This document shows positions 1 to 64,000 of a DNA stretch of 64,000 nt, piece after piece (position 1 is the stretch's first letter; each line of letters begins with the position of its first letter). The notes under the pieces were generated by a model that saw only the letters and a program-made list of their open reading frames with translations, made no database searches and was not told the origin of the DNA. This DNA is from Mesorhizobium sp. ORS 3324 (lineage in GTDB: Bacteria > Pseudomonadota > Alphaproteobacteria > Rhizobiales > Rhizobiaceae): assembly GCA_000824825.2 (NCBI GenBank), contig LM655205.1, positions 1 to 64,000 of the forward strand, written 5' to 3'. The translations under genes were made by a program, and so were the position numbers.

Positions 1-24
1 GGCCAGATCGAAGGCCTGTTCTAA
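1..24 (+). CDS. possible 3' end of an upstream gene (partial)
   Basis: The first 24 bases read in frame as GQIEGLF followed by TAA, with GC-rich third positions like the genuine genes here. It could be the last codons of a gene lying outside the window. Seven codons are too few to identify a family, so this is only a flag for whoever joins the neighbouring sequence. Confidence 0.2.
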   Translation, partial: GQIEGLF

Positions 25-45
25 GCGTAGTTCGAGCTGAAATGA

Positions 46-80
46 CCAAGGGGCGCCGCGCTGCCACTGCGCCCTTTTCC
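46..80. terminator. weak hairpin with T tract between convergent ends
   Basis: GGGCG at 51-55 can pair with CGCCC at 70-74, extended by A/T and G/T pairs, and TTTT follows at 75-78. It sits between the presumed upstream gene end and the 3' end of the hydrolase gene, so it may stop transcription. The stem is short, so the call is tentative. Confidence 0.3.
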
Positions 81-99
81 ATTCCTGAGTTCAGCGCCG

Positions 100-741
100 C
101 TAAGCAGCGTTGCGCTTCAGCGCCCGCTGGTTCGATGCATAGATCGTGTCGCGTTCCGGCAGGGCGCCGGTCTTCAGGCAGTCGATCCATTCCGCGGTCT
201 TCAGCACCGCTGCAAAGCGCGACTGCAGCACCACGCTTATCACCCGGTGGATGTCCTCGGCCGATGCATAGCCGGCACTGTTGGCATAAGGCACCGAACC
301 GCTGGCATCCGAGAGGAACTCGACGGCAAAGCCCATATGCACGGCATGGATGATGGTCGACAGGTCGCAATTATGCGTCATGTAGCCGACGACCGCGATC
401 GTATCGATGTGATTGGCGCGCAGCCAGTCCTCAAGGTCCGTGCCTGTGAAGGCTGAGGGCAGCGTCTTCTCGACATAATGGTCGCGGGCGCGCCTGGCGA
501 TCTCGGGATGCAGTTCGCCGCCGTGGCTGCCCTTGGCGAAGATCGGCGAGTTTTCGGGCGCCATCTGCTTGACGACGACGACCTTGACGCCGGCAGCGGC
601 GGCCGCATCCATGGCGCGCGCCACATTGGCGACGCTGCCAGCGAAGGGCGGATGCTGGATGGCGAGGTTGCCGCCGTCATAGTCGTTCTGGACATCGACG
701 ACGACGAGCGCGCGGCGCGGCTGGGTGGCTGATGCTGACAT
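100..741 (-). CDS. isochorismatase-family cysteine hydrolase
   Basis: A 213-residue cytosolic hydrolase of the isochorismatase fold. Family members cleave amides or related bonds (nicotinamidase, ureidoacrylate amidase, N-carbamoylsarcosine amidase) by a Cys nucleophile. The Asp-Lys-Cys triad is visible: D16 in VVVDVQND, K92 in VEKTLPSAF and C125 in YMTHNCDLS; the length is normal. The substrate cannot be read from the sequence. It is divergent from a GlxA/AraC-type regulator at 868, with a perfect inverted repeat between them, so that regulator probably controls it. Streptothricin-hydrolase-like or nicotinamidase-like functions are alternatives. The family is clear; the reaction is not. Confidence 0.85.
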   Translation of the reverse strand: MSASATQPRRALVVVDVQNDYDGGNLAIQHPPFAGSVANVARAMDAAAAAGVKVVVVKQMAPENSPIFAKGSHGGELHPEIARRARDHYVEKTLPSAFTGTDLEDWLRANHIDTIAVVGYMTHNCDLSTIIHAVHMGFAVEFLSDASGSVPYANSAGYASAEDIHRVISVVLQSRFAAVLKTAEWIDCLKTGALPERDTIYASNQRALKRNAA

Positions 742-803
742 GTCTTTTCCTTTCGAACGGGGTTGATGGACGCAAAGCTAGGCCGGGCATCCGTTCGCAG
801 AAA

Positions 804-840
804 GTGTCCCAATTGACATTAATCGAAAGAATTGGGACAC
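804..840. promoter_or_regulatory. perfect 11-bp inverted repeat, candidate operator
   Basis: GTGTCCCAATT at 804-814 is exactly the reverse complement of AATTGGGACAC at 830-840, with a 15-bp spacer. It lies between the hydrolase start (741) and the regulator start (868), which are transcribed away from each other. The position and symmetry fit the binding site of the divergently encoded GlxA-type regulator. Function is inferred from position and symmetry. Confidence 0.6.
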
Positions 841-867
841 TCTTTGCCCGCAAAAAATGGTGTCCGC

Positions 868-1866
868 ATGCGCGATCCGATCATCGCCGCCGTCGCTTTC
901 GACGGCATCAGCCCTTTCCATCTCTCCGTGCCTTGCCTGGTGTTCGGCGCGGATCGCACGAAGCTTGGCTTGCCGCGCTTCGACTTCCGTGTCTGCGCGG
1001 CCGAACAGGGGCCCATTCATACCGATGCCGGTTTGACCATCTCGGTCCCGCACGATCTTTCGGCACTCGACGAAGCCGACATCGTCATCATCCCGAGCTG
1101 GAAGGATCTCGACGCGCCTCTGGACACTTCGCTCAAGGATGCGCTCGAACGCGCGCACGAACGCGGCGCGCTGATTGTGGGCCTGTGCCTCGGCACCTTC
1201 GCCATTGCCGCCGCCGGACTGCTCGCCGGGCGAAAGGCGACCACGCATTGGGCCTATACCGATCAGTTGCAGGCGCTTCACCCCGACATCGCCGTCGATG
1301 CCGACGTGCTCTATGTCGATGACGGCGACATCGTCACCTCCGCCGGGGTCGCAGCCGGGCTGGATTGCTGCCTGCATATCGTGCGCGCCCGCTACGGCGC
1401 CGAGGCAGCCCTGCGGCTCGCCCGCCACGTCGTGCTCTCGCCGCACCGGCAAGGCGGGCAGGCCCAGTTCATCGAACGCCCGCTCGCGCCGACGCCGACC
1501 GCCGATCGGTTCGCGAAGGCGCTCGACGAGGTGCGGGCGACGCTCGGCGAGGCGCACAGTCTGGATAGCGTCGCCGATTTGGCAGGCCTCACACGCCGCA
1601 CCTTCACGCGCCGCTTCCAGAAGACGACCGGCACCAGCTTCGGCGACTGGCTGGCCGATCAGCGCGTCGCGTTGGCGCAGCGGCTGCTGGAACAGACCGA
1701 CAAATCGATGGATGTCGTGGCCTTCGAGGCCGGCTTCGGCAGCGCCACCTCGCTGCGCCAGCATTTCGCGGTTCGGCTCAGGACTTCGCCGATGCAGTAC
1801 CGGCGCGAGTTCTCCAGAGCAATTCCAGGAAAAGTGTTGAGTGGTTCTCCGTCCGAAATTGCGTAA
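868..1866 (+). CDS. GlxA-family transcriptional regulator (DJ-1/PfpI + AraC HTH)
   Basis: A two-domain regulator of about 332 residues. The N-terminal half is a DJ-1/PfpI-like domain with the nucleophile-elbow region GLCLGTFAI; the C-terminal half is an AraC double helix-turn-helix (SVADLAGLTRRTFTRRFQ and DVVAFEAGFGSATSLRQHF). GlxA proteins usually sense small nitrogenous ligands and activate adjacent catabolic genes. The ATG at 868 is preferred because it starts at the domain (MRDPIIAAVAF); an in-frame upstream start at 832 would lie inside the inverted repeat. The last residues, RAIPGKVLSGSPSEIA and the stop codon, are encoded by a dispersed repeat element, so the native C-terminus was probably replaced. 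It likely regulates the divergent hydrolase gene. Confidence 0.85.
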   Translation: MRDPIIAAVAFDGISPFHLSVPCLVFGADRTKLGLPRFDFRVCAAEQGPIHTDAGLTISVPHDLSALDEADIVIIPSWKDLDAPLDTSLKDALERAHERGALIVGLCLGTFAIAAAGLLAGRKATTHWAYTDQLQALHPDIAVDADVLYVDDGDIVTSAGVAAGLDCCLHIVRARYGAEAALRLARHVVLSPHRQGGQAQFIERPLAPTPTADRFAKALDEVRATLGEAHSLDSVADLAGLTRRTFTRRFQKTTGTSFGDWLADQRVALAQRLLEQTDKSMDVVAFEAGFGSATSLRQHFAVRLRTSPMQYRREFSRAIPGKVLSGSPSEIA

Positions 1867-1868
1867 GG
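1817..1868. repeat. dispersed palindromic repeat, family A copy 1
   Basis: A roughly 50-bp element beginning GCAATTCCAGGAAAAGTGT and ending AATTGCGTAA, with complementary ends (GCAATTCC against GGAATTGC in the other copies). Two further copies lie at 9784-9838 and 59815-59872. This copy supplies the final codons and stop of the preceding regulator gene. Confidence 0.8.
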
Positions 1869-2054
1869 ACTAGTCCTGGAGCGCTCCAATGCGCTCGCTT
1901 GTCGTGATTGCCGCTCCTCCGACGCCGCCAGCAGTCAAAGCACAATTCACTCCAAGTACAATCCATCCTGAGGGAAAAGCCGTGGCCAAAAACCCGGCCT
2001 ATGCTAGCCTGCCGTCCCGGGATCGTGCGAGCGCTCCTTAACCGAGGGTCGAGC

Positions 2055-2516
2055 ATGCTTTACATACTTGCATTGCTGATTGGTATCGTCACCGGCCTGC
2101 GTGTCGGAACGGCGCTTGCCGTCACCGCCTGGGGCGCATGGCTCGGCTGGCTGCCTGTCGGCGGCACCTGGGCGAGCTTCATGGGCCACTGGATCGCGGT
2201 CGGCATCTTCACCATCCTGGCGATTGTCGAGCTCATCGCCGATCAGCTGCCGTCGACGCCGAGCCGCAAGGTGCCGCAGCAATTCGGCACGCGCATCGTC
2301 GTCGGCGCCTTCTGCGGCGCAGTGATCGGCGCCACGGCCGGCGCCACCATCGGTGGCCTGATCGCCGGCGCGATCGGCGCGGTGATCGGCACGCTGGGCG
2401 GCGCGGAAGCACGTGCCAGGTTGGCTGCCGCCTTGGGTAAGGATCCGCCGGCGGCCTTCATCGAGGATGCCGTGGCGATCATCGGCGGCCTGCTGATCGT
2501 GGCGGCGGTCGCATGA
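2055..2516 (+). CDS. DUF4126-type integral membrane protein
   Basis: A 153-residue very hydrophobic protein with four or more predicted membrane segments and a glycine/alanine-rich C-terminal half. The pattern GLRVGTALAVTAWGAWLGWL followed by an LPSTPSR loop matches the DUF4126 family, whose function is unknown. The ATG at 2055 is chosen because the hydrophobic N-terminus starts there; the codons upstream do not look like this protein. Its TGA overlaps the ATG of the next gene in an ATGA arrangement at 2513-2516, so the two are almost certainly co-translated. This suggests a link between the membrane protein and the flavoprotein. Confidence 0.7.
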   Translation: MLYILALLIGIVTGLRVGTALAVTAWGAWLGWLPVGGTWASFMGHWIAVGIFTILAIVELIADQLPSTPSRKVPQQFGTRIVVGAFCGAVIGATAGATIGGLIAGAIGAVIGTLGGAEARARLAAALGKDPPAAFIEDAVAIIGGLLIVAAVA

Positions 2517-3889
2517 GCGCGAAGCGCTTCGACGCCATCGTCATCGGCGCCGGGCAGGCCGGCCCGCCGCTCGCCAGCCGACTCGATGCCGCCGGCATGA
2601 GCGTCGCGCTGATCGAGCGCAAGTTCGTCGGCGGCACCTGCGTCAACACCGGCTGCATGCCGACCAAGACGATGGTGGCGAGCGCCTATGCCGCGCATCT
2701 TGCCCGCCGCGCCGCCGACTATGGCGTCGCGCTTTCCGGCCCCGTCGGGGTCGATTACAAGCGGATCAAGGCGCGCAAGGACAAGGTGACGAACGACGCC
2801 CGCGGCAATCTCGAAAGCTGGATCGCCGGTATGAAGGGCTGCACGCTTTATCGCGGCCATGCCCGCTTCGAATCCGCCGACACCGTGCGCGTCGGCGACG
2901 ATCTGCTGACCGCGCCAAAAATCTTTCTCAACACCGGCGGACGTGCCGCCGTGCCCGACCTGCCGGGCGTCGACGGCATCCCTTATCTCACCAATTCTTC
3001 GATGATGGATCTCGATGTGCTGCCCGGCCATCTCGTCGTGGTCGGCGGCAGCTACATCTCGCTCGAGTTCGCGCAGATGTTCCGCCGCTTCGGCTCCGAG
3101 GTCACGGTGATCGAGAAGGCGCCCCGACTGGCCGGCCGCGAGGACGAGGATGTCTCGGCCGCGATCCAGTCGATTCTCGAGAACGAGGGCATCGCCGTCC
3201 ATGTCGACGCCGGCGACATCGGCTTCGCCCGGCAGGGCAACGGCGTCGCCGTCACCTTCTCGGCCGGCAAACCGCCGGTAGTCGGCTCGCATGTGCTGCT
3301 CGCGCTCGGACGCGTCCCCAACACCGACGACCTCGGCCTCGACAAGGCCGGCGTCGCGGTCGACAAGCGCGGCTACATCGTCGTCGACGACCAGCTTCGC
3401 ACCAGCGTGCCCGGCATCTGGGCGATGGGCGACTGCAACGGCAAGGGCGCGTTCACCCACACTTCCTACAACGATTACGAGATCGTCGCCGCCAATCTGC
3501 TCGACAACGATCCGCGCAAGGTGAGCGACCGTATCGAGGCCTATGCGCTCTATATCGATCCGCCGCTCGGCCGCTGCGGCATGACCGAAACGGCGGTGAA
3601 GAAATCCGGCCGCCGCGCGCTGGTCGGTGAGCGCCCGATGACCCGCGTCGGCCGTGCGGTCGAGAAGGGCGAGACCCAGGGCTTCATGAGAATATTGGCC
3701 GATGCCGACACCGGCGAGATCCTCGGCTGCTCGGTGCTCGGGCCGGGCGGCGACGAGGCGATCCACTCGGTGCTCGACCTCATGTACGCCAAGGCGCCGA
3801 TCTCGACGCTTGCGCGCGCCATGCACATCCACCCCAATGTCTCGGAGCTGCTGCCGACCATCGCCCAGGATCTGAAACCGCTGGCCTGA
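2513..3889 (+). CDS. FAD-dependent pyridine nucleotide-disulfide oxidoreductase (mercuric reductase-like)
   Basis: A 458-residue flavoprotein with the class I disulfide reductase layout: FAD-binding GAGQAG at residues 12-17, redox-active pair C43 and C48 in GGTCVNTGC, a central NAD(P) domain beginning VVVGGSYISLEFAQ, the second FAD motif GIWAMGDCN, and a C-terminal dimerisation domain with a HIHPNVSE motif in place of the usual HPT-SE. Such enzymes pass electrons from NAD(P)H through FAD to the disulfide. The substrate here is unknown; it lacks the N-terminal metal-binding domain and the C-terminal Cys pair of true mercuric reductases. It overlaps the DUF4126 gene by four bases. Confidence 0.85.
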   Translation: MSAKRFDAIVIGAGQAGPPLASRLDAAGMSVALIERKFVGGTCVNTGCMPTKTMVASAYAAHLARRAADYGVALSGPVGVDYKRIKARKDKVTNDARGNLESWIAGMKGCTLYRGHARFESADTVRVGDDLLTAPKIFLNTGGRAAVPDLPGVDGIPYLTNSSMMDLDVLPGHLVVVGGSYISLEFAQMFRRFGSEVTVIEKAPRLAGREDEDVSAAIQSILENEGIAVHVDAGDIGFARQGNGVAVTFSAGKPPVVGSHVLLALGRVPNTDDLGLDKAGVAVDKRGYIVVDDQLRTSVPGIWAMGDCNGKGAFTHTSYNDYEIVAANLLDNDPRKVSDRIEAYALYIDPPLGRCGMTETAVKKSGRRALVGERPMTRVGRAVEKGETQGFMRILADADTGEILGCSVLGPGGDEAIHSVLDLMYAKAPISTLARAMHIHPNVSELLPTIAQDLKPLA

Positions 3890-4025
3890 GGCCGGATAAG
3901 CCGCCCTCAAGCCGCTGGGCTGCGCAGGCGCTTGACCGCCGCTCTGCGCCGACAGCCGGCACGGCTGGACCACTCGACAGCCCGGCCGCAAACATGCATG
4001 GCTGGCCTCTCCATCGGAGGCACGC

Positions 4026-5081
4026 ATGCAAAAGACGATCGAGCGCATCGCCGGCGACAGCGAAGGTACCATTTACGAGTTCCCGGTCTTTCGCTTCGAC
4101 GGCACGGACAAGACGGCTCCGACCGCCTATCTGCAGGCAGCTCTTCACGCCGGCGAACTGCCCGGCGTCGTCGCCATCGACACGCTGATGCCGATGCTTG
4201 CCAAGGCGGAAGCGGACGGCCGCATCAAGGGCGCCATCACCGTCGTGCCCTGGGCCAATCCGATCGGCCGGGCGCAATATCACTTCGGCGAGCATCAGGG
4301 CCGCTTCCATCTCGGCACCCGCACCAATTTCAACCGCGCCTTTCCGCTGCTTGCCGCGCCCGACCTCAAGCTGTTGCCGGACACCAGTCTCGGCGGAGTG
4401 GACCAGCGGCTGAAGAACCGGCTCGTCGAGCTTTCGCTCGGCAACGACATCGTGCTCGACCTCCACTGCGACGACGAAGGACTCGCCTATCTCTACATCC
4501 ATACCAGCCTGTGGCCGGCGATGGCCGACTGCGCGGCGGCGATGGGCGCCGACGCCGTGGTGTTGTGGAGCGAGGACACCGACGGTACCTTCGAGGGCGC
4601 GTCGATCATGCCCTACCAGAACGTGCCGGCGAGCGTCGCGCGCTTCGACCGCCGCGTCGTCACCACGGTCGAATATCGCGGCATGCTCGACGTCGACGGC
4701 GCTTTGGCCGCGTCCGATGCCTCAGGCCTCTACCGCTTGCTGGTGACGCGCGGTGTCGTCCAGGATTCTTCCATTTCGAAAGCGAGCAGCTTCGCCGGCG
4801 CCGTCGTGCCGCTGGAAAACATCGACATGATGCCGTCGCCCAGGGCTGGCGCGATCCTCTACGACGTCACGCCCGGCGACCGCGTCAAGAAGGGCGACAG
4901 ACTTGCGACAATCGTCCATGCGCCCGGCGAGGTCGGCGGCCGCACCGAGGTGTTCGCCCCGCAGTCGGGTTTCATCCTGACCCGCCGCTCGCGCCGCATC
5001 ATCCGCGCCGGCGAGGATCTGCTGAAGCTCGCCGGCGACAAGCGGAGCGGCGACGCGCGCTCGGGCACGCTGGAGGACTGA
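4026..5081 (+). CDS. succinylglutamate desuccinylase/aspartoacylase-family (M14) deacylase
   Basis: A 351-residue protein of the zinc-carboxypeptidase-like AstE/AspA family, which hydrolyses N-acyl amino acids. Zinc ligands are recognisable as H41 and E44 in LHAGELPG and H147 in LDLHCDDEG; a catalytic glutamate is likely the one in TTVEYRG. The C-terminal part (PRAGAILYDVTPGDRVKKGD) resembles a lipoyl-like barrel found in family members. The start at 4026 follows CATCGGAGGCACGC, a good ribosome site. It lies upstream of the trp leader in the same direction but 70 bases before it, so it is probably a separate unit. The exact acyl-amino-acid substrate is unknown. Confidence 0.8.
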   Translation: MQKTIERIAGDSEGTIYEFPVFRFDGTDKTAPTAYLQAALHAGELPGVVAIDTLMPMLAKAEADGRIKGAITVVPWANPIGRAQYHFGEHQGRFHLGTRTNFNRAFPLLAAPDLKLLPDTSLGGVDQRLKNRLVELSLGNDIVLDLHCDDEGLAYLYIHTSLWPAMADCAAAMGADAVVLWSEDTDGTFEGASIMPYQNVPASVARFDRRVVTTVEYRGMLDVDGALAASDASGLYRLLVTRGVVQDSSISKASSFAGAVVPLENIDMMPSPRAGAILYDVTPGDRVKKGDRLATIVHAPGEVGGRTEVFAPQSGFILTRRSRRIIRAGEDLLKLAGDKRSGDARSGTLED

Positions 5082-5152
5082 AGGCCTTTCGGCTTCACCA
5101 TCTCCACGAAATCCAGTTGCGCGGCCGATCATTCGCCGCTATGGGAGTCGCC

Positions 5153-5197
5153 ATGAACATGCGTTCGAACAAGACCGTTTGGTGGTGGGCTCGCTGA
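5153..5197 (+). CDS. trpL: trp operon leader peptide (14 aa, three consecutive Trp codons)
   Basis: ATG at 5153 reads MNMRSNKTVWWWAR then TGA. Three adjacent TGG codons (5180-5188) and the terminal WWWAR are the same as in the known rhizobial trpL leader, where ribosome stalling at Trp codons controls attenuation of trpE(G). A GGGAG site precedes it at 5143-5147. An in-frame ATG at 5141 would give an 18-residue version. It is followed by a terminator-type hairpin and then by trpE(G). Confidence 0.9.
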   Translation: MNMRSNKTVWWWAR

Positions 5198-5234
5198 CAG
5201 CGGCCAGTTCGAACGCGCGTGCGTGAAAGAGAGG

Positions 5235-5274
5235 GTGGCCGCAACGGAATGTCCGGGCGGCCATTTGTTTTTTC
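5235..5274 (+). terminator. trp attenuator terminator hairpin
   Basis: TGGCCGC at 5236-5242 pairs with GCGGCCA at 5257-5263, and a T-rich run occupies 5264-5273. It lies between the trp leader stop and trpE(G), the expected place for the attenuator. The alternative pairing was not fully resolved by eye. Confidence 0.8.
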
Positions 5275-5319
5275 AAGCCATTCCCGGGTCCGTTGCCCAA
5301 AACGCTGATGGAGACGGCA

Positions 5320-7509
5320 ATGACGACTACAGTTCTGGACAACGGCGCGGAGCGCTTCGTCACTGCGGGCGGGGTGACGATAACCCGTGAGCGCCGCGAC
5401 AGGCCCTACGAAGGCGCGATCGACGCCTATGTCGAGGGCCTGAATTCCCGCCGTGGCGCGGTGTTTTCCTCGAACTACGAATATCCGGGCCGCTACACGC
5501 GCTGGGACACAGCCATCATCGATCCGCCGCTGGTGATCTCGGCCCGCGGCCGCGCCGTGCGCATCGAGGCGCTGAATGCCCGTGGCGAGGTGCTTTTGCC
5601 AGTGATCGGCAAGGCGCTTGGCGAGCTGAGCGAAGTGACGGTCGCCGAGATCTCGAAAAAACTCATCCGCCTCGATGTCGCCAAGCCCGGTCGCGTCTTC
5701 ACCGAGGAAGAGCGCAGCCGCGTTCCGTCAGTCTTCACGGTGCTGCGCGCCATCACGGCTTTGTTCAGGACCGCCGAGGACGCCAATCTCGGCCTCTACG
5801 GCGCCTTCGGCTACGACCTAGCCTTCCAGTTCGACCCCGTCGAGTACAAGCTCGAGCGCAAGGAGAGTCAGCGCGACCTCGTGCTGTTCCTCCCCGACGA
5901 GATCCTGGTCGTCGACCATTACTCGACCAAGGCGTGGACCGATCGCTACGACTATTCCGGCGAAGGCTTTTCAACCGAAGGCCTGGCCCGCGACGGCGCC
6001 GCCGAGCCCTTCAGGACCGCCGACCGCATCCCGCCACGCGGCGACCATGAGCCGGGCGAATACGCGAATCTGGTGCGCAAGGCCATGGAGAGCTTCAAGC
6101 GCGGCGATCTGTTCGAGGTCGTGCCCGGCCAGATGTTCTACGAGCGCTGCGAGACCCAGCCTTCCGACATTTCCCGCAAGCTGAAGTCGATCAACCCCTC
6201 TCCCTATTCCTTCTTCATCAATCTCGGCGAAAACGAATATCTGATCGGCGCCTCGCCCGAGATGTTCGTACGCGTCAACGGCCGGCGCGTTGAGACCTGC
6301 CCGATCTCCGGCACCATCAAGCGCGGCGACGATGCCATTTCCGACTCCGAGCAGATCCTGAAGCTGCTCAATTCCAAGAAGGACGAGTCCGAACTCACCA
6401 TGTGCTCGGATGTCGACCGCAACGACAAGTCGCGCGTCTGCGAGCCGGGCTCGGTGCGCGTCATCGGCCGCCGCCAGATCGAGATGTATTCGCGCCTCAT
6501 CCACACCGTCGACCACATCGAGGGGCGGCTGCGCGAAGGCATGGATGCCTTCGACGCCTTCCTGTCGCACGCCTGGGCGGTCACCGTCACCGGCGCGCCG
6601 AAGCTCTGGGCCATGCGCTTCATCGAGCAGAACGAGAAGAGCCCGCGCGCCTGGTATGGCGGGGCGATCGGCATGGTCAACTTCAACGGCGACATGAACA
6701 CCGGGCTCACGCTGCGCACCATCCGCATCAAGGACGGCATCGCCGAAGTGCGCGCCGGCGCCACACTGCTTTTCGACAGCGTTCCTGAGGAAGAAGAAGC
6801 CGAAACCGAACTGAAGGCATCCGCCATGCTCTCCGCCATCCGCGACGCCAGGACCGGCAACGCCGCCGGCGCCGAACGCACCACTGCGCGCGTCGGCGAC
6901 GGCGTCAACATCTTGCTCGTCGACCATGAGGACTCATTCGTCCACACGCTGGCGAACTATTTCCGCCAGACCGGCGCCAACGTCTCCACCGTGCGCACCC
7001 CGGTGCCGGAAGAGGTGTTCGAGCGGCTGAAGCCCGATCTCGTCGTGCTCTCTCCCGGCCCCGGCACGCCGAAGGATTTCGATTGTGCCGCCACCATCAG
7101 GCGAGCACGCGCCCGCGACCTGCCGATCTTCGGCGTCTGTCTCGGCCTGCAGGCGCTGGCCGAAGCCTATGGCGGCGAGCTGAGGCAACTGCACATCCCG
7201 ATGCATGGCAAGCCATCTCGCATCCGCGTCTCGAAGCCTGGCATCATCTTCTCGGGGCTGCCCAAGGAGGTGACGGTCGGCCGCTATCATTCGATCTTCG
7301 CCGATCCCGTGCGCCTGCCCGACGGTTTCGTGGTCACGGCCGAGACCGAGGACGGCATCATCATGGCCTTCGAGCACCGTAAGGAGCCGATCGCCGCCGT
7401 GCAGTTCCACCCGGAATCGATCATGACGCTCGGCCACAATGCCGGCATGCGCATCATCGAGAACATCGTCGCGCATCTGCCGCGCAAGGCCAAGGAAAAG
7501 GCCGCGTAG
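5320..7509 (+). CDS. trpE(G): fused anthranilate synthase TrpE(G)
   Basis: A 729-residue bifunctional enzyme for the first committed step of tryptophan synthesis: chorismate plus glutamine to anthranilate, glutamate and pyruvate. The N-terminal two thirds is the chorismate-binding TrpE part (for example PISGTIKRG and [18 protein letters not shown]). The C-terminal third is the TrpG glutamine amidotransferase with catalytic C607 in FGVCLGLQ, H697 and E699 in FHPES. Single-chain fusions are usual in Rhizobiales. ATG 5320 has GGAGACGG upstream; ATG 5308 is an alternative. Regulation is by attenuation through the leader just upstream. The next gene starts five bases after its stop. Confidence 0.95.
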
Positions 7510-7514
7510 GGACG

Positions 7515-8462
7515 ATGGCGCAAGCGCAGGAGACGACGACGGTCGCGGCGAAAGCCGCGATCAGGCAGAAGGTCGCAAGGCTCGCCTTCTGGTCGATCGT
7601 CGTCGCCGGCGTCGTGCTCGCCCTCAAGGTCGTCGCCTGGTACATCACCGGCTCCGTCGCGCTTTATTCAGACGCGGCGGAATCGATCGTCAACGTCATC
7701 GCGTCGGCCGCCGCCTTGTGGGCGATCCAGGTCAGCTACAAGCCTGCTGACCAGGACCATCCCTTCGGCCACCACAAGGCCGAGTATTTCTCGGCCGTTC
7801 TCGAAGGCGTGCTGATCGTCGTCGCAGCCCTCCTGATCCTCAACGAGGTCTGGCGATCCTGGCAGCATCCGGCGCCGCTCGAGCAGCCCTGGGAGGGCCT
7901 TGCCGTCAACGGCGTGGCGACCGTGGTCAATGCGATCTGGGCCTGGACGCTGATCCGTACCGGACGGAACGCGAAGTCGCCGGCGCTCGTTGCCGACGGC
8001 CAGCACATAATGACCGACGTGGTGACGTCCGTCGGCGTGTTCGGCGGCCTTGTCGGCGCCGTGCTCACCGGCTGGCAGATCCTCGACCCGGCGCTGGCCG
8101 TCATCGTCGCGCTCAACATCCTGTGGCAGGGCTGGCATGTCATCGGCTCGTCGATGAGCGGGCTGATGGACCGCGCCGTCGACACGCAAGAGCATATGCA
8201 GATCCGCGACATCATCTCGGCCAATTCGAAGGGCGCGCTGGAGGTCCATGACCTGAAGACGCGCATCGCCGGGCGCGCCACATTCATCGAATTCCACCTC
8301 GTCGTCGATGCCGACATGACGGTCGGCGCCAGCCATGTCATCTGCGACCGCATCGAGGACGCGCTGAAGGCAGAGATCCCTTCGGTCCGCGTCACCATCC
8401 ATGTCGAGCCGGACGACGAGGCGAAGCTGCCGAAAGGCACGGCGGCGGTGCCGTTCGCGTGA
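7515..8462 (+). CDS. cation diffusion facilitator (CDF) family metal exporter
   Basis: A 315-residue inner-membrane antiporter exporting divalent metal ions in exchange for protons. Family hallmarks are the metal-binding SDAAES in an early transmembrane helix, a DHPFGHHKAEY loop, the second acidic/His site ALVADGQHIMTDVVTS, and a cytoplasmic C-terminal domain after about residue 210. The metal (Zn, Fe, Mn or Co) cannot be told. It starts five bases after trpE(G), so it is likely cotranscribed with it, an odd pairing with no obvious metabolic logic. The downstream gene is convergent. Confidence 0.85.
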   Translation: MAQAQETTTVAAKAAIRQKVARLAFWSIVVAGVVLALKVVAWYITGSVALYSDAAESIVNVIASAAALWAIQVSYKPADQDHPFGHHKAEYFSAVLEGVLIVVAALLILNEVWRSWQHPAPLEQPWEGLAVNGVATVVNAIWAWTLIRTGRNAKSPALVADGQHIMTDVVTSVGVFGGLVGAVLTGWQILDPALAVIVALNILWQGWHVIGSSMSGLMDRAVDTQEHMQIRDIISANSKGALEVHDLKTRIAGRATFIEFHLVVDADMTVGASHVICDRIEDALKAEIPSVRVTIHVEPDDEAKLPKGTAAVPFA

Positions 8463-8508
8463 CTGTGCTAGCATGCAGATGTGTTGGCCGGAGCCTCCCA
8501 ACTTCGTC

Positions 8509-8606
8509 ATTCTAGGGCGGAGCAGGAGCGAAGCTCCGTCGCGAAGACCCTAGAATCCATGCCGTTCCCTGCGCCAAGGAGTGCAACGGAGCAGAATTCT
8601 GCTCCG
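8509..8606. repeat. dispersed intergenic palindromes (family C)
   Basis: Between two convergent genes lies ATTCTAGGG at 8509-8517 with its exact complement CCCTAGAAT at 8548-8556, then a perfect 20-bp palindrome CGGAGCAGAATTCTGCTCCG at 8587-8606. Elements of this look are common between genes in Mesorhizobium. They could form RNA hairpins that end transcription from both sides, but there is no T run. Confidence 0.6.
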
Positions 8607-8653
8607 CCGCGTCGCTTCGCTCTTTGCACCGCCATAGAACGACGAAGCGCTGG

Positions 8654-9736
8654 CTACGGCGTGCAGGCCGATTGCGGCATCGGGTTCAGCCGGTAGATCT
8701 TGTCGTCCGACTTCGTCTTGCCGTCTGCCGCCTGCGAGCAGAGGTCGACGACGGCAAGCGCGTTGTTGGGGTTGGCGAGCATCATCGTGCCGCCGGCGCC
8801 GCGCTTGAGGAAAATCTCCTTCTGCGAGATGTCGCAGGCAAAATCGCTCATCTTCGACCTGGCCGAACAGCGCCACTGGTCGGCCTCGCCCTGGCAGGAA
8901 TAGGTCTGCGTGACCTTGGCCCCCTTCTGCCTGGTCGTCACCGAGACCGCGATGTCGGCGCCGTCGGGCCAGTTGGCGGCGTCGCCGCCGGCGGCGAAGG
9001 CGGCGAGCTCGATCGGGCCGCGGAAGACGCGGATCGACTGCGTCATCTGGTCGGGATGCGATTTCAGATGCGTGTCATCGTAGTCGCGGCCGTAGCAGAA
9101 GGGCTGGTCGGGCTTCAGCCGCTCCCGCAGCGGGGGCCCGAGTGCCGGATCGATCGGATCGATGCGCGCGAATTCTGCCTTGCAGGTCGAGGCCGGCATC
9201 GGGTCGAGACGGAAATTGTCGTCCTCACTGCCCAGCGCCTGCTTGGTGTACTCCGCCTTGCCGAGATCCTCCTCCGCACCCGCGTCGAGGTACACGTCAG
9301 GCTGTACGTTGGAGAGGATCAGCCGCCCCTTGTCGTCGACCTTGAGCGAGGCGAGCGTGCGGTCGCATTCCATGCCGCAGCGGATGCCGCTAGCCTTGTC
9401 GTTCGGATCCTCCTTGTTGCACCAGCCGTCCGCCCAGTCGGGCTTCTTGGCGCCGCGCACGGTGGTGGTGAGAAAGCCGTTATAGGCAGCGTCGGACATC
9501 GAGCTCGGCTCCTCGTTCGGCCGGCTCACCGGGTCGTGGCCGTAAAAGAAAAAGATGCGCGCCACCTTCTGGTGCGGATGCGCCTTGAGATGGGCGGCAT
9601 CATAGACGCGGCCGAAGCAGACGTCGGCGCCGTTGGGGCTCAGTTCGGTGAGTTTGTTGGCATCGTCGGCGCGCGCGGCGCCGGCAAATGCGAGGGCAGC
9701 GCCAAGCACCGCTCCCGCCAAGGTCCTCGACCTCAT
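8654..9736 (-). CDS. secreted protein with two copies of a Cys-containing domain, function unknown
   Basis: A 360-residue protein with a clear signal peptide (MRSRTLAGAVLGAALAFAGA, cleavage likely after ARA). The mature part is two similar halves: CFGRVYDAAHLKAHPHQ near the start is matched by CYGRDYDDTHLKSHPDQ in the second half, and FRLDPMPASTC by YRLNPMPQSAC at the end. Each half has several cysteines, suggesting disulfides in the periplasm. I do not recognise the family or function. ATG 9736 is preceded by GGAGGAGGGAAC, a strong ribosome site. The repeats suggest internal duplication. Confidence 0.75.
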   Translation of the reverse strand: MRSRTLAGAVLGAALAFAGAARADDANKLTELSPNGADVCFGRVYDAAHLKAHPHQKVARIFFFYGHDPVSRPNEEPSSMSDAAYNGFLTTTVRGAKKPDWADGWCNKEDPNDKASGIRCGMECDRTLASLKVDDKGRLILSNVQPDVYLDAGAEEDLGKAEYTKQALGSEDDNFRLDPMPASTCKAEFARIDPIDPALGPPLRERLKPDQPFCYGRDYDDTHLKSHPDQMTQSIRVFRGPIELAAFAAGGDAANWPDGADIAVSVTTRQKGAKVTQTYSCQGEADQWRCSARSKMSDFACDISQKEIFLKRGAGGTMMLANPNNALAVVDLCSQAADGKTKSDDKIYRLNPMPQSACTP

Positions 9737-9783
9737 GTGTTCCCTCCTCCCACCGACAGGACTGCGATTCATGCTAGTCTAGG

Positions 9784-9838
9784 CGCAATTCCGGGAAAAG
9801 TGTGTAACGGTTCCCCTTCTGGAATTGCGTAAAAACAA
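9784..9838. repeat. dispersed palindromic repeat, family A copy 2
   Basis: GCAATTCCGGGAAAAGTGT at the left end and GGAATTGCGTAAAAACAAA at the right end closely match the copies at 1817-1868 and 59815-59872. It lies between two divergent genes, so it may contribute to or interrupt their promoter region. Confidence 0.85.
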
Positions 9839-9896
9839 ATGGTTAGCGAAACCCGGACCAAGCAGGATTGCGAAAGCCGGCGGATGGAGGAATGCG

Positions 9897-10331
9897 ATGC
9901 TGCGCCGTGACATATTCCGTGCCGGGCTTGCCGGAGCCGCTGGCCTTTTCGGTCTGCGCCAGGCGAGCGCCGCCACGGGCGAGGAAAGGGTGAAGGTCGC
10001 CTATCATCTGAGCGACGCTGACAAGGTCAATTTCGTGCTCGGCAACATCAAGAACCACTATGACGGCACTGGCGGCAATGTCGAGATCGTGCTGGTCGTG
10101 CACGGTCCGGCGCTGGCGGCCTTCAAGGCCAAGAGCGCTTCCGGCGCGACGTCCAGCCGCTTTGCCGGCCTCGTCCAGCAGGGGCTCGTTCCGCAAGCCT
10201 GCGCCAACACCATGCACGGCATGGACATCGCGCTCACCGACCTGCTCGAAGGTTTCCAGGTCGCGGAGAAGGGCGGCGTCGTCAAGCTCGCGGAATTGCA
10301 GCGCCAGGGCTATGTCTATCTGAGGCCCTGA
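9897..10331 (+). CDS. DsrE-family protein with Tat-like signal
   Basis: A 144-residue protein with a twin-arginine-like N-terminus (MLRRDIFRAGLAGAAGLFG, cleavage near QASA) followed by a DsrE/DsrF-like fold: VKVAYHLSDADKVNFVLGNI, then VEIVLVVHGPAL, and a single conserved-looking cysteine in QACANTMHG. DsrE-like proteins carry or transfer sulfur in some pathways, but the secreted single-domain members are uncharacterised. GGAGG at 9886-9890 places the start at 9897. A reading frame extending upstream runs through a repeat element and was not used. Confidence 0.75.
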   Translation: MLRRDIFRAGLAGAAGLFGLRQASAATGEERVKVAYHLSDADKVNFVLGNIKNHYDGTGGNVEIVLVVHGPALAAFKAKSASGATSSRFAGLVQQGLVPQACANTMHGMDIALTDLLEGFQVAEKGGVVKLAELQRQGYVYLRP

Positions 10332-10414
10332 TTTCGCGCCCGATCTAACCTTGACTTGAACCCACGGCCGGCAAGCGTCTACCAATTGCCGGCACAAATC
10401 CCGGAGGTATCGAC

Positions 10415-11200
10415 GTGCCAGCCGACATGATCAATCTTGTCATTCCCGACCTTGCCGGCAAGGCGGTGCTGGTCACCGGCGCTTCGACCGGGATCGGCGC
10501 AGCCCTTGCCCTCGCCTATGCCCGGCAGAAATGCCGCGTCGCCCTGCATTATAATGCAAGCCGGGAAGCTGCAGAGGGCGTCGCCAAAACCATTCGTGAC
10601 GACGGCGGCGAGGTGTTTTTGACCCAAGGCGATTTTTCGGTCCCCGCCGATGTCGAGCGCGTGGTCGAGGAGAGCGCGAGCCATTTCGGCCGGCTCGACG
10701 GACTGGTCAACAATGCCGGCGGCATGCTCGGCCGCGTCGCCTATGCCGAGCAGACCGAGGCGCATTACGACGCGGTGATGGATCTCAACGCCCGTTCCGT
10801 TCTGACCGCCTCGCGGAAGGCGATCCCGTGGCTGAAGCGGCAGGGCGGCTTCATCATCAACACCACCTCGATCGCCGCCCGCAACGGCGCCGGCGGCGGC
10901 GCCGGCCTCTACGGCTCCGCCAAGGCCTTCGTCTCCAACGTGACGCGCGGCATGGCCAAGGAGCTGATCGGCTTCGGCATCCGCGTCAACGCCGTCGCGC
11001 CCGGCACCATCCTGACGCCCTTCCATGAGCGCTATTCGAGCGCGGAGCAGATGAGGGCCATGGTTGCGACCATCCCGCAGGGCCGCGCCGGAACGGCGCA
11101 GGATTGTGTCGGAGCCTACCTGTTCCTGTCTTCCGACAGCTTGAGCGGCTACATCATCGGCCAGGTAATCGAGGTCAATGGTGGCCAGTTGATGCCTTAA
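10415..11200 (+). CDS. short-chain dehydrogenase/reductase (SDR)
   Basis: A 261-residue classical SDR with NAD(P)-binding TGASTGIG near residue 20, the NNAGG motif, catalytic Ser in TTSIAARNG and YGSAKAF as the Tyr-Lys pair. The C-terminus SGYIIGQVIEVNGGQLMP is typical of FabG-like members. The GTG at 10415 is chosen because GGAGG at 10403-10407 is seven bases upstream. Substrate unknown; 3-oxoacyl reduction or a sugar/polyol oxidation are possible. It precedes a small monooxygenase-fold gene in the same direction. Confidence 0.85.
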   Translation: MPADMINLVIPDLAGKAVLVTGASTGIGAALALAYARQKCRVALHYNASREAAEGVAKTIRDDGGEVFLTQGDFSVPADVERVVEESASHFGRLDGLVNNAGGMLGRVAYAEQTEAHYDAVMDLNARSVLTASRKAIPWLKRQGGFIINTTSIAARNGAGGGAGLYGSAKAFVSNVTRGMAKELIGFGIRVNAVAPGTILTPFHERYSSAEQMRAMVATIPQGRAGTAQDCVGAYLFLSSDSLSGYIIGQVIEVNGGQLMP

Positions 11201-11251
11201 GCCGCCGACTGCATACTTGGGCGGCGTGCAACCTGGAGGGAGAGGAAGGGC

Positions 11252-11563
11252 ATGTTCGGACTGATCGGCAAGATGCGGGCGGCGCGCGGCCAGCGCGATG
11301 CGGTGATCGACGTGCTGCGCGAGACGACCGGTGCCCTGCCCGGCTGCCTGAGCTACATCGTCGCCACCGACCCCGCCGATGCCGACGCGATCTGGGTCAC
11401 CGAAGTGTGGACCGACCAGGCAAGCCATAAGGCCTCGCTGCAACTGCCGGAAGTCCAGGCGGCGATCGCCAAGGCGCGCCCCTTCATCGCCGGCTTCGAA
11501 TTCCAGGTCGAGACCCATCCAGTCGGCGGCGTCGGCCTTCCCGCACCGGAAAAGTCTAGTTGA
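11252..11563 (+). CDS. antibiotic biosynthesis monooxygenase (ABM/YgiN-like) domain protein
   Basis: A 103-residue dimeric ferredoxin-like fold protein. The patterns MFGLIGKMRAARGQRDAVIDVL and AIWVTEVWTDQASHKASLQ match ABM-domain proteins, which include quinol monooxygenases acting without cofactor. AGAGGAAGGGC before the ATG is a good ribosome site. It lies 51 bases after the SDR gene, so a shared transcript is likely. The substrate cannot be told. Confidence 0.8.
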   Translation: MFGLIGKMRAARGQRDAVIDVLRETTGALPGCLSYIVATDPADADAIWVTEVWTDQASHKASLQLPEVQAAIAKARPFIAGFEFQVETHPVGGVGLPAPEKSS

Positions 11564-11631
11564 CGGCCTGGACGAGGAATTTCTTCGAAAAGCGGGTTCG
11601 CATTTGTCCACGCCCGGTCTAAGAGCCGGGC

Positions 11632-12720
11632 ATGGACTCTTCACCAGAGCAACCACCCGTTGAACGCATGGCGCGGCTGCGTCCGCCACAGCAGTGGCTG
11701 GTTCTGGCGGTGTTCTCGCTGCTCTTTGCCGGCGCGCTGGAACTGGCCGCCCTGCCGGCAGCGCTGCTGATCGGCCCGATGCTGGCTGCGATCCTGACCG
11801 GCACCAACGGCGCCACGGTGCGCGTGCCCCGCCCGCTGTTCGGCGCCGCCCAGGCCGTTGTCGGGTGCCTGGTGGCCAATTCGATCTCGGCCGACATATT
11901 TGCAGCCTTCTACAAGGAATGGCCGCTGTTCGTCAGCGCCGTGGTGGCGACCATCGCAGCCTCCAGTGTGCTCGGCTGGCTGATCAGCCGCTGGCGCATC
12001 CTGCCAGGCACCACCGCCGTCTGGGGCTCCTCGCCGGGCGCTGCCACCGCCATGGTGCTGATGGCCGGCGCCTTCGGCGCCGATCAGCGCCTCGTCGCCT
12101 TCATGCAATATCTGCGCGTCATCTTCGTGTCGATGACGGCGGCGCTGGTCGCCAAGATGTGGGTCGATACCTCGGGCGTCCAAGTGCCGCCCATCGTCTG
12201 GTTTCCGCCGATCGACCCTGCGGCCTTCACCGCCACCATTGCCATCGCGTTCGTCGGCGGCCTGCTGGGCAGGCGGCTCAGGCTGCCCTCGCCCTTCTTC
12301 CTCGGCACCTTCATCTTCGGCGCCATCGTCCATCTCGGCTTCGGCGCGCCGATGCAGTTGCCGCCGTGGCTGCTGGCGGCGAGCTACGCCATGGTCGGCT
12401 GGTCGATCGGGCTGAATTTCACCCGGCCGATCCTGCGCCACGCGGCGCGTGCCCTGCCGCAGATCATCGGCTCCATCGTGGCGCTGATCGCCTTTTGCGG
12501 CGGCCTGGCATTCGTCATCAGCCGCGCGCTCGGCATCGACCCTTTGACCGCCTATCTCGCGACCAGCCCCGGCGGCATGGACAGCGTCGCCATCATTGCC
12601 GCGGCCGCGCGGCATGTCGACATCTCCTTCGTCATGGCGCTGCAGTCGGCCCGCTTCCTGGTCGTGCTGCTCATTGGGCCAAGCGTAGCCAAGCTCGTGG
12701 CGCGAAACGTCAGGGATTGA
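11632..12720 (+). CDS. AbrB-family transporter (AbrB duplication domain membrane protein)
   Basis: A 362-residue inner-membrane protein with about nine or ten hydrophobic helices arranged as two repeats, matching the AbrB/AmoA-like putative transporter family; it is sometimes misnamed ammonia monooxygenase. Motifs include WGSSPGAATAMVLMAGAFGAD in the first half and SPGGMDSVAIIA at the matching place in the second. Function is unproven; small-molecule export has been suggested for the family. It follows the ABM gene by 68 bases and precedes another SDR, so it may be part of one peripheral metabolic run. Confidence 0.8.
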   Translation: MDSSPEQPPVERMARLRPPQQWLVLAVFSLLFAGALELAALPAALLIGPMLAAILTGTNGATVRVPRPLFGAAQAVVGCLVANSISADIFAAFYKEWPLFVSAVVATIAASSVLGWLISRWRILPGTTAVWGSSPGAATAMVLMAGAFGADQRLVAFMQYLRVIFVSMTAALVAKMWVDTSGVQVPPIVWFPPIDPAAFTATIAIAFVGGLLGRRLRLPSPFFLGTFIFGAIVHLGFGAPMQLPPWLLAASYAMVGWSIGLNFTRPILRHAARALPQIIGSIVALIAFCGGLAFVISRALGIDPLTAYLATSPGGMDSVAIIAAAARHVDISFVMALQSARFLVVLLIGPSVAKLVARNVRD

Positions 12721-12754
12721 TCCGCGCTACCAAAGGCATGGGGAAACAAAGGAA

Positions 12755-13525
12755 ATGCCCATGACCCGCCGCGTGAACGCCGTAGACCTTTCTGGCCGTG
12801 TCGCCGTCGTGACCGGCGGCGCGCAAGGCATCGGCCTTGCCGTCGCCCGCCGCCTGCTGTCGTCGGGCGCCAGCGTCGCCATCTGGGACATCGACCAGGC
12901 CGCGACAGCCAAGGCTGTCGCCGAACTCGCGCCGCTCGGCCGCGTTGAAGCCTTCCTATGCGACCAGTCGCAGATCGAGGCAGTTGACCGCGCCGCCGGC
13001 GAGACTGAGCGAATGATCGGCCCCGTCGATCTCCTGGTCAACAATGCCGGCATCGCCGGCCCGGCCGCGACCGTGGTGGACTATGACCCCGCCGCGTGGC
13101 GGCAGATCGTCGACATCGACCTCAACGGCGTCTTCTATTGCTGCAGGCGCCTTGTCCCCGGCATGATCGCGCGCAACTACGGCCGCATCGTCAACGTCGC
13201 TTCCGTGGCCGGCAAGGAAGGCAACCCCAACGCCGCCGCCTATTCGGCCGCCAAGGCCGGCGTGCTGGCGCTGACCAAGTCGCTCGGCAAGGAGCTCGCC
13301 GGCCATGATATCGCCGTCAACGCTCTGACCCCCTCGCCCGCCCGCACCCGCATCCTCGACCAGCTTACCGAAGCGCAGGTAACCTACATGCTGGGCAAGG
13401 TGCCGCGCGGCCGCTTCGTCGAGGTCGAAGAAGCCGCGGCCATGGTGGCCTTCATGCTCTCGGACGAGAACTCCTTCACCACCGGTGCCACTTTCGACCT
13501 TTCCGGCGGCCGCGCCACCTACTGA
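12755..13525 (+). CDS. short-chain dehydrogenase/reductase (SDR)
   Basis: A 256-residue classical SDR: TGGAQGIG cofactor motif, NNAGIAGP, catalytic Ser in NVASVAGKEG, Tyr-Lys in YSAAKAG, and the end GATFDLSGGRATY. These features fit NAD(P)-dependent 3-oxoacyl or sugar dehydrogenases. It begins 34 bases after the AbrB-family gene; an internal ATG six bases downstream (12761) is an alternative start. Substrate unknown. Confidence 0.85.
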   Translation: MPMTRRVNAVDLSGRVAVVTGGAQGIGLAVARRLLSSGASVAIWDIDQAATAKAVAELAPLGRVEAFLCDQSQIEAVDRAAGETERMIGPVDLLVNNAGIAGPAATVVDYDPAAWRQIVDIDLNGVFYCCRRLVPGMIARNYGRIVNVASVAGKEGNPNAAAYSAAKAGVLALTKSLGKELAGHDIAVNALTPSPARTRILDQLTEAQVTYMLGKVPRGRFVEVEEAAAMVAFMLSDENSFTTGATFDLSGGRATY

Positions 13526-13619
13526 GTGAAAGCGGCCAGCGTCACCTTTTCGCATCGGTTCCCGGCACGATGGCCAAGCTTCGGCAGAGGCAAAGCCGTT
13601 GCCACCTTGGGCGTCGTCA

Positions 13620-14396
13620 TCAATCGAGCCTGTGCATCAGGTCGTCATCCAGCCAGCGGCCGAAGAAATAGACGAGCTGCTTGTGCCACCAGGGCCAGTC
13701 GTGGCTGACGTCGCCGCCCCAATAGTCGACCCAGGCTGGAATGGATTCGTCGCGCAGCACCTGCTCCAATTCCCGCGTCTCGGCAAGCATGCGCTCTTCC
13801 CAGGCGCCCTGCCCGCAGCAGAAAATCAGCCTCAGCGCCCGCAGCCGCCCGAGCAGCCGCTGGTCGACGATGCCCGGCAGATAATCGAGCGGCGAGTTGA
13901 AATAGATGCTGCCCTCCAGCGCCCGGCCGAAGAAGTCGCGGGTCGAATAGACGCCCGACAGCGAGATCACGCCGCTCGCCAGTTCTGGAAAGCGGAAGAC
14001 GAAATTCGACGAGTGGTAGCCGCCCATCGAGCAGCCACAGAACAGCGGCTTCAAAGTGCGTCCGCCATTGGCCTTGGCGGCGACCGCCTGGAGTTCCGGC
14101 AGCGCCTCCTCCCGCACATAGCGGAAATAGGCCTCGTGGCGGGCGATGCGGCTGGTGGGATCGCCATGCTTGTCGAAGAAGGATTCCGAATCGATGCCGT
14201 CGAGCGTGAACAGCTGGATACGGCCGGTGTCGATGAATTCGGCGAGCGCGCCAACGCCGCCCGAATCCTCGAACTGGTAGAAACGGCCCTGCGAGGTCGG
14301 GAACACCACCACCGGCCGCCCGGCGTGACCGTAGCGCTTGTATTCCATGTCACGGCCGAGGTTGCGGGCGTGGCCCTTGTGATAGGAAACGTCCAT
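13620..14396 (-). CDS. esterase-family alpha/beta hydrolase, partner of an ATP-grasp ligase
   Basis: A 258-residue cytosolic hydrolase of the esterase D/feruloyl esterase type. The nucleophile elbow is GCSMGGYHSS and a likely catalytic histidine lies in SHDWPWWHKQL; FPTSQGRFYQFED would shape the oxyanion hole. Its ATG at 14396 is four bases after the stop of the upstream ATP-grasp gene, so they form a two-gene operon. That pairing suggests the ligase makes an amide or ester-linked product which the hydrolase modifies or releases, but the compound is unknown. Confidence 0.8.
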   Translation of the reverse strand: MDVSYHKGHARNLGRDMEYKRYGHAGRPVVVFPTSQGRFYQFEDSGGVGALAEFIDTGRIQLFTLDGIDSESFFDKHGDPTSRIARHEAYFRYVREEALPELQAVAAKANGGRTLKPLFCGCSMGGYHSSNFVFRFPELASGVISLSGVYSTRDFFGRALEGSIYFNSPLDYLPGIVDQRLLGRLRALRLIFCCGQGAWEERMLAETRELEQVLRDESIPAWVDYWGGDVSHDWPWWHKQLVYFFGRWLDDDLMHRLD

Positions 14397-14400
14397 CGGC

Positions 14401-15567
14401 TCACGCCTTTTCCGCATGGATATAGTCGACCGCCTGGCGCAGCGCCTTCTGGTCCTTCGAGCGCATCTGGTAGGCGTAGTTGCCCATGGCGCGGCTGAAG
14501 ACCTCTTCAATGGCCTGGTGGTGGACGATCTTGTCGCCATGGGCGGCTAGCACGTCCTCATGGCTGTGCAAATAGTCGAGGTGCCGTTTGCGGCTGGCAT
14601 AGGCGGTGAAATACTTGCCCTTATAGGGGCCACCGGCCGCGTCCTTGACCACCATGTTTGCCCATTCGCCGTAGACGTCGATGTCGAAGGTGTAGTTGAT
14701 CGCATCCGTCATCCAGGCGCCGGGCGGGCGCATATTGACCTCGAGCGCGATGATGCGCTTGTCCCTGGTCTCGAACAGCTCGATGTGGAAGAAGCGTTCG
14801 CGCACGTCGAACGCCTTGAGTATCTTCCGGCCCGCCTCCTCGACCGCCGGCGTGATCTCCGGAAAGCAGGTATAGCTCATGTGGCGGTCGCGGTTGACCA
14901 CTTCCATGACGCTCTGGTCGTAGCGGTGGCTTGCCGCCAGCACCACCTCGCCGGCTCGGTTGACCAGCCCGTCATAGGTCACCACCAGCCCCTCGATGAA
15001 CTGCTCCATGACGAAGCTGACGCCCTCGGGCTTGTCCCTGAAGAACCGGTCGAGTTCCTTGGCATTGGAGATCTTGAACGTGTTCGAGGCGCCGGAACCC
15101 GAATCCGGCTTCACCACCACCGGATAGCCGACCCGGCGGATGAAGGTCATTGCCCCTGTTCGGTCCGAGCATTTGCGTTGCGGGATGGTCTCGACGCCGC
15201 TCTTGCGGAAGAAGGCGCGCATGCGGCTCTTGCGCTTCAGGTTCTTCACGAAATCGAGCTTGGTGCCGAAGATGTTGAAGTCGGTGCGGATGTTGGCCTC
15301 GAGCTCCAGCCAATGCTCGTTCAAGGATTCGAAGCGGTCGATGCGGCCCCATTTGTGGATGAAATGCCCCACCGCGCGGAACACGGCATCGTAATCTTCC
15401 ATGTCGGCGACGCGGTAATATTCCGAAAGTGCCGCCTTGAGCTTCCCGCTCAGCGTTTCATAGGCCGCGTCGCCTATGCCGAGCACGGTGGCGCCGGCCT
15501 TCTTCAGCCGGTCGCAGAAATCGGCGCCGTTGGCCGGGAAATGCGGCGAGAAGAACACGAAATTCAT
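14401..15567 (-). CDS. ATP-grasp domain carboxylate-amine ligase, substrate unknown
   Basis: A 388-residue ATP-grasp enzyme. ATP contacts are visible in YPVVVKPDSGSGASNTF and VMEQFIEG, and the metal-binding end of the site in ALEVNMRPPGAWMTDA. ATP-grasp ligases join a carboxylate, via acyl phosphate, to an amine or thiol. The N-terminal part (MNFVFFSPHFPANGADFCDRL) resembles the pre-ATP-grasp Rossmann domain. GGGGGAGGCC precedes the ATG. It is cotranscribed with the esterase gene downstream. No peptide synthetase or obvious substrate gene is near, so the product is open. Confidence 0.8.
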   Translation of the reverse strand: MNFVFFSPHFPANGADFCDRLKKAGATVLGIGDAAYETLSGKLKAALSEYYRVADMEDYDAVFRAVGHFIHKWGRIDRFESLNEHWLELEANIRTDFNIFGTKLDFVKNLKRKSRMRAFFRKSGVETIPQRKCSDRTGAMTFIRRVGYPVVVKPDSGSGASNTFKISNAKELDRFFRDKPEGVSFVMEQFIEGLVVTYDGLVNRAGEVVLAASHRYDQSVMEVVNRDRHMSYTCFPEITPAVEEAGRKILKAFDVRERFFHIELFETRDKRIIALEVNMRPPGAWMTDAINYTFDIDVYGEWANMVVKDAAGGPYKGKYFTAYASRKRHLDYLHSHEDVLAAHGDKIVHHQAIEEVFSRAMGNYAYQMRSKDQKALRQAVDYIHAEKA

Positions 15568-15969
15568 GCAAGGCCTCCCCCTGGGATCAGGTCCTCCGAA
15601 GGCGAGTGTGGCGCATTTGCCTGGTGCGGGGAAGGGCTTCAGGTTTCGCTCGGCCGGGCCGGCACTTGCCTCCGGATGGCTGCTCCTGTAAGAGAACCGC
15701 CATGACCACGCGCACCCGCTCCGTCGCTTCTCCTCGCCCCGGCTTTGCCGGCGAGACCGTGCGCGCGCTTGCTTCGACCCTGCTTCTTCTCGGCCTTATC
15801 GGCGATCGCCGGGTTCGCTGAAGGAGCGCCCGGCGGTCGAAAACCGCCGCTCGAGGCGCATGCTCCTTGGCCAGATGTTGGCAAGTCACATCACGCGAAC
15901 GAAACTTTTGGTAGAGGCGCCGCTCGGCACCAACCCGCCTGAAGGCGATCAGACGAGCCGCCGGGAGAA
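15568..15969. promoter_or_regulatory. intergenic region with leuA leader
   Basis: This 402-base stretch separates the divergent ATP-grasp gene and leuA. It contains a probable Leu-rich leader reading frame (15702-15821) and a hairpin at 15831-15849 (CGGCGGT and ACCGCCG around CGAAA). No T-rich terminator is obvious, so whether control is by termination or by translation cannot be said. Confidence 0.5.
15702..15821 (+). CDS. probable leuA leader peptide with Leu codon cluster
   Basis: ATG 15702 opens a 39-codon frame whose second half reads STLLLLGLIGDRRVR, giving five Leu codons within six positions and one Ile, then TGA. It ends about 148 bases before leuA and is followed at once by a stable hairpin. 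Leader peptides rich in the end-product amino acid are known for leu genes in many proteobacteria, so ribosome-mediated control by leucine is inferred. The frame is longer than typical leaders. Confidence 0.5.
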   Translation: MTTRTRSVASPRPGFAGETVRALASTLLLLGLIGDRRVR

Positions 15970-17715
15970 ATGACGATGAATAGACGAGAAGATATCCGCG
16001 CCAGCGAGGTCGAAATCGGCGCGCAAGCGACCGGGCATATGCCCGGTGCCGCCCGCAAGTACCAGCCCTATCCCACAGTCAACCTCGCCGATCGCACCTG
16101 GCCGTCCAAGGTCATCGAGAAGGCGCCGATCTGGTGCTCGGTCGATCTGCGCGACGGCAACCAGGCGCTGATCGATCCGATGGGCCATGAGCGCAAGGCG
16201 CGCATGTTCGCACTGCTGCTCGACATGGGCTTCAAGGAGATCGAGATCGGTTTTCCGTCCGCTTCGCAGACCGACTTCGACTTCGCCCGCTGGTGCATCG
16301 AGGAAGGCGGCGTGCCGAGCGATGTGTCGCTGCAGGTGCTGGTGCAGTGCCGGCCAGAGCTGATCACGCGGACCTTCGGCGCGCTCAAGGGCGCGTATCA
16401 CCCGATCGTGCATTTCTACAATTCGACCAGCGAGCTGCAGCGCCGCGTCGTCTTCGAGAAGGATGTCGCCGGCATCAAGCGGATCGCCACCGACGCCGCC
16501 AAGATGATCACCGACATGGCAGCCAAGGCCGGCGGCGGCTACCGTTTCGAATATTCGCCGGAGAGTTTCACCGGCACCGAGCTCGAGGTCGCGCTGGAGA
16601 TCTGCAACGCCGTCACCGAGATCGTGAACCCGACGGCCGACAACAAGCTGATCATCAACCTGCCCTCGACCGTCGAGATGTCGACGCCCAACGTCTATGC
16701 CGACCGCATCGAATGGATGTGCCGCAATCTCGACAACCGCGACAAGCTGATCATCTCGCTGCATCCGCACAATGACCGCGGCACCGGCATCGCCACCACC
16801 GAGCTCGGCCTGATGGCTGGCGCCGACCGCGTCGAAGGCACGCTGTTCGGCAATGGCGAGCGCACCGGCAATGTCGATATCGTGACGCTCGCGCTCAATA
16901 TGTACACGCAAGGGGTCGATCCCAAGCTGGACTGCTCCGACATCAACCGGATGAAGGACGTCTACGAATATTCGAACCAGCTGAGGATCCCGGAGCGCCA
17001 CCCCTATGTCGGCGAGCTGGTCTACACCGCGTTCTCAGGCTCGCACCAGGACGCCATCAACAAGGGCATGAAGGCGTTGCGCAAGGCCAACACGCCGCTC
17101 TGGGAAGTGCCCTACCTGCCGATCGACCCGTCCGATGTCGGCCGCACCTATGAGGCGATCATCCGCATCAATTCGCAGTCCGGCAAGGGCGGCATCGCCT
17201 ATGTGCTGCAGGCCGACTACGGCCTCAACCTGCCGCGCAACCTGCAGATCGAGTTCAGCCAGGCAATCCAGGCGATCACAGACGCCGAAGGCAAGGAAGT
17301 ACCGGCCAGGCGCATCCATGAGCGCTTTCTCGAAACCTATGTCGAGCAGCCGGGCGCCAGGCTGAAATTCCTCGACCATCGCACTTATCCCGACACCGAG
17401 GTGAAGGGCCGTCGCGTTGTCGAGGCGGAGATCCTCGACAACGGCAAGGAAGTGACTATCACCGGCACCGGCACCGGCCCGATCGACGGCTTCGTCGATG
17501 CGCTTTCGCGCCATGTCGGCGTGGACATGTCCGTGCTCGACTATTCAGAGCATTCCTTGCAGCGCGGCTCGAACGCCTCGGCGATCTCTTATGTCGAGAT
17601 GGAATATCCGGGCGGCAAGCTGTTCGGCGCCGGCATAAACACCAATATCGTCGCCGCCTCGCTGGAAGCCGTGGTTTCGGCTGCCAACCGCATCCTCGGC
17701 CGCAAGGCCGGCTGA
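15970..17715 (+). CDS. leuA: 2-isopropylmalate synthase
   Basis: A 581-residue enzyme condensing acetyl-CoA and 2-oxoisovalerate to 2-isopropylmalate, the first committed step of leucine synthesis. The catalytic barrel has DLRDGNQAL and the metal-binding HPHNDRGTG; the C-terminal third after about residue 430 is the LeuA dimer domain that senses leucine. Its length and N-terminal KYQPYPTVNLADRTWP place it in the LeuA2 subgroup shared with actinobacteria and fungi rather than the E. coli type. GGGAGAA precedes the ATG. A Leu-rich leader lies upstream. Confidence 0.93.
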   Translation: MTMNRREDIRASEVEIGAQATGHMPGAARKYQPYPTVNLADRTWPSKVIEKAPIWCSVDLRDGNQALIDPMGHERKARMFALLLDMGFKEIEIGFPSASQTDFDFARWCIEEGGVPSDVSLQVLVQCRPELITRTFGALKGAYHPIVHFYNSTSELQRRVVFEKDVAGIKRIATDAAKMITDMAAKAGGGYRFEYSPESFTGTELEVALEICNAVTEIVNPTADNKLIINLPSTVEMSTPNVYADRIEWMCRNLDNRDKLIISLHPHNDRGTGIATTELGLMAGADRVEGTLFGNGERTGNVDIVTLALNMYTQGVDPKLDCSDINRMKDVYEYSNQLRIPERHPYVGELVYTAFSGSHQDAINKGMKALRKANTPLWEVPYLPIDPSDVGRTYEAIIRINSQSGKGGIAYVLQADYGLNLPRNLQIEFSQAIQAITDAEGKEVPARRIHERFLETYVEQPGARLKFLDHRTYPDTEVKGRRVVEAEILDNGKEVTITGTGTGPIDGFVDALSRHVGVDMSVLDYSEHSLQRGSNASAISYVEMEYPGGKLFGAGINTNIVAASLEAVVSAANRILGRKAG

Positions 17716-17729
17716 TTGTTCGAAGCCTC

Positions 17730-17760
17730 TGACGCGTGGCGCGCTCACCGGAACGCGTCA
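17730..17760. other. inverted repeat after leuA
   Basis: TGACGCGT at 17730-17737 is matched by ACGCGTCA at 17753-17760 with a 15-base loop, 15 bases after the leuA stop. It may stabilise the 3' end or help terminate, but no T tract follows. Confidence 0.35.
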
Positions 17761-17908
17761 CGCGTCGTGACAGACCGCGCCCAATTTATTAACCGGCGGG
17801 GAAATTTCCGGTGGCTTACGCGATCACATAATAGAAGGTTTCTTGTCTGCCGGCGCGGGCGCTATATTATCATGCCCTAACCTGTGCCGACTTCGAAAGG
17901 TTCGACAC

Positions 17909-19693
17909 TTGGAGCCTGCCACGCCTGCCGCCCCCGCAGTGCGCGAGACATTGGAGCGACTGCTTGCCAGCGAAACGTTCGGACGCTCCGAGCGTGCCCG
18001 CAGGCTGCTACGCTATCTCGTCGAGCGCGAGCAGGCCGGTGAAGCCGACAGGCTGAAGGGCCTGTCCATCGCCATGGACGTGTTTGGCAAGGATCGCGAT
18101 TTCGATGCCGCGACCGATGCCGTGGTGCGAGTCCAGGCCGGGCGGCTGCGTGAGCTTCTGGACCAATATTTCGCCAATGAGGGCATCGCCGAGCCGGTGC
18201 GCATCGCCATCCCGCGTGGCGGCTATGTGCCTTCTTACGAGTTGAACGCCATCCGGCTGCCCGCCGAAGCCAAGCCTGCCGATACAGGCCAGGCCGCTTC
18301 GCCTTCGACCGACACCGCGGGAGCCGCGCCGGCTCCGACCTCGCATTTCGACAATCTCGCTGCGGCCGAGCTGGCAATTCCGGCCGCCACCGCCCCGTCA
18401 CTGACGCGCCAATTGCGCTTCTTCTGGGCCGCCATGGTTCTGATCATCGCCATGCTGGGTGTCCTCGTCGTTCGCCAAGGCAATGCCTTCCTCAACAACG
18501 ACGATGCGGCCGCGCCGGTAGAGACGGCAGGCGCCACCGGCAGCGTCTCTGCGCAAGCGTTCGAGAACTTGCCTTTGATCTACATAGCCATCAAGGCAGA
18601 TGGACCGGAGGCGGCCCGTGTCGCTTCCTCGCTGCGCGCAGGCCTTGCCGGCTTCGACACCATAGATTTCATCGGACGCGACGCCGACGCGGCACGCGAC
18701 ACTTCCGCCGATCCGGTCAGCTTCGTTTTCGACATCGTGCCTGGACCTGCCGCCGGCAACGTCGCGATCGAGTTGCAAAGCGTCGCGACGGGACGGGTTC
18801 TGTTGTCACGCAACCTCACCCCGGCCGAAAGCGCGCCCGGGGCGGTCGAAAGCAGCATTGCCAGCCTCCTGACCTCGACGGTGCCCGCTTCCGGCGCGAT
18901 CTACAGCTATATCGACCAGAGCGACATCCAGACAGGCCAGATCGGATGTCTGGTGCTCGACGACCGCTACTATCTCGACCAGAGCGCCAAAACGCACGAG
19001 GCGGCGTATCGCTGCCTGGAAAAGCTGGCCGGCGAAGGCACCAAATCATCGCTCGTCTACTCGGAGCTGGCTTCGCTCCATCTGGAAGCCGTCAACAACC
19101 ACTACGCCTATCCGCCTAGCGCATCGATCGAACAGGCCATGTCGTTTGCCCACCGCGCCATCCAGATGGGCCCGATGAGCCCGCATGCGCATCGCGCCTA
19201 TGGCTATCTCAACTCGCGTCTCGGCAATACGGACGAAGCGATCCGCTGGATGCGCAAGGCCTATGAGCTCAACCCTTACGATCTCGGCATGGCTGCCGCC
19301 TATGGTTACGGTCTGATCTTCGCCGGCAGATATCAGGAAGGAACGCCGATCCTGGGCCACGCCGTCGAAACCTTCAGCGGCCACCCTACCTGGTGGGACT
19401 ACGGCCTCTTTGTCGGAGCCTTCATGCAGGGCGACACGAAAAGGGCCGCGATTGCCAGCGAATCGCTGAGAACCACGGCATCCAAATCGCATTACCTCGC
19501 CGCGCGCCTGATCGGCGCGAAGATCTCAGGCCGCGACAAGCTCGCGAGCGAGCTGGCGAACGAACTGACGGCCGAATTCCCGAAATTCGCCGCCAATCCG
19601 CGCGCGACATTCGTCGATAGGAAGTATCCCGCCGATCTTACCGACCGACTCGTGCAGTCCTTGCGCTCCGCCGGGATCGGCAACCCGAGCTGA
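17909..19693 (+). CDS. membrane-anchored winged-helix-like/TPR protein, function unknown
   Basis: About 594 residues in three parts. Residues 10-105 form a small helical domain (RARRLLRYLVEREQAGEADR to RIAIPRGGYVPSYE) seen at the start of rhizobial TPR and cyclase-like regulators and thought to resemble a winged helix. One membrane helix lies near residues 170-190 (FFWAAMVLIIAMLGVLVV). The C-terminal half is outside the membrane and carries TPR-type repeats (AIQMGPMSPHAHRAYGYL, DEAIRWMRKAYELNPYD). TTG 17909, with AAAGG eight bases upstream, is preferred; an upstream TTG at 17843 is possible. The layout suggests a ToxR-like membrane sensor, but this is inference. Confidence 0.6.
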   Translation: MEPATPAAPAVRETLERLLASETFGRSERARRLLRYLVEREQAGEADRLKGLSIAMDVFGKDRDFDAATDAVVRVQAGRLRELLDQYFANEGIAEPVRIAIPRGGYVPSYELNAIRLPAEAKPADTGQAASPSTDTAGAAPAPTSHFDNLAAAELAIPAATAPSLTRQLRFFWAAMVLIIAMLGVLVVRQGNAFLNNDDAAAPVETAGATGSVSAQAFENLPLIYIAIKADGPEAARVASSLRAGLAGFDTIDFIGRDADAARDTSADPVSFVFDIVPGPAAGNVAIELQSVATGRVLLSRNLTPAESAPGAVESSIASLLTSTVPASGAIYSYIDQSDIQTGQIGCLVLDDRYYLDQSAKTHEAAYRCLEKLAGEGTKSSLVYSELASLHLEAVNNHYAYPPSASIEQAMSFAHRAIQMGPMSPHAHRAYGYLNSRLGNTDEAIRWMRKAYELNPYDLGMAAAYGYGLIFAGRYQEGTPILGHAVETFSGHPTWWDYGLFVGAFMQGDTKRAAIASESLRTTASKSHYLAARLIGAKISGRDKLASELANELTAEFPKFAANPRATFVDRKYPADLTDRLVQSLRSAGIGNPS

Positions 19694-19924
19694 GGCTGTA
19701 AGCCTGCCTCTGCCGTCGATTCCGACGATGGAATCGATCTTGGCTGCGCGGATACCGTCAAATAGCACTGGGACAGCCAATAAATATCAGAGTATGCTTA
19801 TGCAATTGGTTCGGCGCTAATCGCTCCAGTCGCGAAGAATTTACTGGCTATCGACTCGGCCGGGGGGCAAGTCAGCCACCATTTGGAATAACCGCTTGTT
19901 TTTGCTTCGCAGCCGATAAATTTC

Positions 19925-20728
19925 ATGCTCCCATCCCTTAATGTCGTCGAACACGGTGCAGGCTCGAAGACGATCGTCTTGCTGCACGGATTCGGCAGTT
20001 GCCATGAGATATGGCGCCAAGTGATTTCCGCATTGCCGCCGCGCGTTAGGGTGCTGGCCTACGATCTGCCCGGCCACGGAAACTCGTTGGAAGGCGATGG
20101 AAATGGCAGCGCCAAGCAGGCAGCGCTGGCCATCCTCGCCGATGTGACCGCTCGCCGGCTCGGCAAGGTCCACCTCGTCGGCCATTCCATGGGCGGCGCG
20201 ATCGCGACATTGATGGCGCTCACCGAGCCCGAAAAGGTGGCCTCGCTGACATTGCTGGCGCCCGGTGGTTTCGGTCCCGAGATCAACGGTCCGCTGCTGC
20301 GCCGCTATGCCGCTGCCGCCGACAGGACGGAGATCAGCGCTTGCCTTGCCGCGATGTCGGGACCGCGAAGCGTGCCTCCGTCCCATGTGGTGGACGCGCT
20401 TTTCCGGATGCGCGAACGACCGCGCCAATTGCAGTGGCTCGTCGAGGCCGCGGCCGCGATGACGAAAGGCGACCGGCAAGGCACCATCCCGCGGGAACAG
20501 CTCGACACCCTCGATATGCCGGTGCTGGTGGTTTGGGGGACGGACGATCCCGTCCTGCCCGTCCACCAGGCCGAAGGCTTGCCGTCGCATTTCCACCTGC
20601 ATCACGTGCTGGAGGCCGGCCATATGCTGGTCGAGGAAGCGCCTGATCTGATTGCGGAGATCGTGCGCCGCAACACGCGCCGCCGCGGCAGGTCCCGGCG
20701 ATCGGCGTTGGGCGCGGCCGCGAGCTGA
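19925..20728 (+). CDS. alpha/beta-fold hydrolase
   Basis: A 267-residue cytosolic hydrolase. HGFGS forms the oxyanion region, GHSMGG carries the nucleophilic serine, D lies in WGTDDPVLP, and the catalytic His in EAGHMLVEEAP. The family covers esterases, haloalkane dehalogenases and C-C bond hydrolases, and the sequence alone does not say which. The start matches the fold boundary (MLPSLNVVEHGAGSKTIVLLH). No operon partner is clear; the next gene has its own promoter features. Confidence 0.8.
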   Translation: MLPSLNVVEHGAGSKTIVLLHGFGSCHEIWRQVISALPPRVRVLAYDLPGHGNSLEGDGNGSAKQAALAILADVTARRLGKVHLVGHSMGGAIATLMALTEPEKVASLTLLAPGGFGPEINGPLLRRYAAAADRTEISACLAAMSGPRSVPPSHVVDALFRMRERPRQLQWLVEAAAAMTKGDRQGTIPREQLDTLDMPVLVVWGTDDPVLPVHQAEGLPSHFHLHHVLEAGHMLVEEAPDLIAEIVRRNTRRRGRSRRSALGAAAS

Positions 20729-20765
20729 GCGGCGCCATCCAGAGTGCATTTTGCCGGCGACTGTG

Positions 20766-20780
20766 TTAACTCGCTGTTAA
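20766..20780 (+). promoter_or_regulatory. perfect CtrA box (TTAA-N7-TTAA)
   Basis: TTAACTCGCTGTTAA at 20766-20780 is an exact TTAA-N7-TTAA match to the CtrA recognition sequence, and both halves extend to TTAAC. It ends 20 bases before the ATG of the membrane protein gene at 20801. CtrA itself is encoded in this window. Binding is inferred from sequence. Confidence 0.6.
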
Positions 20781-20800
20781 CCAACAGCGAGGCAATCGCC

Positions 20801-21418
20801 ATGAACGATACAGGCGAGAAAATCACCCCGATCGAGCCGTCGCGAAAGCTGGCGGATGCCATCCGCGACGTCAAGAATGCCTTCGCCGACCGCGACGACG
20901 TGGTGGTCGACATGCGCGAGGCGCACCGCATGCGGCTCGAACTGTTGGCCGCCGAGCTCGCTCCAGTCTTCGCCGCCGTGCCTGCGGACATCGACAATTT
21001 CGACTTCGCCGTGTCCTCTGGCCTGCAGCCGCGGCTGTGGATCGATGCCGTGAGCCACGTCGCCATGGGGCGGGATCGCCGCACCTTCCGCTTCCTCAAG
21101 GACACCCGCATCGGCCGCGTGGTGCTGGCCGAATCGACCGACATGAAGCCCGTAGCGGACGCCGTGACGCGCTATGTGGCCGAGCGTGTCGTCGAGCGGC
21201 AGCGGATGATGGAAGGCGCGGTCGAGAGCGCTATGCCTGGCCTGCATCGCGCCGCGGTCCAGGAGGCCGAGCCGCCGCTGCGATCCGCAACGCGCCGCAA
21301 CGGCTGGACGACCTTCTTCGCCGGCCTTGGCTTGATCGCCGCCGGCGCCCTGGTCGGCCTGGCGGTATCGCTCGTGCTGTTCTGGGACCGCATCGCCCAG
21401 ATGAAGATCAGCTTCTGA
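20801..21418 (+). CDS. conserved hypothetical membrane protein, candidate CtrA target
   Basis: A 205-residue protein, mostly soluble and helical, with one membrane helix near the C-terminus (about residues 178-198, AGLGLIAAGALVGLAVSLVL) and a short tail. It would be anchored with the N-terminal bulk probably in the cytoplasm. I recognise no domain; NFDFAVSSGLQPRLWIDAVSH suggests a family conserved among rhizobia. The ATG at 20801 follows AGCGAGGCAATCGCC. A perfect CtrA box directly in front suggests cell-cycle control, as repression if the box covers the start region. Confidence 0.65.
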   Translation: MNDTGEKITPIEPSRKLADAIRDVKNAFADRDDVVVDMREAHRMRLELLAAELAPVFAAVPADIDNFDFAVSSGLQPRLWIDAVSHVAMGRDRRTFRFLKDTRIGRVVLAESTDMKPVADAVTRYVAERVVERQRMMEGAVESAMPGLHRAAVQEAEPPLRSATRRNGWTTFFAGLGLIAAGALVGLAVSLVLFWDRIAQMKISF

Positions 21419-21422
21419 CGGA

Positions 21423-21470
21423 AGCATGATCCCGAAAAGTGGAATCCGGTTTTCGGAAAAGATCCTGCTC
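21423..21470. repeat. dispersed palindromic repeat, family B copy 1
   Basis: AGCATGATCCCGAAAAG and a near-complementary TTTTCGGAAAAGATCCTGCT surround a short GTGGAATCCGG centre. The same type recurs at 35811-35862. It follows the stop at 21418 and lies in the convergent gap before the phosphoesterase gene. Confidence 0.7.
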
Positions 21471-21502
21471 GACAAACAGATAGAGCCTGTTCCGTCGCGA
21501 TT

Positions 21503-22447
21503 TCATCGGGATGGAACAGGCTGCGGCTCACGAACCACCGGCATGTCGGCACCAAGCTCGATCACCTGGAGATCCGACGGCGGCAGCGCCGGACCGGTGA
21601 GGCCGCGCCGTGTCAGGCGGATGTTCCAGTTGCCCTTTTCCCCGTCTATCTCGAACAGATTGTACTGAGCGGCAGGATGCTTGCCGCCCGGCGCCTGGCC
21701 GGCGGCGGCCACGCCGACCACCGGCACTTTTGCGCCTCGCAGACCGATGGTGAATAGCGACGGCAGATGCGAATGGCCGTGCAGGACAAGCTCGGCGCCG
21801 TGCCGGCGCATCACCTTGTGGAAGCGCGCGATGCCGAACAGCCGCTTATGCTGCGAGACCGCGCCGCGCACCGGCGGATGATGGATCATGATGGCGCGGA
21901 ACAGCCCTTGTTTGGCGGTGGCGTCGAGGACTTTGCCGAGCCGCTCCGCTTGGCCCTCCATGAAGAAGCCGTTGGCCATGAAGGGCGCCGTGGCCCGCGC
22001 CGTCGTGACGCCAATCAGCGCGACGTCGCCACGCACCCGCAGATAGGGAAAGGAATTGCGGTCGACCGGACTGTTGACGCCGTCGCCCGTCATCCACGGC
22101 GCCCACGACCGGCAGACCTTGTCGAAGGCGCCCGGCACATAGGCGTCGTGATTGCCAGGCACCACGGACACGTCGTCAGGAGAGCCAAGCGTCTCCAGCC
22201 AGTGCTTTGCCATCTCGATCTCGCCGTCGAGCGCCAGGTTGACGAGATCGCCTGTGACGGCGAGGTGGTCGGGCGCGTTTGCCTTGATATCGCCGACGAT
22301 CGTGTCGATGACGGCATCATGCATATGCCGGCGGCGGTTGCGCTGCCAGTTGACGTAACCCAGCACGCGCTTGGACGCGAGGTCGCGATAGGTTACATCG
22401 GGCAGCGGCCCCAGATGGACATCGGAAATATGCGCGAGCCTGAACAT
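21503..22447 (-). CDS. calcineurin-like metallophosphoesterase
   Basis: A 314-residue hydrolase with all metal-binding blocks of the family: DVHLG near the start, VTGDLVN, PGNHDAY, a histidine in IHHPPV, and HGHSHLP. Such enzymes use two metal ions to hydrolyse phosphomonoesters or diesters, including cyclic nucleotides and nucleotide-lipids. The substrate cannot be assigned. No signal peptide is present, so it is cytosolic. It is divergent from the Nudix gene, with 68 bases between starts. Confidence 0.88.
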   Translation of the reverse strand: MFRLAHISDVHLGPLPDVTYRDLASKRVLGYVNWQRNRRRHMHDAVIDTIVGDIKANAPDHLAVTGDLVNLALDGEIEMAKHWLETLGSPDDVSVVPGNHDAYVPGAFDKVCRSWAPWMTGDGVNSPVDRNSFPYLRVRGDVALIGVTTARATAPFMANGFFMEGQAERLGKVLDATAKQGLFRAIMIHHPPVRGAVSQHKRLFGIARFHKVMRRHGAELVLHGHSHLPSLFTIGLRGAKVPVVGVAAAGQAPGGKHPAAQYNLFEIDGEKGNWNIRLTRRGLTGPALPPSDLQVIELGADMPVVREPQPVPSR

Positions 22448-22515
22448 GGTCCCTTCTTAAGCGACGCGATCGGGGCTTTCCACTCTCGGTTTCGTGTCCG
22501 CTTGCGGTTTCGCGG

Positions 22516-23019
22516 ATGACCGGCGCGACCGACCCGGAACAGCTGTTCCGCCAGACCGGATGGCCGGGGCTGCGGGCAAGGTTGTTCCATTTCTATTTCC
22601 TGCTGCGGCGGCCGATGACGCTTGGCGTGCGCGGCCTGGTTTATGACCGCGCCTCCAACGCCGTCTTCCTGATCCGCCACACCTATGTTCCGGGCTGGCA
22701 ATTGCCGGGCGGCGGTGTCGAAAGCGGCGAGACGCTCGTGGAAGCGCTGGCCCGCGAATTGGCCGAGGAAGGCAACATCGCGCTGAGCGCCCCGCCGGTG
22801 CTGAAATCGATGCATTTCAACCGCCGCTCCAGCCGGCGCGACCATGTCGGGCTCTATCTGGTCGAGGCCTTCAGCCAGACCGCGCCGAAGCTGCCTGACC
22901 ACGAGATCGCCGAGGCGGGATTCTTTCCGCTAGATTGTCTGCCGGATAGTACCACTCCGGCGACACTGCGGCGCATTGGGGAGATTTTGGGCGATGAGCC
23001 CCCATCGCCTCATTGGTAG
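22516..23019 (+). CDS. Nudix hydrolase
   Basis: A 167-residue protein with the Nudix box GGGVESGETLVEALARELAE, followed by EGN, that binds the metal and hydrolyses a nucleoside diphosphate linked to another group. The region before it (RGLVYDRASNAVFLIRHTYV) is the usual strand leading to the box. Substrate unknown. It ends exactly where the convergent glutathionyl-hydroquinone reductase gene ends, with stops abutting at 23019/23020. Confidence 0.88.
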   Translation: MTGATDPEQLFRQTGWPGLRARLFHFYFLLRRPMTLGVRGLVYDRASNAVFLIRHTYVPGWQLPGGGVESGETLVEALARELAEEGNIALSAPPVLKSMHFNRRSSRRDHVGLYLVEAFSQTAPKLPDHEIAEAGFFPLDCLPDSTTPATLRRIGEILGDEPPSPHW

Positions 23020-24006
23020 CTACGCCGCCTTCCTGAACCTGCCGCGATCGTGCGGCGCGGCATAGTCGAGCTCCGGCCCCACGGGGATGATTCCGGTCGG
23101 ATTGATCGATTTGTGGCTGCCGTAATAGTGCGACTTGATGTGGTGCAGGTTCACCGTGCCTGAGACGCCGGGCACCTGGTAGAGGTCGCGCAGATAGTTC
23201 GACAGGTTCGGATAGTCGGCGATACGGCGCAGATTGCATTTGAAGTGGCCGACATAGACCGGATCGAAGCGCACCAGCGTGGTGAACAGCCGCCAGTCAG
23301 CCTCGGTGATACGCTCGCCGACCAGATAGCGCTGCTTCGACAGCCGCTCCTCGATTGCATCAAGCGCCGCGAACAATTCGCCGAACGCCTCCTCATAGGC
23401 CTCCTGCGTGGTGGCGAAGCCGGTGCGATAGACGCCGTTGTTGATCGCCGGATAGACGAGCGCATTGATCTTGTCGATCTCGGGACGCACTGCCTTCGGA
23501 TAGAAGTCGAGGCCGGCATCACCCCACTCGTCGAAAGCGGAATTGAGCATCCGGATGATCTCGGAAGACTCGTTGCTGACGATGGTTTCCTGTTTCTTGT
23601 CCCACAGCACTGGCACCGTCACTCGGCCCGAATAGGCGGGATCGGCCTTGGTATAGATCTGATGCAGGTACTCGAGGCCGTAGAGCGTATCGCCGGTGGC
23701 GCCGTCCTCAGCCTTGAAGGTCCAGCCGTTCTCGCCCATGAAATGATGCACCACCGAAACGGAGATGATGCCTTCCAGCTTCTTCAGGGCGCGGAAGATC
23801 AGCGTCCGGTGCGCCCATGGGCAGGCGAGCGAGACGTAGAGATGATAGCGGCCAGGCTCTGCCTTGAAGCCGCGCTTGGCGCCCTCCGCCGGCGCGCCGT
23901 CGCGCGTCACCCAGTCGCGCCACTGCGCTTCCGCGCGCACGAACCTGCCGCTGCTGTCGGCAACGCTCGACCGGTCCTGCCATTTGCCTTCAACCAGCAA
24001 TCCCAT
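23020..24006 (-). CDS. glutathionyl-hydroquinone reductase (Xi-class glutathione transferase)
   Basis: A 328-residue enzyme of the YqjG/ECM4 type, which removes glutathione from glutathionyl-hydroquinones, producing oxidised glutathione. The active-site Cys is C62 in SLACPWAHRT; the thioredoxin-like N-terminal part is followed by a helical C-terminal domain with KINPTG-like features (SINPTGIIPVGPELDY). The ATG at 24006 has AGGAG eight bases upstream. A much longer frame runs further upstream but lacks homologous character and a ribosome site. Likely function is repair of quinone adducts. Confidence 0.9.
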   Translation of the reverse strand: MGLLVEGKWQDRSSVADSSGRFVRAEAQWRDWVTRDGAPAEGAKRGFKAEPGRYHLYVSLACPWAHRTLIFRALKKLEGIISVSVVHHFMGENGWTFKAEDGATGDTLYGLEYLHQIYTKADPAYSGRVTVPVLWDKKQETIVSNESSEIIRMLNSAFDEWGDAGLDFYPKAVRPEIDKINALVYPAINNGVYRTGFATTQEAYEEAFGELFAALDAIEERLSKQRYLVGERITEADWRLFTTLVRFDPVYVGHFKCNLRRIADYPNLSNYLRDLYQVPGVSGTVNLHHIKSHYYGSHKSINPTGIIPVGPELDYAAPHDRGRFRKAA

Positions 24007-24300
24007 GCGAAAATCTCCTGCGCTTTTAATGAGATTTAGGGGCACGGCCGGAATGTCGAAACCCTCAAGCGCTGAACAGTTCGTCAAACGATGAAACCGG
24101 ATAGTCAAGCGGCGGAAAGAAAAGGTCAAAAGCGCCGATTGCAGGCGAACAAAATTGGTGCTAGCGGAGGCGCCCATGTTCGACTTTGCCTCGATCCGGT
24201 TCGACCGACGACGAAAGGGCGCCCGCGCTTGATGAAGCGCTGACTGGCGAATGCTGCCGCTTGCAGCAAACCTTTCCTCGCATACCGGAACGCAAAGACC

Positions 24301-24837
24301 ATGAGCCTTGCCGACGTTAAATATCTGCCGGAAACCCCGGCGCATGATCCTGAAATCGAAGCCATCAACGACGAAGCCTTCGGGCCGGGACGCTTCGTGC
24401 TTGCCGCCTACAAGATCCGCGAGGCCGGCGGGCATGACCGTTCCATGTCCTTTGTCGCGGTCAAGGATGACACGGTGATCGCATCGGTGCGCATGACGCG
24501 CGTCGCGGCCGGCGCCGGCCACGCCATGATGTTAGGTCCGCTCGCCGTGCGGCCCGCTTTCAAGAATCTCGGCATCGGCCGCCGGCTGGTTGCGATCGCG
24601 CTCGAAGCCGCTGTCAAGGCCGGCGCTCCGGCCGTCATGCTGGTCGGCGACGAGCCCTATTACGGGCCACTCGGCTTCAAGCGTTTCCCGCGCGGCCAGA
24701 TCACCATGCCGCGCCCGGTCGACCTCGACCGGCTGCTGCATCACGAGATCAAGCCCGGCGCGGTGGCCCGGTTCGTCGGCGAGGTCTGCCATGCGGACAC
24801 GGCCCGCCTGCCCGAGCCGCTCCCGGCAATGGCGTGA
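24301..24837 (+). CDS. GNAT-family N-acetyltransferase
   Basis: A 178-residue acetyltransferase. The acetyl-CoA pyrophosphate loop is in LAVRPAFKNLGIGRRLV, and VMLVGDEPYYGPLGFKRFP is the typical strand and loop seen in YhbS-like members. The acceptor amine is not predictable. No ribosome site of note precedes it. The 294-base stretch upstream (24007-24300) holds no other gene that I can support. Confidence 0.85.
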   Translation: MSLADVKYLPETPAHDPEIEAINDEAFGPGRFVLAAYKIREAGGHDRSMSFVAVKDDTVIASVRMTRVAAGAGHAMMLGPLAVRPAFKNLGIGRRLVAIALEAAVKAGAPAVMLVGDEPYYGPLGFKRFPRGQITMPRPVDLDRLLHHEIKPGAVARFVGEVCHADTARLPEPLPAMA

Positions 24838-24848
24838 CCAACGGGTCA

Positions 24849-24892
24849 ATCGCGCAGCGATTGATCCCGTCAGATCGCGCAGCGATTGATCC
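24849..24892. repeat. two perfect 19-bp direct repeats, each near-palindromic
   Basis: ATCGCGCAGCGATTGATCC occurs at 24849-24867 and again at 24874-24892, a 25-base period. Each copy contains ATCGCgcaGCGAT, so it can fold or bind a dimer. The pair sits after the acetyltransferase stop and 80 bases before the next start. It could be a tandem operator or a processed 3' hairpin. Confidence 0.7.
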
Positions 24893-24972
24893 GTCAATCG
24901 ACACCTCGATTGATCATGTTGCGCCTCCCGGGCGGGCTTCGTAGCATGATGCCAAATCTTGGGAGGACATGC

Positions 24973-25734
24973 ATGAACCCGAACGGCCAGATCGCTATCG
25001 TCACCGGCGGAGGCTCCGGCCTTGGCGAAGCGACGGCGCGTGCCCTCGCGGCCAAGGGCGCCAAGGTTGCGATACTCGATGTCGGTGTCGAGCGCGCAGC
25101 GAAGGTGGCTGCCGATATCGGCGGTATCGCCGTTCAATGCGACGTGAGCAGCGGCGACAGCGGCACCGCCGCCATTGCCGAGGTCGCGCAGAAGCTCGGT
25201 GAGCCGCGCATCCTCGTCAACTGCGCCGGCATCGCCATCGGCGTGAAGACGGTCGGCAAGGACGGTCCGCACCCGCTCGACCAGTACCGCAAGGTGATCG
25301 AGATCAACCTGATTGGCACCTTCAACATGATCCGCCTCGTCGCCGACCGCGCCGCGAAACTCGACCCGCTCGATGGCGGTGAGCGCGGCGTGATCGTCAA
25401 CACCGCCTCGGTCGCGGCCTATGACGGCCAGATCGGCCAGGCCGCCTATTCAGCCTCGAAGGGTGGGGTCGTCGGCATGACGCTGCCGGTGGCGCGCGAC
25501 CTCGCCCGCTCCGGCATCCGCGTCTGCACCATCGCCCCAGGCATCTTCAAGACGCCGATGATGGCCGGCATGCCGCAGGAGGTGCAGGACTCGCTCGGCG
25601 CCTCGGTGCCCTTCCCGCCCCGCCTCGGCGAGCCCTCGGAATATGCGGCACTTGCCCTCCACATCATCGAAAACCAGATGCTGAACGGCGAGACCATCCG
25701 CCTCGACGGGGCGATTCGCATGACCCCGAAGTAG
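24973..25734 (+). CDS. SDR, 3-hydroxyacyl-CoA dehydrogenase type II-like (HSD10-like)
   Basis: A 253-residue SDR with TGGGSGLG cofactor motif, NCAGIAIG, catalytic Ser in [10 protein letters not shown], and YSASKGG. The insertion around [17 protein letters not shown] and the phrase [17 protein letters not shown] match type II 3-hydroxyacyl-CoA dehydrogenases, NAD-dependent enzymes of fatty or branched-chain acyl-CoA oxidation. GGGAGGA just upstream fixes ATG 24973. It is six bases from an AMACR-like CoA-transferase gene, which supports a role in acyl-CoA breakdown. Confidence 0.85.
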
Positions 25735-25740
25735 ACGGTA

Positions 25741-26922
25741 ATGGCCACGCCGCAGACCGGTGCGCCCGCCGTCAAGACAGGGCCATTGGCTGGTCTGAGG
25801 GTGATCGAGATGGCCGGCCTCGGCCCGGTTCCGCTCGCCGCGCTGATGCTGTCGGAGATGGGCGCCGAGGTGCTGCGCATCGAGCGGGCAGACAGCAAGG
25901 AGCCGCTTCTATCCTTGCCGGAAGCCTATGACCTCGACCGCCACGGCCGCTCCATTCTCAAGCTCGACCTGAAGCGCCCGGACGGTGCGGAGCTTCTGCT
26001 GCGCCTTGCGGAAAAGACCGACGTCCTCATCGAAGGCTTTCGTCCCGGCGTCATGGAGCGGCTCGGCCTCGGACCTGACGTCGTGCTTGAACGCAGTCCG
26101 GGGCTGATCTATGGCCGCCTGACGGGTTTCGGCCAGGACGGACCGCTGGCGCGCCGCGCCGGCCATGACATCACCTATCTTGCCTATGCCGGCCTGCTGC
26201 ATGCGATCGGCAGGCGGGGAGCGCCGCCCGTGCCGCCGCTCAACCTCGTCGCCGACCAGGGCGGCGGCGCCATGATGCTGATCGCAGGCGTGCTCGCCGC
26301 CCTCTTCCAGCGCTCGCGCACCGGCAAGGGCCAGGTGGTCGACGCCGCGATGGTCGAGGGCGCATCGATGCTCGCGGCTCCGATCCACGCCTTCATGGCG
26401 GCGGAGCTGTGGAGCGACAGTCGCGGCGAGAACCTGCTCGATTCCGGGGCGCCCTTCTACGACACCTACCAGACCGCGGACGGCCAACACATCGCCATTG
26501 GCTGCCTCGAGCCGCAATTCTTTGCCGAATTCGCCGAACTTCTGCCGCTCGATGAGCGTTTTGCCCGCAGCCAATATGACAGGACATCGTGGCCCGCGAT
26601 GCGCGCCGCTATTGCCGACAGGATCAGGGAGAAGACGCGCGACGAATGGGCCGATGTCTTCGCCGCGACCGATGCTTGCGTTGCGCCGGTTCTTTCCTTG
26701 ACCGAAGCCAGGGACCACCCGCACAATCGCGCGAGGCAAAGCTTCGTGAGGTCCGTCCGGCTTGAGCGTCCGGCCCCTTCGCCGCGTTTCTCTCAGGCGC
26801 TCCAAACTCTTGCCGTGGCGCCGACCGCGGCCGACAGTCAGCCGGCAAGCGTGCTGGTACGCTTCGGCGTCGACGAAACTGAAATCGAAGCCCTTGTCAG
26901 GTCAGGCCTGTTTGGCCAATAA
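25741..26922 (+). CDS. CaiB/BaiF family protein, alpha-methylacyl-CoA racemase-like
   Basis: A 393-residue class III CoA-transferase fold protein. RAGHDITYLAYAGLLHAIGR and LVADQGGGAMMLIAGVLAAL are close to the alpha-methylacyl-CoA racemase branch, which interconverts 2R- and 2S-methyl acyl-CoAs; the Asp of VADQ and the His of GHD are the likely acid/base pair. Located directly behind a hydroxyacyl-CoA dehydrogenase-like SDR, it probably helps degrade methyl-branched acyl chains. A CoA-transferase role is the alternative. Confidence 0.8.
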   Translation: MATPQTGAPAVKTGPLAGLRVIEMAGLGPVPLAALMLSEMGAEVLRIERADSKEPLLSLPEAYDLDRHGRSILKLDLKRPDGAELLLRLAEKTDVLIEGFRPGVMERLGLGPDVVLERSPGLIYGRLTGFGQDGPLARRAGHDITYLAYAGLLHAIGRRGAPPVPPLNLVADQGGGAMMLIAGVLAALFQRSRTGKGQVVDAAMVEGASMLAAPIHAFMAAELWSDSRGENLLDSGAPFYDTYQTADGQHIAIGCLEPQFFAEFAELLPLDERFARSQYDRTSWPAMRAAIADRIREKTRDEWADVFAATDACVAPVLSLTEARDHPHNRARQSFVRSVRLERPAPSPRFSQALQTLAVAPTAADSQPASVLVRFGVDETEIEALVRSGLFGQ

Positions 26923-26950
26923 ACTGGAGAGCAGATATCAACTTATCGCG

Positions 26951-27730
26951 GTGAACGCTTTGACCGAAACCAGGAAGGATGTCATCCGCGAGACCGACGC
27001 CGAGGCCGTCAGGCTGGCGAAGACGCTGATCCGCTCGGCCCGCTTCGGCGCCCTGGCGGTGATCGAAGCCGCCACCGGCGCGCCGCTGGCAAGCCGGGTC
27101 GGCGTCGCGACCGACATCGACGGGGCGCCGCTGATCCTGATCTCGATGCTGTCCGCGCATACCGGCGCGCTTCTCGCCGACCCTCGCTGCTCGCTTCTCG
27201 TCGGCGAACCCGGCAAGGGTGATCCGCTCGCGCATCCGCGCATCAGCCTGGTATGTCGGGCGCTGCGGCTGGAGCGTGGATCGGCCGATCACATCCGAGC
27301 CGAACGGCGCTACCTCAACCGCAATCCGAAGGCGAAGCTCTATGTCGGGCTAGGCGACTTCTCGATATTCAGGCTCGAGCCCGAACGCGCCAGCCTCAAC
27401 GGCGGCTTCGGCAAGGCCTATCTTCTGGATCGGGCGGACCTGATCACCGAGGGTCCCATCGTCGAAGAGCTCGCGGCCAGCGAACAGTCGGCGCTTGACC
27501 ACATGAATGCCGACCATCGTGATGCGCTTTCAATCTATGCGCGCCATTTCGGCCGGGCAGAAGGCGACGACTGGATCGCCACGGGTTTCGATGCCGACGG
27601 CATGGATCTGCTGGCTTCGGAAGCCACCTGCAGGGTCTTCTTCCCTCAGCCTCTCCGCGCCGCGCATGAGCTGCGCTCCGTGCTGGTCGAGATGGCAAAG
27701 ACCGGACGCGCCGCCGGCCAGGCACAGTAG
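26951..27730 (+). CDS. HugZ-like pyridoxamine-phosphate-oxidase-fold protein with DUF2470
   Basis: About 259 residues. The N-terminal split-barrel flavin or haem-binding domain (FGALAVIEAATGAPLASRVG, RCSLLVGEPGKGDPLAHPR) is followed by a C-terminal DUF2470 domain (ALDHMNADHRDALSIYARHF). This is the layout of HugZ haem-utilisation proteins and plant relatives. Haem degradation or binding is therefore plausible but not shown. The start is uncertain: GTG 26951 begins the homologous part but has no close ribosome site. It lies 28 bases after the CoA-transferase gene and may be cotranscribed. Confidence 0.75.
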   Translation: MNALTETRKDVIRETDAEAVRLAKTLIRSARFGALAVIEAATGAPLASRVGVATDIDGAPLILISMLSAHTGALLADPRCSLLVGEPGKGDPLAHPRISLVCRALRLERGSADHIRAERRYLNRNPKAKLYVGLGDFSIFRLEPERASLNGGFGKAYLLDRADLITEGPIVEELAASEQSALDHMNADHRDALSIYARHFGRAEGDDWIATGFDADGMDLLASEATCRVFFPQPLRAAHELRSVLVEMAKTGRAAGQAQ

Positions 27731-27895
27731 CGAAAGTTTAATCGTCTCAGATCGAAAGCAACTCTTGAGATTTAGATAAAATGATCTACCCTTTGCTGCA
27801 GTGCCGATTCAACGGCGCTTCCTGACCTGAACATTGTGGAATCAGCCACCATTGCCCCCATGGCGGCTGGATGAGCCGAAAACCATGGGGCATCT

Positions 27896-28234
27896 ATGAT
27901 CTCGAACAAGCTAGTCGCCAATGCCGAATCGGCTGCCGCGTTTCTGACGCTCATGGGCAATGAAAAGAGGCTGCTGATCGTGAGCTATCTGATCGACGGC
28001 GAAATGTCGGTCGGTGCCATCGCCGAGAAAGTGCAGTTGAGCCAGTCCGCTCTGTCGCAGCATCTGGCCAAGCTGAGAGCGCTCGACCTCGTCGAGACAC
28101 GACGCGATCGCCAGATGATCTACTACTCCTGCAACTCCGACGCAGTGCGCGAGCTGCTTCGCATGCTGGAAGGTATTTTTGGCGACGGCGACCTGTCCCA
28201 GATGGCCTACCGGATGCGTCGCGCCGGGGCTTGA
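27896..28234 (+). CDS. ArsR-family winged-helix regulator
   Basis: A 112-residue dimeric repressor-type protein. The recognition helix is in LSQSALSQHLAKLRALDLV and the wing in ETRRDRQMIYYSC. There is no clear metal-binding Cys pair of the ArsR or SmtB sort, and the fold start AAAFLTLMGNEKRLLIVSYL resembles the rhizobial NolR branch. Targets are unknown. It stands alone with a 165-base gap upstream and 56 bases before the methyltransferase gene. Confidence 0.8.
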   Translation: MISNKLVANAESAAAFLTLMGNEKRLLIVSYLIDGEMSVGAIAEKVQLSQSALSQHLAKLRALDLVETRRDRQMIYYSCNSDAVRELLRMLEGIFGDGDLSQMAYRMRRAGA

Positions 28235-28290
28235 CCCCAGCTATCCAAAGCTCCTTACCTCGCTGACGATTTTTTGCTGGCGAGCCTTGC

Positions 28291-29088
28291 ATGAACCTCA
28301 TCCGCATCGACGACCCGCAGGATCCGCGTGTCGCGGCCTATCTCGACATGCGCGAGCGCGATCTCGTCGGCCGCCACGGGCGCTTCGTCGCGGAAGGCAA
28401 GGTGGTGCTGGATCTCCTGTTGTCGGCCGGACGCTTCGCCGCTGAGTCGGCCCTCATCCTTGAAAACAGGCTGGCGGGCCTGGAAGCCGTCTTGCGCAAG
28501 GCGCCGGCGGACCTGCCCGTCTACGTCGCCAAGGGCGAGGTGATGGACGGGATCGCCGGCTTCCACATGCACCGCGGCATATTGGCGATCGGCATTCGCA
28601 GCGCTCCTCAACCCGCCGACGTCCTGCTCGAAACCTTGCCCGCGAGCGCGCTGGTCGTCGTTCTGGTCGGCATTTCCAATCACGACAACATGGGCTCGAT
28701 CTTCCGCAACGCAGCCGCCTTCGGCGCCGACGCCGTGCTTGTCGATCCCACCTGCTGCGATCCTCTCTACCGCAAGGCGATCCGCGTTTCGGTCGGCGCG
28801 GCGCTGAAGGTTCCCTTCGCGTCCTTCGGCGACACCGTGGGCTTGATTGCAGCGCTCAACCGGCTGGGCTTCAGCCAGTTCGCGCTCTCACCGCGCGGCG
28901 AGACCGATCTCCGCGCCGCACAACGGCGTTCGCGGCTGGCGCTCTATCTCGGCACCGAAGGCGAAGGCCTGCCGGAGGACTTGCTGAACCGTCTGCGAAC
29001 CGTGAGGATCGGCATGGCAAAGGGATTCGACAGCCTCAACGTCGCCGCAGCGTCGGCCATCGCCCTGCATCACTTCTCGAACCTGTAG
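28291..29088 (+). CDS. TrmH/SpoU-family RNA 2'-O-methyltransferase
   Basis: A 265-residue SPOUT methyltransferase using S-adenosylmethionine. All three motifs are seen: NHDNMGSIFRNAAAFGADAV with the conserved Asn and Arg, LGTEGEGLPEDLL, and DSLNVAAASAIALH at the knot. The N-terminal part (RFVAEGKVVLDLLL) is the substrate-binding L30-like extension. It methylates a ribose in rRNA or tRNA; which one cannot be said. Confidence 0.88.
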   Translation: MNLIRIDDPQDPRVAAYLDMRERDLVGRHGRFVAEGKVVLDLLLSAGRFAAESALILENRLAGLEAVLRKAPADLPVYVAKGEVMDGIAGFHMHRGILAIGIRSAPQPADVLLETLPASALVVVLVGISNHDNMGSIFRNAAAFGADAVLVDPTCCDPLYRKAIRVSVGAALKVPFASFGDTVGLIAALNRLGFSQFALSPRGETDLRAAQRRSRLALYLGTEGEGLPEDLLNRLRTVRIGMAKGFDSLNVAAASAIALHHFSNL

Positions 29089-29102
29089 CCGCGGCAGCGA
29101 CC

Positions 29103-29128
29103 CAAGGCGCCGGCCTCCGGCCTTTGGC
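29103..29128. terminator. hairpin between convergent genes
   Basis: GCCGG and CCGGC around CCT, extended by CCAAGG and CTTTGG, form a hairpin in the 40-base gap between the methyltransferase and the coiled-coil gene, both of which end here. It could act in both directions; the T tract is weak. Confidence 0.35.
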
Positions 29129-30274
29129 TCAACTGGCTGAGCTGGTCTTTTGCAGGGCCCTTACACGGTCGGCGAGGCTGATGCCGCGCTCGCCGGCGCC
29201 CGGTTGCCCGTCGCGAGGAGTCGCCAAGGCCTTGGCGATCGGCGAATCCGGCCCGTCCAGCTTCATCGTCAGGTTGACGACCTCGGCTGCCAGCTCTTTC
29301 ATCTGTTCGCGAAGCGCAGCGCCGGCGCGGCGCGCGTCGCCCGCCTGTTCGGGTTTTGCCGTTTCGAGCGCGGTAAGATCGGTCTTGAGCCGCTTGTTCT
29401 CACGCGCGAGCGCCGTCAGCCTCGCCTCCAGCCGCTCGCGATCGCCCTCGAGCCTGGCGATGGCCTTGTCGATGCCTTCGGCCTCGCCGGCCTGGTTCGC
29501 CCCGCCATTTGCAGCGGGGCCCTGCCTAGGGCGTTCGCGCATCCGGGCAAGCTCCTTTTCGCGCCGGTCCAGTTTTTCCTCGCGGTCGGCAAGGGTTGCA
29601 AGCAGCCGTTCGACCTTCCTGTCGAGCTCGGCAGCCCGCTTCTTTTCCGCCTTGAGCGCGTCCCTGGCCGCCCTGCCTTCCGCGGCGATTTCCTGATTGC
29701 GCCGGTCCGCCTCCTTACGCTGGCCGCGCAGCACCGCGATGTCGTTGGCGAGCTTGTCCAGTTCCGATTCGCGGGCCACAAGCTCGATCTGGCGGCTGCT
29801 GGAGGCGAAGCTGGCGTCGTCATACATCTGCTCGAGCTTCTGCAACTCCAGTGTGCGCTTCTCCAGGGAGCGCTCGGTCTGCGCCAGCTTTTCCGACAGG
29901 TTGTGCAGTTCTTGCTCGCGCTGCCTGAGCTCTTCGGTCTTGGCCTGAAGATCGGAAAGCGCCTGGTTCTTGTCTTTTGTTTCGACCGACAGTCCCTTCA
30001 GGGCCTCGCGGCCGCGGCCGATCTCGACCAGTTGCTCGGCGACCTTCTCCTTCAGACCCTTGATGTTCATCTCCAAGCGGCGCGTGTTCATTGCGAACTC
30101 GGCGCGGACGCGGTCCTTTTCAGCCTGGATCTCGGCTGGCGTCAACGGCATCGAGGCTTCAAGGCGCCTGCGCGTCAACACGACGGCCCGCCGCCAGACG
30201 GCCGGCGCGACCAGTGACACCAGGAAGACGGCGCAGAGAAAGCCGAGTGCGAAGAACAGTATCGACTGGACCAA
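29129..30274 (-). CDS. membrane-anchored long coiled-coil protein, function unknown
   Basis: A 381-residue protein with one N-terminal membrane helix (SILFFALGFLCAVFLVSLVA) and then nearly 300 residues of charged heptad-like coiled coil rich in Glu, Lys, Arg, Leu and Ala. Such proteins often scaffold envelope or division complexes. I recognise no enzyme domain. The start codon is TTG at 30274. The gene is next to eipA and the ctrA/chpT block, so a link to cell shape or division is possible but is only inference from location. Confidence 0.7.
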   Translation of the reverse strand: MVQSILFFALGFLCAVFLVSLVAPAVWRRAVVLTRRRLEASMPLTPAEIQAEKDRVRAEFAMNTRRLEMNIKGLKEKVAEQLVEIGRGREALKGLSVETKDKNQALSDLQAKTEELRQREQELHNLSEKLAQTERSLEKRTLELQKLEQMYDDASFASSSRQIELVARESELDKLANDIAVLRGQRKEADRRNQEIAAEGRAARDALKAEKKRAAELDRKVERLLATLADREEKLDRREKELARMRERPRQGPAANGGANQAGEAEGIDKAIARLEGDRERLEARLTALARENKRLKTDLTALETAKPEQAGDARRAGAALREQMKELAAEVVNLTMKLDGPDSPIAKALATPRDGQPGAGERGISLADRVRALQKTSSAS

Positions 30275-30428
30275 GGTGGACTACCCGATATGCGAAGGCC
30301 GATATGGAGGGCGGCAACCCGCCAATGCCCGACTGTGCCACCTTGGCATGGCGGAAATCCAGCGCCGCGGCAAGAGCACGCCGCGGCGCGACCAGGCTTA
30401 TCCGAGCAGTTGTGGCAATCCGGTCCCG

Positions 30429-31010
30429 TCAGAACGGATTCCAGGTCGGCCGTTCGGTCAGCTTCAGATAGCCGAGATTGACGCCGAGCCGGGCGCCGAC
30501 GCCGGTGCGGATCGGAACGATGAGCACCCTGTTGCTCTGCAGCACGTTGAAGCCGACACCCGCCACGACATAGGCTGAGCCGGCGACGCCGCCGAAGCGG
30601 TTGTAGAGGCTGCCGATGTCGTCGAGATTGTAGACGAGCATCATCACGCGCGAGCCTTCGCCGCCGAAATCCCAGCCGAGCGACGGGCCTTGCCAGAACA
30701 CCTTATGGTCGCCGGCGTTCTTGGTGTAGAGCGTGCCCTCGCCATAGGTCAGGCCGCCGATCAGCGCGCCGGATCCCTCCTCGCCGAGCAGATAGCCGTT
30801 GGGCAGGCCGTAGGACGCGAAGATTTTTTCGACCACGGTGGCGAGACCGCCTGACGTCGCGCCGAAGAACTTGTGGCCGGAATCGATGATCTCCTGAGCG
30901 GTATATTCCTGGGCCCGCAACGCGGAGGTTGAGAAGATGACAGCCCCCATGAGGGTGATCGTCATGGTGAGGACGCGGACGAATGTCCGGTCATAGAATC
31001 GGGAAAACAT
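30429..31010 (-). CDS. eipA: EipA family envelope integrity protein (DUF1134)
   Basis: A 193-residue periplasmic protein. A signal peptide is seen (VRVLTMTITLMGAVIFSTSA, cleavage near RAQ), then the DUF1134 body with KFFGATSGGLATVVEKIF and GPSLGWDFGGEGSRVMMLVY. The Brucella family member EipA is a periplasmic envelope-integrity protein whose gene is under CtrA control. Its position three hundred bases from chpT fits that link. No clear TTAA-N7-TTAA box was seen in the shared 337-base promoter region. Confidence 0.85.
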   Translation of the reverse strand: MFSRFYDRTFVRVLTMTITLMGAVIFSTSALRAQEYTAQEIIDSGHKFFGATSGGLATVVEKIFASYGLPNGYLLGEEGSGALIGGLTYGEGTLYTKNAGDHKVFWQGPSLGWDFGGEGSRVMMLVYNLDDIGSLYNRFGGVAGSAYVVAGVGFNVLQSNRVLIVPIRTGVGARLGVNLGYLKLTERPTWNPF

Positions 31011-31347
31011 GCTTCCAAATCTCCGTCAGGGAGCACTTTCGCCGACGCCTCGTACCCCTACGGCTCTTGGCGGCCGTTTCGAGATGACTATCACGGGCAA
31101 ACTATGCCGTAATCCTTTTTCAACCATTAAGCTGGCGCAGGAAGATGGCGGTTCGAAGGCTGGTGGCTTGGCTTTTGGGCTCGTTTCCTTGTGCGACAGC
31201 ACCATTTTCGCCGCCCGCAGTTGCGGATTTGTTGATGCGCGGGCGGGCGCTGTGTATTCAGAGGGCCTTGGAACAGAGCGTGATTCGCGTGGCGGCGCGA
31301 GTTCGGACGCTCGGCCATGAATATGTGAACTAGCAGGGATTTCTCCG
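31011..31347. promoter_or_regulatory. divergent promoter region eipA/chpT
   Basis: A 337-base stretch between divergent starts. I see one GATTC (GANTC) site at 31282-31286 and an AGGGA ribosome site for chpT, but no convincing promoter hexamers, CtrA box or small gene. Confidence 0.4.
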
Positions 31348-31977
31348 ATGGCCGAGCTCTTCGCCCTATCCGCCCCCGATCTGGCGGCACTTTTGTGCAG
31401 CCGTGTATGCCATGACATCATTTCGCCGGTCGGCGCCATAAACAATGGCCTCGAGCTGCTCGACGAAGGCGGCGCCGACGAAGACGCTATGAAACTGATT
31501 CGGCAGAGCGCCAGGAACGCCTCGGCGCGTCTGCAGTTTGCCCGCATCGCATTCGGCGCCGCCGGATCGGCCGGCATGATGATCGACACCGGCGACGCCG
31601 AGGCCGTGGCCATCGCCTTCTTGAAGAACGAGAAGCCGGAGCTGATCTGGAACGGAGCCCGCGCGCTGCTGCCCAAGAACAAGGTCAAGCTGCTGCTCAA
31701 CCTCATTCTCGTCGCCAACGCGGCCATACCGCGCGGCGGCAAGCTGGTGGTCACGCTGGAGAACCTCGAGACCGAGCCGCGTTTTTCGCTGTCGGCAAGC
31801 GGTCCGATGCTGCGCGTGCCGCCGAAATTCCTCGAGCTGCATTCCGGCCACAAGCCTGAGGAACCGATCGACGCCCACTCGGTCCAACCTTATTACACGC
31901 TGCTTCTGGCGCGCGAGGCCAACATGACGATCTCGATCCACGCGACCGCCGACGAGATCGTGCTGTCGGCGACCTGA
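31348..31977 (+). CDS. chpT: histidine phosphotransferase ChpT
   Basis: A 209-residue pseudo-kinase phosphotransferase. In alphaproteobacteria ChpT passes phosphate from the hybrid kinase CckA to CtrA and CpdR. The phospho-accepting histidine is H22 in SRVCHDIISPVGAINNGLEL; the rest is a degenerate ATPase-like domain (KNKVKLLLNLILVANAAIPR). ATG 31348 follows AGGGATTTCTCCG. It is near ctrA, its phosphorylation target, with a small receiver gene between them. Confidence 0.92.
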   Translation: MAELFALSAPDLAALLCSRVCHDIISPVGAINNGLELLDEGGADEDAMKLIRQSARNASARLQFARIAFGAAGSAGMMIDTGDAEAVAIAFLKNEKPELIWNGARALLPKNKVKLLLNLILVANAAIPRGGKLVVTLENLETEPRFSLSASGPMLRVPPKFLELHSGHKPEEPIDAHSVQPYYTLLLAREANMTISIHATADEIVLSAT

Positions 31978-32211
31978 CGCAACGGCCAAGAACAGGCCAA
32001 GTATTTATCAGCACTGATATTGCCGCTTGCCGCGCGAGCCAAGCAATGCGCGCCGTTGCCGGCATATTGGCTCGGCGGCGAAGAAACGCGCAATGCGCCT
32101 CTTTGGAAAAACTTTACCCAACGGCTTGTCGGCTTCTTTACCGGATTGCGCTACGGTGCCTCACGGTCACCCGAGGTTGCCGGTTCGGCAGATGGCAAAG
32201 AGGACGCGGAA

Positions 32212-32580
32212 ATGAAGCGCTGCCTGTTCGTGGACGATTCAAGCGTCATCAGGAAGGTCGCAAAGCGTATCCTTGGCGGCTCGGACATGATGGTGAGCGA
32301 AGCCGCCACCGGGCTTGATGCTCTCGATATCTGTGCTACCGACATGCCGGACGTCATCGTCATCGACGGCGGGTTGGCCGACATGCAGGCCGCGGATCTC
32401 ATTCGTCGCATCCGCGGCATGGACGGCGCGGTCAAGCCGCAGATCCTGGTGTCGCTGGTCGAAGTCGATGTCGGTGCGATCATGCGTGCGAAACGCGCGG
32501 GCGCCCAGGGCTATCTGCTGAAGCCTTTCAACCGGGCACAGCTGCTCGAGAGCTTCCGTGCCCTGAAGATCGCCGCCTGA
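32212..32580 (+). CDS. single-domain response regulator (CheY-like), atypical
   Basis: A 122-residue receiver. The acidic pair D8/D9 (LFVDDSS), phospho-acceptor D52 (VIVIDGG), a Ser in the switch position (LVSLVE) and the conserved Lys in LLKPF are present. The usual Pro after the acceptor Asp (D-x-x-x-P) is missing: the loop is DGGLADMQ. It has no output domain, so it works by protein contact. It sits between chpT and ctrA, and may compete for phosphate from ChpT or another histidine. It is not CpdR by sequence. An upstream extension of the frame lacks coding character, so ATG 32212 is chosen. Confidence 0.8.
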   Translation: MKRCLFVDDSSVIRKVAKRILGGSDMMVSEAATGLDALDICATDMPDVIVIDGGLADMQAADLIRRIRGMDGAVKPQILVSLVEVDVGAIMRAKRAGAQGYLLKPFNRAQLLESFRALKIAA

Positions 32581-32605
32581 TCTCGAGCGGAGGCTTGCAG
32601 GCATG

Positions 32606-32633
32606 AAAAAACCCGGCCTGAGCCGGGTTTTTT
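32606..32633. terminator. bidirectional rho-independent terminator
   Basis: AAAAAACCCGGC at 32606-32617 and GCCGGGTTTTTT at 32622-32633 around a CTGA loop. It lies between the convergent receiver gene and ctrA and has T runs on both strands, so it should serve both. Confidence 0.9.
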
Positions 32634-32655
32634 GTATGAATTTCCTGCTCTTAGC

Positions 32656-33351
32656 TCACGCGCTGACGCGGATGTCTTCCGGCTCGCGCAGCACGTAGCC
32701 ACGGCCCCATACGGTCTCTATGTAGTTCTGGCCGCCGGACGCCGCGTCGAGCTTCTTGCGCAGCTTGCAGATGAAGACGTCGATGATCTTCAGTTCCGGC
32801 TCGTCCATGCCGCCATAGAGGTGGTTGAGGAACATTTCCTTGGTGAGCGTCGTGCCCTTGCGCAGCGAGAGCAGCTCCAGCATCTGATATTCCTTGCCCG
32901 TCAGGTGCACGCGCTGGCCACCGACCTCCACCGTCTTGGCGTCGAGATTGACCACCAGGTCGCCGGTGGTGATGACCGACTGGGCATGGCCCTTGGAGCG
33001 GCGCACGATGGCGTGGATGCGTGCCACCAGCTCGTCCTTGTGGAAAGGCTTGGTCATGTAATCGTCGGCGCCGAAGCCGAGGCCGCGCACCTTGTCCTCG
33101 ATGCCGGCCATGCCGGACAGGATCAGGATCGGCGTCTTGACCTTGGAAAGGCGAAGCGTGCGCAGCACTTCGTAGCCCGACATGTCGGGAAGATTGAGAT
33201 CGAGAAGGATGATGTCGTAGTCGTAAAGCTTGCCGAGATCGACCCCCTCTTCGCCGAGGTCGGTCGTATAGACGTTGAAGCTTTCCGATTTCAGCATCAG
33301 CTCGATGCTTTGTGCGGTTGCACTGTCATCTTCAATCAGCAGAACACGCAT
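32656..33351 (-). CDS. ctrA: cell-cycle master response regulator CtrA
   Basis: A 231-residue OmpR/PhoB-type regulator. The receiver has acidic E7/D8/D9, phospho-acceptor D51 in [12 protein letters not shown] and K in [10 protein letters not shown]; the winged-helix domain includes [18 protein letters not shown] and VWGRGYVL. It is nearly invariant in alphaproteobacteria and controls division, motility and replication genes at TTAA-N7-TTAA sites. It is phosphorylated via ChpT, whose gene is 700 bases away. The 446-base upstream region has four GANTC sites, fitting CcrM-controlled transcription. Confidence 0.97.
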
Positions 33352-33798
33352 TTCATTCCCCTTTTCTGCTGCCGGACCGTGTCACGACCCGTCCGGGCCC
33401 GGAGCAGGTGATTGCCTGAACAGAAGGTGCCACTGACTGGTTAACAAATCCTAATTTCGTGCCGAACACGATATCAGATTTTTTAACCCCTTTCTACACC
33501 TACTTGAATCTAATAACGAATCGGAGACCCAAACCGCTAATGCACCACATTAATAACCCAGCCTAAGTGACTCCAGAGACTCGCAGGCTGCGTTTCCCGC
33601 TGTGGCCGGAATTTTTACCCGACCTTAAGTCCTCGCCCGTATGATTAACAATGCCCGTAAACGAATGGTTACCGCCGGCAAAAATCTTTAGGGCTTTGTT
33701 TCCCATAGCCTTGGGAATGCCGGTGGAAACGGGTGGCGCTTGGGCCTTTCCAGGCTGATGGGACGATATGCAGGTGTGCGTTTGCGGAGTACCGAGTC
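33352..33798. promoter_or_regulatory. ctrA promoter region with GANTC cluster and TTAAC half-sites
   Basis: A 447-base AT-richer region between the divergent ctrA and fliJ-like genes. GAATC occurs at 33506-33510 and 33518-33522, GACTC at 33569-33573 and 33578-33582: four CcrM-type GANTC sites in 77 bp. TTAAC half-sites lie at 33441, 33483 and 33654; the first is in TTAACAAATCCTAA, one base off a full CtrA box layout. This fits methylation-dependent timing and autoregulation as known for ctrA of Caulobacter. Promoter positions were not resolved. Confidence 0.75.
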
Positions 33799-34176
33799 AT
33801 GAAGTCACGTGAAAACCTCGTTCGGCTGAAGCAGTTTCAGGTGAATGAGAAGCGGCGCCAGCTGTTGCAGCTGGACATGATGATCGCCGAGTTCGAACGC
33901 ATGGCCGTCGAGTTGGAGGCCCAGATCGCCGCTGAAGAGAAAAAAGCCGGCATCACCGACATCAACCATTTTGCCTATCCGACCTTCGCCAAAGCGGCGC
34001 GCCTGCGCCGCGACAACCTCAGGAACTCGCAGGGCGACCTCGCCCAGCAGCGAACCATGGCCGAATCACTACTCGGCGAAGCTGAAGCGGAGCTTTCCAA
34101 GGCGGAGATGCTGGAATCGCGCGACAGCAAGATCCGCGACCACGAAGTGGGCGGCCGCAGCGCCATGATCGGCTGA
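33799..34176 (+). CDS. fliJ: FliJ-like coiled-coil protein (orphan)
   Basis: A 125-residue, highly charged, almost entirely helical coiled-coil protein (MKSRENLVRLKQFQVNEKRR, ESLLGEAEAELSKAEMLESRD). Length and pattern match FliJ, the escort and central stalk protein of the flagellar export ATPase. In Caulobacter fliI-fliJ sits next to ctrA; here the FliJ-like gene remains beside ctrA without fliI. ATG 33799 begins the helix. Whether it still serves the flagellum is unknown; FliJ proteins are weakly conserved, so the name rests on pattern and position. Confidence 0.65.
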   Translation: MKSRENLVRLKQFQVNEKRRQLLQLDMMIAEFERMAVELEAQIAAEEKKAGITDINHFAYPTFAKAARLRRDNLRNSQGDLAQQRTMAESLLGEAEAELSKAEMLESRDSKIRDHEVGGRSAMIG

Positions 34177-34267
34177 GCCGGGCGCGCTTTCCCTATTGCC
34201 GGTTGCCGGGAGCCGCCGGCATTGCCATTGAAACCGCGCCGCGGGGGACTGAGCGCTCACCTCCACT

Positions 34268-34669
34268 TCAAGGCAGCACTGCCATATCGTCCTGACGGTT
34301 CGCCGATGCCCTGGCGCGGGCATCCTTGATGTCGGGCGCATGTTCTTCCGCCCAGGAGCGGATTTGGCTGAGCAGCCCCGCCAGGTTCTGGCCGAGTTCC
34401 GTCAGCTCATATTCGACCCGCGGCGGGATGACCGGATAGACCTCGCGCCGGACAAGACCGTCGCGCTCCAGCACGCGCAGTGTCTGGGTCAGCATTTTCG
34501 GCGTGATGCCTTCCAGCTTGCGCGCCAGCTCGCCATTGCGCATCCGGCCGCGCCGCAGCGCGCAAACGGTCAGATAGACCCATTTGCTGGCCAGCATCTC
34601 GAGCACGGTATGCGACGGGCAGGTGCGCCGGAACGCATCATAACCCAAGGGAGCGTCATTACTATCCAT
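34268..34669 (-). CDS. HxlR-family transcriptional regulator
   Basis: A 133-residue single winged-helix regulator. The start MDSNDAPLGYDAFRRTCPSH carries the conserved Cys of the family, and the helix-turn-helix is in LARKLEGITPKMLTQTLRVL with the wing VPREVYPVIPPRVEYELTE-like segment. HxlR members often sense electrophiles through that Cys and repress an adjacent reductase. It is divergent from a quinone oxidoreductase gene, 90 bases apart, fitting that scheme. Confidence 0.87.
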   Translation of the reverse strand: MDSNDAPLGYDAFRRTCPSHTVLEMLASKWVYLTVCALRRGRMRNGELARKLEGITPKMLTQTLRVLERDGLVRREVYPVIPPRVEYELTELGQNLAGLLSQIRSWAEEHAPDIKDARARASANRQDDMAVLP

Positions 34670-34702
34670 AAGGTGCCTATATATCGAAAATGTACATACT
34701 GG

Positions 34703-34730
34703 ACAATGGTATATTACTCTCCAGATGATA
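34703..34730. promoter_or_regulatory. candidate HxlR operator
   Basis: Between the two divergent starts GTACATAC and GTATATTAC lie about nine bases apart and are imperfectly inverted. HxlR sites are often such AT-rich partial palindromes. Position supports it; the match is not exact. Confidence 0.35.
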
Positions 34731-34759
34731 GCGGCATACCAACCGCGAAGGAGGCTTCA

Positions 34760-35686
34760 ATGCATGCCGTTATCCAGAACTCTGTCGGTGGACCCGACGT
34801 CCTCTTCCTCGCCGAGCGGCCAGACCCCTCGCCCGCGCCCGGCGAGGTTCTGGTTCGTGTCGCGGCGGCGGGCATCAATCCTGTCGACGGCGCCGTGCGC
34901 GGCGGCTTCTATCCGCTGCTTGGCGAGCCGCCCTTCATTCTCGGCTGGGATATTTCCGGAACCGTTCAGGCGCTCGGCGCCGGCGTGACCGACTTCAGCG
35001 TCGGCGACGAGGTGTTCGGCATGCCGCGCTTTCCCAAACAGGCCGGAGCCTATGCCGAGCTGGCAGCCGCGCCGACGGACGAGATCGTCATCAAGCCGGC
35101 CGGCATCGATCATGCCCACGCGGCTGCGTTGCCGCTCGCCGGCCTCACCGCCTGGCAGGGCCTTGTCCGCCACGGCGGCCTGCAGTCCGGCCAACGCGCG
35201 CTGATCCACGCCGGCGCCGGCGGCGTTGGCCATCTCGCCGTGCAGATCGCCAAGGCGTGCGGCGCCTATGTCGTCTCGACCGCCAGCCCGGACAAGCTCG
35301 ACTTCGTACGCTCGCTCGGCGCCGACGAGGTCGTCGACTACACCGAGGGTGATTTCACCGAAATGGCCAACGGCTTCGACCTGGTGCTGGAGACGGTCGG
35401 CGGCGACCACGCCGCGGAATCGCTGAAGGTGCTGCGCGACGGTGGGGTGCTGGTGTCGCTGCTGAACGTCCATGACACGACAAAGGCAAACGCAAAGGAG
35501 CGCAATATCCGCGTCGAGCGCATGTCGGTGAAGCCTGATCGCGAGGGCCTTGCCGAGCTTGCCAAGCTGGTCGACGCGAAGAAGCTGTCGCCTCATGTGG
35601 CGAAGGCCTTCCCACTCGATCAGGCGGGCGCCGCCCACGCCTTCCTCGCCACCCGGCCGATCGGCAAGGTGGTGCTGACGGTGTAG
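34760..35686 (+). CDS. zinc-independent MDR quinone oxidoreductase (NADPH:quinone reductase-like)
   Basis: A 308-residue medium-chain reductase. GroES-like N-terminus (MHAVIQNSVGGPDVLFL, FILGWDISGTVQALG), NADPH-binding HAGAGGVGHLAVQIAKACGA, and the end GKVVLTV are typical. The zinc-binding cysteines of alcohol dehydrogenases are absent. It would reduce quinones or electrophilic alkenals with NADPH. AAGGAGG precedes ATG 34760. The divergent HxlR regulator probably represses it until electrophile stress. Confidence 0.88.
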   Translation: MHAVIQNSVGGPDVLFLAERPDPSPAPGEVLVRVAAAGINPVDGAVRGGFYPLLGEPPFILGWDISGTVQALGAGVTDFSVGDEVFGMPRFPKQAGAYAELAAAPTDEIVIKPAGIDHAHAAALPLAGLTAWQGLVRHGGLQSGQRALIHAGAGGVGHLAVQIAKACGAYVVSTASPDKLDFVRSLGADEVVDYTEGDFTEMANGFDLVLETVGGDHAAESLKVLRDGGVLVSLLNVHDTTKANAKERNIRVERMSVKPDREGLAELAKLVDAKKLSPHVAKAFPLDQAGAAHAFLATRPIGKVVLTV

Positions 35687-35704
35687 GGAAGCGGCGCTCC
35701 GGAA

Positions 35705-35738
35705 AAACGAAGGGCGCGGAAGTCCGCGCCCTTCGTTT
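35705..35738 (+). terminator. rho-independent terminator
   Basis: AAACGAAGGGCGCGGA at 35705-35720 and its exact complement TCCGCGCCCTTCGTTT at 35723-35738 form a strong stem 18 bases after the oxidoreductase stop, followed by GTTT. Confidence 0.88.
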
Positions 35739-35754
35739 GTTTCCGGCCGTTCGT

Positions 35755-35862
35755 GCCAAAGCGCGTCGCGATCTTTCAGATTCGCTCCCGGCGCTTTAGT
35801 TTTTGATTTCACGCATGTCTTTATCCCGAAACCGGGTCCCACTTTCGGGAGACATGCTTAGT
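35755..35862. repeat. composite dispersed repeat including family B copy 2
   Basis: A first part with AAAGCGCGTCGCGATCTTTC and GGCGCTTTAG (35758-35799) is followed by GCATGTCTTTATCCCGAAA and TTTCGGGAGACATGC (35813-35857), which are near complements. The second half is the same type as the element at 21423-21470. Such mosaic intergenic repeats are frequent in rhizobial genomes. The right end abuts the sciP stop. Confidence 0.7.
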
Positions 35863-36133
35863 GCCGGTATTGCTGGATCCGCGTCGTGCGCAGCCCGGCA
35901 AGGCCATATTCGTCGATTGATGCCTGCCAGGAGAGAAATTCCTCGGTGGTGAGCTTGTAGCGCTGGCAGGCTTCTTCCAGGCTGAGCAGTCCGCCGCGCA
36001 CCGCCGCAACCACTTCCGCCTTGCGCCGGATGACCCAGCGCCTTGTGTTCGTCGGCGGCAGATCGGCTATCGTGAGAGGGCTGCCGTCAGGCCCGATAAC
36101 ATATTTGACTCTAGGTCTAACCAGATCGGTCAT
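35858..36133 (-). CDS. sciP: CtrA inhibitor SciP (DUF1153)
   Basis: A 91-residue helix-turn-helix protein, the normal length for SciP. The block YVIGPDGSPLTIADLPPTNT followed by RRWVIRRKAEVVAAV and SLEEACQRYKLTTEEFLSWQ is characteristic. In Caulobacter SciP accumulates in swarmer cells and blocks CtrA from recruiting RNA polymerase. Finding it 2.5 kb from ctrA in the same window gives a compact regulatory set. A GACTC lies within its 5' coding part at 36108-36112. Confidence 0.93.
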   Translation of the reverse strand: MTDLVRPRVKYVIGPDGSPLTIADLPPTNTRRWVIRRKAEVVAAVRGGLLSLEEACQRYKLTTEEFLSWQASIDEYGLAGLRTTRIQQYRH

Positions 36134-36391
36134 CGTACTCTCTACTAAAAACTCAAAGACCCAATCCCCGCCACAGTACCGCCACAGCTTTAAAAATTGC
36201 CTAAGCGAACCCTAATGACTAGGTAAGGATCGTGAACGTCACGTTAGGTTTTTGTTCGGCATTTGAAACAATCGCGGTCTTGGCCCCGGTTTCGCCTGCA
36301 AAAATCGCTATGGCGGCCAAGCTGGCGCACCCGGAGCGCTTGACCTATATTCCGGCCATTGGCAGTCAGCGCCACGCAGATTGAAAGAACC

Positions 36392-37582
36392 ATGAACAGC
36401 CTCGATCTTCCCGGACGCCCCGAAAACACCCGCGTTGTCGTCGCCATGTCGGGCGGCGTCGATTCGTCGGTCGTTGCCGGCATCCTCAAGCACGAAGGCT
36501 ATGATGTCGTCGGCGTCACCCTGCAGCTCTACGATCACGGCGCGGCCACGCACCGGCCGGGATCCTGCTGCGCCGGCCAGGACATCGACGACGCCCGCCG
36601 CGTTTCCGAGACGCTCGGCATTCCGCATTACGTGCTCGACTATGAAGAGCGCTTCCGCAAGGCGGTGATCGATCCCTTCGCCGAGAGCTACGTCGCCGGC
36701 GAGACGCCGATCCCGTGCGTGTCCTGCAATCAGACGGTCAAGTTCGCCGATCTTCTGGCAACCGCACAGGACCTCGGCGCCGACGCTTTGGCCACCGGCC
36801 ACTACATCCGCTCGCGCGCCAATGGCGCGCATCGCGCGCTCTACCGGCCGGTCGATGCCGACCGCGACCAGAGCTATTTCCTGTTCGCCACCACGCAGGC
36901 GCAGATCGACTATCTGCGTTTCCCGCTCGGCGGTCTCTCCAAGCCGCAGGTGCGGGCGATCGCCGAGGAAATGGGGCTGACGGTCGCCGCCAAGCAAGAC
37001 AGCCAGGACATCTGCTTCGTGCCGCAGGGCAAATATTCCGACATCATCGCCAAGCTGAAGCCGGCGGCCGCCAACCCGGGCGATATCGTCCATATCGACG
37101 GCCGCGTGCTCGGCCGCCATGAAGGCATCCTGCGCTACACAATCGGCCAGCGCCGCGGCATCGGCATCGCTTCCGGCGAGCCGCTCTATGTCGTCCATCT
37201 CGACGCCGACCGGGCGCGCGTGGTGGTCGGCCCGCGCGAGGCGCTGGAGACGCACAAGATCTATCTGCGCAACATGAATTGGCTTGGCGACGGCCCGCTC
37301 TCGGACGTCCCTGAAGGCGGGATCGAGCTGTTTGCAAAAGTCCGCTCGACCCGGCCGCCGCGCCCGGCCGTGCTGCATTATCGCGACGGCGTGACCTCTG
37401 TCGAGCTGGTCGACGGCGAATCCGGCATCGCCCCCGGCCAGGCCTGCGTGCTCTATTCCGACGACGGCAACGAGGCGCGCGTCTTCGGCGGCGGCTTCAT
37501 CGAGCGCTCCGAACGCGGCGCCGAAGCCGAGGCGATGCTCACCAGGCTTGCGCAGAGGCCCGCACACATCCCCGCCGAGTAA
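36392..37582 (+). CDS. mnmA: tRNA-specific 2-thiouridylase MnmA
   Basis: A 396-residue enzyme that adds sulfur to U34 of tRNAs for Lys, Glu and Gln, using ATP and a persulfide. The ATP loop is [10 protein letters not shown]; the two catalytic cysteines are in [12 protein letters not shown] and [11 protein letters not shown]. The C-terminal barrel domains complete the usual length. ATG 36392, after GAAAGAAC, is favoured over an in-frame upstream start at 36359. No operon partner; the next gene is convergent. Confidence 0.93.
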
Positions 37583-37634
37583 AGCACCCTTCGACCCGGC
37601 GCTTTCAGTTCAGGATTTGTCTTTGCGGGACTGC

Positions 37635-38600
37635 TCAGGCGGGCGAGCCGCTATGGGTCACCGTGCCTGCGGTCAGGATGCGCAGCACCCGGATCGCTTC
37701 CTCGCCGTCGGTGCGCGGTTCCGCGCGCGTCTCGATGCACTGCATGAAATGCGCGAGCTCGCGCGTCAGCGGCATGCCTTCGCCGACCGGCACATAGGAC
37801 GGCTCATTGGCGGTGAAGGCCCACTGGCCGCTGTCCTGCCAGACCGCGTGCCGGTAGACGGCAAGCTTGCGCTCCCAGGGCTCGACATCGTCGAACACCG
37901 CCATCGCCTTGGTGCCGACCACGGTCAGCCGCCGCTCGCGATAAGGGTTGAGCCGGGAAGCGAACAGATGGCCGCGCAGCCCGTTGGGAAAACGCATATG
38001 CAGATGCGCGAAGTCGCTGAGATTGTCGAGAAGTGCGGCGCCCTCGCCCCTGACCTCGATCGGTTCGGTGCCGGTGATGGCAAGGATCATCGACAGGTCA
38101 TGCGGCGCCAAGTCCCAGAGCGCGTCGTTTTCGGTGTGGAACTTGCCGAGGCCGAGCCGGTGCGAGTGGATGTAGCGCACCTCGCCGAGCTCGCCATTGT
38201 CGATCAGCGCCTTCAGCGTCTCGAAGGCGGGATGGAAGCGCAGCACATGGCCGACCATGAAGACACGGCCGTTTTTCCTCGCCGCCTGTACCGAGCGCTC
38301 GGCATCGGCGACCGTCAGCGCGATCGGCTTTTCCACAAGCACGTCCTTGCCGCTCTCGACGGCGCGCACAGCCGTGTCGGCATGGTATTGCGGCGGCAGC
38401 GCCATGACCACGGCATCGACATCGGCGCGCTCGAACAGCTTGTCCGGCTCGATCGCCAGGCAGTCCTGCTCGCTGGCAAAGCCTTCGGCACGGGCGCGGT
38501 TGACGTCGGAAACGGCATGGAGCGCGCCGAGCGCCTTGAGGGTGCGGATGTGGTTGCTGCCCCAGTATCCGCAACCGAGGACGGCGATGCGCGGCTTCAT
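37635..38600 (-). CDS. Gfo/Idh/MocA-family oxidoreductase
   Basis: A 321-residue NAD(P)-dependent sugar or inositol oxidoreductase. The Rossmann motif is VLGCGYWGSNH, the family EKPIA motif is in VLVEKPIALT, and a catalytic-type His lies in DLAPHDLSMIL. It resembles WlbA-like members that oxidise UDP-sugars, but no sugar gene cluster is adjacent, so the substrate is open. The next 243 bases up to the tRNA gene (38601-38843) hold no gene that I can support. Confidence 0.85.
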   Translation of the reverse strand: MKPRIAVLGCGYWGSNHIRTLKALGALHAVSDVNRARAEGFASEQDCLAIEPDKLFERADVDAVVMALPPQYHADTAVRAVESGKDVLVEKPIALTVADAERSVQAARKNGRVFMVGHVLRFHPAFETLKALIDNGELGEVRYIHSHRLGLGKFHTENDALWDLAPHDLSMILAITGTEPIEVRGEGAALLDNLSDFAHLHMRFPNGLRGHLFASRLNPYRERRLTVVGTKAMAVFDDVEPWERKLAVYRHAVWQDSGQWAFTANEPSYVPVGEGMPLTRELAHFMQCIETRAEPRTDGEEAIRVLRILTAGTVTHSGSPA

Positions 38601-38843
38601 ACGTTCAAACTCTAGAATTTCACGGCCGAGACATAGCGACGTGCCCCGTCGAACTCAACCCCGGCGCATGCGCTTCCCGTGTCATACTGGCAAAGCTTTT
38701 TCGGGGATGAGATTATGCCGACTTCACCGTCGCATCCAAGCTTGACAGGTTTGCCCTGCCAACCTTATATCCGCGCGACCTTGGCGAACGCCTCGAAATT
38801 GCCCGCGATCTTGGGCGGTTGTTCGAGCCTCTTCGTCACTCCT

Positions 38844-38920
38844 GGCGGAGTAGCTCAGTTGGTTAGAGCACGGGAATCATAATCCTGGGGTCGGGGGTTC
38901 AAGTCCCTCCTCCGCTACCA
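38844..38920 (+). tRNA. tRNA-Met (anticodon CAT)
   Basis: A 77-base cloverleaf with encoded CCA. The acceptor GGCGGAG pairs with CTCCGCT (one G-T pair), the D arm contains AGCTCAGTTGGTTAGAGCA, and the anticodon stem CGGGA/TCCTG encloses ATCATAA, giving CAT. The T arm GGGGG-TTCAAGT-CCCTC is regular. It is probably the elongator form since the three G-C pairs of the initiator stem are absent; an Ile2 tRNA cannot be fully excluded. Confidence 0.93.
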
Positions 38921-39198
38921 CAAATCCGCTAAATATTTGAAATACTTTATAAAATCGAAATTTATGGTAGCGCTCTCGGGCAAAATTTCTCAATAATTTC
39001 AATGCGACGCCGTCAATTCGCTCAGCCGCAAATCAAGTGCCGGGAGAAAGGTCGCGATCGCGCCGGAAGCGGGCGTTTGGCACCCGTCGGCAGTTCATCA
39101 CAGTGAGATCCCCTAGGGGCCGCGTTCGCACACCGCCCGAGCGACGACCGCGCCGACATTGTCGATGAGGTCAAAGATGTGTTCAGTGGAAACAATGC
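38921..39198. other. AT-rich stretch behind the tRNA gene
   Basis: A 278-base region with no gene that I can support. It begins AT-rich (AAATATTTGAAATACTTTAT) in contrast to the sequence before the tRNA. It marks the change to catabolic genes and could be an old insertion boundary, but no integrase lies here. Confidence 0.45.
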
Positions 39199-39948
39199 CT
39201 ACAGAACTTTGGAAAGGAATTCCTTGGTTCGCGGATCGCTTGCACGTGCGAAGAAGTCGGCGGGCGGTGCATGCTCAACGATCACGCCCTTGTCGGTGAA
39301 GTAGATATGGTCCGCCGCCTCACGCGCGAAACCCATCTCGTGCGTCACGAGAATGCAGGTCATGCCATCCTCGGCGACTTTCCTGACGGCGGAAAGCACT
39401 TCCTTCACCATCTCCGGATCCAAAGCCGCGGTGACTTCGTCGAAGAGGATAACTTCGGGCTCCATGCACAGTGCCCGCGCAATCGCAACACGTTGCTGCT
39501 GGCCGCCTGACAGCTCTCCAGGATAGGAGCTCGCTTTGTCTGGAAGGCGCATCTCGCCGAGGAGCTTGCGGGCGCGTTCTTCGACCTGAGGCCGAGGCTG
39601 CTTCAGCACCTGGATCGGCGCCATGGCGACATTCTCCAGCACCGTCTTGTGCGGAAACAGATTGTATTGCTGGAAGACCATGCCAACACGATGTCGAAGC
39701 TTGACCTTGTCGACTTTCGGATCGTTGACCCTGATCTCGCCGACCGTGATGACGCCTTCATTGATCGGAGTCAGCCCGTTGATCGTTCTTAGAATTGTCG
39801 ATTTTCCCGATCCGGACGGGCCAATGATGGCCACGACTTCGCCCTTTCGGATATCTATGTCGATGCCGCGGAGAACCTCGACGGCTCCGAAAGACTTGCG
39901 AACACCGCGAAGCGCAATCAAGGGCTGGGACGAGCTGGAGAAGTTCAT
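39199..39948 (-). CDS. polar amino acid ABC transporter ATPase
   Basis: A 249-residue ATPase of the GlnQ/HisP type. Walker A GPSGSGKST, signature LSGGQQQRVAIARAL and Walker B VILFDEVTAALDP are intact. It powers import by the two permeases and binding protein encoded just upstream in the same operon (nine-base gap to the nearest permease). Beside asparaginase and aspartase genes, the likely cargo is asparagine, aspartate or glutamate. Confidence 0.92.
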   Translation of the reverse strand: MNFSSSSQPLIALRGVRKSFGAVEVLRGIDIDIRKGEVVAIIGPSGSGKSTILRTINGLTPINEGVITVGEIRVNDPKVDKVKLRHRVGMVFQQYNLFPHKTVLENVAMAPIQVLKQPRPQVEERARKLLGEMRLPDKASSYPGELSGGQQQRVAIARALCMEPEVILFDEVTAALDPEMVKEVLSAVRKVAEDGMTCILVTHEMGFAREAADHIYFTDKGVIVEHAPPADFFARASDPRTKEFLSKVL

Positions 39949-39957
39949 ATCGAAACC

Positions 39958-40647
39958 TCATTTCGTACGGAAGCGGCGCTCGAGCATCAGGGACAGGCGG
40001 TTGATCGGCCACGTGTAGATGAAAAACATCGCCAGCAGCGAAAGGTATATCGGTATCAGCATCCGCGAGTCCGACATCGCCTGAACTGCCGCCTGCGTTC
40101 TGCCCAAAGCCTCTTCCACACCAACGATAACCGAGAGTGGGGTCGCGGTAAGGAGGAGCGCATAGAGGTTCATCCACGGTGGGATCATCCGAGTAATGCA
40201 CTGCGGCAGAATGATGCGAAACAGCGTTGCGCTACGCCTGTAGCCCAAGGCTTCGGCGGCCTCCCACTGACCACGCGGGACGGAGTTGACCGCCCCGCGT
40301 ACGATCTCGGAGAAATTTGCGGCCACGGGGAACGAGAACCCGATCGTGGCGCGTAGCCAGCTCGGTAGAACTATCACCGAGCCGCCGATGCTGACCTGAT
40401 AGGGCATCAGGAAGATGCAGTAGAACAGCAGGACCAGCCACGGGGCGTTGCGGAACAATTGCGTGGCCAGCCGCGAGGGCCAGCCGACAATGCGCAGGCT
40501 CGACAGTTGTCCCAGCCCCAGGAACGTCCCGACGGTCGTGCCGATGGTGATGGCAAGGACGCTCATCAAGATGTTGAGGCCAAATCCTTTCAGGAGGAAG
40601 GGCATCCACTCCAGGAGGCGACCGAACAAGTTCAGGTCCCCCATCAT
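39958..40647 (-). CDS. amino acid ABC transporter permease
   Basis: A 229-residue inner-membrane permease of the HisM/GlnP type with about five membrane helices. The coupling region EAAEALGYRRSATLFRIILP contacts the ATPase. Its start overlaps the stop of the other permease gene by four bases (ATGA at 40644-40647), so they are translationally coupled and presumably form a heterodimer. Confidence 0.9.
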   Translation of the reverse strand: MMGDLNLFGRLLEWMPFLLKGFGLNILMSVLAITIGTTVGTFLGLGQLSSLRIVGWPSRLATQLFRNAPWLVLLFYCIFLMPYQVSIGGSVIVLPSWLRATIGFSFPVAANFSEIVRGAVNSVPRGQWEAAEALGYRRSATLFRIILPQCITRMIPPWMNLYALLLTATPLSVIVGVEEALGRTQAAVQAMSDSRMLIPIYLSLLAMFFIYTWPINRLSLMLERRFRTK

Positions 40648-41399
40648 CCGACTCCCAGACCAAATCCGGGCAAATGCGTCGCCGCCTCAACCCGGTTGAT
40701 GATGAAGACGACGGCTCCGGTCAGCCCCAGGTAGATCAGCAGCATGACGTTCATCATCTCGATGGTGTTCAGCGAATCCGACCAGATCTGGTTGGACACG
40801 TAGAGGAGCTCAGCTACGCCGACCGCGTAGGCGACCGTCGTTGCCTTGGTCAGGTCGACTAAGTTGTTCGACAGCGAGGCGAAAGAGAATCGCAGCGCCA
40901 GTGGGACCGTGACAGAGATGAAGGCCTGCGCGCGACTGTAACCCAGCGCCAGGGCAGCTTCCTCGTAGGAATTGTGTACCGCGCCGACACCGGAGCGGAA
41001 CGTTTCCACGTTGAACGCGCCGGAGTAGAGCGAAAGCGAGATAACCGCCCAACTGAAACTGCCAAGGAGCGGCACCGGCAGGCCGATCTCATTCTGTGAC
41101 ACGGGCATGATGCTGCCAATCGCGAAGTAGAAGAAATACATCTGCACAAGCAGCGGTGTGTTGCGGAAAAGCGCAACATAGGCGCGCACGACCACGGTAG
41201 CGGGTCCCTTGCCTAGCGTCAGAACCGCGGCGCCTGCTGAGCCGATAATGATGGAGAAGAACGCGCTGAGCACGATCAACAAAAGCGTGTTGCCGAGACC
41301 CTTAACGAAGCGATCGAAGTCGAACGCATCGTAGAAGATGGTCAGGTTTATCCCGGAGTCCGCGAGATGACGAAAGAATGTCTGGATGTCGGCTATCAT
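40644..41399 (-). CDS. amino acid ABC transporter permease
   Basis: A 251-residue HisM/GlnP-type permease. Helices include TLLLIVLSAFFSIIIGSAGA, and the coupling loop is EEAALALGYSRAQAFISVTV. ATG 41399, with GAGG nine bases upstream, is preferred to the TTG fifteen bases earlier. It lies between the binding protein gene and the second permease. Confidence 0.9.
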   Translation of the reverse strand: MIADIQTFFRHLADSGINLTIFYDAFDFDRFVKGLGNTLLLIVLSAFFSIIIGSAGAAVLTLGKGPATVVVRAYVALFRNTPLLVQMYFFYFAIGSIMPVSQNEIGLPVPLLGSFSWAVISLSLYSGAFNVETFRSGVGAVHNSYEEAALALGYSRAQAFISVTVPLALRFSFASLSNNLVDLTKATTVAYAVGVAELLYVSNQIWSDSLNTIEMMNVMLLIYLGLTGAVVFIINRVEAATHLPGFGLGVG

Positions 41400-41457
41400 A
41401 AGCCCTGACCTCAATTGGTCCGGCGCCGCAGGCGCCGGACATGTCGTTATGCCAAGA

Positions 41458-42294
41458 TCAGTTGATATGGTCCTTCAATGCGTCATGCATCCTGATCAAG
41501 AAGGCTGAGTTTTTGATGCCGTTCGCTTTTTCCAGATCGAGCAGTGTGCCGTCCCGATGCATCTCCGAGATCACGCCCGCGACGAAGTAATAGAAGGGCG
41601 ACGACTGATCGGCCTGCCGCACTGCCATGCCCCAAGGCGTGTCTGCCTGAATTGGCAGCGGCATCTGGTAACCTGCCCATTTCGGGTCACTCAGGCGGAC
41701 GTTAATCTCGTTATCGTCCTCCAGCAGGCCGATGCAGCGCCCTTGGGTCATGGCGGCTTCGGTCTCCGCGGTGCCCGGGAAAGCGAGAACCTTGATGCCG
41801 AATTGCTCCTGGGCCGGCTTGTTGTACCAGGCGCCCTGCACGGCACAGACAGTCTGGCCGGAAATCTCGCTCCACTGGGTGGCCTTCACTGCAGCCGGCA
41901 GGAATACCGTATAGCCGGACGAATAGTAGTTCGGATGCACGAATGTCACGATCTTGCGCCGTTCGGCGGTATCCGAGGCCGATGCGATCATCAAATCGAT
42001 CTGGCCCTGCGCGAGGAATTCGAAGCGATTGGCAGAGTTGACCTTGACGAACTCGGTCTTCACGCCGAGGACCTTGGCAATCTTGTTGCCGATATCGACT
42101 TCCATACCCTTGAAGCTGCCGTCCGCAGCCCGGTATGACCACGGTACGTAGTCGTCCTTCGTGCCGATCTTCAGCACTCCGGCCGCTTTCACGCGGCAAA
42201 GTGTATCGGTGCCGCAGTCGAGCGTCTGGGCGTACGCTACTGATCCGGTGAATGCGATGCCGGCTGCAAGCGCAAGTGCCTTCAGGTTAATCAT
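41458..42294 (-). CDS. amino acid ABC transporter substrate-binding protein
   Basis: A 278-residue periplasmic protein (family 3 solute-binding). The signal peptide is MINLKALALAAGIAFTGSVA with cleavage near YAQ. The fold starts VLKIGTKDDYVPWSYRAADG, then MEVDIGNKIAKVLGVKTEFV. It captures the amino acid for the adjacent permease pair. GAGGGAA precedes the ATG. It is first in the operon and divergent from a LysR regulator. Confidence 0.92.
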   Translation of the reverse strand: MINLKALALAAGIAFTGSVAYAQTLDCGTDTLCRVKAAGVLKIGTKDDYVPWSYRAADGSFKGMEVDIGNKIAKVLGVKTEFVKVNSANRFEFLAQGQIDLMIASASDTAERRKIVTFVHPNYYSSGYTVFLPAAVKATQWSEISGQTVCAVQGAWYNKPAQEQFGIKVLAFPGTAETEAAMTQGRCIGLLEDDNEINVRLSDPKWAGYQMPLPIQADTPWGMAVRQADQSSPFYYFVAGVISEMHRDGTLLDLEKANGIKNSAFLIRMHDALKDHIN

Positions 42295-42441
42295 TTCAAT
42301 TCCCTCTGATAGAGTTCAAGCCTCAAGAACCAACCTGTGCCCATTTTTTTCTTTGGACTTCTGTTTGCGCAGCGCAGGTACTCAGTACGCAGCAAGCCTG
42401 TTGAATGTCCGGTCTTGCGGCAATGGCAAATCGCTATTAGT

Positions 42442-42453
42442 AGTAAGATTACT
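42442..42453. promoter_or_regulatory. candidate LysR-type operator
   Basis: AGTAA-GA-TTACT is a perfect 5-bp inverted repeat between the divergent LysR gene (start 42477) and the transporter operon (start 42294). It lies 24 bases from the regulator start, a common place for autoregulatory LysR binding. Proposed from symmetry and place. Confidence 0.45.
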
Positions 42454-42476
42454 GGAAATCATTATCCTGACTGCAC

Positions 42477-43478
42477 ATGCTGCTCCCCGACTTGCATGCT
42501 CTGGAAATTGCCGCGACCGTCATTGAGGAAGGCAGCATGAGCGCCGCGGCGGCTCAGCTTGGCCTGACGCAATCCGCGGTGTCGCAAGCGGTGAAGCGCG
42601 CCAAGGCACAGGTCAACGTGCCGCTCGTGCATAGAGACCGCCGACCTCTGGTACCGACTGAGGCAGGCCGAGTTCTCGTTGCCCATATCCGGGAAATCGC
42701 CCTCAGGGCCGAGCGGGCGGTCGAGGAGGTCAGAGCGACGGCATCGCGACCCGAGCGCCAGGATCTGCGTCTCGGCATGGTGGATACGTTTGCGTCGGCG
42801 GTTGGGCCGGTCCTGATCCGCGACCTGATGGAGGGGTCTATCGCCTTGCGCGTGACCGCCTTCTCAGGGCTGGCCCACGCCCATACCGATGCGCTGATGC
42901 GGCATGAGATTGACGCGGCGATCAACTCAGACCCCATGGGAGAACTCGACGGGCTGATGCGGTTCCCGCTCTTTCGCGAACCTTTCGTGCTGGTGTGTCC
43001 CGTCGCTTGGGGGGATATGCTGCGCAACCGGCCGTTGCGGGACGTTTTGTTCGAGCATCGCCTAATCCGCTACAGTGCCCGCTCCCATATGGGTGCTCAG
43101 GTTGAGCGGCACCTGCGGAGGCTACGCATTGAGCATCCGCAGGTACTCGCCTTCGATACGTCGGACTCGCTGCTGGCGATGGTAGCCGGAGGCATGGGAG
43201 TGGCAATCACGACACCTCTCTGCCTCCTCCAGGGCGCAGTGCACTTCCCGGCGCTTGCCGTGCTACCCCTGCCCAGCCCTGGCTTTTCAAGGGAACTGAC
43301 ACTCATCACACGGCGCGGTGAGTTCGACACGCTCGGGCCGCGTATCGCCGAGGCCGCACGCGATATGCTGCGGCGTTACACGCTGCCGCAGATCATCGGC
43401 CAGATATCGTGGCTTGAAGAGATGTCAAAAGACATGGTCTGGTCCCCGGCTTCGCCGGATGCAGCTCAAATCGACTGA
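42477..43478 (+). CDS. LysR-family transcriptional regulator
   Basis: A 333-residue regulator. N-terminal helix-turn-helix in MSAAAAQLGLTQSAVSQAVK, then a two-lobed effector domain (LRLGMVDTFASAVGPVLIRD, VAGGMGVAITTPLCLL). It is divergent from the amino acid transporter and convergent with the asparaginase gene, with which it shares 13 bases at the 3' ends (43466-43478). It likely responds to asparagine, aspartate or a related compound. Confidence 0.9.
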   Translation: MLLPDLHALEIAATVIEEGSMSAAAAQLGLTQSAVSQAVKRAKAQVNVPLVHRDRRPLVPTEAGRVLVAHIREIALRAERAVEEVRATASRPERQDLRLGMVDTFASAVGPVLIRDLMEGSIALRVTAFSGLAHAHTDALMRHEIDAAINSDPMGELDGLMRFPLFREPFVLVCPVAWGDMLRNRPLRDVLFEHRLIRYSARSHMGAQVERHLRRLRIEHPQVLAFDTSDSLLAMVAGGMGVAITTPLCLLQGAVHFPALAVLPLPSPGFSRELTLITRRGEFDTLGPRIAEAARDMLRRYTLPQIIGQISWLEEMSKDMVWSPASPDAAQID

Positions 43479-44449
43479 AAAACCTCCGCAATTTTCTGCG
43501 GGGTGTCTTCTCGCGCAAGACAAAGCGCGAGGAGGATACGAGCCCTCTGTGGATTGAGATCGTTGCCAGCGATAATGCCAATGGCCTTGTGCCGGGCGCT
43601 GTCAACAACCTGGCCTGCTCCCGTGCGCGACGACTGCACGACGACAACCCCAGCCGCTATCGCGTCGGCCAGGGCAGCGGTCTCGGCCGGCGATCCTATT
43701 CCGGGACCGAAGCCAGCGGACACGATGCCTCTCGCGCCAGCCTCGACAAATGCCCTGATCGCGCAACCGTCGGCGCCCACGTAACTGTACGCGATGTCGA
43801 CGCGCGGCAGCCGACGCAGCAGATCTTGTGGGAAGCCAGCCGCTTTTGGCCGCGGTTGCCTTGCCAAGCTGACCCGCGATCCGTCGACCGTGCCGATTGG
43901 TCCAAGCCAGGGCGATTGGAAGGCGTTCAGACGCTGCGTGTGGTTCTTCGTGACAGCACGCGGCGAATGGACTTCGTCATTCAGAACGACGAAAACATTG
44001 CCTCCATCCTCGTGCTTCGCAGCTGCAACGCGGACAGCTGCAGCCAGATTCGCGCCCGCATCCGAAGATATGCCCGTGAGCGGCCGCATGGACCCGGTGA
44101 CAACCACTGGGACCTTGACCTCCAGAACCAGCGACAAGACCCATGCTGTTTCCTCAAGGCTGGCCGTTCCGTGGCCGATCACTATCCCATCGAATGTTGA
44201 GTCACGGGATAGCTGTCGGCATAGGCTGGCCAGGTCGGCCCAGTCAGCGGGCGAAATCGCCGTACTGTCCATCCGCCGGAAATCGATAGGCACGATATCC
44301 GCAATTGTTCCCAGCAGGCCGGACCGCTCCAGGAGTGTCCGTGCATCCACACGCTCATCTGAAGCATTGTAGTCCAGCAGATCGAATGGGTCGCTCCCGA
44401 TGGACGCGATGGTTCCCCCGGTTCCAATGAAAGCAATTCTGGGCAGCAA
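43466..44449 (-). CDS. L-asparaginase family protein
   Basis: A 327-residue type I/II asparaginase fold enzyme: asparagine to aspartate and ammonia. The first catalytic Thr is in FIGTGGTIAS, the second block is VIGHGTASLEETAW, and VTGSMRPLTGISSDAGANL follows. The usual second motif is HGTDT(M/L)EETA, but here the position of Asp-Thr reads AS; this alters the classical Thr-Asp pair, so the activity may be changed. The start is TTG 44449 with AGGA seven bases upstream. The divergent neighbour is aspartate ammonia-lyase. Confidence 0.8.
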   Translation of the reverse strand: MLPRIAFIGTGGTIASIGSDPFDLLDYNASDERVDARTLLERSGLLGTIADIVPIDFRRMDSTAISPADWADLASLCRQLSRDSTFDGIVIGHGTASLEETAWVLSLVLEVKVPVVVTGSMRPLTGISSDAGANLAAAVRVAAAKHEDGGNVFVVLNDEVHSPRAVTKNHTQRLNAFQSPWLGPIGTVDGSRVSLARQPRPKAAGFPQDLLRRLPRVDIAYSYVGADGCAIRAFVEAGARGIVSAGFGPGIGSPAETAALADAIAAGVVVVQSSRTGAGQVVDSARHKAIGIIAGNDLNPQRARILLALCLAREDTPQKIAEVFQSI

Positions 44450-44596
44450 GCTGGGGTCCTCCGCGAGTGTCGTTATCGCTTACCGGGCGTAGGACAAGCC
44501 CGCAACGACCTGCCACTACAATAAATTCAAATTATGCTGTTCAGTGAAATCATTTAAGTCTCACGTCTTTGGTTTCAAACCGCAGACGGCTTTGCC

Positions 44597-46033
44597 ATGC
44601 TGATGTCCATCATATTGCCGGATGGAACCAGCATGCCGCACACCCGTATCGACACCGACAGCCTTGGGTCCAGACAGTTGCCCGCAGAGGCACTCTATGG
44701 GGTTGCCACGCTCCGCGGTCAGGAGAACTTTGATATTTCATTCCGCAAACTTGGGGACGCGCCGGAGCTGATCGTCGCGCTTGCACGCGTCAAGCATGCG
44801 GCAGCAGCTGCCAATCGCGACATTGGCGTGCTGCCTGCCGAAATCGCCGATGCGATCATTGCGGCATCGGAGGAAATCGAGAATGGCCGCCATGTCGACC
44901 AGTTCGTCATCGATCTCCTGGAAGGGTCAGGCGGCACATCGATCAACATGAACGTGAACGAGGTGATTGCGAACCGCGCACTCCAGTTGTTGGGAGACAA
45001 GCCGGGCCATTATGACCGCATCCACCCGAACGACCATGTCAATACCGGCCAATCGACCAACGACGTCGTGCCGACAGCGGTGAAGCTGGCGGTTTACGAC
45101 AAGTCACAATCGCTCATCGACGCCTTGTCGCATCTAGGGGCGGCGCTCGAGGATCGCGCACGGGCCTTCGACGACGTGCTGAGGATTGGTCGGACCTGCA
45201 TGCAGGCGGCCCAACCGATGCGCCTGGGTCAAGCCTTCGGCGGCTACGCGGCGGCAATCCGCAGGCTCGTGCCGAAGTTGATGACTGCGCGTGACGAAAT
45301 GCTGGTCCTGCCCCTCGGCGGAACAGCCATTGGCACCGGTCTCGGTTCGGCGCCCGGTTATCGTATCGCCGTGTACCGGCACCTGCGCAAGATCGTCGGG
45401 GCCAACGTCCGCCCTGGCGAAAACATGTTCGACGCCATGCAGAGCGCTGATGGATTCGCGCGCGTCTCCTCCGAGATTCGAATCTGCGCCGAAGTCATTG
45501 GGAAGATCGCTTCGGACCTCGTCATCCTTTCATCGGGTCCGAACAGCGGCGTGGGAGAACTGCAGCTTCCTTCGGTCCAGCCTGGTTCCTCCATCATGCC
45601 CGGCAAAATCAACCCTGTCCTCCCCATGATGATGCAGCAGGTGGCTTTCGCCGTCGTGGGTAACGACGCCGCCGTGTCGCTGGCATCGCTGCAAGGCCAA
45701 CTCGAGATCAATCATTTTGAGCCCGTCATTGCCGCTCGCCTGTTTGACTCCATCGAATTGCTGGCGAAATCGACCCGGATCTTCGCCGACCGCTGCGTTG
45801 CCGGCATTGAGGCTGACCGCGAGCAATCGCTCAAAAACCTGATGCGATCGTCAGCTCTCGCGACGGTCTTTGTTCCGAAACTCGGATACGCCAAGGTCTC
45901 GAAGCTCGTATATGCCGCGGCCAACGAGCAGCGACCGTTCATCGAGCTTGCTATCGAAGAGGGTTTGCTGACGCGTGACGAGGTGCTCGACGCGTTGCGC
46001 GAAAGCACTGACTATCGCGAGGGCACGGCATAA
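44597..46033 (+). CDS. aspA: aspartate ammonia-lyase
   Basis: A 478-residue fumarase/aspartase-superfamily enzyme: aspartate to fumarate and ammonia. Motifs are NMNVNEVIANRA, HPNDHVNTGQSTNDVVPT and the signature GSSIMPGKINPV at residues 330-341 carrying the catalytic serine loop. The N-terminal phrase TRIDTDSLGSRQLPAEALYG matches aspartases. ATG 44633, with GGATGG upstream, is an alternative start. With asparaginase and the transporter it completes asparagine breakdown to fumarate. Confidence 0.88.
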   Translation: MLMSIILPDGTSMPHTRIDTDSLGSRQLPAEALYGVATLRGQENFDISFRKLGDAPELIVALARVKHAAAAANRDIGVLPAEIADAIIAASEEIENGRHVDQFVIDLLEGSGGTSINMNVNEVIANRALQLLGDKPGHYDRIHPNDHVNTGQSTNDVVPTAVKLAVYDKSQSLIDALSHLGAALEDRARAFDDVLRIGRTCMQAAQPMRLGQAFGGYAAAIRRLVPKLMTARDEMLVLPLGGTAIGTGLGSAPGYRIAVYRHLRKIVGANVRPGENMFDAMQSADGFARVSSEIRICAEVIGKIASDLVILSSGPNSGVGELQLPSVQPGSSIMPGKINPVLPMMMQQVAFAVVGNDAAVSLASLQGQLEINHFEPVIAARLFDSIELLAKSTRIFADRCVAGIEADREQSLKNLMRSSALATVFVPKLGYAKVSKLVYAAANEQRPFIELAIEEGLLTRDEVLDALRESTDYREGTA

Positions 46034-46156
46034 GCCTCCGGTCGGTGGTACCGAAGGCGCCATTGCCAAGCGTGGTGAGCTAGTGCTTTGTTCACTGTGG
46101 GGAACGCCTGTAGCGCTCCGCCCCTTAATCGCTCGAGTTTGTTGAAGCAGCTTCGC

Positions 46157-47197
46157 TCAGTCCGGCCAAATGCCCGGGGACGTCGGGGCGCCGTTGTCAT
46201 ATTTTGACAGCCATTCCACGATCTTGGGCCGATTGGTGACAAAGCCCTTGTAGGTCGCAAGCTCGATCGGCAGGTCGCGGATGACGCGATGGAAGCGCCT
46301 CGCCCATTTCGGCACCGTCACCAGTTCGTCCAGCTTGATGAGGTAGCAGCGGATCGGAAACACCAGGGCATTCGAGCGGGGAAGACGGAAGAAGGTTTGG
46401 AGCTCGACGCGCAAATGCATCATTTGCCCCATGTTCTCCAGCGTCAGGTCTTTCTTCATCACGCCCCATTTGTGGTAGTTCTCGGGGCTTGTGTCGAGCA
46501 GGGGATTGACCGTCATCGTCCAGTTTAGACGGCGCGCCGGCGAGCCCTGCCGCACGTTCAGGAGGAACTTCAGGGCGCGCTGGAAGATGCCCATCTCGTG
46601 CGCTTTCGGCACCGGGGCGTGCCACTCGAAGAAGTTCATGCCGATGTCGAAATCAAGGCTCCAGTCGGCCTGTGTCGTCACCATGCCGGCGTCCATCCAC
46701 AGGTTGTCGTCACGCTGGTCGAGCACGGCAAAGTCGCCCTGGGTCTGCCGCGTGATGTATTCCATCGGGCCATAGGGCAATGTGGTCTCGTCGAGGAAGG
46801 TGAACTTCTGCTCGATACCCAGCGGACGGTTGATCCAGTGCCATTTGGCGCCATCGCGGTGCAGCTCGAAAAGCTCGGGATACTCCTCCGCCTTCGAGGT
46901 CATGATCAGCTCGAGCAGATCCCAGCCGGCCAGGGTCATGTGCGGCAGTGACTGGCAGCGTAAAGGATCTTCGGCAAGGACGCGGGCACGATCGCGCATC
47001 TCGGAAACGTAGTGCTCATCGACGTCGAACGTCCGCTCGTAGACGCTGCCCGGACGGTATGACTTATGCGGCTCGAGGTTCACCGAGTACATGTAGCTGT
47101 CCTCGGGAAACGGGAAAGGGAAGCGCTTCACCGCCTCCGGCGAGTTGCGGAAGGTGAAGTCGTCGTGGAACGTTTCTTCCTTGAAGATAACAGTCAT
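46157..47197 (-). CDS. dmmC: dimethylamine monooxygenase haem subunit (DUF3445/HODM alpha-like)
   Basis: A 346-residue protein of the DUF3445 family, the haem-containing catalytic subunit of haem-dependent oxidative N-demethylase. The enzyme converts dimethylamine, O2 and NAD(P)H to methylamine and formaldehyde. Family features are YMYSVNLEPHKSYRPGSVYE near the start and RLNWTMTVNPLLDTSPENYH. ATG 47197 has GAGGA upstream; the longer frame is discarded. It is the last of four genes, in the order D-A-B-C, and the symbol follows that order. A similar oxygenase on another secondary amine is an alternative. Confidence 0.8.
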   Translation of the reverse strand: MTVIFKEETFHDDFTFRNSPEAVKRFPFPFPEDSYMYSVNLEPHKSYRPGSVYERTFDVDEHYVSEMRDRARVLAEDPLRCQSLPHMTLAGWDLLELIMTSKAEEYPELFELHRDGAKWHWINRPLGIEQKFTFLDETTLPYGPMEYITRQTQGDFAVLDQRDDNLWMDAGMVTTQADWSLDFDIGMNFFEWHAPVPKAHEMGIFQRALKFLLNVRQGSPARRLNWTMTVNPLLDTSPENYHKWGVMKKDLTLENMGQMMHLRVELQTFFRLPRSNALVFPIRCYLIKLDELVTVPKWARRFHRVIRDLPIELATYKGFVTNRPKIVEWLSKYDNGAPTSPGIWPD

Positions 47198-47213
47198 CGC
47201 AGCGTCCTCCTCG

Positions 47214-48179
47214 CTATCGATCCAACACCAGCGTTTTGCCTTCGAAGCGGGATACGCAAGGCATGATCCTGGTGCCGCTGGCACATTGCGCCGGCGTCAG
47301 CCAATGGTCCTTGTGCAGGAACGTTCCCTCGTATTCGAGGACATCGGTCTCGCACTGACCGCAGGCTCCGCCGCGGCACAGATAAGGCGCCTCGACGCCG
47401 GCTTCTTCCATCGCTTCGAGCAGGCTTTGATGTTCGCCGACCTGGATCGTCTTGTTCGAGCGTGCCAGCATGACCTGGAAGGGCTTGCCCGAGGCAGGCG
47501 CAAGGAATTCTTCGTGGTGCACCGCCTCGCGCGGCCATCCGAGTGCGGCCGCGGTCTTGCGCACCCAGGCGATCATGCCTTTAGGCCCGCAGACATAGAC
47601 ATGGGTGCCGAGCGGCTGCCCGTCGAGCAATGCCGGCAGCTCGATCTGCTCGCCCCGGTCGTCATGGTAAAGATGAACGCGCGGGCGATAGTTGGCCACA
47701 AGCTCGTCCGCGTAGGAAGCAAGGGACGTCGTCCGCACGGAGTAGTGCAGTTCGAAGTTTCCATTCATGGCGGCGAGCTGCTTGATCTGCGCCAGGAACG
47801 GCGTGATGCCGATGCCTCCGGCAAGCAACAGGTGCTTTCGCGCCCGCAAATCCAGCGCGAAGAGATTGACCGGGTTGGAGATGACCATCTCCATCCCCGG
47901 CCTCACTCGCCGGTGCATGAACAATGAACCGCCTCTTCCATTGTCGTCGCGGCGGATCGAGATCGAATAGCCCTCCCGGTCGGCGGGATCGCTCATGATC
48001 GAGTACGGATTGCGGCGCACGCGATCCTTGTCGTTCATCTCCACGACCGTATGCGCGCCGCCCGAGAAAGTAGGCATCGGACCGCCGTCACGGCGCACGA
48101 ACCTGAATCGTGTGACAAGCTCGTTGACCGGCGTGACCTCGGCCACTTTGACGAGTATCTTTGCGGCTCCTGCGCTCAT
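47214..48179 (-). CDS. dmmB: dimethylamine monooxygenase reductase subunit (FAD/FMN + 2Fe-2S)
   Basis: A 321-residue phthalate-dioxygenase-reductase-like electron donor. The flavin domain has RRNPYSIMSDP, the nucleotide domain HLLLAGGIGITPFLAQI and HVYVCGPKGM, and the C-terminal ferredoxin domain the plant-type cluster ligands C-x4-C-x2-C in YLCRGGACGQCE with the fourth Cys in MPCVSR. It takes electrons from NAD(P)H to the haem subunit. Its ATG overlaps the stop of the upstream dmmA-like gene (ATGA, 48176-48179), so they are coupled. Confidence 0.85.
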   Translation of the reverse strand: MSAGAAKILVKVAEVTPVNELVTRFRFVRRDGGPMPTFSGGAHTVVEMNDKDRVRRNPYSIMSDPADREGYSISIRRDDNGRGGSLFMHRRVRPGMEMVISNPVNLFALDLRARKHLLLAGGIGITPFLAQIKQLAAMNGNFELHYSVRTTSLASYADELVANYRPRVHLYHDDRGEQIELPALLDGQPLGTHVYVCGPKGMIAWVRKTAAALGWPREAVHHEEFLAPASGKPFQVMLARSNKTIQVGEHQSLLEAMEEAGVEAPYLCRGGACGQCETDVLEYEGTFLHKDHWLTPAQCASGTRIMPCVSRFEGKTLVLDR

Positions 48180-48775
48180 CTGAACCGCTCCACCGATTGG
48201 GGTATGTTGCCGGGATCTTCCGCGTCGACGCGCACGCCCTGGAAGGCCGCTATGCGGCGGGAGTAGTGATCGCGCACGAACAGATGCAGCCCGCAATGGG
48301 AGCACTGGAAAGGGTCATGCGTCACGTCTTCGGTGATGCCCTTGCAATGCACGCACTGCACGCGCCGCACGGTGGAGCCGCGGTGCTCCGTCTGGATTGC
48401 GGAATGGGGGATGCCGGCCTGCATGGCCTCGAGCATCGCCTGTCCCATCAGTCCCTCGGTCCCCGCCAGATAGACCTGCAGACCCATGTGCGCTCCGGCC
48501 AAAACTCGCCGCAGTCGCGGAAGCGCGGCCTCGTAGCTGGGCCCGACATAAATTTGGGCAGGGGCCAGGTGCTCCAGCCTGGCCACGAACCTGTCCCCTG
48601 TCTTCTTCGGGATGTAAACAATGTGCGCCCCGGCGAAGAAATCGGGAGGCGCAGAGGCGGCCAAATCGAGGATCGCCTCGGCACCTTCGGCGTCGGCGAC
48701 CATCAGATGCAGCCGCCCCGGCCGCATCTCCAGCACGCCATAGACGGGGCGGCTTGGAATCGAGCCTTCTAACAC
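48176..48775 (-). CDS. dmmA: dimethylamine monooxygenase small subunit, DmmA family
   Basis: A 199-residue protein. N-terminal half resembles a flavodoxin-reductase-like lobe (GAHIVYIPKKTGDRFVARLE); the C-terminus has a zinc-ribbon pattern C-x2-C ... C-x2-C in CVHCKGITEDVTHDPFQCSH. This is the layout of the DmmA family in dimethylamine monooxygenase operons. The start is GTG 48775 with GAGGG about 11 bases upstream. Its exact job in the complex is not known to me. It is 71 bases after dmmD. Confidence 0.8.
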   Translation of the reverse strand: MLEGSIPSRPVYGVLEMRPGRLHLMVADAEGAEAILDLAASAPPDFFAGAHIVYIPKKTGDRFVARLEHLAPAQIYVGPSYEAALPRLRRVLAGAHMGLQVYLAGTEGLMGQAMLEAMQAGIPHSAIQTEHRGSTVRRVQCVHCKGITEDVTHDPFQCSHCGLHLFVRDHYSRRIAAFQGVRVDAEDPGNIPQSVERFR

Positions 48776-48846
48776 TGACTTTGACCCTCGGCTCCGGTTT
48801 GGTTGGTTTGCGGGCTTGAACCCTGTTTACGACGTCTCACCGCGAC

Positions 48847-49980
48847 CTATCCCCTGGCGGTGCGCCGCTTCTTTTCCGCATCAAAGAATGGCATCGAATG
48901 GGCGACGCAGGGGATTTCCCCGGTCGAATTCCGAACGGTCATCTTCACGCCGTCGACCGCGCAGTCCACCGGCATTCGGGCAATGCCGATGTTGTGCTTG
49001 TTGAGGCTGGAGTACATGCCGATCGTCACCACACCGACCTTCTTGCCATCCTTGAACAAGGGCGCGCCCTCTTCGGCCGGCGTCGTGCCCTCGAGCTTGA
49101 CGCCATAGATCTTGAAGCGCTCCTTGCCCTTCAGCCGATAATGTTCCTCGGCGCCGCGGAAGCCCACCTTGCCGGGCGAGACGGTGAAGTCGAGCCCGAG
49201 TTCCCACAGCGTGTCGCCGGGACCTTCGTTCTCGAAGGGATACTTCTCCGAATTGTCGTAAGGGAAAAACAGCAGATAGCTTTCGGCCCTCAGCAGATCG
49301 AGCGTCGTGAACCGGCAAGGAATGATGCCCATGCTCGCGCCCTCCTCGAGGATCCGGTCCCAGATCGCAGGAGCATCCTGGCCGCGGCAGAAGATTTCAT
49401 AGCCGCGCTCGCCCGTATAGCCAGTGCGCGAGATCGTCACCGGCAGACCGAAAAGCGAGGTGTGGATATGGCTGAAGTAGTTCAGGTTGCGGATGCCTTC
49501 GACATGCTTGTTCAGGTAGTCGACGGCGAGTGGCCCCTGCAGCGAGAGGTCGTGGAGATTGTCATCGAAGCGGATGGCCACGTCGCGCCCGGTAGCCGCC
49601 ATGGTGAGTTGCTCGTGGGCGCCGCCCGAGCCGTGCACGACCATCCAGCTGTTCGGCCCCATACGGTAGATGACGCAGTCGTCGATGAACTTGCCGGCGT
49701 CGTTCAGCATGGTCGCGTATACCGAACGGCCAGGCATGATCTTCTCGGCGTTGCGGGTCGTGGCGCGGTCGATGATGTGGGAGGCTGCAGGGCCGTTCAA
49801 ATGCACCTTTTTCAAGCCGGAAACGTCCATGAGGCCGGCTTTGGTGCGGATCGCCAGATATTCGCGTTCCGGGTCGCCCGAATACTGCCAGGCGGTGCCC
49901 ATGCCGCTCCAGTCTTCCAGCTTCGACCCTAGCGCGCGGTGACGATCGGCGAGCGTGGAAAATCTCCAGGAATTGGTCAT
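48847..49980 (-). CDS. dmmD: GcvT-like tetrahydrofolate-binding subunit of dimethylamine monooxygenase
   Basis: A 377-residue aminomethyltransferase-fold protein. Motifs VYATMLNDAGKFIDDCVIYR, ISRTGYTGERGYEIFCRG and GLDFTVSPGKVGFRG are typical. Family members bind tetrahydrofolate and capture formaldehyde as methylene-THF. In HODM-type enzymes such a protein is one of four subunits, and the gene order here matches dmmDABC. ATG 49980 with AAGGGGA upstream is chosen over a longer frame. DMSP demethylase DmdA and glycine-cleavage T are related but do not fit the context. Confidence 0.8.
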   Translation of the reverse strand: MTNSWRFSTLADRHRALGSKLEDWSGMGTAWQYSGDPEREYLAIRTKAGLMDVSGLKKVHLNGPAASHIIDRATTRNAEKIMPGRSVYATMLNDAGKFIDDCVIYRMGPNSWMVVHGSGGAHEQLTMAATGRDVAIRFDDNLHDLSLQGPLAVDYLNKHVEGIRNLNYFSHIHTSLFGLPVTISRTGYTGERGYEIFCRGQDAPAIWDRILEEGASMGIIPCRFTTLDLLRAESYLLFFPYDNSEKYPFENEGPGDTLWELGLDFTVSPGKVGFRGAEEHYRLKGKERFKIYGVKLEGTTPAEEGAPLFKDGKKVGVVTIGMYSSLNKHNIGIARMPVDCAVDGVKMTVRNSTGEIPCVAHSMPFFDAEKKRRTARG

Positions 49981-50009
49981 TGCATTCCCCTTTTTTATAC
50001 CAATTATTG

Positions 50010-50031
50010 AACCAGTTTGCGAGAACTGGTC
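50010..50031. promoter_or_regulatory. inverted repeat upstream of dmmD, candidate operator
   Basis: AACCAGTT-TGCGAG-AACTGGT: ACCAGTT at 50011-50017 is the exact complement of AACTGGT at 50024-50030. It is 30 bases upstream of the dmmD start, and the AACTGGT half-site recurs in front of tmm at 52416. Probably bound by the GntR regulator encoded next to it. Confidence 0.65.
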
Positions 50032-50285
50032 CTTGAAATCAATACTCCCGTTAAAATTTTTTACCTGAGAGCGAAATGGCTGATTCGAAACCCCGGCAAG
50101 GAAGAGACGAAAGCAAACCGAAATGGCGGGCGAGACACGTGCGCGAAACAGACCGCGAAACGCCAAATTGGCGATCAGGATCAGCTGAACGCCCAAAGGG
50201 CGCGGTCATCGGTTGCGGCTTGCGTGGCCAACCAGAACCATCGCAAATGGATGCGAACTTTCGGATGTCGAAAGGAACGTCGTTG
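50032..50285. other. region between the operator and the GntR gene
   Basis: No protein gene is supported. An open frame continues upstream from the GntR start to 50076, but it is low in coding character (many Arg, Gly and charged residues) and lacks a ribosome site. Likely promoter and untranslated leader for the regulator. Confidence 0.4.
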
Positions 50286-51011
50286 ATGTCATTGTCATCG
50301 AACCATGAGGCTGCCTTGGCACTTATCGCGGATCATTCAATCACTGCCACGGTTCGTGTCGTGGTGGACACGCTGCTGGCGCGGATAACCTCTCAGCAAT
50401 ACACCACCGACGAACGACTGCCCTCGGAACGAACATTGGCCGGTGAACTTGGCGTCGCCCGAAACACGGTTCGCGAAGCGCTGGACATACTTGAGAAACA
50501 TGGCTTCATACGCCGGCGTGCCGGCAGCGGCAGCTTCGTGAAGGGTCAGGCGGCCCCGGATGACGCGACCGGAGGAGTTGCTGCCGAGACGAGCCCGCTC
50601 GACCTGTTGGTGATGCGCGGAATAATCGAACCCGACATGATGAGACTCGCCATCATCAACATGTCGCCGCGTGCCATTGAGGGACTGAGCGAGACACTGT
50701 CCGCCATGGAAGGGGTCCAAACCGACGCGGCGGAATTTGCCCGGCTCGAGGAAGAATTCCACCGCCAGGTGGCTCGCGGCGCCGGAAATCCGCTGCTGAC
50801 GTCATGCTACGATCTGCTGATCCAGGCTCGCCGCCAGGGCTTCCGCGCCGCCCTCAATCGGCGGCATCTGACACCCAGGCGAATACAAGACTACCAGCGG
50901 CGTTACAACACGCTGCTCAATGCGATCATCGCCCGGGATATCGAGAGTGCGGTCGAATTCACCAAGCTGCTGCTGATTGAGGAGCAAAAGCTGCTTCTGC
51001 AGGAAGACTGA
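50286..51011 (+). CDS. GntR/FadR-family (FCD) regulator of the methylated-amine genes
   Basis: A 241-residue regulator. The GntR helix-turn-helix is LPSERTLAGELGVARNTVRE followed by LEKHGFIRRRAGSGSFV; the FCD ligand domain occupies the rest (RGIIEPDMMRLAIINM, FARLEEEFHRQVARGAGNP). AAAGGA nine bases upstream supports ATG 50286; 50265 and 50247 are alternatives. It is divergent from dmmDABC. The AACTGGT sites at dmmD and tmm are the best candidates for its operators. FCD domains commonly bind small organic acids or metal-chelated ligands. Confidence 0.85.
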   Translation: MSLSSNHEAALALIADHSITATVRVVVDTLLARITSQQYTTDERLPSERTLAGELGVARNTVREALDILEKHGFIRRRAGSGSFVKGQAAPDDATGGVAAETSPLDLLVMRGIIEPDMMRLAIINMSPRAIEGLSETLSAMEGVQTDAAEFARLEEEFHRQVARGAGNPLLTSCYDLLIQARRQGFRAALNRRHLTPRRIQDYQRRYNTLLNAIIARDIESAVEFTKLLLIEEQKLLLQED

Positions 51012-51018
51012 GCCTCGG

Positions 51019-52314
51019 TCAGTCCGATCCGGCCGCGATGCGCAGCTCTCCGGAGACAGTGGAATGGCGCTGGTCCCACATCAGCCCAAGCGCGCGCATT
51101 TCATCGCGCAACCGGGCGCCGTGCCTCTGCAGCCAAGTCGGGACCGACCCAAAGGCTACGATACGCGCTTGGCCATTCGTAATGCGCACGACGGGCCAGT
51201 CGCCGATCAAGGCGTTGTCATTCCCGAACAGATCCGAGCCCGCCCATTTCGCTATCCCGAACGCATGTTCGCCGAGCCCGCCATGCTTCATCGCTGCGAG
51301 AACGGAGACAGGCGCCGCCGTTCCAGCCTTCTCGACCGCCGCATGCCAAAGGTCGAGCGTGGCAACATATTCCCAGGAAACCGCGCTCCAGCTGTCCGGG
51401 AAACGCCGATTGTACTCCGCGAAGAACTCGGCTGGGCGATTGAAGAAGAAGGCCTTGTCGCGGAGCTCTGGATCGTCGAAGTCCGGGAACTGGAACAGAA
51501 AGCCCTCCATGAAATCGATCGATGTCCGCTCGACCAGCCGCCGATAATAGTCGGCAGTGCAAGAAATGATCTGCCCTCGAAATCCGGACCGGAACGCAGC
51601 CTCGGTCAGCGCGTGAACCATCGGCTCATAGCTCGTGCACCAACACAAAATGTCGGGACTGCCGGTCAGCATTGCGCGCAGTATTTCGTCGGCGTTCGTA
51701 GCCTCCGGCGCGTAGCGGATCTCGCCCACCGACGCGATCCCCTCGGCCGCAAAGGCGGCCCGATAGGTAGCCAGCGAAGGCAGGCCCAGCGCATCCGTCT
51801 GGCTGCACATCGCCACGCGGCGCAGGTCGGGGCGGTTGCGTGCAAGCCATTCGACTGCCGTGACGTTGTAGAGGGGATGGATCTCGCTGGGCGCGATCAG
51901 GTACGGTGTGTCGGGCGAAAGATCGCTCGGCAGCAGCGTCGAGGTCAGAATCTTGCGCGACATGAGATAGTCCTGGATCGGACGGAACGTGTCGCCTCCG
52001 TGCATCATAAGCAGCCCTACCCCGTGATCCTGCACGAGGCGGCGAGCCCCTTCCGCCGCCCGATCGGGATCATAGCCGCAGTCCTCGGCCAACAGTTGGA
52101 CATTGTGCCGTGTCCCGCCGATGAGCATTCCGCCAGTGCGATTGATCCAGTCCACCCAGATGCGGCAGCCGTTCAATCCCGGCAGCCCCCAAGACCGAAC
52201 AGGCCCACTGAGCGGCCCGAGAAAGCCTACTTTGACCACGCGCTGCGCACCGACGCCCAGCCGTTTGACCTGGGCGTTCACTGCAAGTCGTTGCACTAGG
52301 CTGCTGGCGTTCAT
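51019..52314 (-). CDS. periplasmic-binding-protein-like protein (LIVBP/AmiC type) without export signal
   Basis: A 431-residue protein of the branched-chain-amino-acid/amide-binding fold. VKVGFLGPLSGPVRSWGLPG begins the first lobe, followed by RLVQDHGVGLLMMHGGDTFR and later GQIISCTADYYRRLVERTSI. ATG 52314 with GGAGGA seven bases upstream is the clear start. The N-terminus MNASSLVQRLAVNAQVKRLG has no hydrophobic core, so no signal peptide. No permease or ATPase gene is adjacent. This resembles AmiC, which senses amides in the cytosol. It could be a methylamine/TMAO sensor that partners a regulator, or a degraded transporter component. Confidence 0.75.
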   Translation of the reverse strand: MNASSLVQRLAVNAQVKRLGVGAQRVVKVGFLGPLSGPVRSWGLPGLNGCRIWVDWINRTGGMLIGGTRHNVQLLAEDCGYDPDRAAEGARRLVQDHGVGLLMMHGGDTFRPIQDYLMSRKILTSTLLPSDLSPDTPYLIAPSEIHPLYNVTAVEWLARNRPDLRRVAMCSQTDALGLPSLATYRAAFAAEGIASVGEIRYAPEATNADEILRAMLTGSPDILCWCTSYEPMVHALTEAAFRSGFRGQIISCTADYYRRLVERTSIDFMEGFLFQFPDFDDPELRDKAFFFNRPAEFFAEYNRRFPDSWSAVSWEYVATLDLWHAAVEKAGTAAPVSVLAAMKHGGLGEHAFGIAKWAGSDLFGNDNALIGDWPVVRITNGQARIVAFGSVPTWLQRHGARLRDEMRALGLMWDQRHSTVSGELRIAAGSD

Positions 52315-52390
52315 GGCGTGCTCCTCCACCAACCGTCCATAAACCGGCGCCAATTCCGGCGCAAATTGATTTTCCTTCCATGAATATTAG

Positions 52391-52430
52391 TTGACAAATT
52401 CGCCGTTTCGATCATAACTGGTTTGAACCA
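52391..52430 (+). promoter_or_regulatory. tmm promoter overlapped by an inverted repeat
   Basis: TTGACA at 52391-52396 and CATAAC at 52413-52418, 16 bases apart, look like a sigma-70 promoter for tmm. Over the -10 lies AACTGGT (52416-52422), part of TGGTT-TG-AACCA (52419-52430). The half-site also occurs upstream of dmmD. Binding here would block or reposition RNA polymerase. Confidence 0.6.
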
Positions 52431-52478
52431 AAAGAACCAATCCATCACAAACCGGTTCAGACCAATGGGAGAATGATG

Positions 52479-53822
52479 ATGAAGAAACGGATTGCCGTTA
52501 TCGGTGCTGGTCCGTCCGGCTTGGCTCAGCTGCGCGCCTTCGCGTCCGCAGCACAGAAGGGCGCAGAGATTCCCGAGATCGTCTGCTTTGAAAAGCAGAA
52601 GAATTGGGGAGGGCTGTGGAACTACACCTGGCGCACGGGCCTGGACGAATTTGGCGAGCCGGTTCACGGCTCGATGTATCGCTATCTCTGGACTAACGGC
52701 CCCAAGGAAGGTCTGGAATTCGCCGACTACTCCTTCGAGGAGCATTTCGGCAAACAGATCGCTTCCTATCCGCCCAGGGCCGTGCTGTTCGACTACATCG
52801 AAGGGCGCGTGAAGAAGGCCGGTGTCCGCCCATGGATTCGTTTTTCCACCGTTGTCAGGTATGTCACCTGGAGCCCGGAGACCCGCAAGTTCACCGTGCG
52901 TGCGCACGATCTTCCCAAGGACCGATCCTACTCGGAAGAGTTTGACCACGTCGTCGTCGCGTCGGGCCATTTTTCGACACCGAACGTTCCCGAATTCCCC
53001 GGCTTTGACACTTTCAACGGTCGCATTCTCCATGCGCACGACTTCCGCGACGCCCGCGAGTTTATCGGTCAGGACATACTGATCATCGGAACCAGCTACT
53101 CGGCCGAGGATATCGGTTCCCAGTGCTGGAAGTACGGTTGCAAGTCGGTCACGGTCAGCCATCGTACCGAGGCAATGGGCTTCAAGTGGCCGGCCAACTG
53201 GAAAGAGGTGCCGCTGCTGACCAAGGTCGAGGGCAACATCGCAACCTTCAAGGACGGCTCGACCGCAACCGTCAATGCGATCATCCTCTGTACCGGCTAC
53301 AAGCACCATTTCCCGTTCATATCGGACGACTTGCGGCTGCGTACTGCAAACAGGCTGGCCGCGGCAGACCTCTACAAAGGCACGGTCTACGTCCACAATC
53401 CGGCGCTGTTTTATCTCGGCATGCAGGATCAGTGGTACACCTTCAACATGTTCGACGCGCAGGCCTGGTGGGTGCGCGACGTAATCCTCGGCAGGATCAA
53501 GCTGCCGGCCTCGAAGAACGAACTGACCGCCGATGTCGAAAAACGGATCGCGGCCGAAGACGCTGGGGAGGATAGCTATGACGCCATCCGCTACCAGGGC
53601 GACTACGTCAAGGAATTGATCGCCGAGACCGACTATCCGAGCTTTGACGTTGACGGCGCCAACGAGGCGTTCTTCCAGTGGAAGAAGCACAAGATCAAGG
53701 ACATCATGGGGTTCCGGGACAATAGCTACAAGTCCGTGATGACCAGTTCCATGGCGCCGAAGCATCACACGCCGTGGAAGGACGCTCTGGACGATACGAT
53801 GCAGAGCTATCTGCGCAACTGA
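52479..53822 (+). CDS. tmm: trimethylamine monooxygenase
   Basis: A 447-residue class B flavin monooxygenase that oxidises trimethylamine to TMAO with NADPH and O2. FAD motif GAGPSG lies near residue 10, the FMO signature F-x-G-x3-H-x3-F is in [11 protein letters not shown], and the NADPH-site GTSYSAED follows. Phrases such as [25 protein letters not shown] and [12 protein letters not shown] are close to bacterial Tmm. Of three in-frame ATGs, 52479 has GGGAG at the right distance. It is divergent from the binding-protein gene and starts the TMA pathway with tdm. Confidence 0.92.
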
Positions 53823-53963
53823 ACTTACGCTGCGCAGCGATTTGTCCGGAACCCTACCGACCGTCACTCCAGTGCGTCTTCAGTATGGTTCCGGGCAGAG
53901 GAGGACAATACCACTCCGTAGTTCGCCAAGAAGAGAATGGCAGAAGATGAGGAGGGAGCCGGC

Positions 53964-55031
53964 ATGCTGACCGCTCAGGCTGCACATAGGTCGTTTAGTT
54001 TCTACCTCTTGCCCGACTTCTCGCTTCAAGCTTTCTCTTGCGCGGTGGAAGTATTGCGGTTGGCCAATGAGGCGATCGGCAGGAACGTCTATAGCTGGCA
54101 AGTCATATCGGACGACGGGCAACCGATATTGTCGAGCTGCCGGCTGGCCGTCAGCGCCGACTCCGCCTTGAGAAATGAACGGGAGCGAACCCAAAGAACA
54201 AACCTGACCTCAGCCGCCGTGGTATGCGGCGGTAGTGCCATTCCGCGCCCCGACAGGCAACTCGACGCGTGGCTAAGGGAATGCCGAATGCGTCGCATTC
54301 CCCTCATTTGCATCGGCAGCGGTACCATCGTCGTTGCGCGGGCCGGACTGGCGGACGGGCGCCGGTGCGCCGTTCACTGGGAACAGCTTCCGCTATTTTG
54401 CGAGCAGTTTCCGGGCATAGAGTCCACTCAGACGGCCTTTGAACACGATGGAGATCTGCATACCTGCTCGGGTGGGGATGCCCCTTTCGACATGTTTCTT
54501 CACCTGGTTGAACGTGACCATGGTTCAGCCATCGTCAATCGCATCTGCGAAAAGGCCATCGCCTACCGAATGCGTTCGGCGGGAGAGCGACAGCGCCTGC
54601 CCCTGCATTCTCGCGTCAAGCTCAACCATAAGGCAGTGATGAAGGTCATTGGCCTGATGGAGGCAAGCTTGGATGATCCTATGCCGGTCGACGATCTTGT
54701 GGCGTTAAGCGGAATATCGCGCCGGCAGATCGAAAGGCTTTTCGACAGAGAGTTGGGACGCTCTCCGAACCGATACTACATGGAACTGCGCCTGGAGCGC
54801 GCGCAGTTGCTTCTTGTGAGCACCAACTTGCCGGTCGTCGAAGTTGCCGTGGCTTGCGGTTTTATCTCGCCGTCGCACTTTTCCAAAGTCTATCGCGAGG
54901 CCTACGGATGCGCTCCGCATCAGACACGACTGGCTGCCCGTGCGGACGGGCGCGTCGATCTGATGGACCCGGCGCTGCTTGGATTGAACTGCACCGAAGT
55001 GTCCCAACGCAGGTTGTCGATGACGGCGTAG
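53964..55031 (+). CDS. GlxA-family regulator (DJ-1/PfpI + AraC HTH)
   Basis: A 355-residue regulator. DJ-1-like domain with SFYLLPDFSLQAFSCAVEVL and CIGSGTIVVARAGL; AraC helices in VDDLVALSGISRRQIERLFD and VVEVAVACGFISPSHFSKVY. Its branch (GbdR, SouR, CdhR) often senses glycine betaine, sarcosine or carnitine, which suits a methylated-amine cluster. ATG 53964 follows GGAGGG; 53937 is an alternative. It lies between tmm and tdm, so TMAO or a related amine could be its ligand. Confidence 0.87.
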   Translation: MLTAQAAHRSFSFYLLPDFSLQAFSCAVEVLRLANEAIGRNVYSWQVISDDGQPILSSCRLAVSADSALRNERERTQRTNLTSAAVVCGGSAIPRPDRQLDAWLRECRMRRIPLICIGSGTIVVARAGLADGRRCAVHWEQLPLFCEQFPGIESTQTAFEHDGDLHTCSGGDAPFDMFLHLVERDHGSAIVNRICEKAIAYRMRSAGERQRLPLHSRVKLNHKAVMKVIGLMEASLDDPMPVDDLVALSGISRRQIERLFDRELGRSPNRYYMELRLERAQLLLVSTNLPVVEVAVACGFISPSHFSKVYREAYGCAPHQTRLAARADGRVDLMDPALLGLNCTEVSQRRLSMTA

Positions 55032-55072
55032 CCGACGAAGCAGCTAAGGCCAGCCTCAGAGAGGAGGTAACG

Positions 55073-57445
55073 ATGCTGAACACGATCTACCCTCCCGTCC
55101 GCGGTGGACCGCCGCAGGCGAGCCGTATCATCCGTCCCGGGGGATTGACCCTGCCCGCCGGCACCGAGCGCTACATCGTTGGCGGTGCCGGAGCGATGTT
55201 GATCGACATTGCGGTAGGCGACCGCATCACCGTAACGAATGACGAGGGCGGCCAAATCTGCGAGGTCGTCGTGGCCGACGCGTCGGGCAGAATTGACGCT
55301 GGCGTCGTCGGCCATGGTCCGAACTCGGATGCGGCGGGTCTGAAGGCGCTGCTAACCAGTCAGGACGGCAGCCTGCAACGGCTGCGCAAGGCGTTAGAGA
55401 TCCGTGGTATCGACCTCGCCGCGGCGGGCGGGCTTCGCTTCTTCGGCGCGACAACGCCGCCGAAGACCAATGTCGAGCTTACTGTCGAGCGCGGCGGCTG
55501 GCTCGTCATCGCCGCGCCAGGGACCGACATGGCACCGGACGACCAAGAGACCGCGACGCCGTTGGTCGTCCACGTGCGGCGCGCGACGGTGCGCTTGCGC
55601 GAAGCCTCCCGGGATTTGCCAGATCCGCTTGCCGATCCGGTTCTCGATCTTCGCGTGCACTCCTCGACGGCAGAGGCCTATTTCGTCAAGGCCGGGGACT
55701 ACATTCAGATCATCGATGTCGACGGGCGCCAGTGCACCGATTTCCAGTGCTTCTCAGCGCGCAAATTGGACAAGGGAAAGGAGCATGCGCTCGACGTCAC
55801 GGCCACGCGCAGCGCGATGGGGCATGCCTATCCGTTGCCCGGCCTCCATTCGAAGTACTACGATCAGGACTTCCTGCCGCTGGTCGAGGTCGTGCAGGAC
55901 ACTTGCGGTCGGCACGACGCCTTCTCGCTGGCATGCTATGCGAAATATTATGACGATATCGGCTATCCAGGCCATATCAACTGCACGGAAAACTTCAACA
56001 AGGCGCTCGGCTCATACGGCGTCGGTCCGCGCGGCGGCTGGATGGCCGCCAACTTCTTCTTCAATACCGGGGTCGACGCGCATGGCGTCATGTATGCCGA
56101 CGAACCGTGGTCGCGGCCGGGCGACTACGTACTCTTGCGGGCGCTGACCGACCTCGTCTGCGTCAACTCCGCATGCCCTGACGACACGACGGCGGCCAAT
56201 GGCTGGAATCCGACCGACATCCATGTGCGCACCTATTCAGGGGTCGAGAAATTCCAGCGCGCCGTGGCGATCCGCCCCACTCCCGATTCGGAGCCAAAGA
56301 TGACCAAGGAAACTGGGTTTCACGATCGCCTGTCCAAGCTGACCCGCAACTTCGTGGAGTATCGCGGCTACTGGCTGGCCAACAGCTACGTGGAAGCCGG
56401 GCCGATCGAGGAATACTGGGCTTGCCGGCAGAAGTCGGTGCTGATGGACCTTTCCGCCCTGCGCAAGTTCGAGGTGACGGGACCGGATTCGGAAGCGCTG
56501 CTTCAGTACACGCTGACGCGCGACGTGAAGAAGCTGGCGGTCGGCCAGATCGTTTATAGCGCCATGTGCTACGAGCATGGCGGCATGATTGACGACGGCA
56601 CGTTGTTCCGGCTCGGTCAGGACAATTTCCGGTGGGTCGGCGGCGACGAGTATTCGGGCATATGGCTGCGCGAACAGGCGGAGAAGCTCGGCCTCAACGT
56701 CCTGGTCCGCAGTTCCACCGACCAATTGCACAACATTGCCGTGCAGGGGCCGGAGAGCCGCGAACTGCTGAAGAAGGTCATCTGGACGCCGCCGCATCAG
56801 CCGTCGATCGCCGAACTCGGCTGGTTCCGTTTCACCGTTGGCCGCGTCGGGGATGACCAAGGCCTACCTGTCGTCGTGTCGCGTACCGGCTACACGGGCG
56901 AGCTGGGCTACGAGGTCTGGTGTCACCCCAAGCACGCGAGCGGGGTCTTCGACGCGATCTGGGCCGAGGGGGCAGCGCACGGATTGACGCCCATGGGCCT
57001 GGCCGCCCTTGACATGGTTCGGATCGAGGCGGGATTGATCTTCGCCGGCTATGACTTCTCTGATCAGACCGACCCGTTCGAGGCGGGCATCGGCTTCACC
57101 GTGCCGCTCAAGTCCAAGCCCGAGGACTTCATCGGGCGCGACGCGCTGATCCGGCGCAAGGAGCATCCCTCGCGCAAGATGGTCGGGCTGGACATCGAAG
57201 GGGCCGTCGCGGTCGGCCATGGCGACTGCATCCATCTTGGGCGCGCCCAGATCGGCGAGGTCACATCATCAACGCGTTCGCCGATCCTCGGCAAGAACAT
57301 CGCTTTGGCGCGCATCGACGTGGCCCATGCCGATATCGGCACCCAGGTCGAGATCGGCAAGCTCGACGGCCACCAGAAGCGGCTCCCGGCCACGATCGTC
57401 CCGCTATCGCACTATGATCCTAAGAAAACCCGTCCACAGTCCTGA
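55073..57445 (+). CDS. tdm: trimethylamine N-oxide demethylase (DUF1989 + GcvT)
   Basis: A 790-residue fusion. The N-terminal third to half is DUF1989 (RIIRPGGLTLPAGTERYIVG, GDYIQIIDVDGRQCTDFQCF); from about residue 410 on it is a GcvT-like domain (LTRNFVEYRGYWLANSYVEA, SRTGYTGELGYEVWCHPK). Known Tdm proteins have this layout and split TMAO to dimethylamine and formaldehyde, the latter passing to tetrahydrofolate. GAGGAGG precedes ATG 55073; an upstream frame overlapping the regulator gene is not used. It is five bases before the haemoglobin gene. Confidence 0.92.
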   Translation: MLNTIYPPVRGGPPQASRIIRPGGLTLPAGTERYIVGGAGAMLIDIAVGDRITVTNDEGGQICEVVVADASGRIDAGVVGHGPNSDAAGLKALLTSQDGSLQRLRKALEIRGIDLAAAGGLRFFGATTPPKTNVELTVERGGWLVIAAPGTDMAPDDQETATPLVVHVRRATVRLREASRDLPDPLADPVLDLRVHSSTAEAYFVKAGDYIQIIDVDGRQCTDFQCFSARKLDKGKEHALDVTATRSAMGHAYPLPGLHSKYYDQDFLPLVEVVQDTCGRHDAFSLACYAKYYDDIGYPGHINCTENFNKALGSYGVGPRGGWMAANFFFNTGVDAHGVMYADEPWSRPGDYVLLRALTDLVCVNSACPDDTTAANGWNPTDIHVRTYSGVEKFQRAVAIRPTPDSEPKMTKETGFHDRLSKLTRNFVEYRGYWLANSYVEAGPIEEYWACRQKSVLMDLSALRKFEVTGPDSEALLQYTLTRDVKKLAVGQIVYSAMCYEHGGMIDDGTLFRLGQDNFRWVGGDEYSGIWLREQAEKLGLNVLVRSSTDQLHNIAVQGPESRELLKKVIWTPPHQPSIAELGWFRFTVGRVGDDQGLPVVVSRTGYTGELGYEVWCHPKHASGVFDAIWAEGAAHGLTPMGLAALDMVRIEAGLIFAGYDFSDQTDPFEAGIGFTVPLKSKPEDFIGRDALIRRKEHPSRKMVGLDIEGAVAVGHGDCIHLGRAQIGEVTSSTRSPILGKNIALARIDVAHADIGTQVEIGKLDGHQKRLPATIVPLSHYDPKKTRPQS

Positions 57446-57450
57446 CGCAT

Positions 57451-57873
57451 ATGGAAACAGTTGCCAAGGAAACCCTTCTTGCGCAGATCGGCGGCGAAAC
57501 AGCTTTGCGCGCTCTGGTCGACTGCTTTTACGACCTGATCGAGACCGATCCTCGCGGAAGGCCGTTGCTGCGGCTGCATTTTCGCGGACATGGTGTCGAC
57601 CATGCCCGCGAGGAACAGTTCAACTTTCTGTGCGGCTTCCTCGGCGGCCGTCGTCACTATCTGGAAAAGCACGGGCACATGGACGTTCGCCTCATGCACG
57701 CGCATGTGCCGATCTCGGCAGCCGATGCCGAGGACTGGCTGGCTCTCATGGATCGAGCGATCGCCGAAATGCGGCTTTCAGGTCCCCCGGCAGACAAGAT
57801 GCGCTCGGCATTGCGCCGTGTCGCACTGACGCTGGTCAACGATCTTGGGGAATGGGGGGTGGGAAGCGCTTGA
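57451..57873 (+). CDS. group II truncated haemoglobin
   Basis: A 140-residue 2-on-2 globin. B-helix Tyr in CFYDLIETDPRGRPL, proximal His in LMHAHVPIS, and the group II-specific Trp in AEDWLALMD are visible. It starts five bases after tdm, so it is cotranscribed. Such globins bind O2, NO or sulfide. Behind an oxygen-using pathway (Tmm, Dmm) it could supply O2 or remove NO, but its presence in this operon is unusual. The identity as globin is firm, its role is not. Confidence 0.88.
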   Translation: METVAKETLLAQIGGETALRALVDCFYDLIETDPRGRPLLRLHFRGHGVDHAREEQFNFLCGFLGGRRHYLEKHGHMDVRLMHAHVPISAADAEDWLALMDRAIAEMRLSGPPADKMRSALRRVALTLVNDLGEWGVGSA

Positions 57874-57999
57874 CGACATGGAGGCTCTGCAACAACCTTT
57901 ATTGAAATGAAAAAAACAATCCCGATAGGCAACAAAATAACCGGCAAAGGGAAGCCGGATCGCAGGAACACTCAACCTCAAACAATGGGATAAAAAGCC

Positions 58000-59709
58000 A
58001 TGAGCGCTTTATCTGACACATACGCGGAGGCAGCCGCGGGACAGTTGCACAGAAGCATTGACTGGCGAGGTGCCTTCTGGGTGGCAAGCGGCGTCCCCGC
58101 CCTCGTTCTGTTCTCTATCGGCGGCATTGCTGGAACGACTGGCAAGCTGGCCTTCGTGATCTGGACCGTGTCCATGATCATGGGTTTCCTGCAGTCGTTC
58201 ACATATGCCGAAATCGCCGGTCTGTTCCCAAACAAGTCAGGTGGCGCCTCGGTCTATGGCGCAACCGCCTGGCTGCGGTATTCGAAGTTCATCGCGCCGC
58301 TGTCGGTTTGGTGCAACTGGTTCGCCTGGTCGCCGGTGCTGTCGCTCGGTTGCTCGATTGCCGCCGCTTACATCCTAAACGCGCTGGCACCGGTGCCGAT
58401 CTTCACCGAGAATTCTCCGGAGGTCGTTGCCTATATCGGGGCCCATGCCGGCACGAGTGCCGCCGACGCCATCACGGCGGTGACGGCCGCCGCAACGCCT
58501 GCCATCCGCAACTGGACGCTCTATAGTCACGCGCTCGGGCCAGTCAGTTTCTCGCTCAACGCCACCTTCTTCATCGGCGCGATCCTGATGCTGATTATCT
58601 TCGCGATTCAGCATCGCGGCATTCTGGGCACAGCAAGCGTGCAGAAATACATCGGCCTCCTGGTCATCATCCCGATGCTGATCGTCGGTGTGGTGCCGTT
58701 CTTCACCGGACAGATCAACTATGACAACTTCTCGCCATTGTTGCCACTAGCGGCCGCCTACGCGCCCGAACCGGGCACCTGGAATATCGCCGGATGGACG
58801 CTGGCGCTCGGCGGCATGTTCATCGCGGCATGGTCGACTTATGGCTTCGAGACCGCCGTCTGTTACACGTCGGAGTTCAAGAACCCCGGCACCGATACCT
58901 TCAAGGCGATCTTCTATTCCGGCCTGCTCTGCATGCTTCTGTTCATCCTGGTGCCTTTCACCTTCCAGGGGGTGCTTGGTCTCAACGGCATGCTGGCAAC
59001 GCCGATCGTAGACGGCTCGGGCGTCGCCGACGCGTTGGCCGGCATGGTCGGCGGCGGCAGGCTGATCCACAGCCTGCTGGTGATGTTGATGATCTTGGCG
59101 CTGGTGCTGTGCATCATGACGGCGATGGCTGGTTCCTCGCGCACGCTCTACCAGGGCTCGGTCGACGGCTGGCTGCCGCGCTATCTTAGCCACGTAAACG
59201 AGCACGGCGCGCCGACGCGAGCCATGTGGACCGACCTCGGCTTCAACCTGATCGTGCTGGCCATCGCCTCGGCCGACGCCACGAGCTTCTTCTTCATCCT
59301 CGCCGTGTCGAACTGCGGCTACATTATTTTCAACTTCCTCAACCTCAACGCCGGATGGATCCACCGCATCGACAACGGCCATATCGAACGGCCGTGGAAG
59401 GCGCCGACCTGGCTCTTGGGGATCGGGGCGGTCTTTGCCTACGTCAACGCCATGTTCATGGGAGCCGGAGCCAAGGTCTGGAACCCGATGGCGCTGTGGG
59501 CCGGCCTGTTAACCGCCGCCATGATCATCCCGGTGTTCTGCTTCCGTCACTATGTCCAGGACGGCGGCCAGTTCCCCGACCACATGCTGGACGATCTCGG
59601 CATGAAGTCCTCCGATCTCGTGGTCAAGAAGGCGGGGATCTTGCCCTATGCTACACTTGTAGCAGGCCTGATCGTGGTGCTGGTGGCAGACCGGATCTTC
59701 GTGCTTTGA
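58000..59709 (+). CDS. APC-superfamily amino acid/amine permease
   Basis: A 569-residue inner-membrane transporter with about twelve membrane helices. The first helices contain SIGGIAGTTGKLAFVIWTVS and AEIAGLFPNKSGGASVYGAT, typical of the APC fold. By place between tdm-globin and the mgd genes it may import a methylated amine or amino acid. A hairpin terminator follows at 59768. There is a 126-base gap behind the globin gene, so it may share that transcript. Confidence 0.85.
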   Translation: MSALSDTYAEAAAGQLHRSIDWRGAFWVASGVPALVLFSIGGIAGTTGKLAFVIWTVSMIMGFLQSFTYAEIAGLFPNKSGGASVYGATAWLRYSKFIAPLSVWCNWFAWSPVLSLGCSIAAAYILNALAPVPIFTENSPEVVAYIGAHAGTSAADAITAVTAAATPAIRNWTLYSHALGPVSFSLNATFFIGAILMLIIFAIQHRGILGTASVQKYIGLLVIIPMLIVGVVPFFTGQINYDNFSPLLPLAAAYAPEPGTWNIAGWTLALGGMFIAAWSTYGFETAVCYTSEFKNPGTDTFKAIFYSGLLCMLLFILVPFTFQGVLGLNGMLATPIVDGSGVADALAGMVGGGRLIHSLLVMLMILALVLCIMTAMAGSSRTLYQGSVDGWLPRYLSHVNEHGAPTRAMWTDLGFNLIVLAIASADATSFFFILAVSNCGYIIFNFLNLNAGWIHRIDNGHIERPWKAPTWLLGIGAVFAYVNAMFMGAGAKVWNPMALWAGLLTAAMIIPVFCFRHYVQDGGQFPDHMLDDLGMKSSDLVVKKAGILPYATLVAGLIVVLVADRIFVL

Positions 59710-59767
59710 GCAACGAAGAGGCATAGACCTTCTCCCCAGCCGGGTTCGCCTTTGAACCGAGGCGGCT

Positions 59768-59814
59768 TAGCGCAGATCAGCGTTTCTTGGAATCGCTGAT
59801 CTGCGCTAACTGTT
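59768..59814 (+). terminator. strong hairpin after the permease gene
   Basis: TTAGCGCAGATCAGCG at 59768-59783 and its exact complement CGCTGATCTGCGCTAA at 59795-59810 with an 11-base loop, followed by CTGTTTG. A 16-bp perfect stem ending the permease transcript. Confidence 0.85.
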
Positions 59815-59872
59815 TGTTTTCACGCAATTCCGGACGGAAACCGCCGCGCACTTTTCCCGGAATTGCTCTGGC
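59815..59872. repeat. dispersed palindromic repeat, family A copy 3 (reverse orientation)
   Basis: Reading on the minus strand, GCAATTCCGGGAAAAGTGC and GGAATTGCGTGAAAACAAA match the copies at 1817 and 9784. Its presence inside the amine cluster shows that the element occurs here as in the core chromosome. Confidence 0.85.
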
Positions 59873-60115
59873 CACCGCCTGCCCATGCGGGCGGTGGCTC
59901 CTCTTAAGCCGACGCTATGCCTAGGCGGCGATTGTGGGCGGCAGCGACCACGCCCGTCCCGGTGGAGTTCCGGTGCACTCGTGCCAAACTTCTTTTTGGA
60001 CGATTGCCGCAGACCCAACAGCGGCGACGACGTCGCTGCGCGCTCGATGCAAGACTGCTGTCGGTCTCGTGGCAGTGGATTTCGTTTCAGCCAACGTACC
60101 GTCGGCTCCGCCGAA
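59873..60115. other. intergenic stretch with no supported gene
   Basis: About 240 bases between the repeat and the end of the mgdD-like gene. Open frames on both strands are present but show no family features; the CGCC/GGCG-rich part may be remnant sequence. Confidence 0.4.
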
Positions 60116-60745
60116 CTATGCGGCGTGAGCCACCGATGCCTGAACCCCGTATTCCAGGCAAGAGTCCAAAATCGTGTGCCAAAGGCTGTCGGCGAAGCTG
60201 GTGAAGACGAGCATGTTGAAGACAGCGTTCTCGTCCACACTGCCCGGCTCGCGCCAGAAATTCACCGCAGTATGGTCAACCGCGGTGGTCGCCGCGGCAC
60301 CCGCGGGAAAAACCGAATCATGAAGATCCAGGGACGAGAACTTCGCCAGCGCCTGACGGGCGCCTGATCCGGCAATCCGGATCAGACAGCGTCCGTCTGA
60401 CTGATCGGAGAGTGACGCGACGCCAGCAAAACCCGCCGTCAGCTTGGCAAATTGATCGCCTGTCTGTCGTGCAGAAAGGACCATGAACTGGTCTGGACCT
60501 GACCATATCAAAGTGGCGTTCCGGCCGCTAACGGCTCTGGGGGTATCCGGCGGCTCGACGCTAAACAGTTTCTTGGCGGCCTTGATCGTCTCGGCCACTC
60601 GGCCGCGCCGGGCCATGACCTGAACCAGGCTGACGCCGCGCACTTCCTCGAGAGTGACGCCCACCTGAGTGCCGGCTCCACCGTGGCGACCAGGAACAAG
60701 CGCCTGTTGCAACGGCGATTGGACGTTCCAGGAAAAATCAGCCAC
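60116..60745 (-). CDS. mgdD: N-methylglutamate dehydrogenase subunit D / sarcosine oxidase gamma-like
   Basis: A 209-residue protein of the SoxG/GcvT-related family. GVTLEEVRGVSLVQVMARRG begins the domain and RCLIRIAGSGARQALAKFSS is typical. The start is GTG 60745, overlapping the mgdC stop by eight bases (GTGGCTGA). It is the last subunit of a four-gene heteromeric enzyme. The choice of Mgd over sarcosine oxidase rests on the dimethylamine pathway next door. Confidence 0.7.
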   Translation of the reverse strand: MADFSWNVQSPLQQALVPGRHGGAGTQVGVTLEEVRGVSLVQVMARRGRVAETIKAAKKLFSVEPPDTPRAVSGRNATLIWSGPDQFMVLSARQTGDQFAKLTAGFAGVASLSDQSDGRCLIRIAGSGARQALAKFSSLDLHDSVFPAGAAATTAVDHTAVNFWREPGSVDENAVFNMLVFTSFADSLWHTILDSCLEYGVQASVAHAA

Positions 60746-63700
60746 GCTGGCGTACTCCTTCGGGATCGTAGAAAACAGGGCTGCAGATCTCGGCCTCATA
60801 GTCCTCGTTCCGCAAGGGGTCGTGGATGCGTATGATCTCGCCAGTTCGCTCGCGGCCGCGTTCGACCAGGCCGAGCCCGATCCACTGGTCGAGCATCGGC
60901 GAGAAGCAGACCGATGTGACGTAGCCTTGGTCCGTTTGCGGGCCCGGAATCGCCCCCTTGGGAATGACATGAGCGCCGGAACGCAGACGGCGTGCCTTGT
61001 CGATCGGCTTGATGCCGACCACCACCTGCCGGTTTGGAGCCGTCAAAGCCTCTCGGCCGGCCATCACGCGGCCGATGAAGTCCTTTTTCTTGGACATCAT
61101 CTTGCCGAGGCCGAGGTCATCGGCCGTGGTTGTGCCGTTGAGCTCAGGACCAGCGACGTGCCCCTTCTCGATGCGCATGACGCCGAGCGCTTCTGTGCCG
61201 TAAGGCGTCACGCCATAGGGCTTGCCAGCGATCATCAGGTTCTCGGCCATGGCCGCGCCGTAGCGTGCCGGCACCGAGATCTCGAAGGCCATTTCGCCGG
61301 AGAATGAGATGCGGAACAGGCGAGCGGTCACACCTCCGCGCAGCTTGACCTCCCGGGCGCCCATGAACGGGAAGCCCTCGTTGGTGAGATCCTCCGACGG
61401 ATCGGCCAGAGCCCGCAGCAAATTGCGGGTGTTCGGACCGGCGATAGAGAACTGCGCCCACTGGTCGGTGGCGCTGGTCAGCTGCACATCGAGCTCCGGG
61501 AACAGCACCTGGCGGCAGAATTCGAGGTGCTGCATCACCGGGCCGGCCTTGGCCGTGGTCGTGGTCAGGAAATAGTGGTCCTCGGCCAGCCGCGAGGTCG
61601 TGCCGTCGTCATAGACGATGCCGTCCTCGCGCAGCATCAGCCCGTATCGGGCCTTCCCGACGGCGAGATTGGAGAAGGAGTTGATATAGACGCGATCGAG
61701 GAACACACCTGCGTCGGCGCCGCGGACGTCGACCTTGCCGAGCGTGGAGACGTCGCAGAATCCGACACCGTTTCGCACGGCCAGCACTTCGCGGGTGACC
61801 GTTTCCAACCAGTCTTTCTCGCCGGCGCGCGGATACCATTGTGCGCGCTTCCAGAGGCCGGTGTCGACAAACACTGCACCCTGTTTGGCGGCCCAATGAT
61901 GCGACGGCGTCAGCCGGGTGGCATGAAAATTCTCGTCGCGGTGGTGACCGGCGAAGGCGCCGATGGCGACAGGCGCGTATGGCGGACGGTAGATCGTCGT
62001 GCCGGTTTCCGGGATCGTGCGGCCGGTTGCTTCCGCCATGATGGCGAGGCCGTTGATGTTGGACGTCTTGCCCTGGTCGGTAGCCATGCCGAGCGTCGTG
62101 TAGCGCTTCAGATGCTCGACGCTCTCGAAGCCTTCCCGCTGCGCCAGCGTCACGTCCGATGCGGTAACGTCGTGCTGGAAGTCGACGAAGGCCTTGCCCT
62201 TGCCTTTGACATGCCAGAGCGGCGCGATGGCATAGACCTCATCGTCCGCCTTGGACGCCTCTCCCGGCTTGCCGGCAGCACCGCATTCGGCGGCCGCCCT
62301 GGCACCCGCGCCATGCCCTTCGCGAAGGCAGGCGGAGAGCGAGAGCTCACCATTGGCAGCACCGGCCGTCGCCATCCCCTTCGGCGCGCTGCCCGGGACG
62401 AAGGCCGCGATATCCTCGCGCCAGGTCGGCTTGCCGCGATGGAAGCATGACAGGCCGACATTTGGATTCCACCCTCCCGAAACGGCAAGGCAGTCCGTAT
62501 CGATACGTTGCGTTAGACCATTCTTGTCGTTGGCCACGACGATGCTGCGCACACCGTCAACGCCGCCCTTGACTTCGGATACGACCCCGGCGAGCACGCG
62601 CAGATCGTAAGTATCGACAAGCCTCTGGTATTGCGCCGGCACCTCATGGCGGGGGTCGATTACCGCCACGATGTGGGCGCCGGCCCGCTCGATCGTCTCG
62701 ACGGTGCGCCAGCCATCATCATTGTTGGTAAACAGCGCCACACGCTTACCTGGCAGAGCCGCAAAGCGATTGACATAGGTCCGGACGGCCGATGCCATCA
62801 TCACGCCTGGCCGATCATTGCCAGGGAAGACGATCGGCCGCTCGATCGCGCCGGCGGTCACCACCGACCGCTTGGCAACGATGCGCCAAATCCGCTGCCG
62901 CACCTGATGACGATCCGGCATGGCGACGTTGTCGCTGACGCGCTCGAGCGCGGCGTAGGTCCCGCCATCATAGACGCCGAACAGGGCCGTCCTGGTCATG
63001 ATACGGACGTTGGGCAAAGAAACGAGTTCGCGAGCCGCGCCGCGCAGCCATTCCCTGGCATCCAGGCCGTCGATCTCGCCGCCGTCGCTAAGCAGACGGC
63101 CACCGATCAGCGTATCTTCTTCGACGAGAATGACGCGCGACCCGGCGCGTCCGGCGGCAAGCGCCGCCGACAGGCCCGCGGGACCGGCACCGACCACGAG
63201 CACGTCGCAATGGGCCCAGGCCTTGTCGTAGTGGTCTGGGTCCGGCAATTCGGCGCTCTTGCCGAGGCCTGCAGCGCGGCGGATCATCGGCTCGTAGATC
63301 GACTCCCAGAACTTTGCCGGCCACATGAAGGTCTTGTAGTAGAAGCCGGCGACAAAGATTGGGGCGAACAGCTGGTTGATCGACATGAAGTCGCGACGCA
63401 GCGACGGCCAGCGGTTCTGGCTGTTCGCGATCAATCCGTCATAGAGTTCCTGCGTGGTCGCCCGCGTGTTCGGCTCGCGCCTGGCGCCGGTGCGCATCTC
63501 GACGAGCGCGCTCGGCTCCTCCGAGCCGGCGGTGACGATGCCGCGCGGGCGGTGATACTTGAACGACCGCCCCACGAGCTTGACGCCGTTGGCGACCAGC
63601 GCGGAAGCCAGCGTGTCCCCGGCAAACCCGGTCATGGTCTTGCCGTCGAATGAAAACTGGAGTGGCAACCGGCGGTCGATGATGCCGTCACCGGGCAGCC

Positions 63701-63800
63701 GGTGCGACTGGCTAGCGGGCGTAACCCCTTTGCGGACGTTAGCCTCCATCGGCGCTGTCCTGGCGAGCGGCTCGGATCGCGAATAGCCAGACATGGTCAT
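60738..63800 (-). CDS. mgdC: N-methylglutamate dehydrogenase subunit C / sarcosine oxidase alpha-like
   Basis: A 1020-residue large subunit. N-terminal 2Fe-2S-like domain (RSFKYHRPRGIVTAGSEEPS), a central flavin/NAD region from about residue 200 (DVLVVGAGPAGLSAALAAGR), and a C-terminal GcvT domain (from about 640: CDVSTLGKVDVRGADAGVF). In Mgd it takes N-methylglutamate to glutamate and formaldehyde (to methylene-THF). Its ATG overlaps the upstream SoxD-like stop by four bases. Sarcosine oxidase has the same build, so substrate is inferred from context. Confidence 0.75.
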   Translation of the reverse strand: MTMSGYSRSEPLARTAPMEANVRKGVTPASQSHRLPGDGIIDRRLPLQFSFDGKTMTGFAGDTLASALVANGVKLVGRSFKYHRPRGIVTAGSEEPSALVEMRTGARREPNTRATTQELYDGLIANSQNRWPSLRRDFMSINQLFAPIFVAGFYYKTFMWPAKFWESIYEPMIRRAAGLGKSAELPDPDHYDKAWAHCDVLVVGAGPAGLSAALAAGRAGSRVILVEEDTLIGGRLLSDGGEIDGLDAREWLRGAARELVSLPNVRIMTRTALFGVYDGGTYAALERVSDNVAMPDRHQVRQRIWRIVAKRSVVTAGAIERPIVFPGNDRPGVMMASAVRTYVNRFAALPGKRVALFTNNDDGWRTVETIERAGAHIVAVIDPRHEVPAQYQRLVDTYDLRVLAGVVSEVKGGVDGVRSIVVANDKNGLTQRIDTDCLAVSGGWNPNVGLSCFHRGKPTWREDIAAFVPGSAPKGMATAGAANGELSLSACLREGHGAGARAAAECGAAGKPGEASKADDEVYAIAPLWHVKGKGKAFVDFQHDVTASDVTLAQREGFESVEHLKRYTTLGMATDQGKTSNINGLAIMAEATGRTIPETGTTIYRPPYAPVAIGAFAGHHRDENFHATRLTPSHHWAAKQGAVFVDTGLWKRAQWYPRAGEKDWLETVTREVLAVRNGVGFCDVSTLGKVDVRGADAGVFLDRVYINSFSNLAVGKARYGLMLREDGIVYDDGTTSRLAEDHYFLTTTTAKAGPVMQHLEFCRQVLFPELDVQLTSATDQWAQFSIAGPNTRNLLRALADPSEDLTNEGFPFMGAREVKLRGGVTARLFRISFSGEMAFEISVPARYGAAMAENLMIAGKPYGVTPYGTEALGVMRIEKGHVAGPELNGTTTADDLGLGKMMSKKKDFIGRVMAGREALTAPNRQVVVGIKPIDKARRLRSGAHVIPKGAIPGPQTDQGYVTSVCFSPMLDQWIGLGLVERGRERTGEIIRIHDPLRNEDYEAEICSPVFYDPEGVRQRG

Positions 63801-64000
63801 TCTCCTGCTCGCACCGCCGAGGCGGCACCCGCACCCGGAGCCGCTGTCACGGAAATAAACTCATGGGTGACGGTGTTGCGCTCGGCCACCAGCCAGGAGC
63901 GACAGCCGCCGCCGTGGTACCAATATTCGCGCATGACGCCCGCCACGTTGTCGCGCAGGTAGACGTAGTCGTAGAAGGCATCCTCGACACGCTCGGGGCT
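63797..64000 (-). CDS. mgdB: N-methylglutamate dehydrogenase subunit B / sarcosine oxidase delta-like (partial)
   Basis: 67 residues running out of the window at its 5' end. The sequence AFYDYVYLRDNVAGVMREYW then YHGGGCRSWLVAERNTVTHE is the SoxD signature, with the zinc-binding Cys in GGGCRSW. About 25-30 N-terminal residues are missing compared with the usual length. TGA overlaps the mgdC ATG. The gene order (B, C, D) predicts an mgdA/soxB-like gene just beyond 64000. Confidence 0.8.
   Translation of the reverse strand, partial: SPERVEDAFYDYVYLRDNVAGVMREYWYHGGGCRSWLVAERNTVTHEFISVTAAPGAGAASAVRAGE

Follow-up and report, generated by a model that had tools for sequence, protein, structure and literature searches.

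A binding protein without an export signal, encoded between tmoR and tmm in Mesorhizobium sp. ORS 3324, as a probable internal sensor for methylated amines

The binding protein SBP1 of Mesorhizobium sp. ORS 3324 probably senses methylated amines inside the cell. Judging from sequence comparison, it is reasonably likely that SBP1 serves as a cytosolic receptor, with DMA as the first and TMA as the second candidate ligand, and that its partner at the promoter of tmm is TmoR, a repressor of the GntR/FCD type. At the level of sequence, this proposal draws on the fold, the absence of a signal, an origin in one step, the way in which SBP1 co-occurs and co-evolves with TmoR, and conserved operator-like sites upstream of tmm.

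Gene neighbourhood and predicted fold of SBP1

The window analysed was the whole stretch of 64,000 nucleotides in which SBP1 lies. The features around SBP1 are as follows.

46157-50196, minus strand: dmm genes, for a GcvT-type protein, DmmA, a reductase and haem-dependent N-demethylase subunits
50286-51011, plus strand: regulator of the GntR/FCD type, assigned as the TmoR orthologue from its position and family (synteny with the locus described in PMC13390433)
51019-52314, minus strand: SBP1, type I binding protein of 431 aa without signal, forming a single clade with its orthologues; a receptor in the cytosol is proposed
52240-52314, minus strand: N-terminal extension of SBP1, conserved, about 25 residues, replacing the Tat signal, consensus MxxSSFAHRLAVxSxLPRLSVGM
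52473-53822, plus strand: tmm, trimethylamine monooxygenase (NF058570, 827 bits, cut-off 675)
53937-55031, plus strand: GlxA/AraC-type regulator (GbdR model, 296 bits, below the cut-off of 480)
55076-57445, plus strand: tdm, TMAO demethylase (NF053776, 1245 bits, cut-off 1100)
58000-59709, plus strand: TMAO permease of the Methylocella type, APC-type (NF053774, 894 bits, cut-off 690)

The SBP1 frame was intact on the minus strand, from the ATG at 52314 to the stop at 51019, and a Shine-Dalgarno sequence (GGAGG) lay 8 bases 5' of the ATG, confirming the strong start that the first-pass annotation had claimed. The GntR/FCD gene was tail to tail with SBP1 and ended 7 bases from its stop; the start of this regulator at 50286 is a guess within the open reading frame 50076-51011. 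SBP1 and tmm were divergent and 158 bp apart.

SBP1 belonged to Pfam Peripla_BP_6, scoring 172.1 bits (gathering cut-off 31.7) over residues 27-381, the whole fold. The AlphaFold model had a mean pLDDT of 87.3 and a pTM of 0.85; pLDDT was below 50 at residues 1-4, 7-23 and 418-431 and mostly above 70 elsewhere. The binding-protein fold earlier proposed for 51019-52314 was thus supported by both the family score and the model. Binding proteins of the UrtA, Liv and aromatic-acid types gave the best structural matches to the model, and AmiC followed closely. As UrtA, Liv-type and AmiC structures matched SBP1 about equally, the fold alone cannot separate an importer component from a sensor.

No ABC permease or ATPase was detected among the two sets of ten window neighbours scanned, in agreement with the earlier statement that neither stands beside the gene, and the linked permease and ATPase genes that mark a HAAT importer were likewise absent from these scanned neighbours. 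The nearest transporter named around SBP1 was the APC-type TMAO permease at 58000-59709. A bacterial-type globin gene was present at 57451-57873, directly 3' of tdm (PF01152, 73.5 bits), and several other loci likewise had globin matches close to tdm or dmm.

Absence of an export signal

Inspection of residues 1-26 of SBP1 showed neither a twin-arginine motif nor a hydrophobic core. Orthologues were sampled as the best 80 of 411 confirmed relatives, a set that leans to close ones, and nine plasmid orthologues were added from the 9 of 16 plasmid records that were fetched. Tat and non-Tat N-termini were poorly separated by hydropathy alone, and counts of the motif and of uncharged stretches were therefore used. 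The twin-arginine pattern was absent from all 80 named orthologues and all nine plasmid orthologues, compared with its presence in 30 of 30 paralogues of the same loci (for L033, L034 and L037 the N-terminus was taken from the match start, a few residues inside). The longest uncharged run before the core had a median of 8 residues in the SBP1 orthologues versus 16 in the paralogues. An AxA-like triplet before the core was less telling, with 33/80 named and 1/9 plasmid SBP1 proteins against 30/30 paralogues. The absence of a secretion signal was thus borne out, and orthologues with a clear signal, named in the first-pass annotation as evidence against a cytosolic sensor, did not appear among the 89 when checked by the twin-arginine pattern. 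By the same counts SBP1 lacks the export signal of HAAT importer binding proteins. The N-terminal extension was modelled by AlphaFold as a low-confidence helix at residues 4-18.

Export of SBP1 as part of a transport system, by way of an unusual or overlooked signal, is very unlikely. Such a role would agree with the homology to exported proteins, with the AxA-like triplets, and with frames open far upstream in some loci and hydrophobic stretches 5' of the Met in a few, e.g. L054, L064, L078, L080, L086 and L091. Against it, the Tat motif was absent from 89/89 proteins, a Tat-type copy was lacking in the window's own genome (which gave one match at 1e-30), and in many loci the frame was open for just 1 to 10 codons upstream of the Met. 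In others it was long (up to 927 codons, L103), but the hydrophobic stretches there were not conserved and preceded a conserved Met, and export through a missed start was rejected.

Of seven control loci from the same genome, five were used (L004 and L008 were left out); a signal-like start was seen by eye in four and none in L002. The L002 gene (L002:1489-2622, contig C13) encodes another Peripla_BP_6 protein without visible signal, which is possibly a second cytosolic binding protein, and comes after a gene with HD-type and LuxR-type features by eye.

Origin of SBP1 in a Tat-exported family

Paralogues about 50% identical to SBP1 and carrying Tat signals, here called SBP2, were encoded in 30 of the 80 SBP1 loci. 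In all five inspected loci with an SBP2 gene (L040, L044, L065, L070 and L071), permease and ATPase genes of the Liv type lay downstream of it; they were checked against Pfam in L040 and L065. In a tree of 62 rows, built by a quick method with the signal region excluded, the 26 SBP1 rows formed one clade (SH-aLRT 100) rooted among the 36 Tat-type rows, which corresponds to one change of state.

The earlier annotation had also named binding-protein genes coupled to permeases as evidence against its reading. Such genes do exist, but they belong to the sister clade with Tat signals, and SBP1 distances correlated with theirs at only r 0.21. A link to the importer was rejected as the sole explanation of SBP1, as no Tat-type copy was present in the window's own genome or in five near relatives and the distances were uncorrelated. 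The importer link was nevertheless kept in mind because of four loci (L044, L060, L065 and L074) in which SBP1 lay away from tmm and TmoR, just upstream of SBP2 and importer genes. This placement beside the importer and not TmoR is the strongest result against a receptor role, and it fits a role in transport equally well.

That SBP1 is a decaying importer relic is hardly credible. The signal was indeed lost, once by the tree; even so, dN/dS (NG86) was 0.058 to 0.117 in six SBP1 pairs, indicating purifying selection, the frame was uninterrupted over the match in 80/80 named loci, and 135 columns were invariant among 17 diverse orthologues.

A Tat-exported HAAT-type binding protein was divergent from tmm in 10/10 class-sample genomes holding both. 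The loci considered for this Tat-type protein were L126, L127, L129-L136, L151, L153, L040 and L065, with Liv-type genes downstream where inspected. Together with the Liv-type genes, the Tat-type protein is a candidate importer of TMA or of an amine related to it.

Co-occurrence and co-evolution with TmoR

SBP1 was adjoined by tmm in 74 of the 80 loci, by TmoR in 73 and by both in 71. The tmm-SBP1 gap had a median of 159 (144-183), and a median of 51 bases separated the SBP1 and TmoR matches. The triad was broken in nine loci. The eight genomes searched for eight of these all held tmm and TmoR, with TmoR apart from SBP1 in six; in the ninth locus, L070, TmoR was about 2 kb away. Roseovarius aestuarii (G105, locus L071) had two TmoR copies (C40:6261 and C88:51507), one adjoining tmm and the other adjoining SBP1 and SBP2.

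A regulator fed by the sensor had been suggested in the first-pass annotation, with the GntR and GlxA proteins as candidates. The GntR/FCD candidate, TmoR, holds up, given its place beside SBP1 in 73/80 loci, and the GlxA/AraC protein is the less likely partner. A close homologue of the latter (88-96%) adjoined tmm in 8/80 loci, and a further 8 had a distant homologue (26-29%) there.

Among 101 related genomes, tmm was found in 64 (63 over the cut-off), TmoR in 9 and an SBP1-type protein (at least 59% identity) in 10. All nine TmoR genomes were within the ten SBP1-type genomes, and the 55 tmm genomes without TmoR gave no SBP1 match at 1e-30. The odd SBP1 genome, G069 (84% complete, about 500 contigs), had neither a tmm nor a TmoR match, which counts against a receptor role. 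Sampling around G241 (10 genomes) added little. In one Mesorhizobium with tmm and without TmoR and SBP1, the gene divergent from tmm (L149:6978-7703) looked by eye like an XRE-type regulator, and the tmm of this genome may be wired to another regulator.

In 387 Alphaproteobacteria, searched by scoring the best few candidates per genome (4 for SBP1, 7 for TmoR) so that misses are possible, tmm was found in 25 genomes and the protein family in 19. Two genomes had an SBP1-type protein, and these same two were the ones with TmoR. The remaining 17 family-positive genomes held Tat-type proteins only and no TmoR; the Tat-type call in this class sample was by pattern in 18 of 19 loci and by eye in the last. 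Of 72,556 plasmid records, 16 matched SBP1 (1e-80) and 16 matched TmoR (1e-35), with identical accessions. All these presence counts are of non-independent events, as relatives share history.

Distance matrices were compared for 47 non-redundant loci out of the 71 with all three genes. The correlation was 0.846 for SBP1-TmoR, 0.261 for SBP1-tmm and 0.320 for TmoR-tmm. The partial correlation was 0.833 for SBP1-TmoR (bootstrap 0.78-0.88) and -0.020 for SBP1-tmm (-0.15 to 0.11), and the SBP1-TmoR correlation was reached in 0 of 1000 permutations. The SBP1-SBP2 correlation was 0.213 (17 loci) and that of SBP1-tdm 0.262 (21 loci); in these 17- and 21-locus sets SBP1-TmoR held at 0.83-0.87, and TmoR-tmm was 0.53 in the 17-locus set. 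The SBP1 and TmoR genes abut, and linkage could add to their common history. However, the tmm-SBP1 gap (159) is nearly as short, yet is not accompanied by a common history, and linkage alone is therefore a poor explanation. SBP1 tracks TmoR rather than tmm.

These results also bear on a role of SBP1 as a cytosolic amine carrier or buffer, delivering TMA to Tmm or damping free TMA and DMA, and merely co-regulated with TmoR. The divergent position next to tmm in 74/80 loci would suit a carrier, as would the placement with importer genes in four. We consider it unlikely, since SBP1 distances do not track tmm (partial r -0.02), 55 of the 64 tmm genomes lack SBP1, and in Paracoccus aminovorans (see below) SBP1 lies beside a TMA dehydrogenase and an FCD regulator, with tmm not near.

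TmoR and its FCD domain

In Ruegeria pomeroyi, the GntR gene tmoR (SPO1553) encodes a repressor of tmm, and the passages of PMC13390433 drawn on here place tmoR adjacent to tmm in 12 of 13 TmoR strains, usually with one 'gene of unknown function' between. By position, this intervening gene is SBP1. The window gene at 50286-51011 has the same arrangement, a GntR/FCD gene beside tmm with one gene between, and was assigned as TmoR by position. A 2015 supplementary legend (PMC4744692) lists tmoR and tmm together with a periplasmic binding protein of the HAAT family, described as uncharacterized. Open-access literature searches found no study of the SBP1 protein itself. To the knowledge of the first-pass annotation, a sensor for TMA/TMAO or methylamine feeding a regulator had not been described; as regards regulators that respond to these amines, this needs correcting, as TmoR is published and TmaR is a further published regulator (PMC13390433).

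The FCD residues of TmoR were compared with the solved FCD protein 2di3 in 74 sequences, leaving out the short TmoR row of L051. The first Asp was replaced by Glu in 74/74, the next position was Tyr in 58/74 and His in 15/74, the third residue was Tyr or Phe for His in 74/74, and the last position was His in 58/74. These four positions are those we take to be the usual metal ligands. FCD regulators usually bind their own ligand. The metal site of TmoR departs from the usual one, and the substitutions suggest that TmoR may sense otherwise than FCD proteins normally do.

It is quite unlikely that TmoR senses alone through its FCD domain, with SBP1 an accessory that has no part in signalling. The general habit of FCD regulators speaks for such sensing, as do the effectors inferred for TmoR from transcripts in pathway mutants (DMA the main one, TMAO minor and TMA none; PMC13390433). 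In the text drawn on here, the 2026 scheme of that paper shows TmoR acting without a partner, and this, together with TMA being no effector, also counts against a receptor role of SBP1. On the other side, the TmoR purified there comprised just residues 1-100, the DNA-binding part (PMC13390433), and TmoR was never found without SBP1 in 16/16 plasmid records and 9/9 TmoR genomes of the 101 relatives.

Operator-like sites upstream of tmm

The region between SBP1 and tmm contained the following features.

52391-52396, plus strand: TTGACA, candidate -35 element for tmm, kept in most aligned loci
52419-52430, no strand assigned: operator-like inverted repeat TGGTTTGAACCA, with GGTN4ACC at 52420-52429
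52454-52463, no strand assigned: second operator-like inverted repeat GGTTCAGACC, GGTN4ACC

Both GGTN4ACC sites of the window were downstream of the TTGACA at 52391. In the window and 74 loci, 65 of the 75 tmm-SBP1 gaps contained GGTN4ACC (84 sites vs 2.8 expected from shuffles), and the other spacers of 1-8 gave just 0-5 sites in the same 75 gaps. The site was also found in 7/8 plasmid tmm-SBP1 gaps, and in 2/10 tmm gaps with a Tat-type protein and without TmoR (L127 and L134). In five genomes where SBP1 had moved from tmm, the sites remained with tmm (L111-L115). No operator-like site was found upstream of the four relocated SBP1 genes (L044, L060, L065 and L074), and such sites preceded 2 of 21 SBP2 genes (L071 and L089). 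We infer that the GGTN4ACC sites are operator-like for a FadR-type repressor, and their location upstream of tmm is consistent with repression by the window TmoR. The extended form TGGTN4ACCA had four further matches in the window away from tmm (11061, 11942, 37910 and 57591), giving five in total vs 0.32 expected.

A second setting in Paracoccus aminovorans

On plasmid IV of P. aminovorans, an SBP1 orthologue (56.5% identical, without signal) was tail to tail with an FCD gene (38% to TmoR). This pair (L164:13974-19394) adjoined a gene for a 732-aa protein matching TMA dehydrogenase (PDB 1djn, 1315 bits), beyond which lay iron-sulfur, ETF and GcvT-type genes. There was no tmm match in the 29 kb fetched around the pair. 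The repeats before the TMA dehydrogenase operon were short and of another layout. Hydantoin-type genes were also seen near the pair. The other eight plasmid loci fetched, one of which was another P. aminovorans plasmid (strain BM109), all had tmm (72-77%) beside SBP1. Of seven plasmid records with a TMA dehydrogenase above 70%, two had the SBP1-FCD pair, both from P. aminovorans; this restriction to 2/7 records with close TMA dehydrogenases, and to one species, also counts against a receptor role.

As the pair lies beside TMA dehydrogenase without tmm, the common factor looks like TMA breakdown and not Tmm. Tmm and TMA dehydrogenase are different kinds of flavoenzyme, and their pathways share the TMA substrate and downstream DMA, not TMAO. 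Because of this shared TMA and DMA and the published mutant data, DMA would be favoured as the SBP1 ligand.

SBP1 might alternatively be the sensor partner of TmoR for some other ligand, e.g. an amino acid or a nitrogen-status metabolite. This would be in keeping with the Liv/HAAT family, solved relatives of which bind amino acids, urea and aromatic acids. It appears improbable, given that SBP1 is mostly placed in TMA-degradation clusters or with the linked importer, and that the Tat-type relative adjoins tmm in 10/10 class-sample genomes with both.

Discussion

The results might be explained as follows. SBP1 would descend from a binding protein that was exported by Tat and served an ABC importer of the Liv type, one often encoded beside tmm. 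In one lineage the signal would have been lost, the fold kept and a conserved N-terminal segment gained, and this signal-less lineage would have become fixed as the partner of TmoR. SBP1 would stay in the cytosol, bind a methylated amine there and contact TmoR, and ligand binding would relieve the repression of tmm.

More tentatively, and as a possibility short of an even chance, SBP1 and TmoR could form a portable two-protein regulator, in which a cytosolic protein derived from an importer is the receptor for a GntR/FCD repressor with a degenerate FCD site. The pair would move between Tmm and TMA dehydrogenase settings, and the importer of the exported sister would be a candidate for the uptake of this ligand. 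No description of such a regulator was found.

In the sea, the breakdown of TMA constitutes a large flux of nitrogen (PMC13390433). Its regulation is currently being worked out, and in the parts of that paper considered here the 2026 TmoR effectors rest on transcript levels in mutants (PMC13390433). If SBP1 is a receptor, it would represent a second evolutionary route from importer binding protein to cytosolic sensor, with an exported sister available for comparison.

AmiC of Pseudomonas aeruginosa is a type I binding protein that has no signal and acts in the cytosol, as the receptor of a small nitrogen compound. SBP1 shares this fold, with a Z of 33.6 and an rmsd of 3.2 over 348 residues against 1pea and a Z of 33.2 against 1qo0, scores that are not distinctive because many exported proteins equal or exceed them against SBP1, and on sequence it also has no signal peptide. 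In contrast to this likeness, the identity is 17%, SBP1 falls below the cut-off of the AmiC-type Pfam family Peripla_BP_5 (22.5 vs 27), and SBP1 arose inside a Tat-exported family. AmiR is an ANTAR antiterminator, whereas the proposed partner of SBP1 is a GntR/FCD DNA-binding protein; no ANTAR match was found in SBP1 and nine scanned neighbours, where the regulators were GntR/FCD and AraC.

The R. pomeroyi TmoR (SPO1553) locus has the same gene order, GntR gene, one gene and tmm, but the published scheme, as far as the cited text extends, has TmoR alone and leaves the intervening gene unstudied (PMC13390433). HAAT/Liv-type importer binding proteins (Peripla_BP_6) share fold and family with SBP1; SBP1 differs from them in having no signal, no importer among the scanned window neighbours and no co-evolution with SBP2 (r 0.213). 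TmoXWV and the TMAO permease belong to the same pathway as SBP1; TmoX is a binding protein of another type, and the window permease is APC-type.
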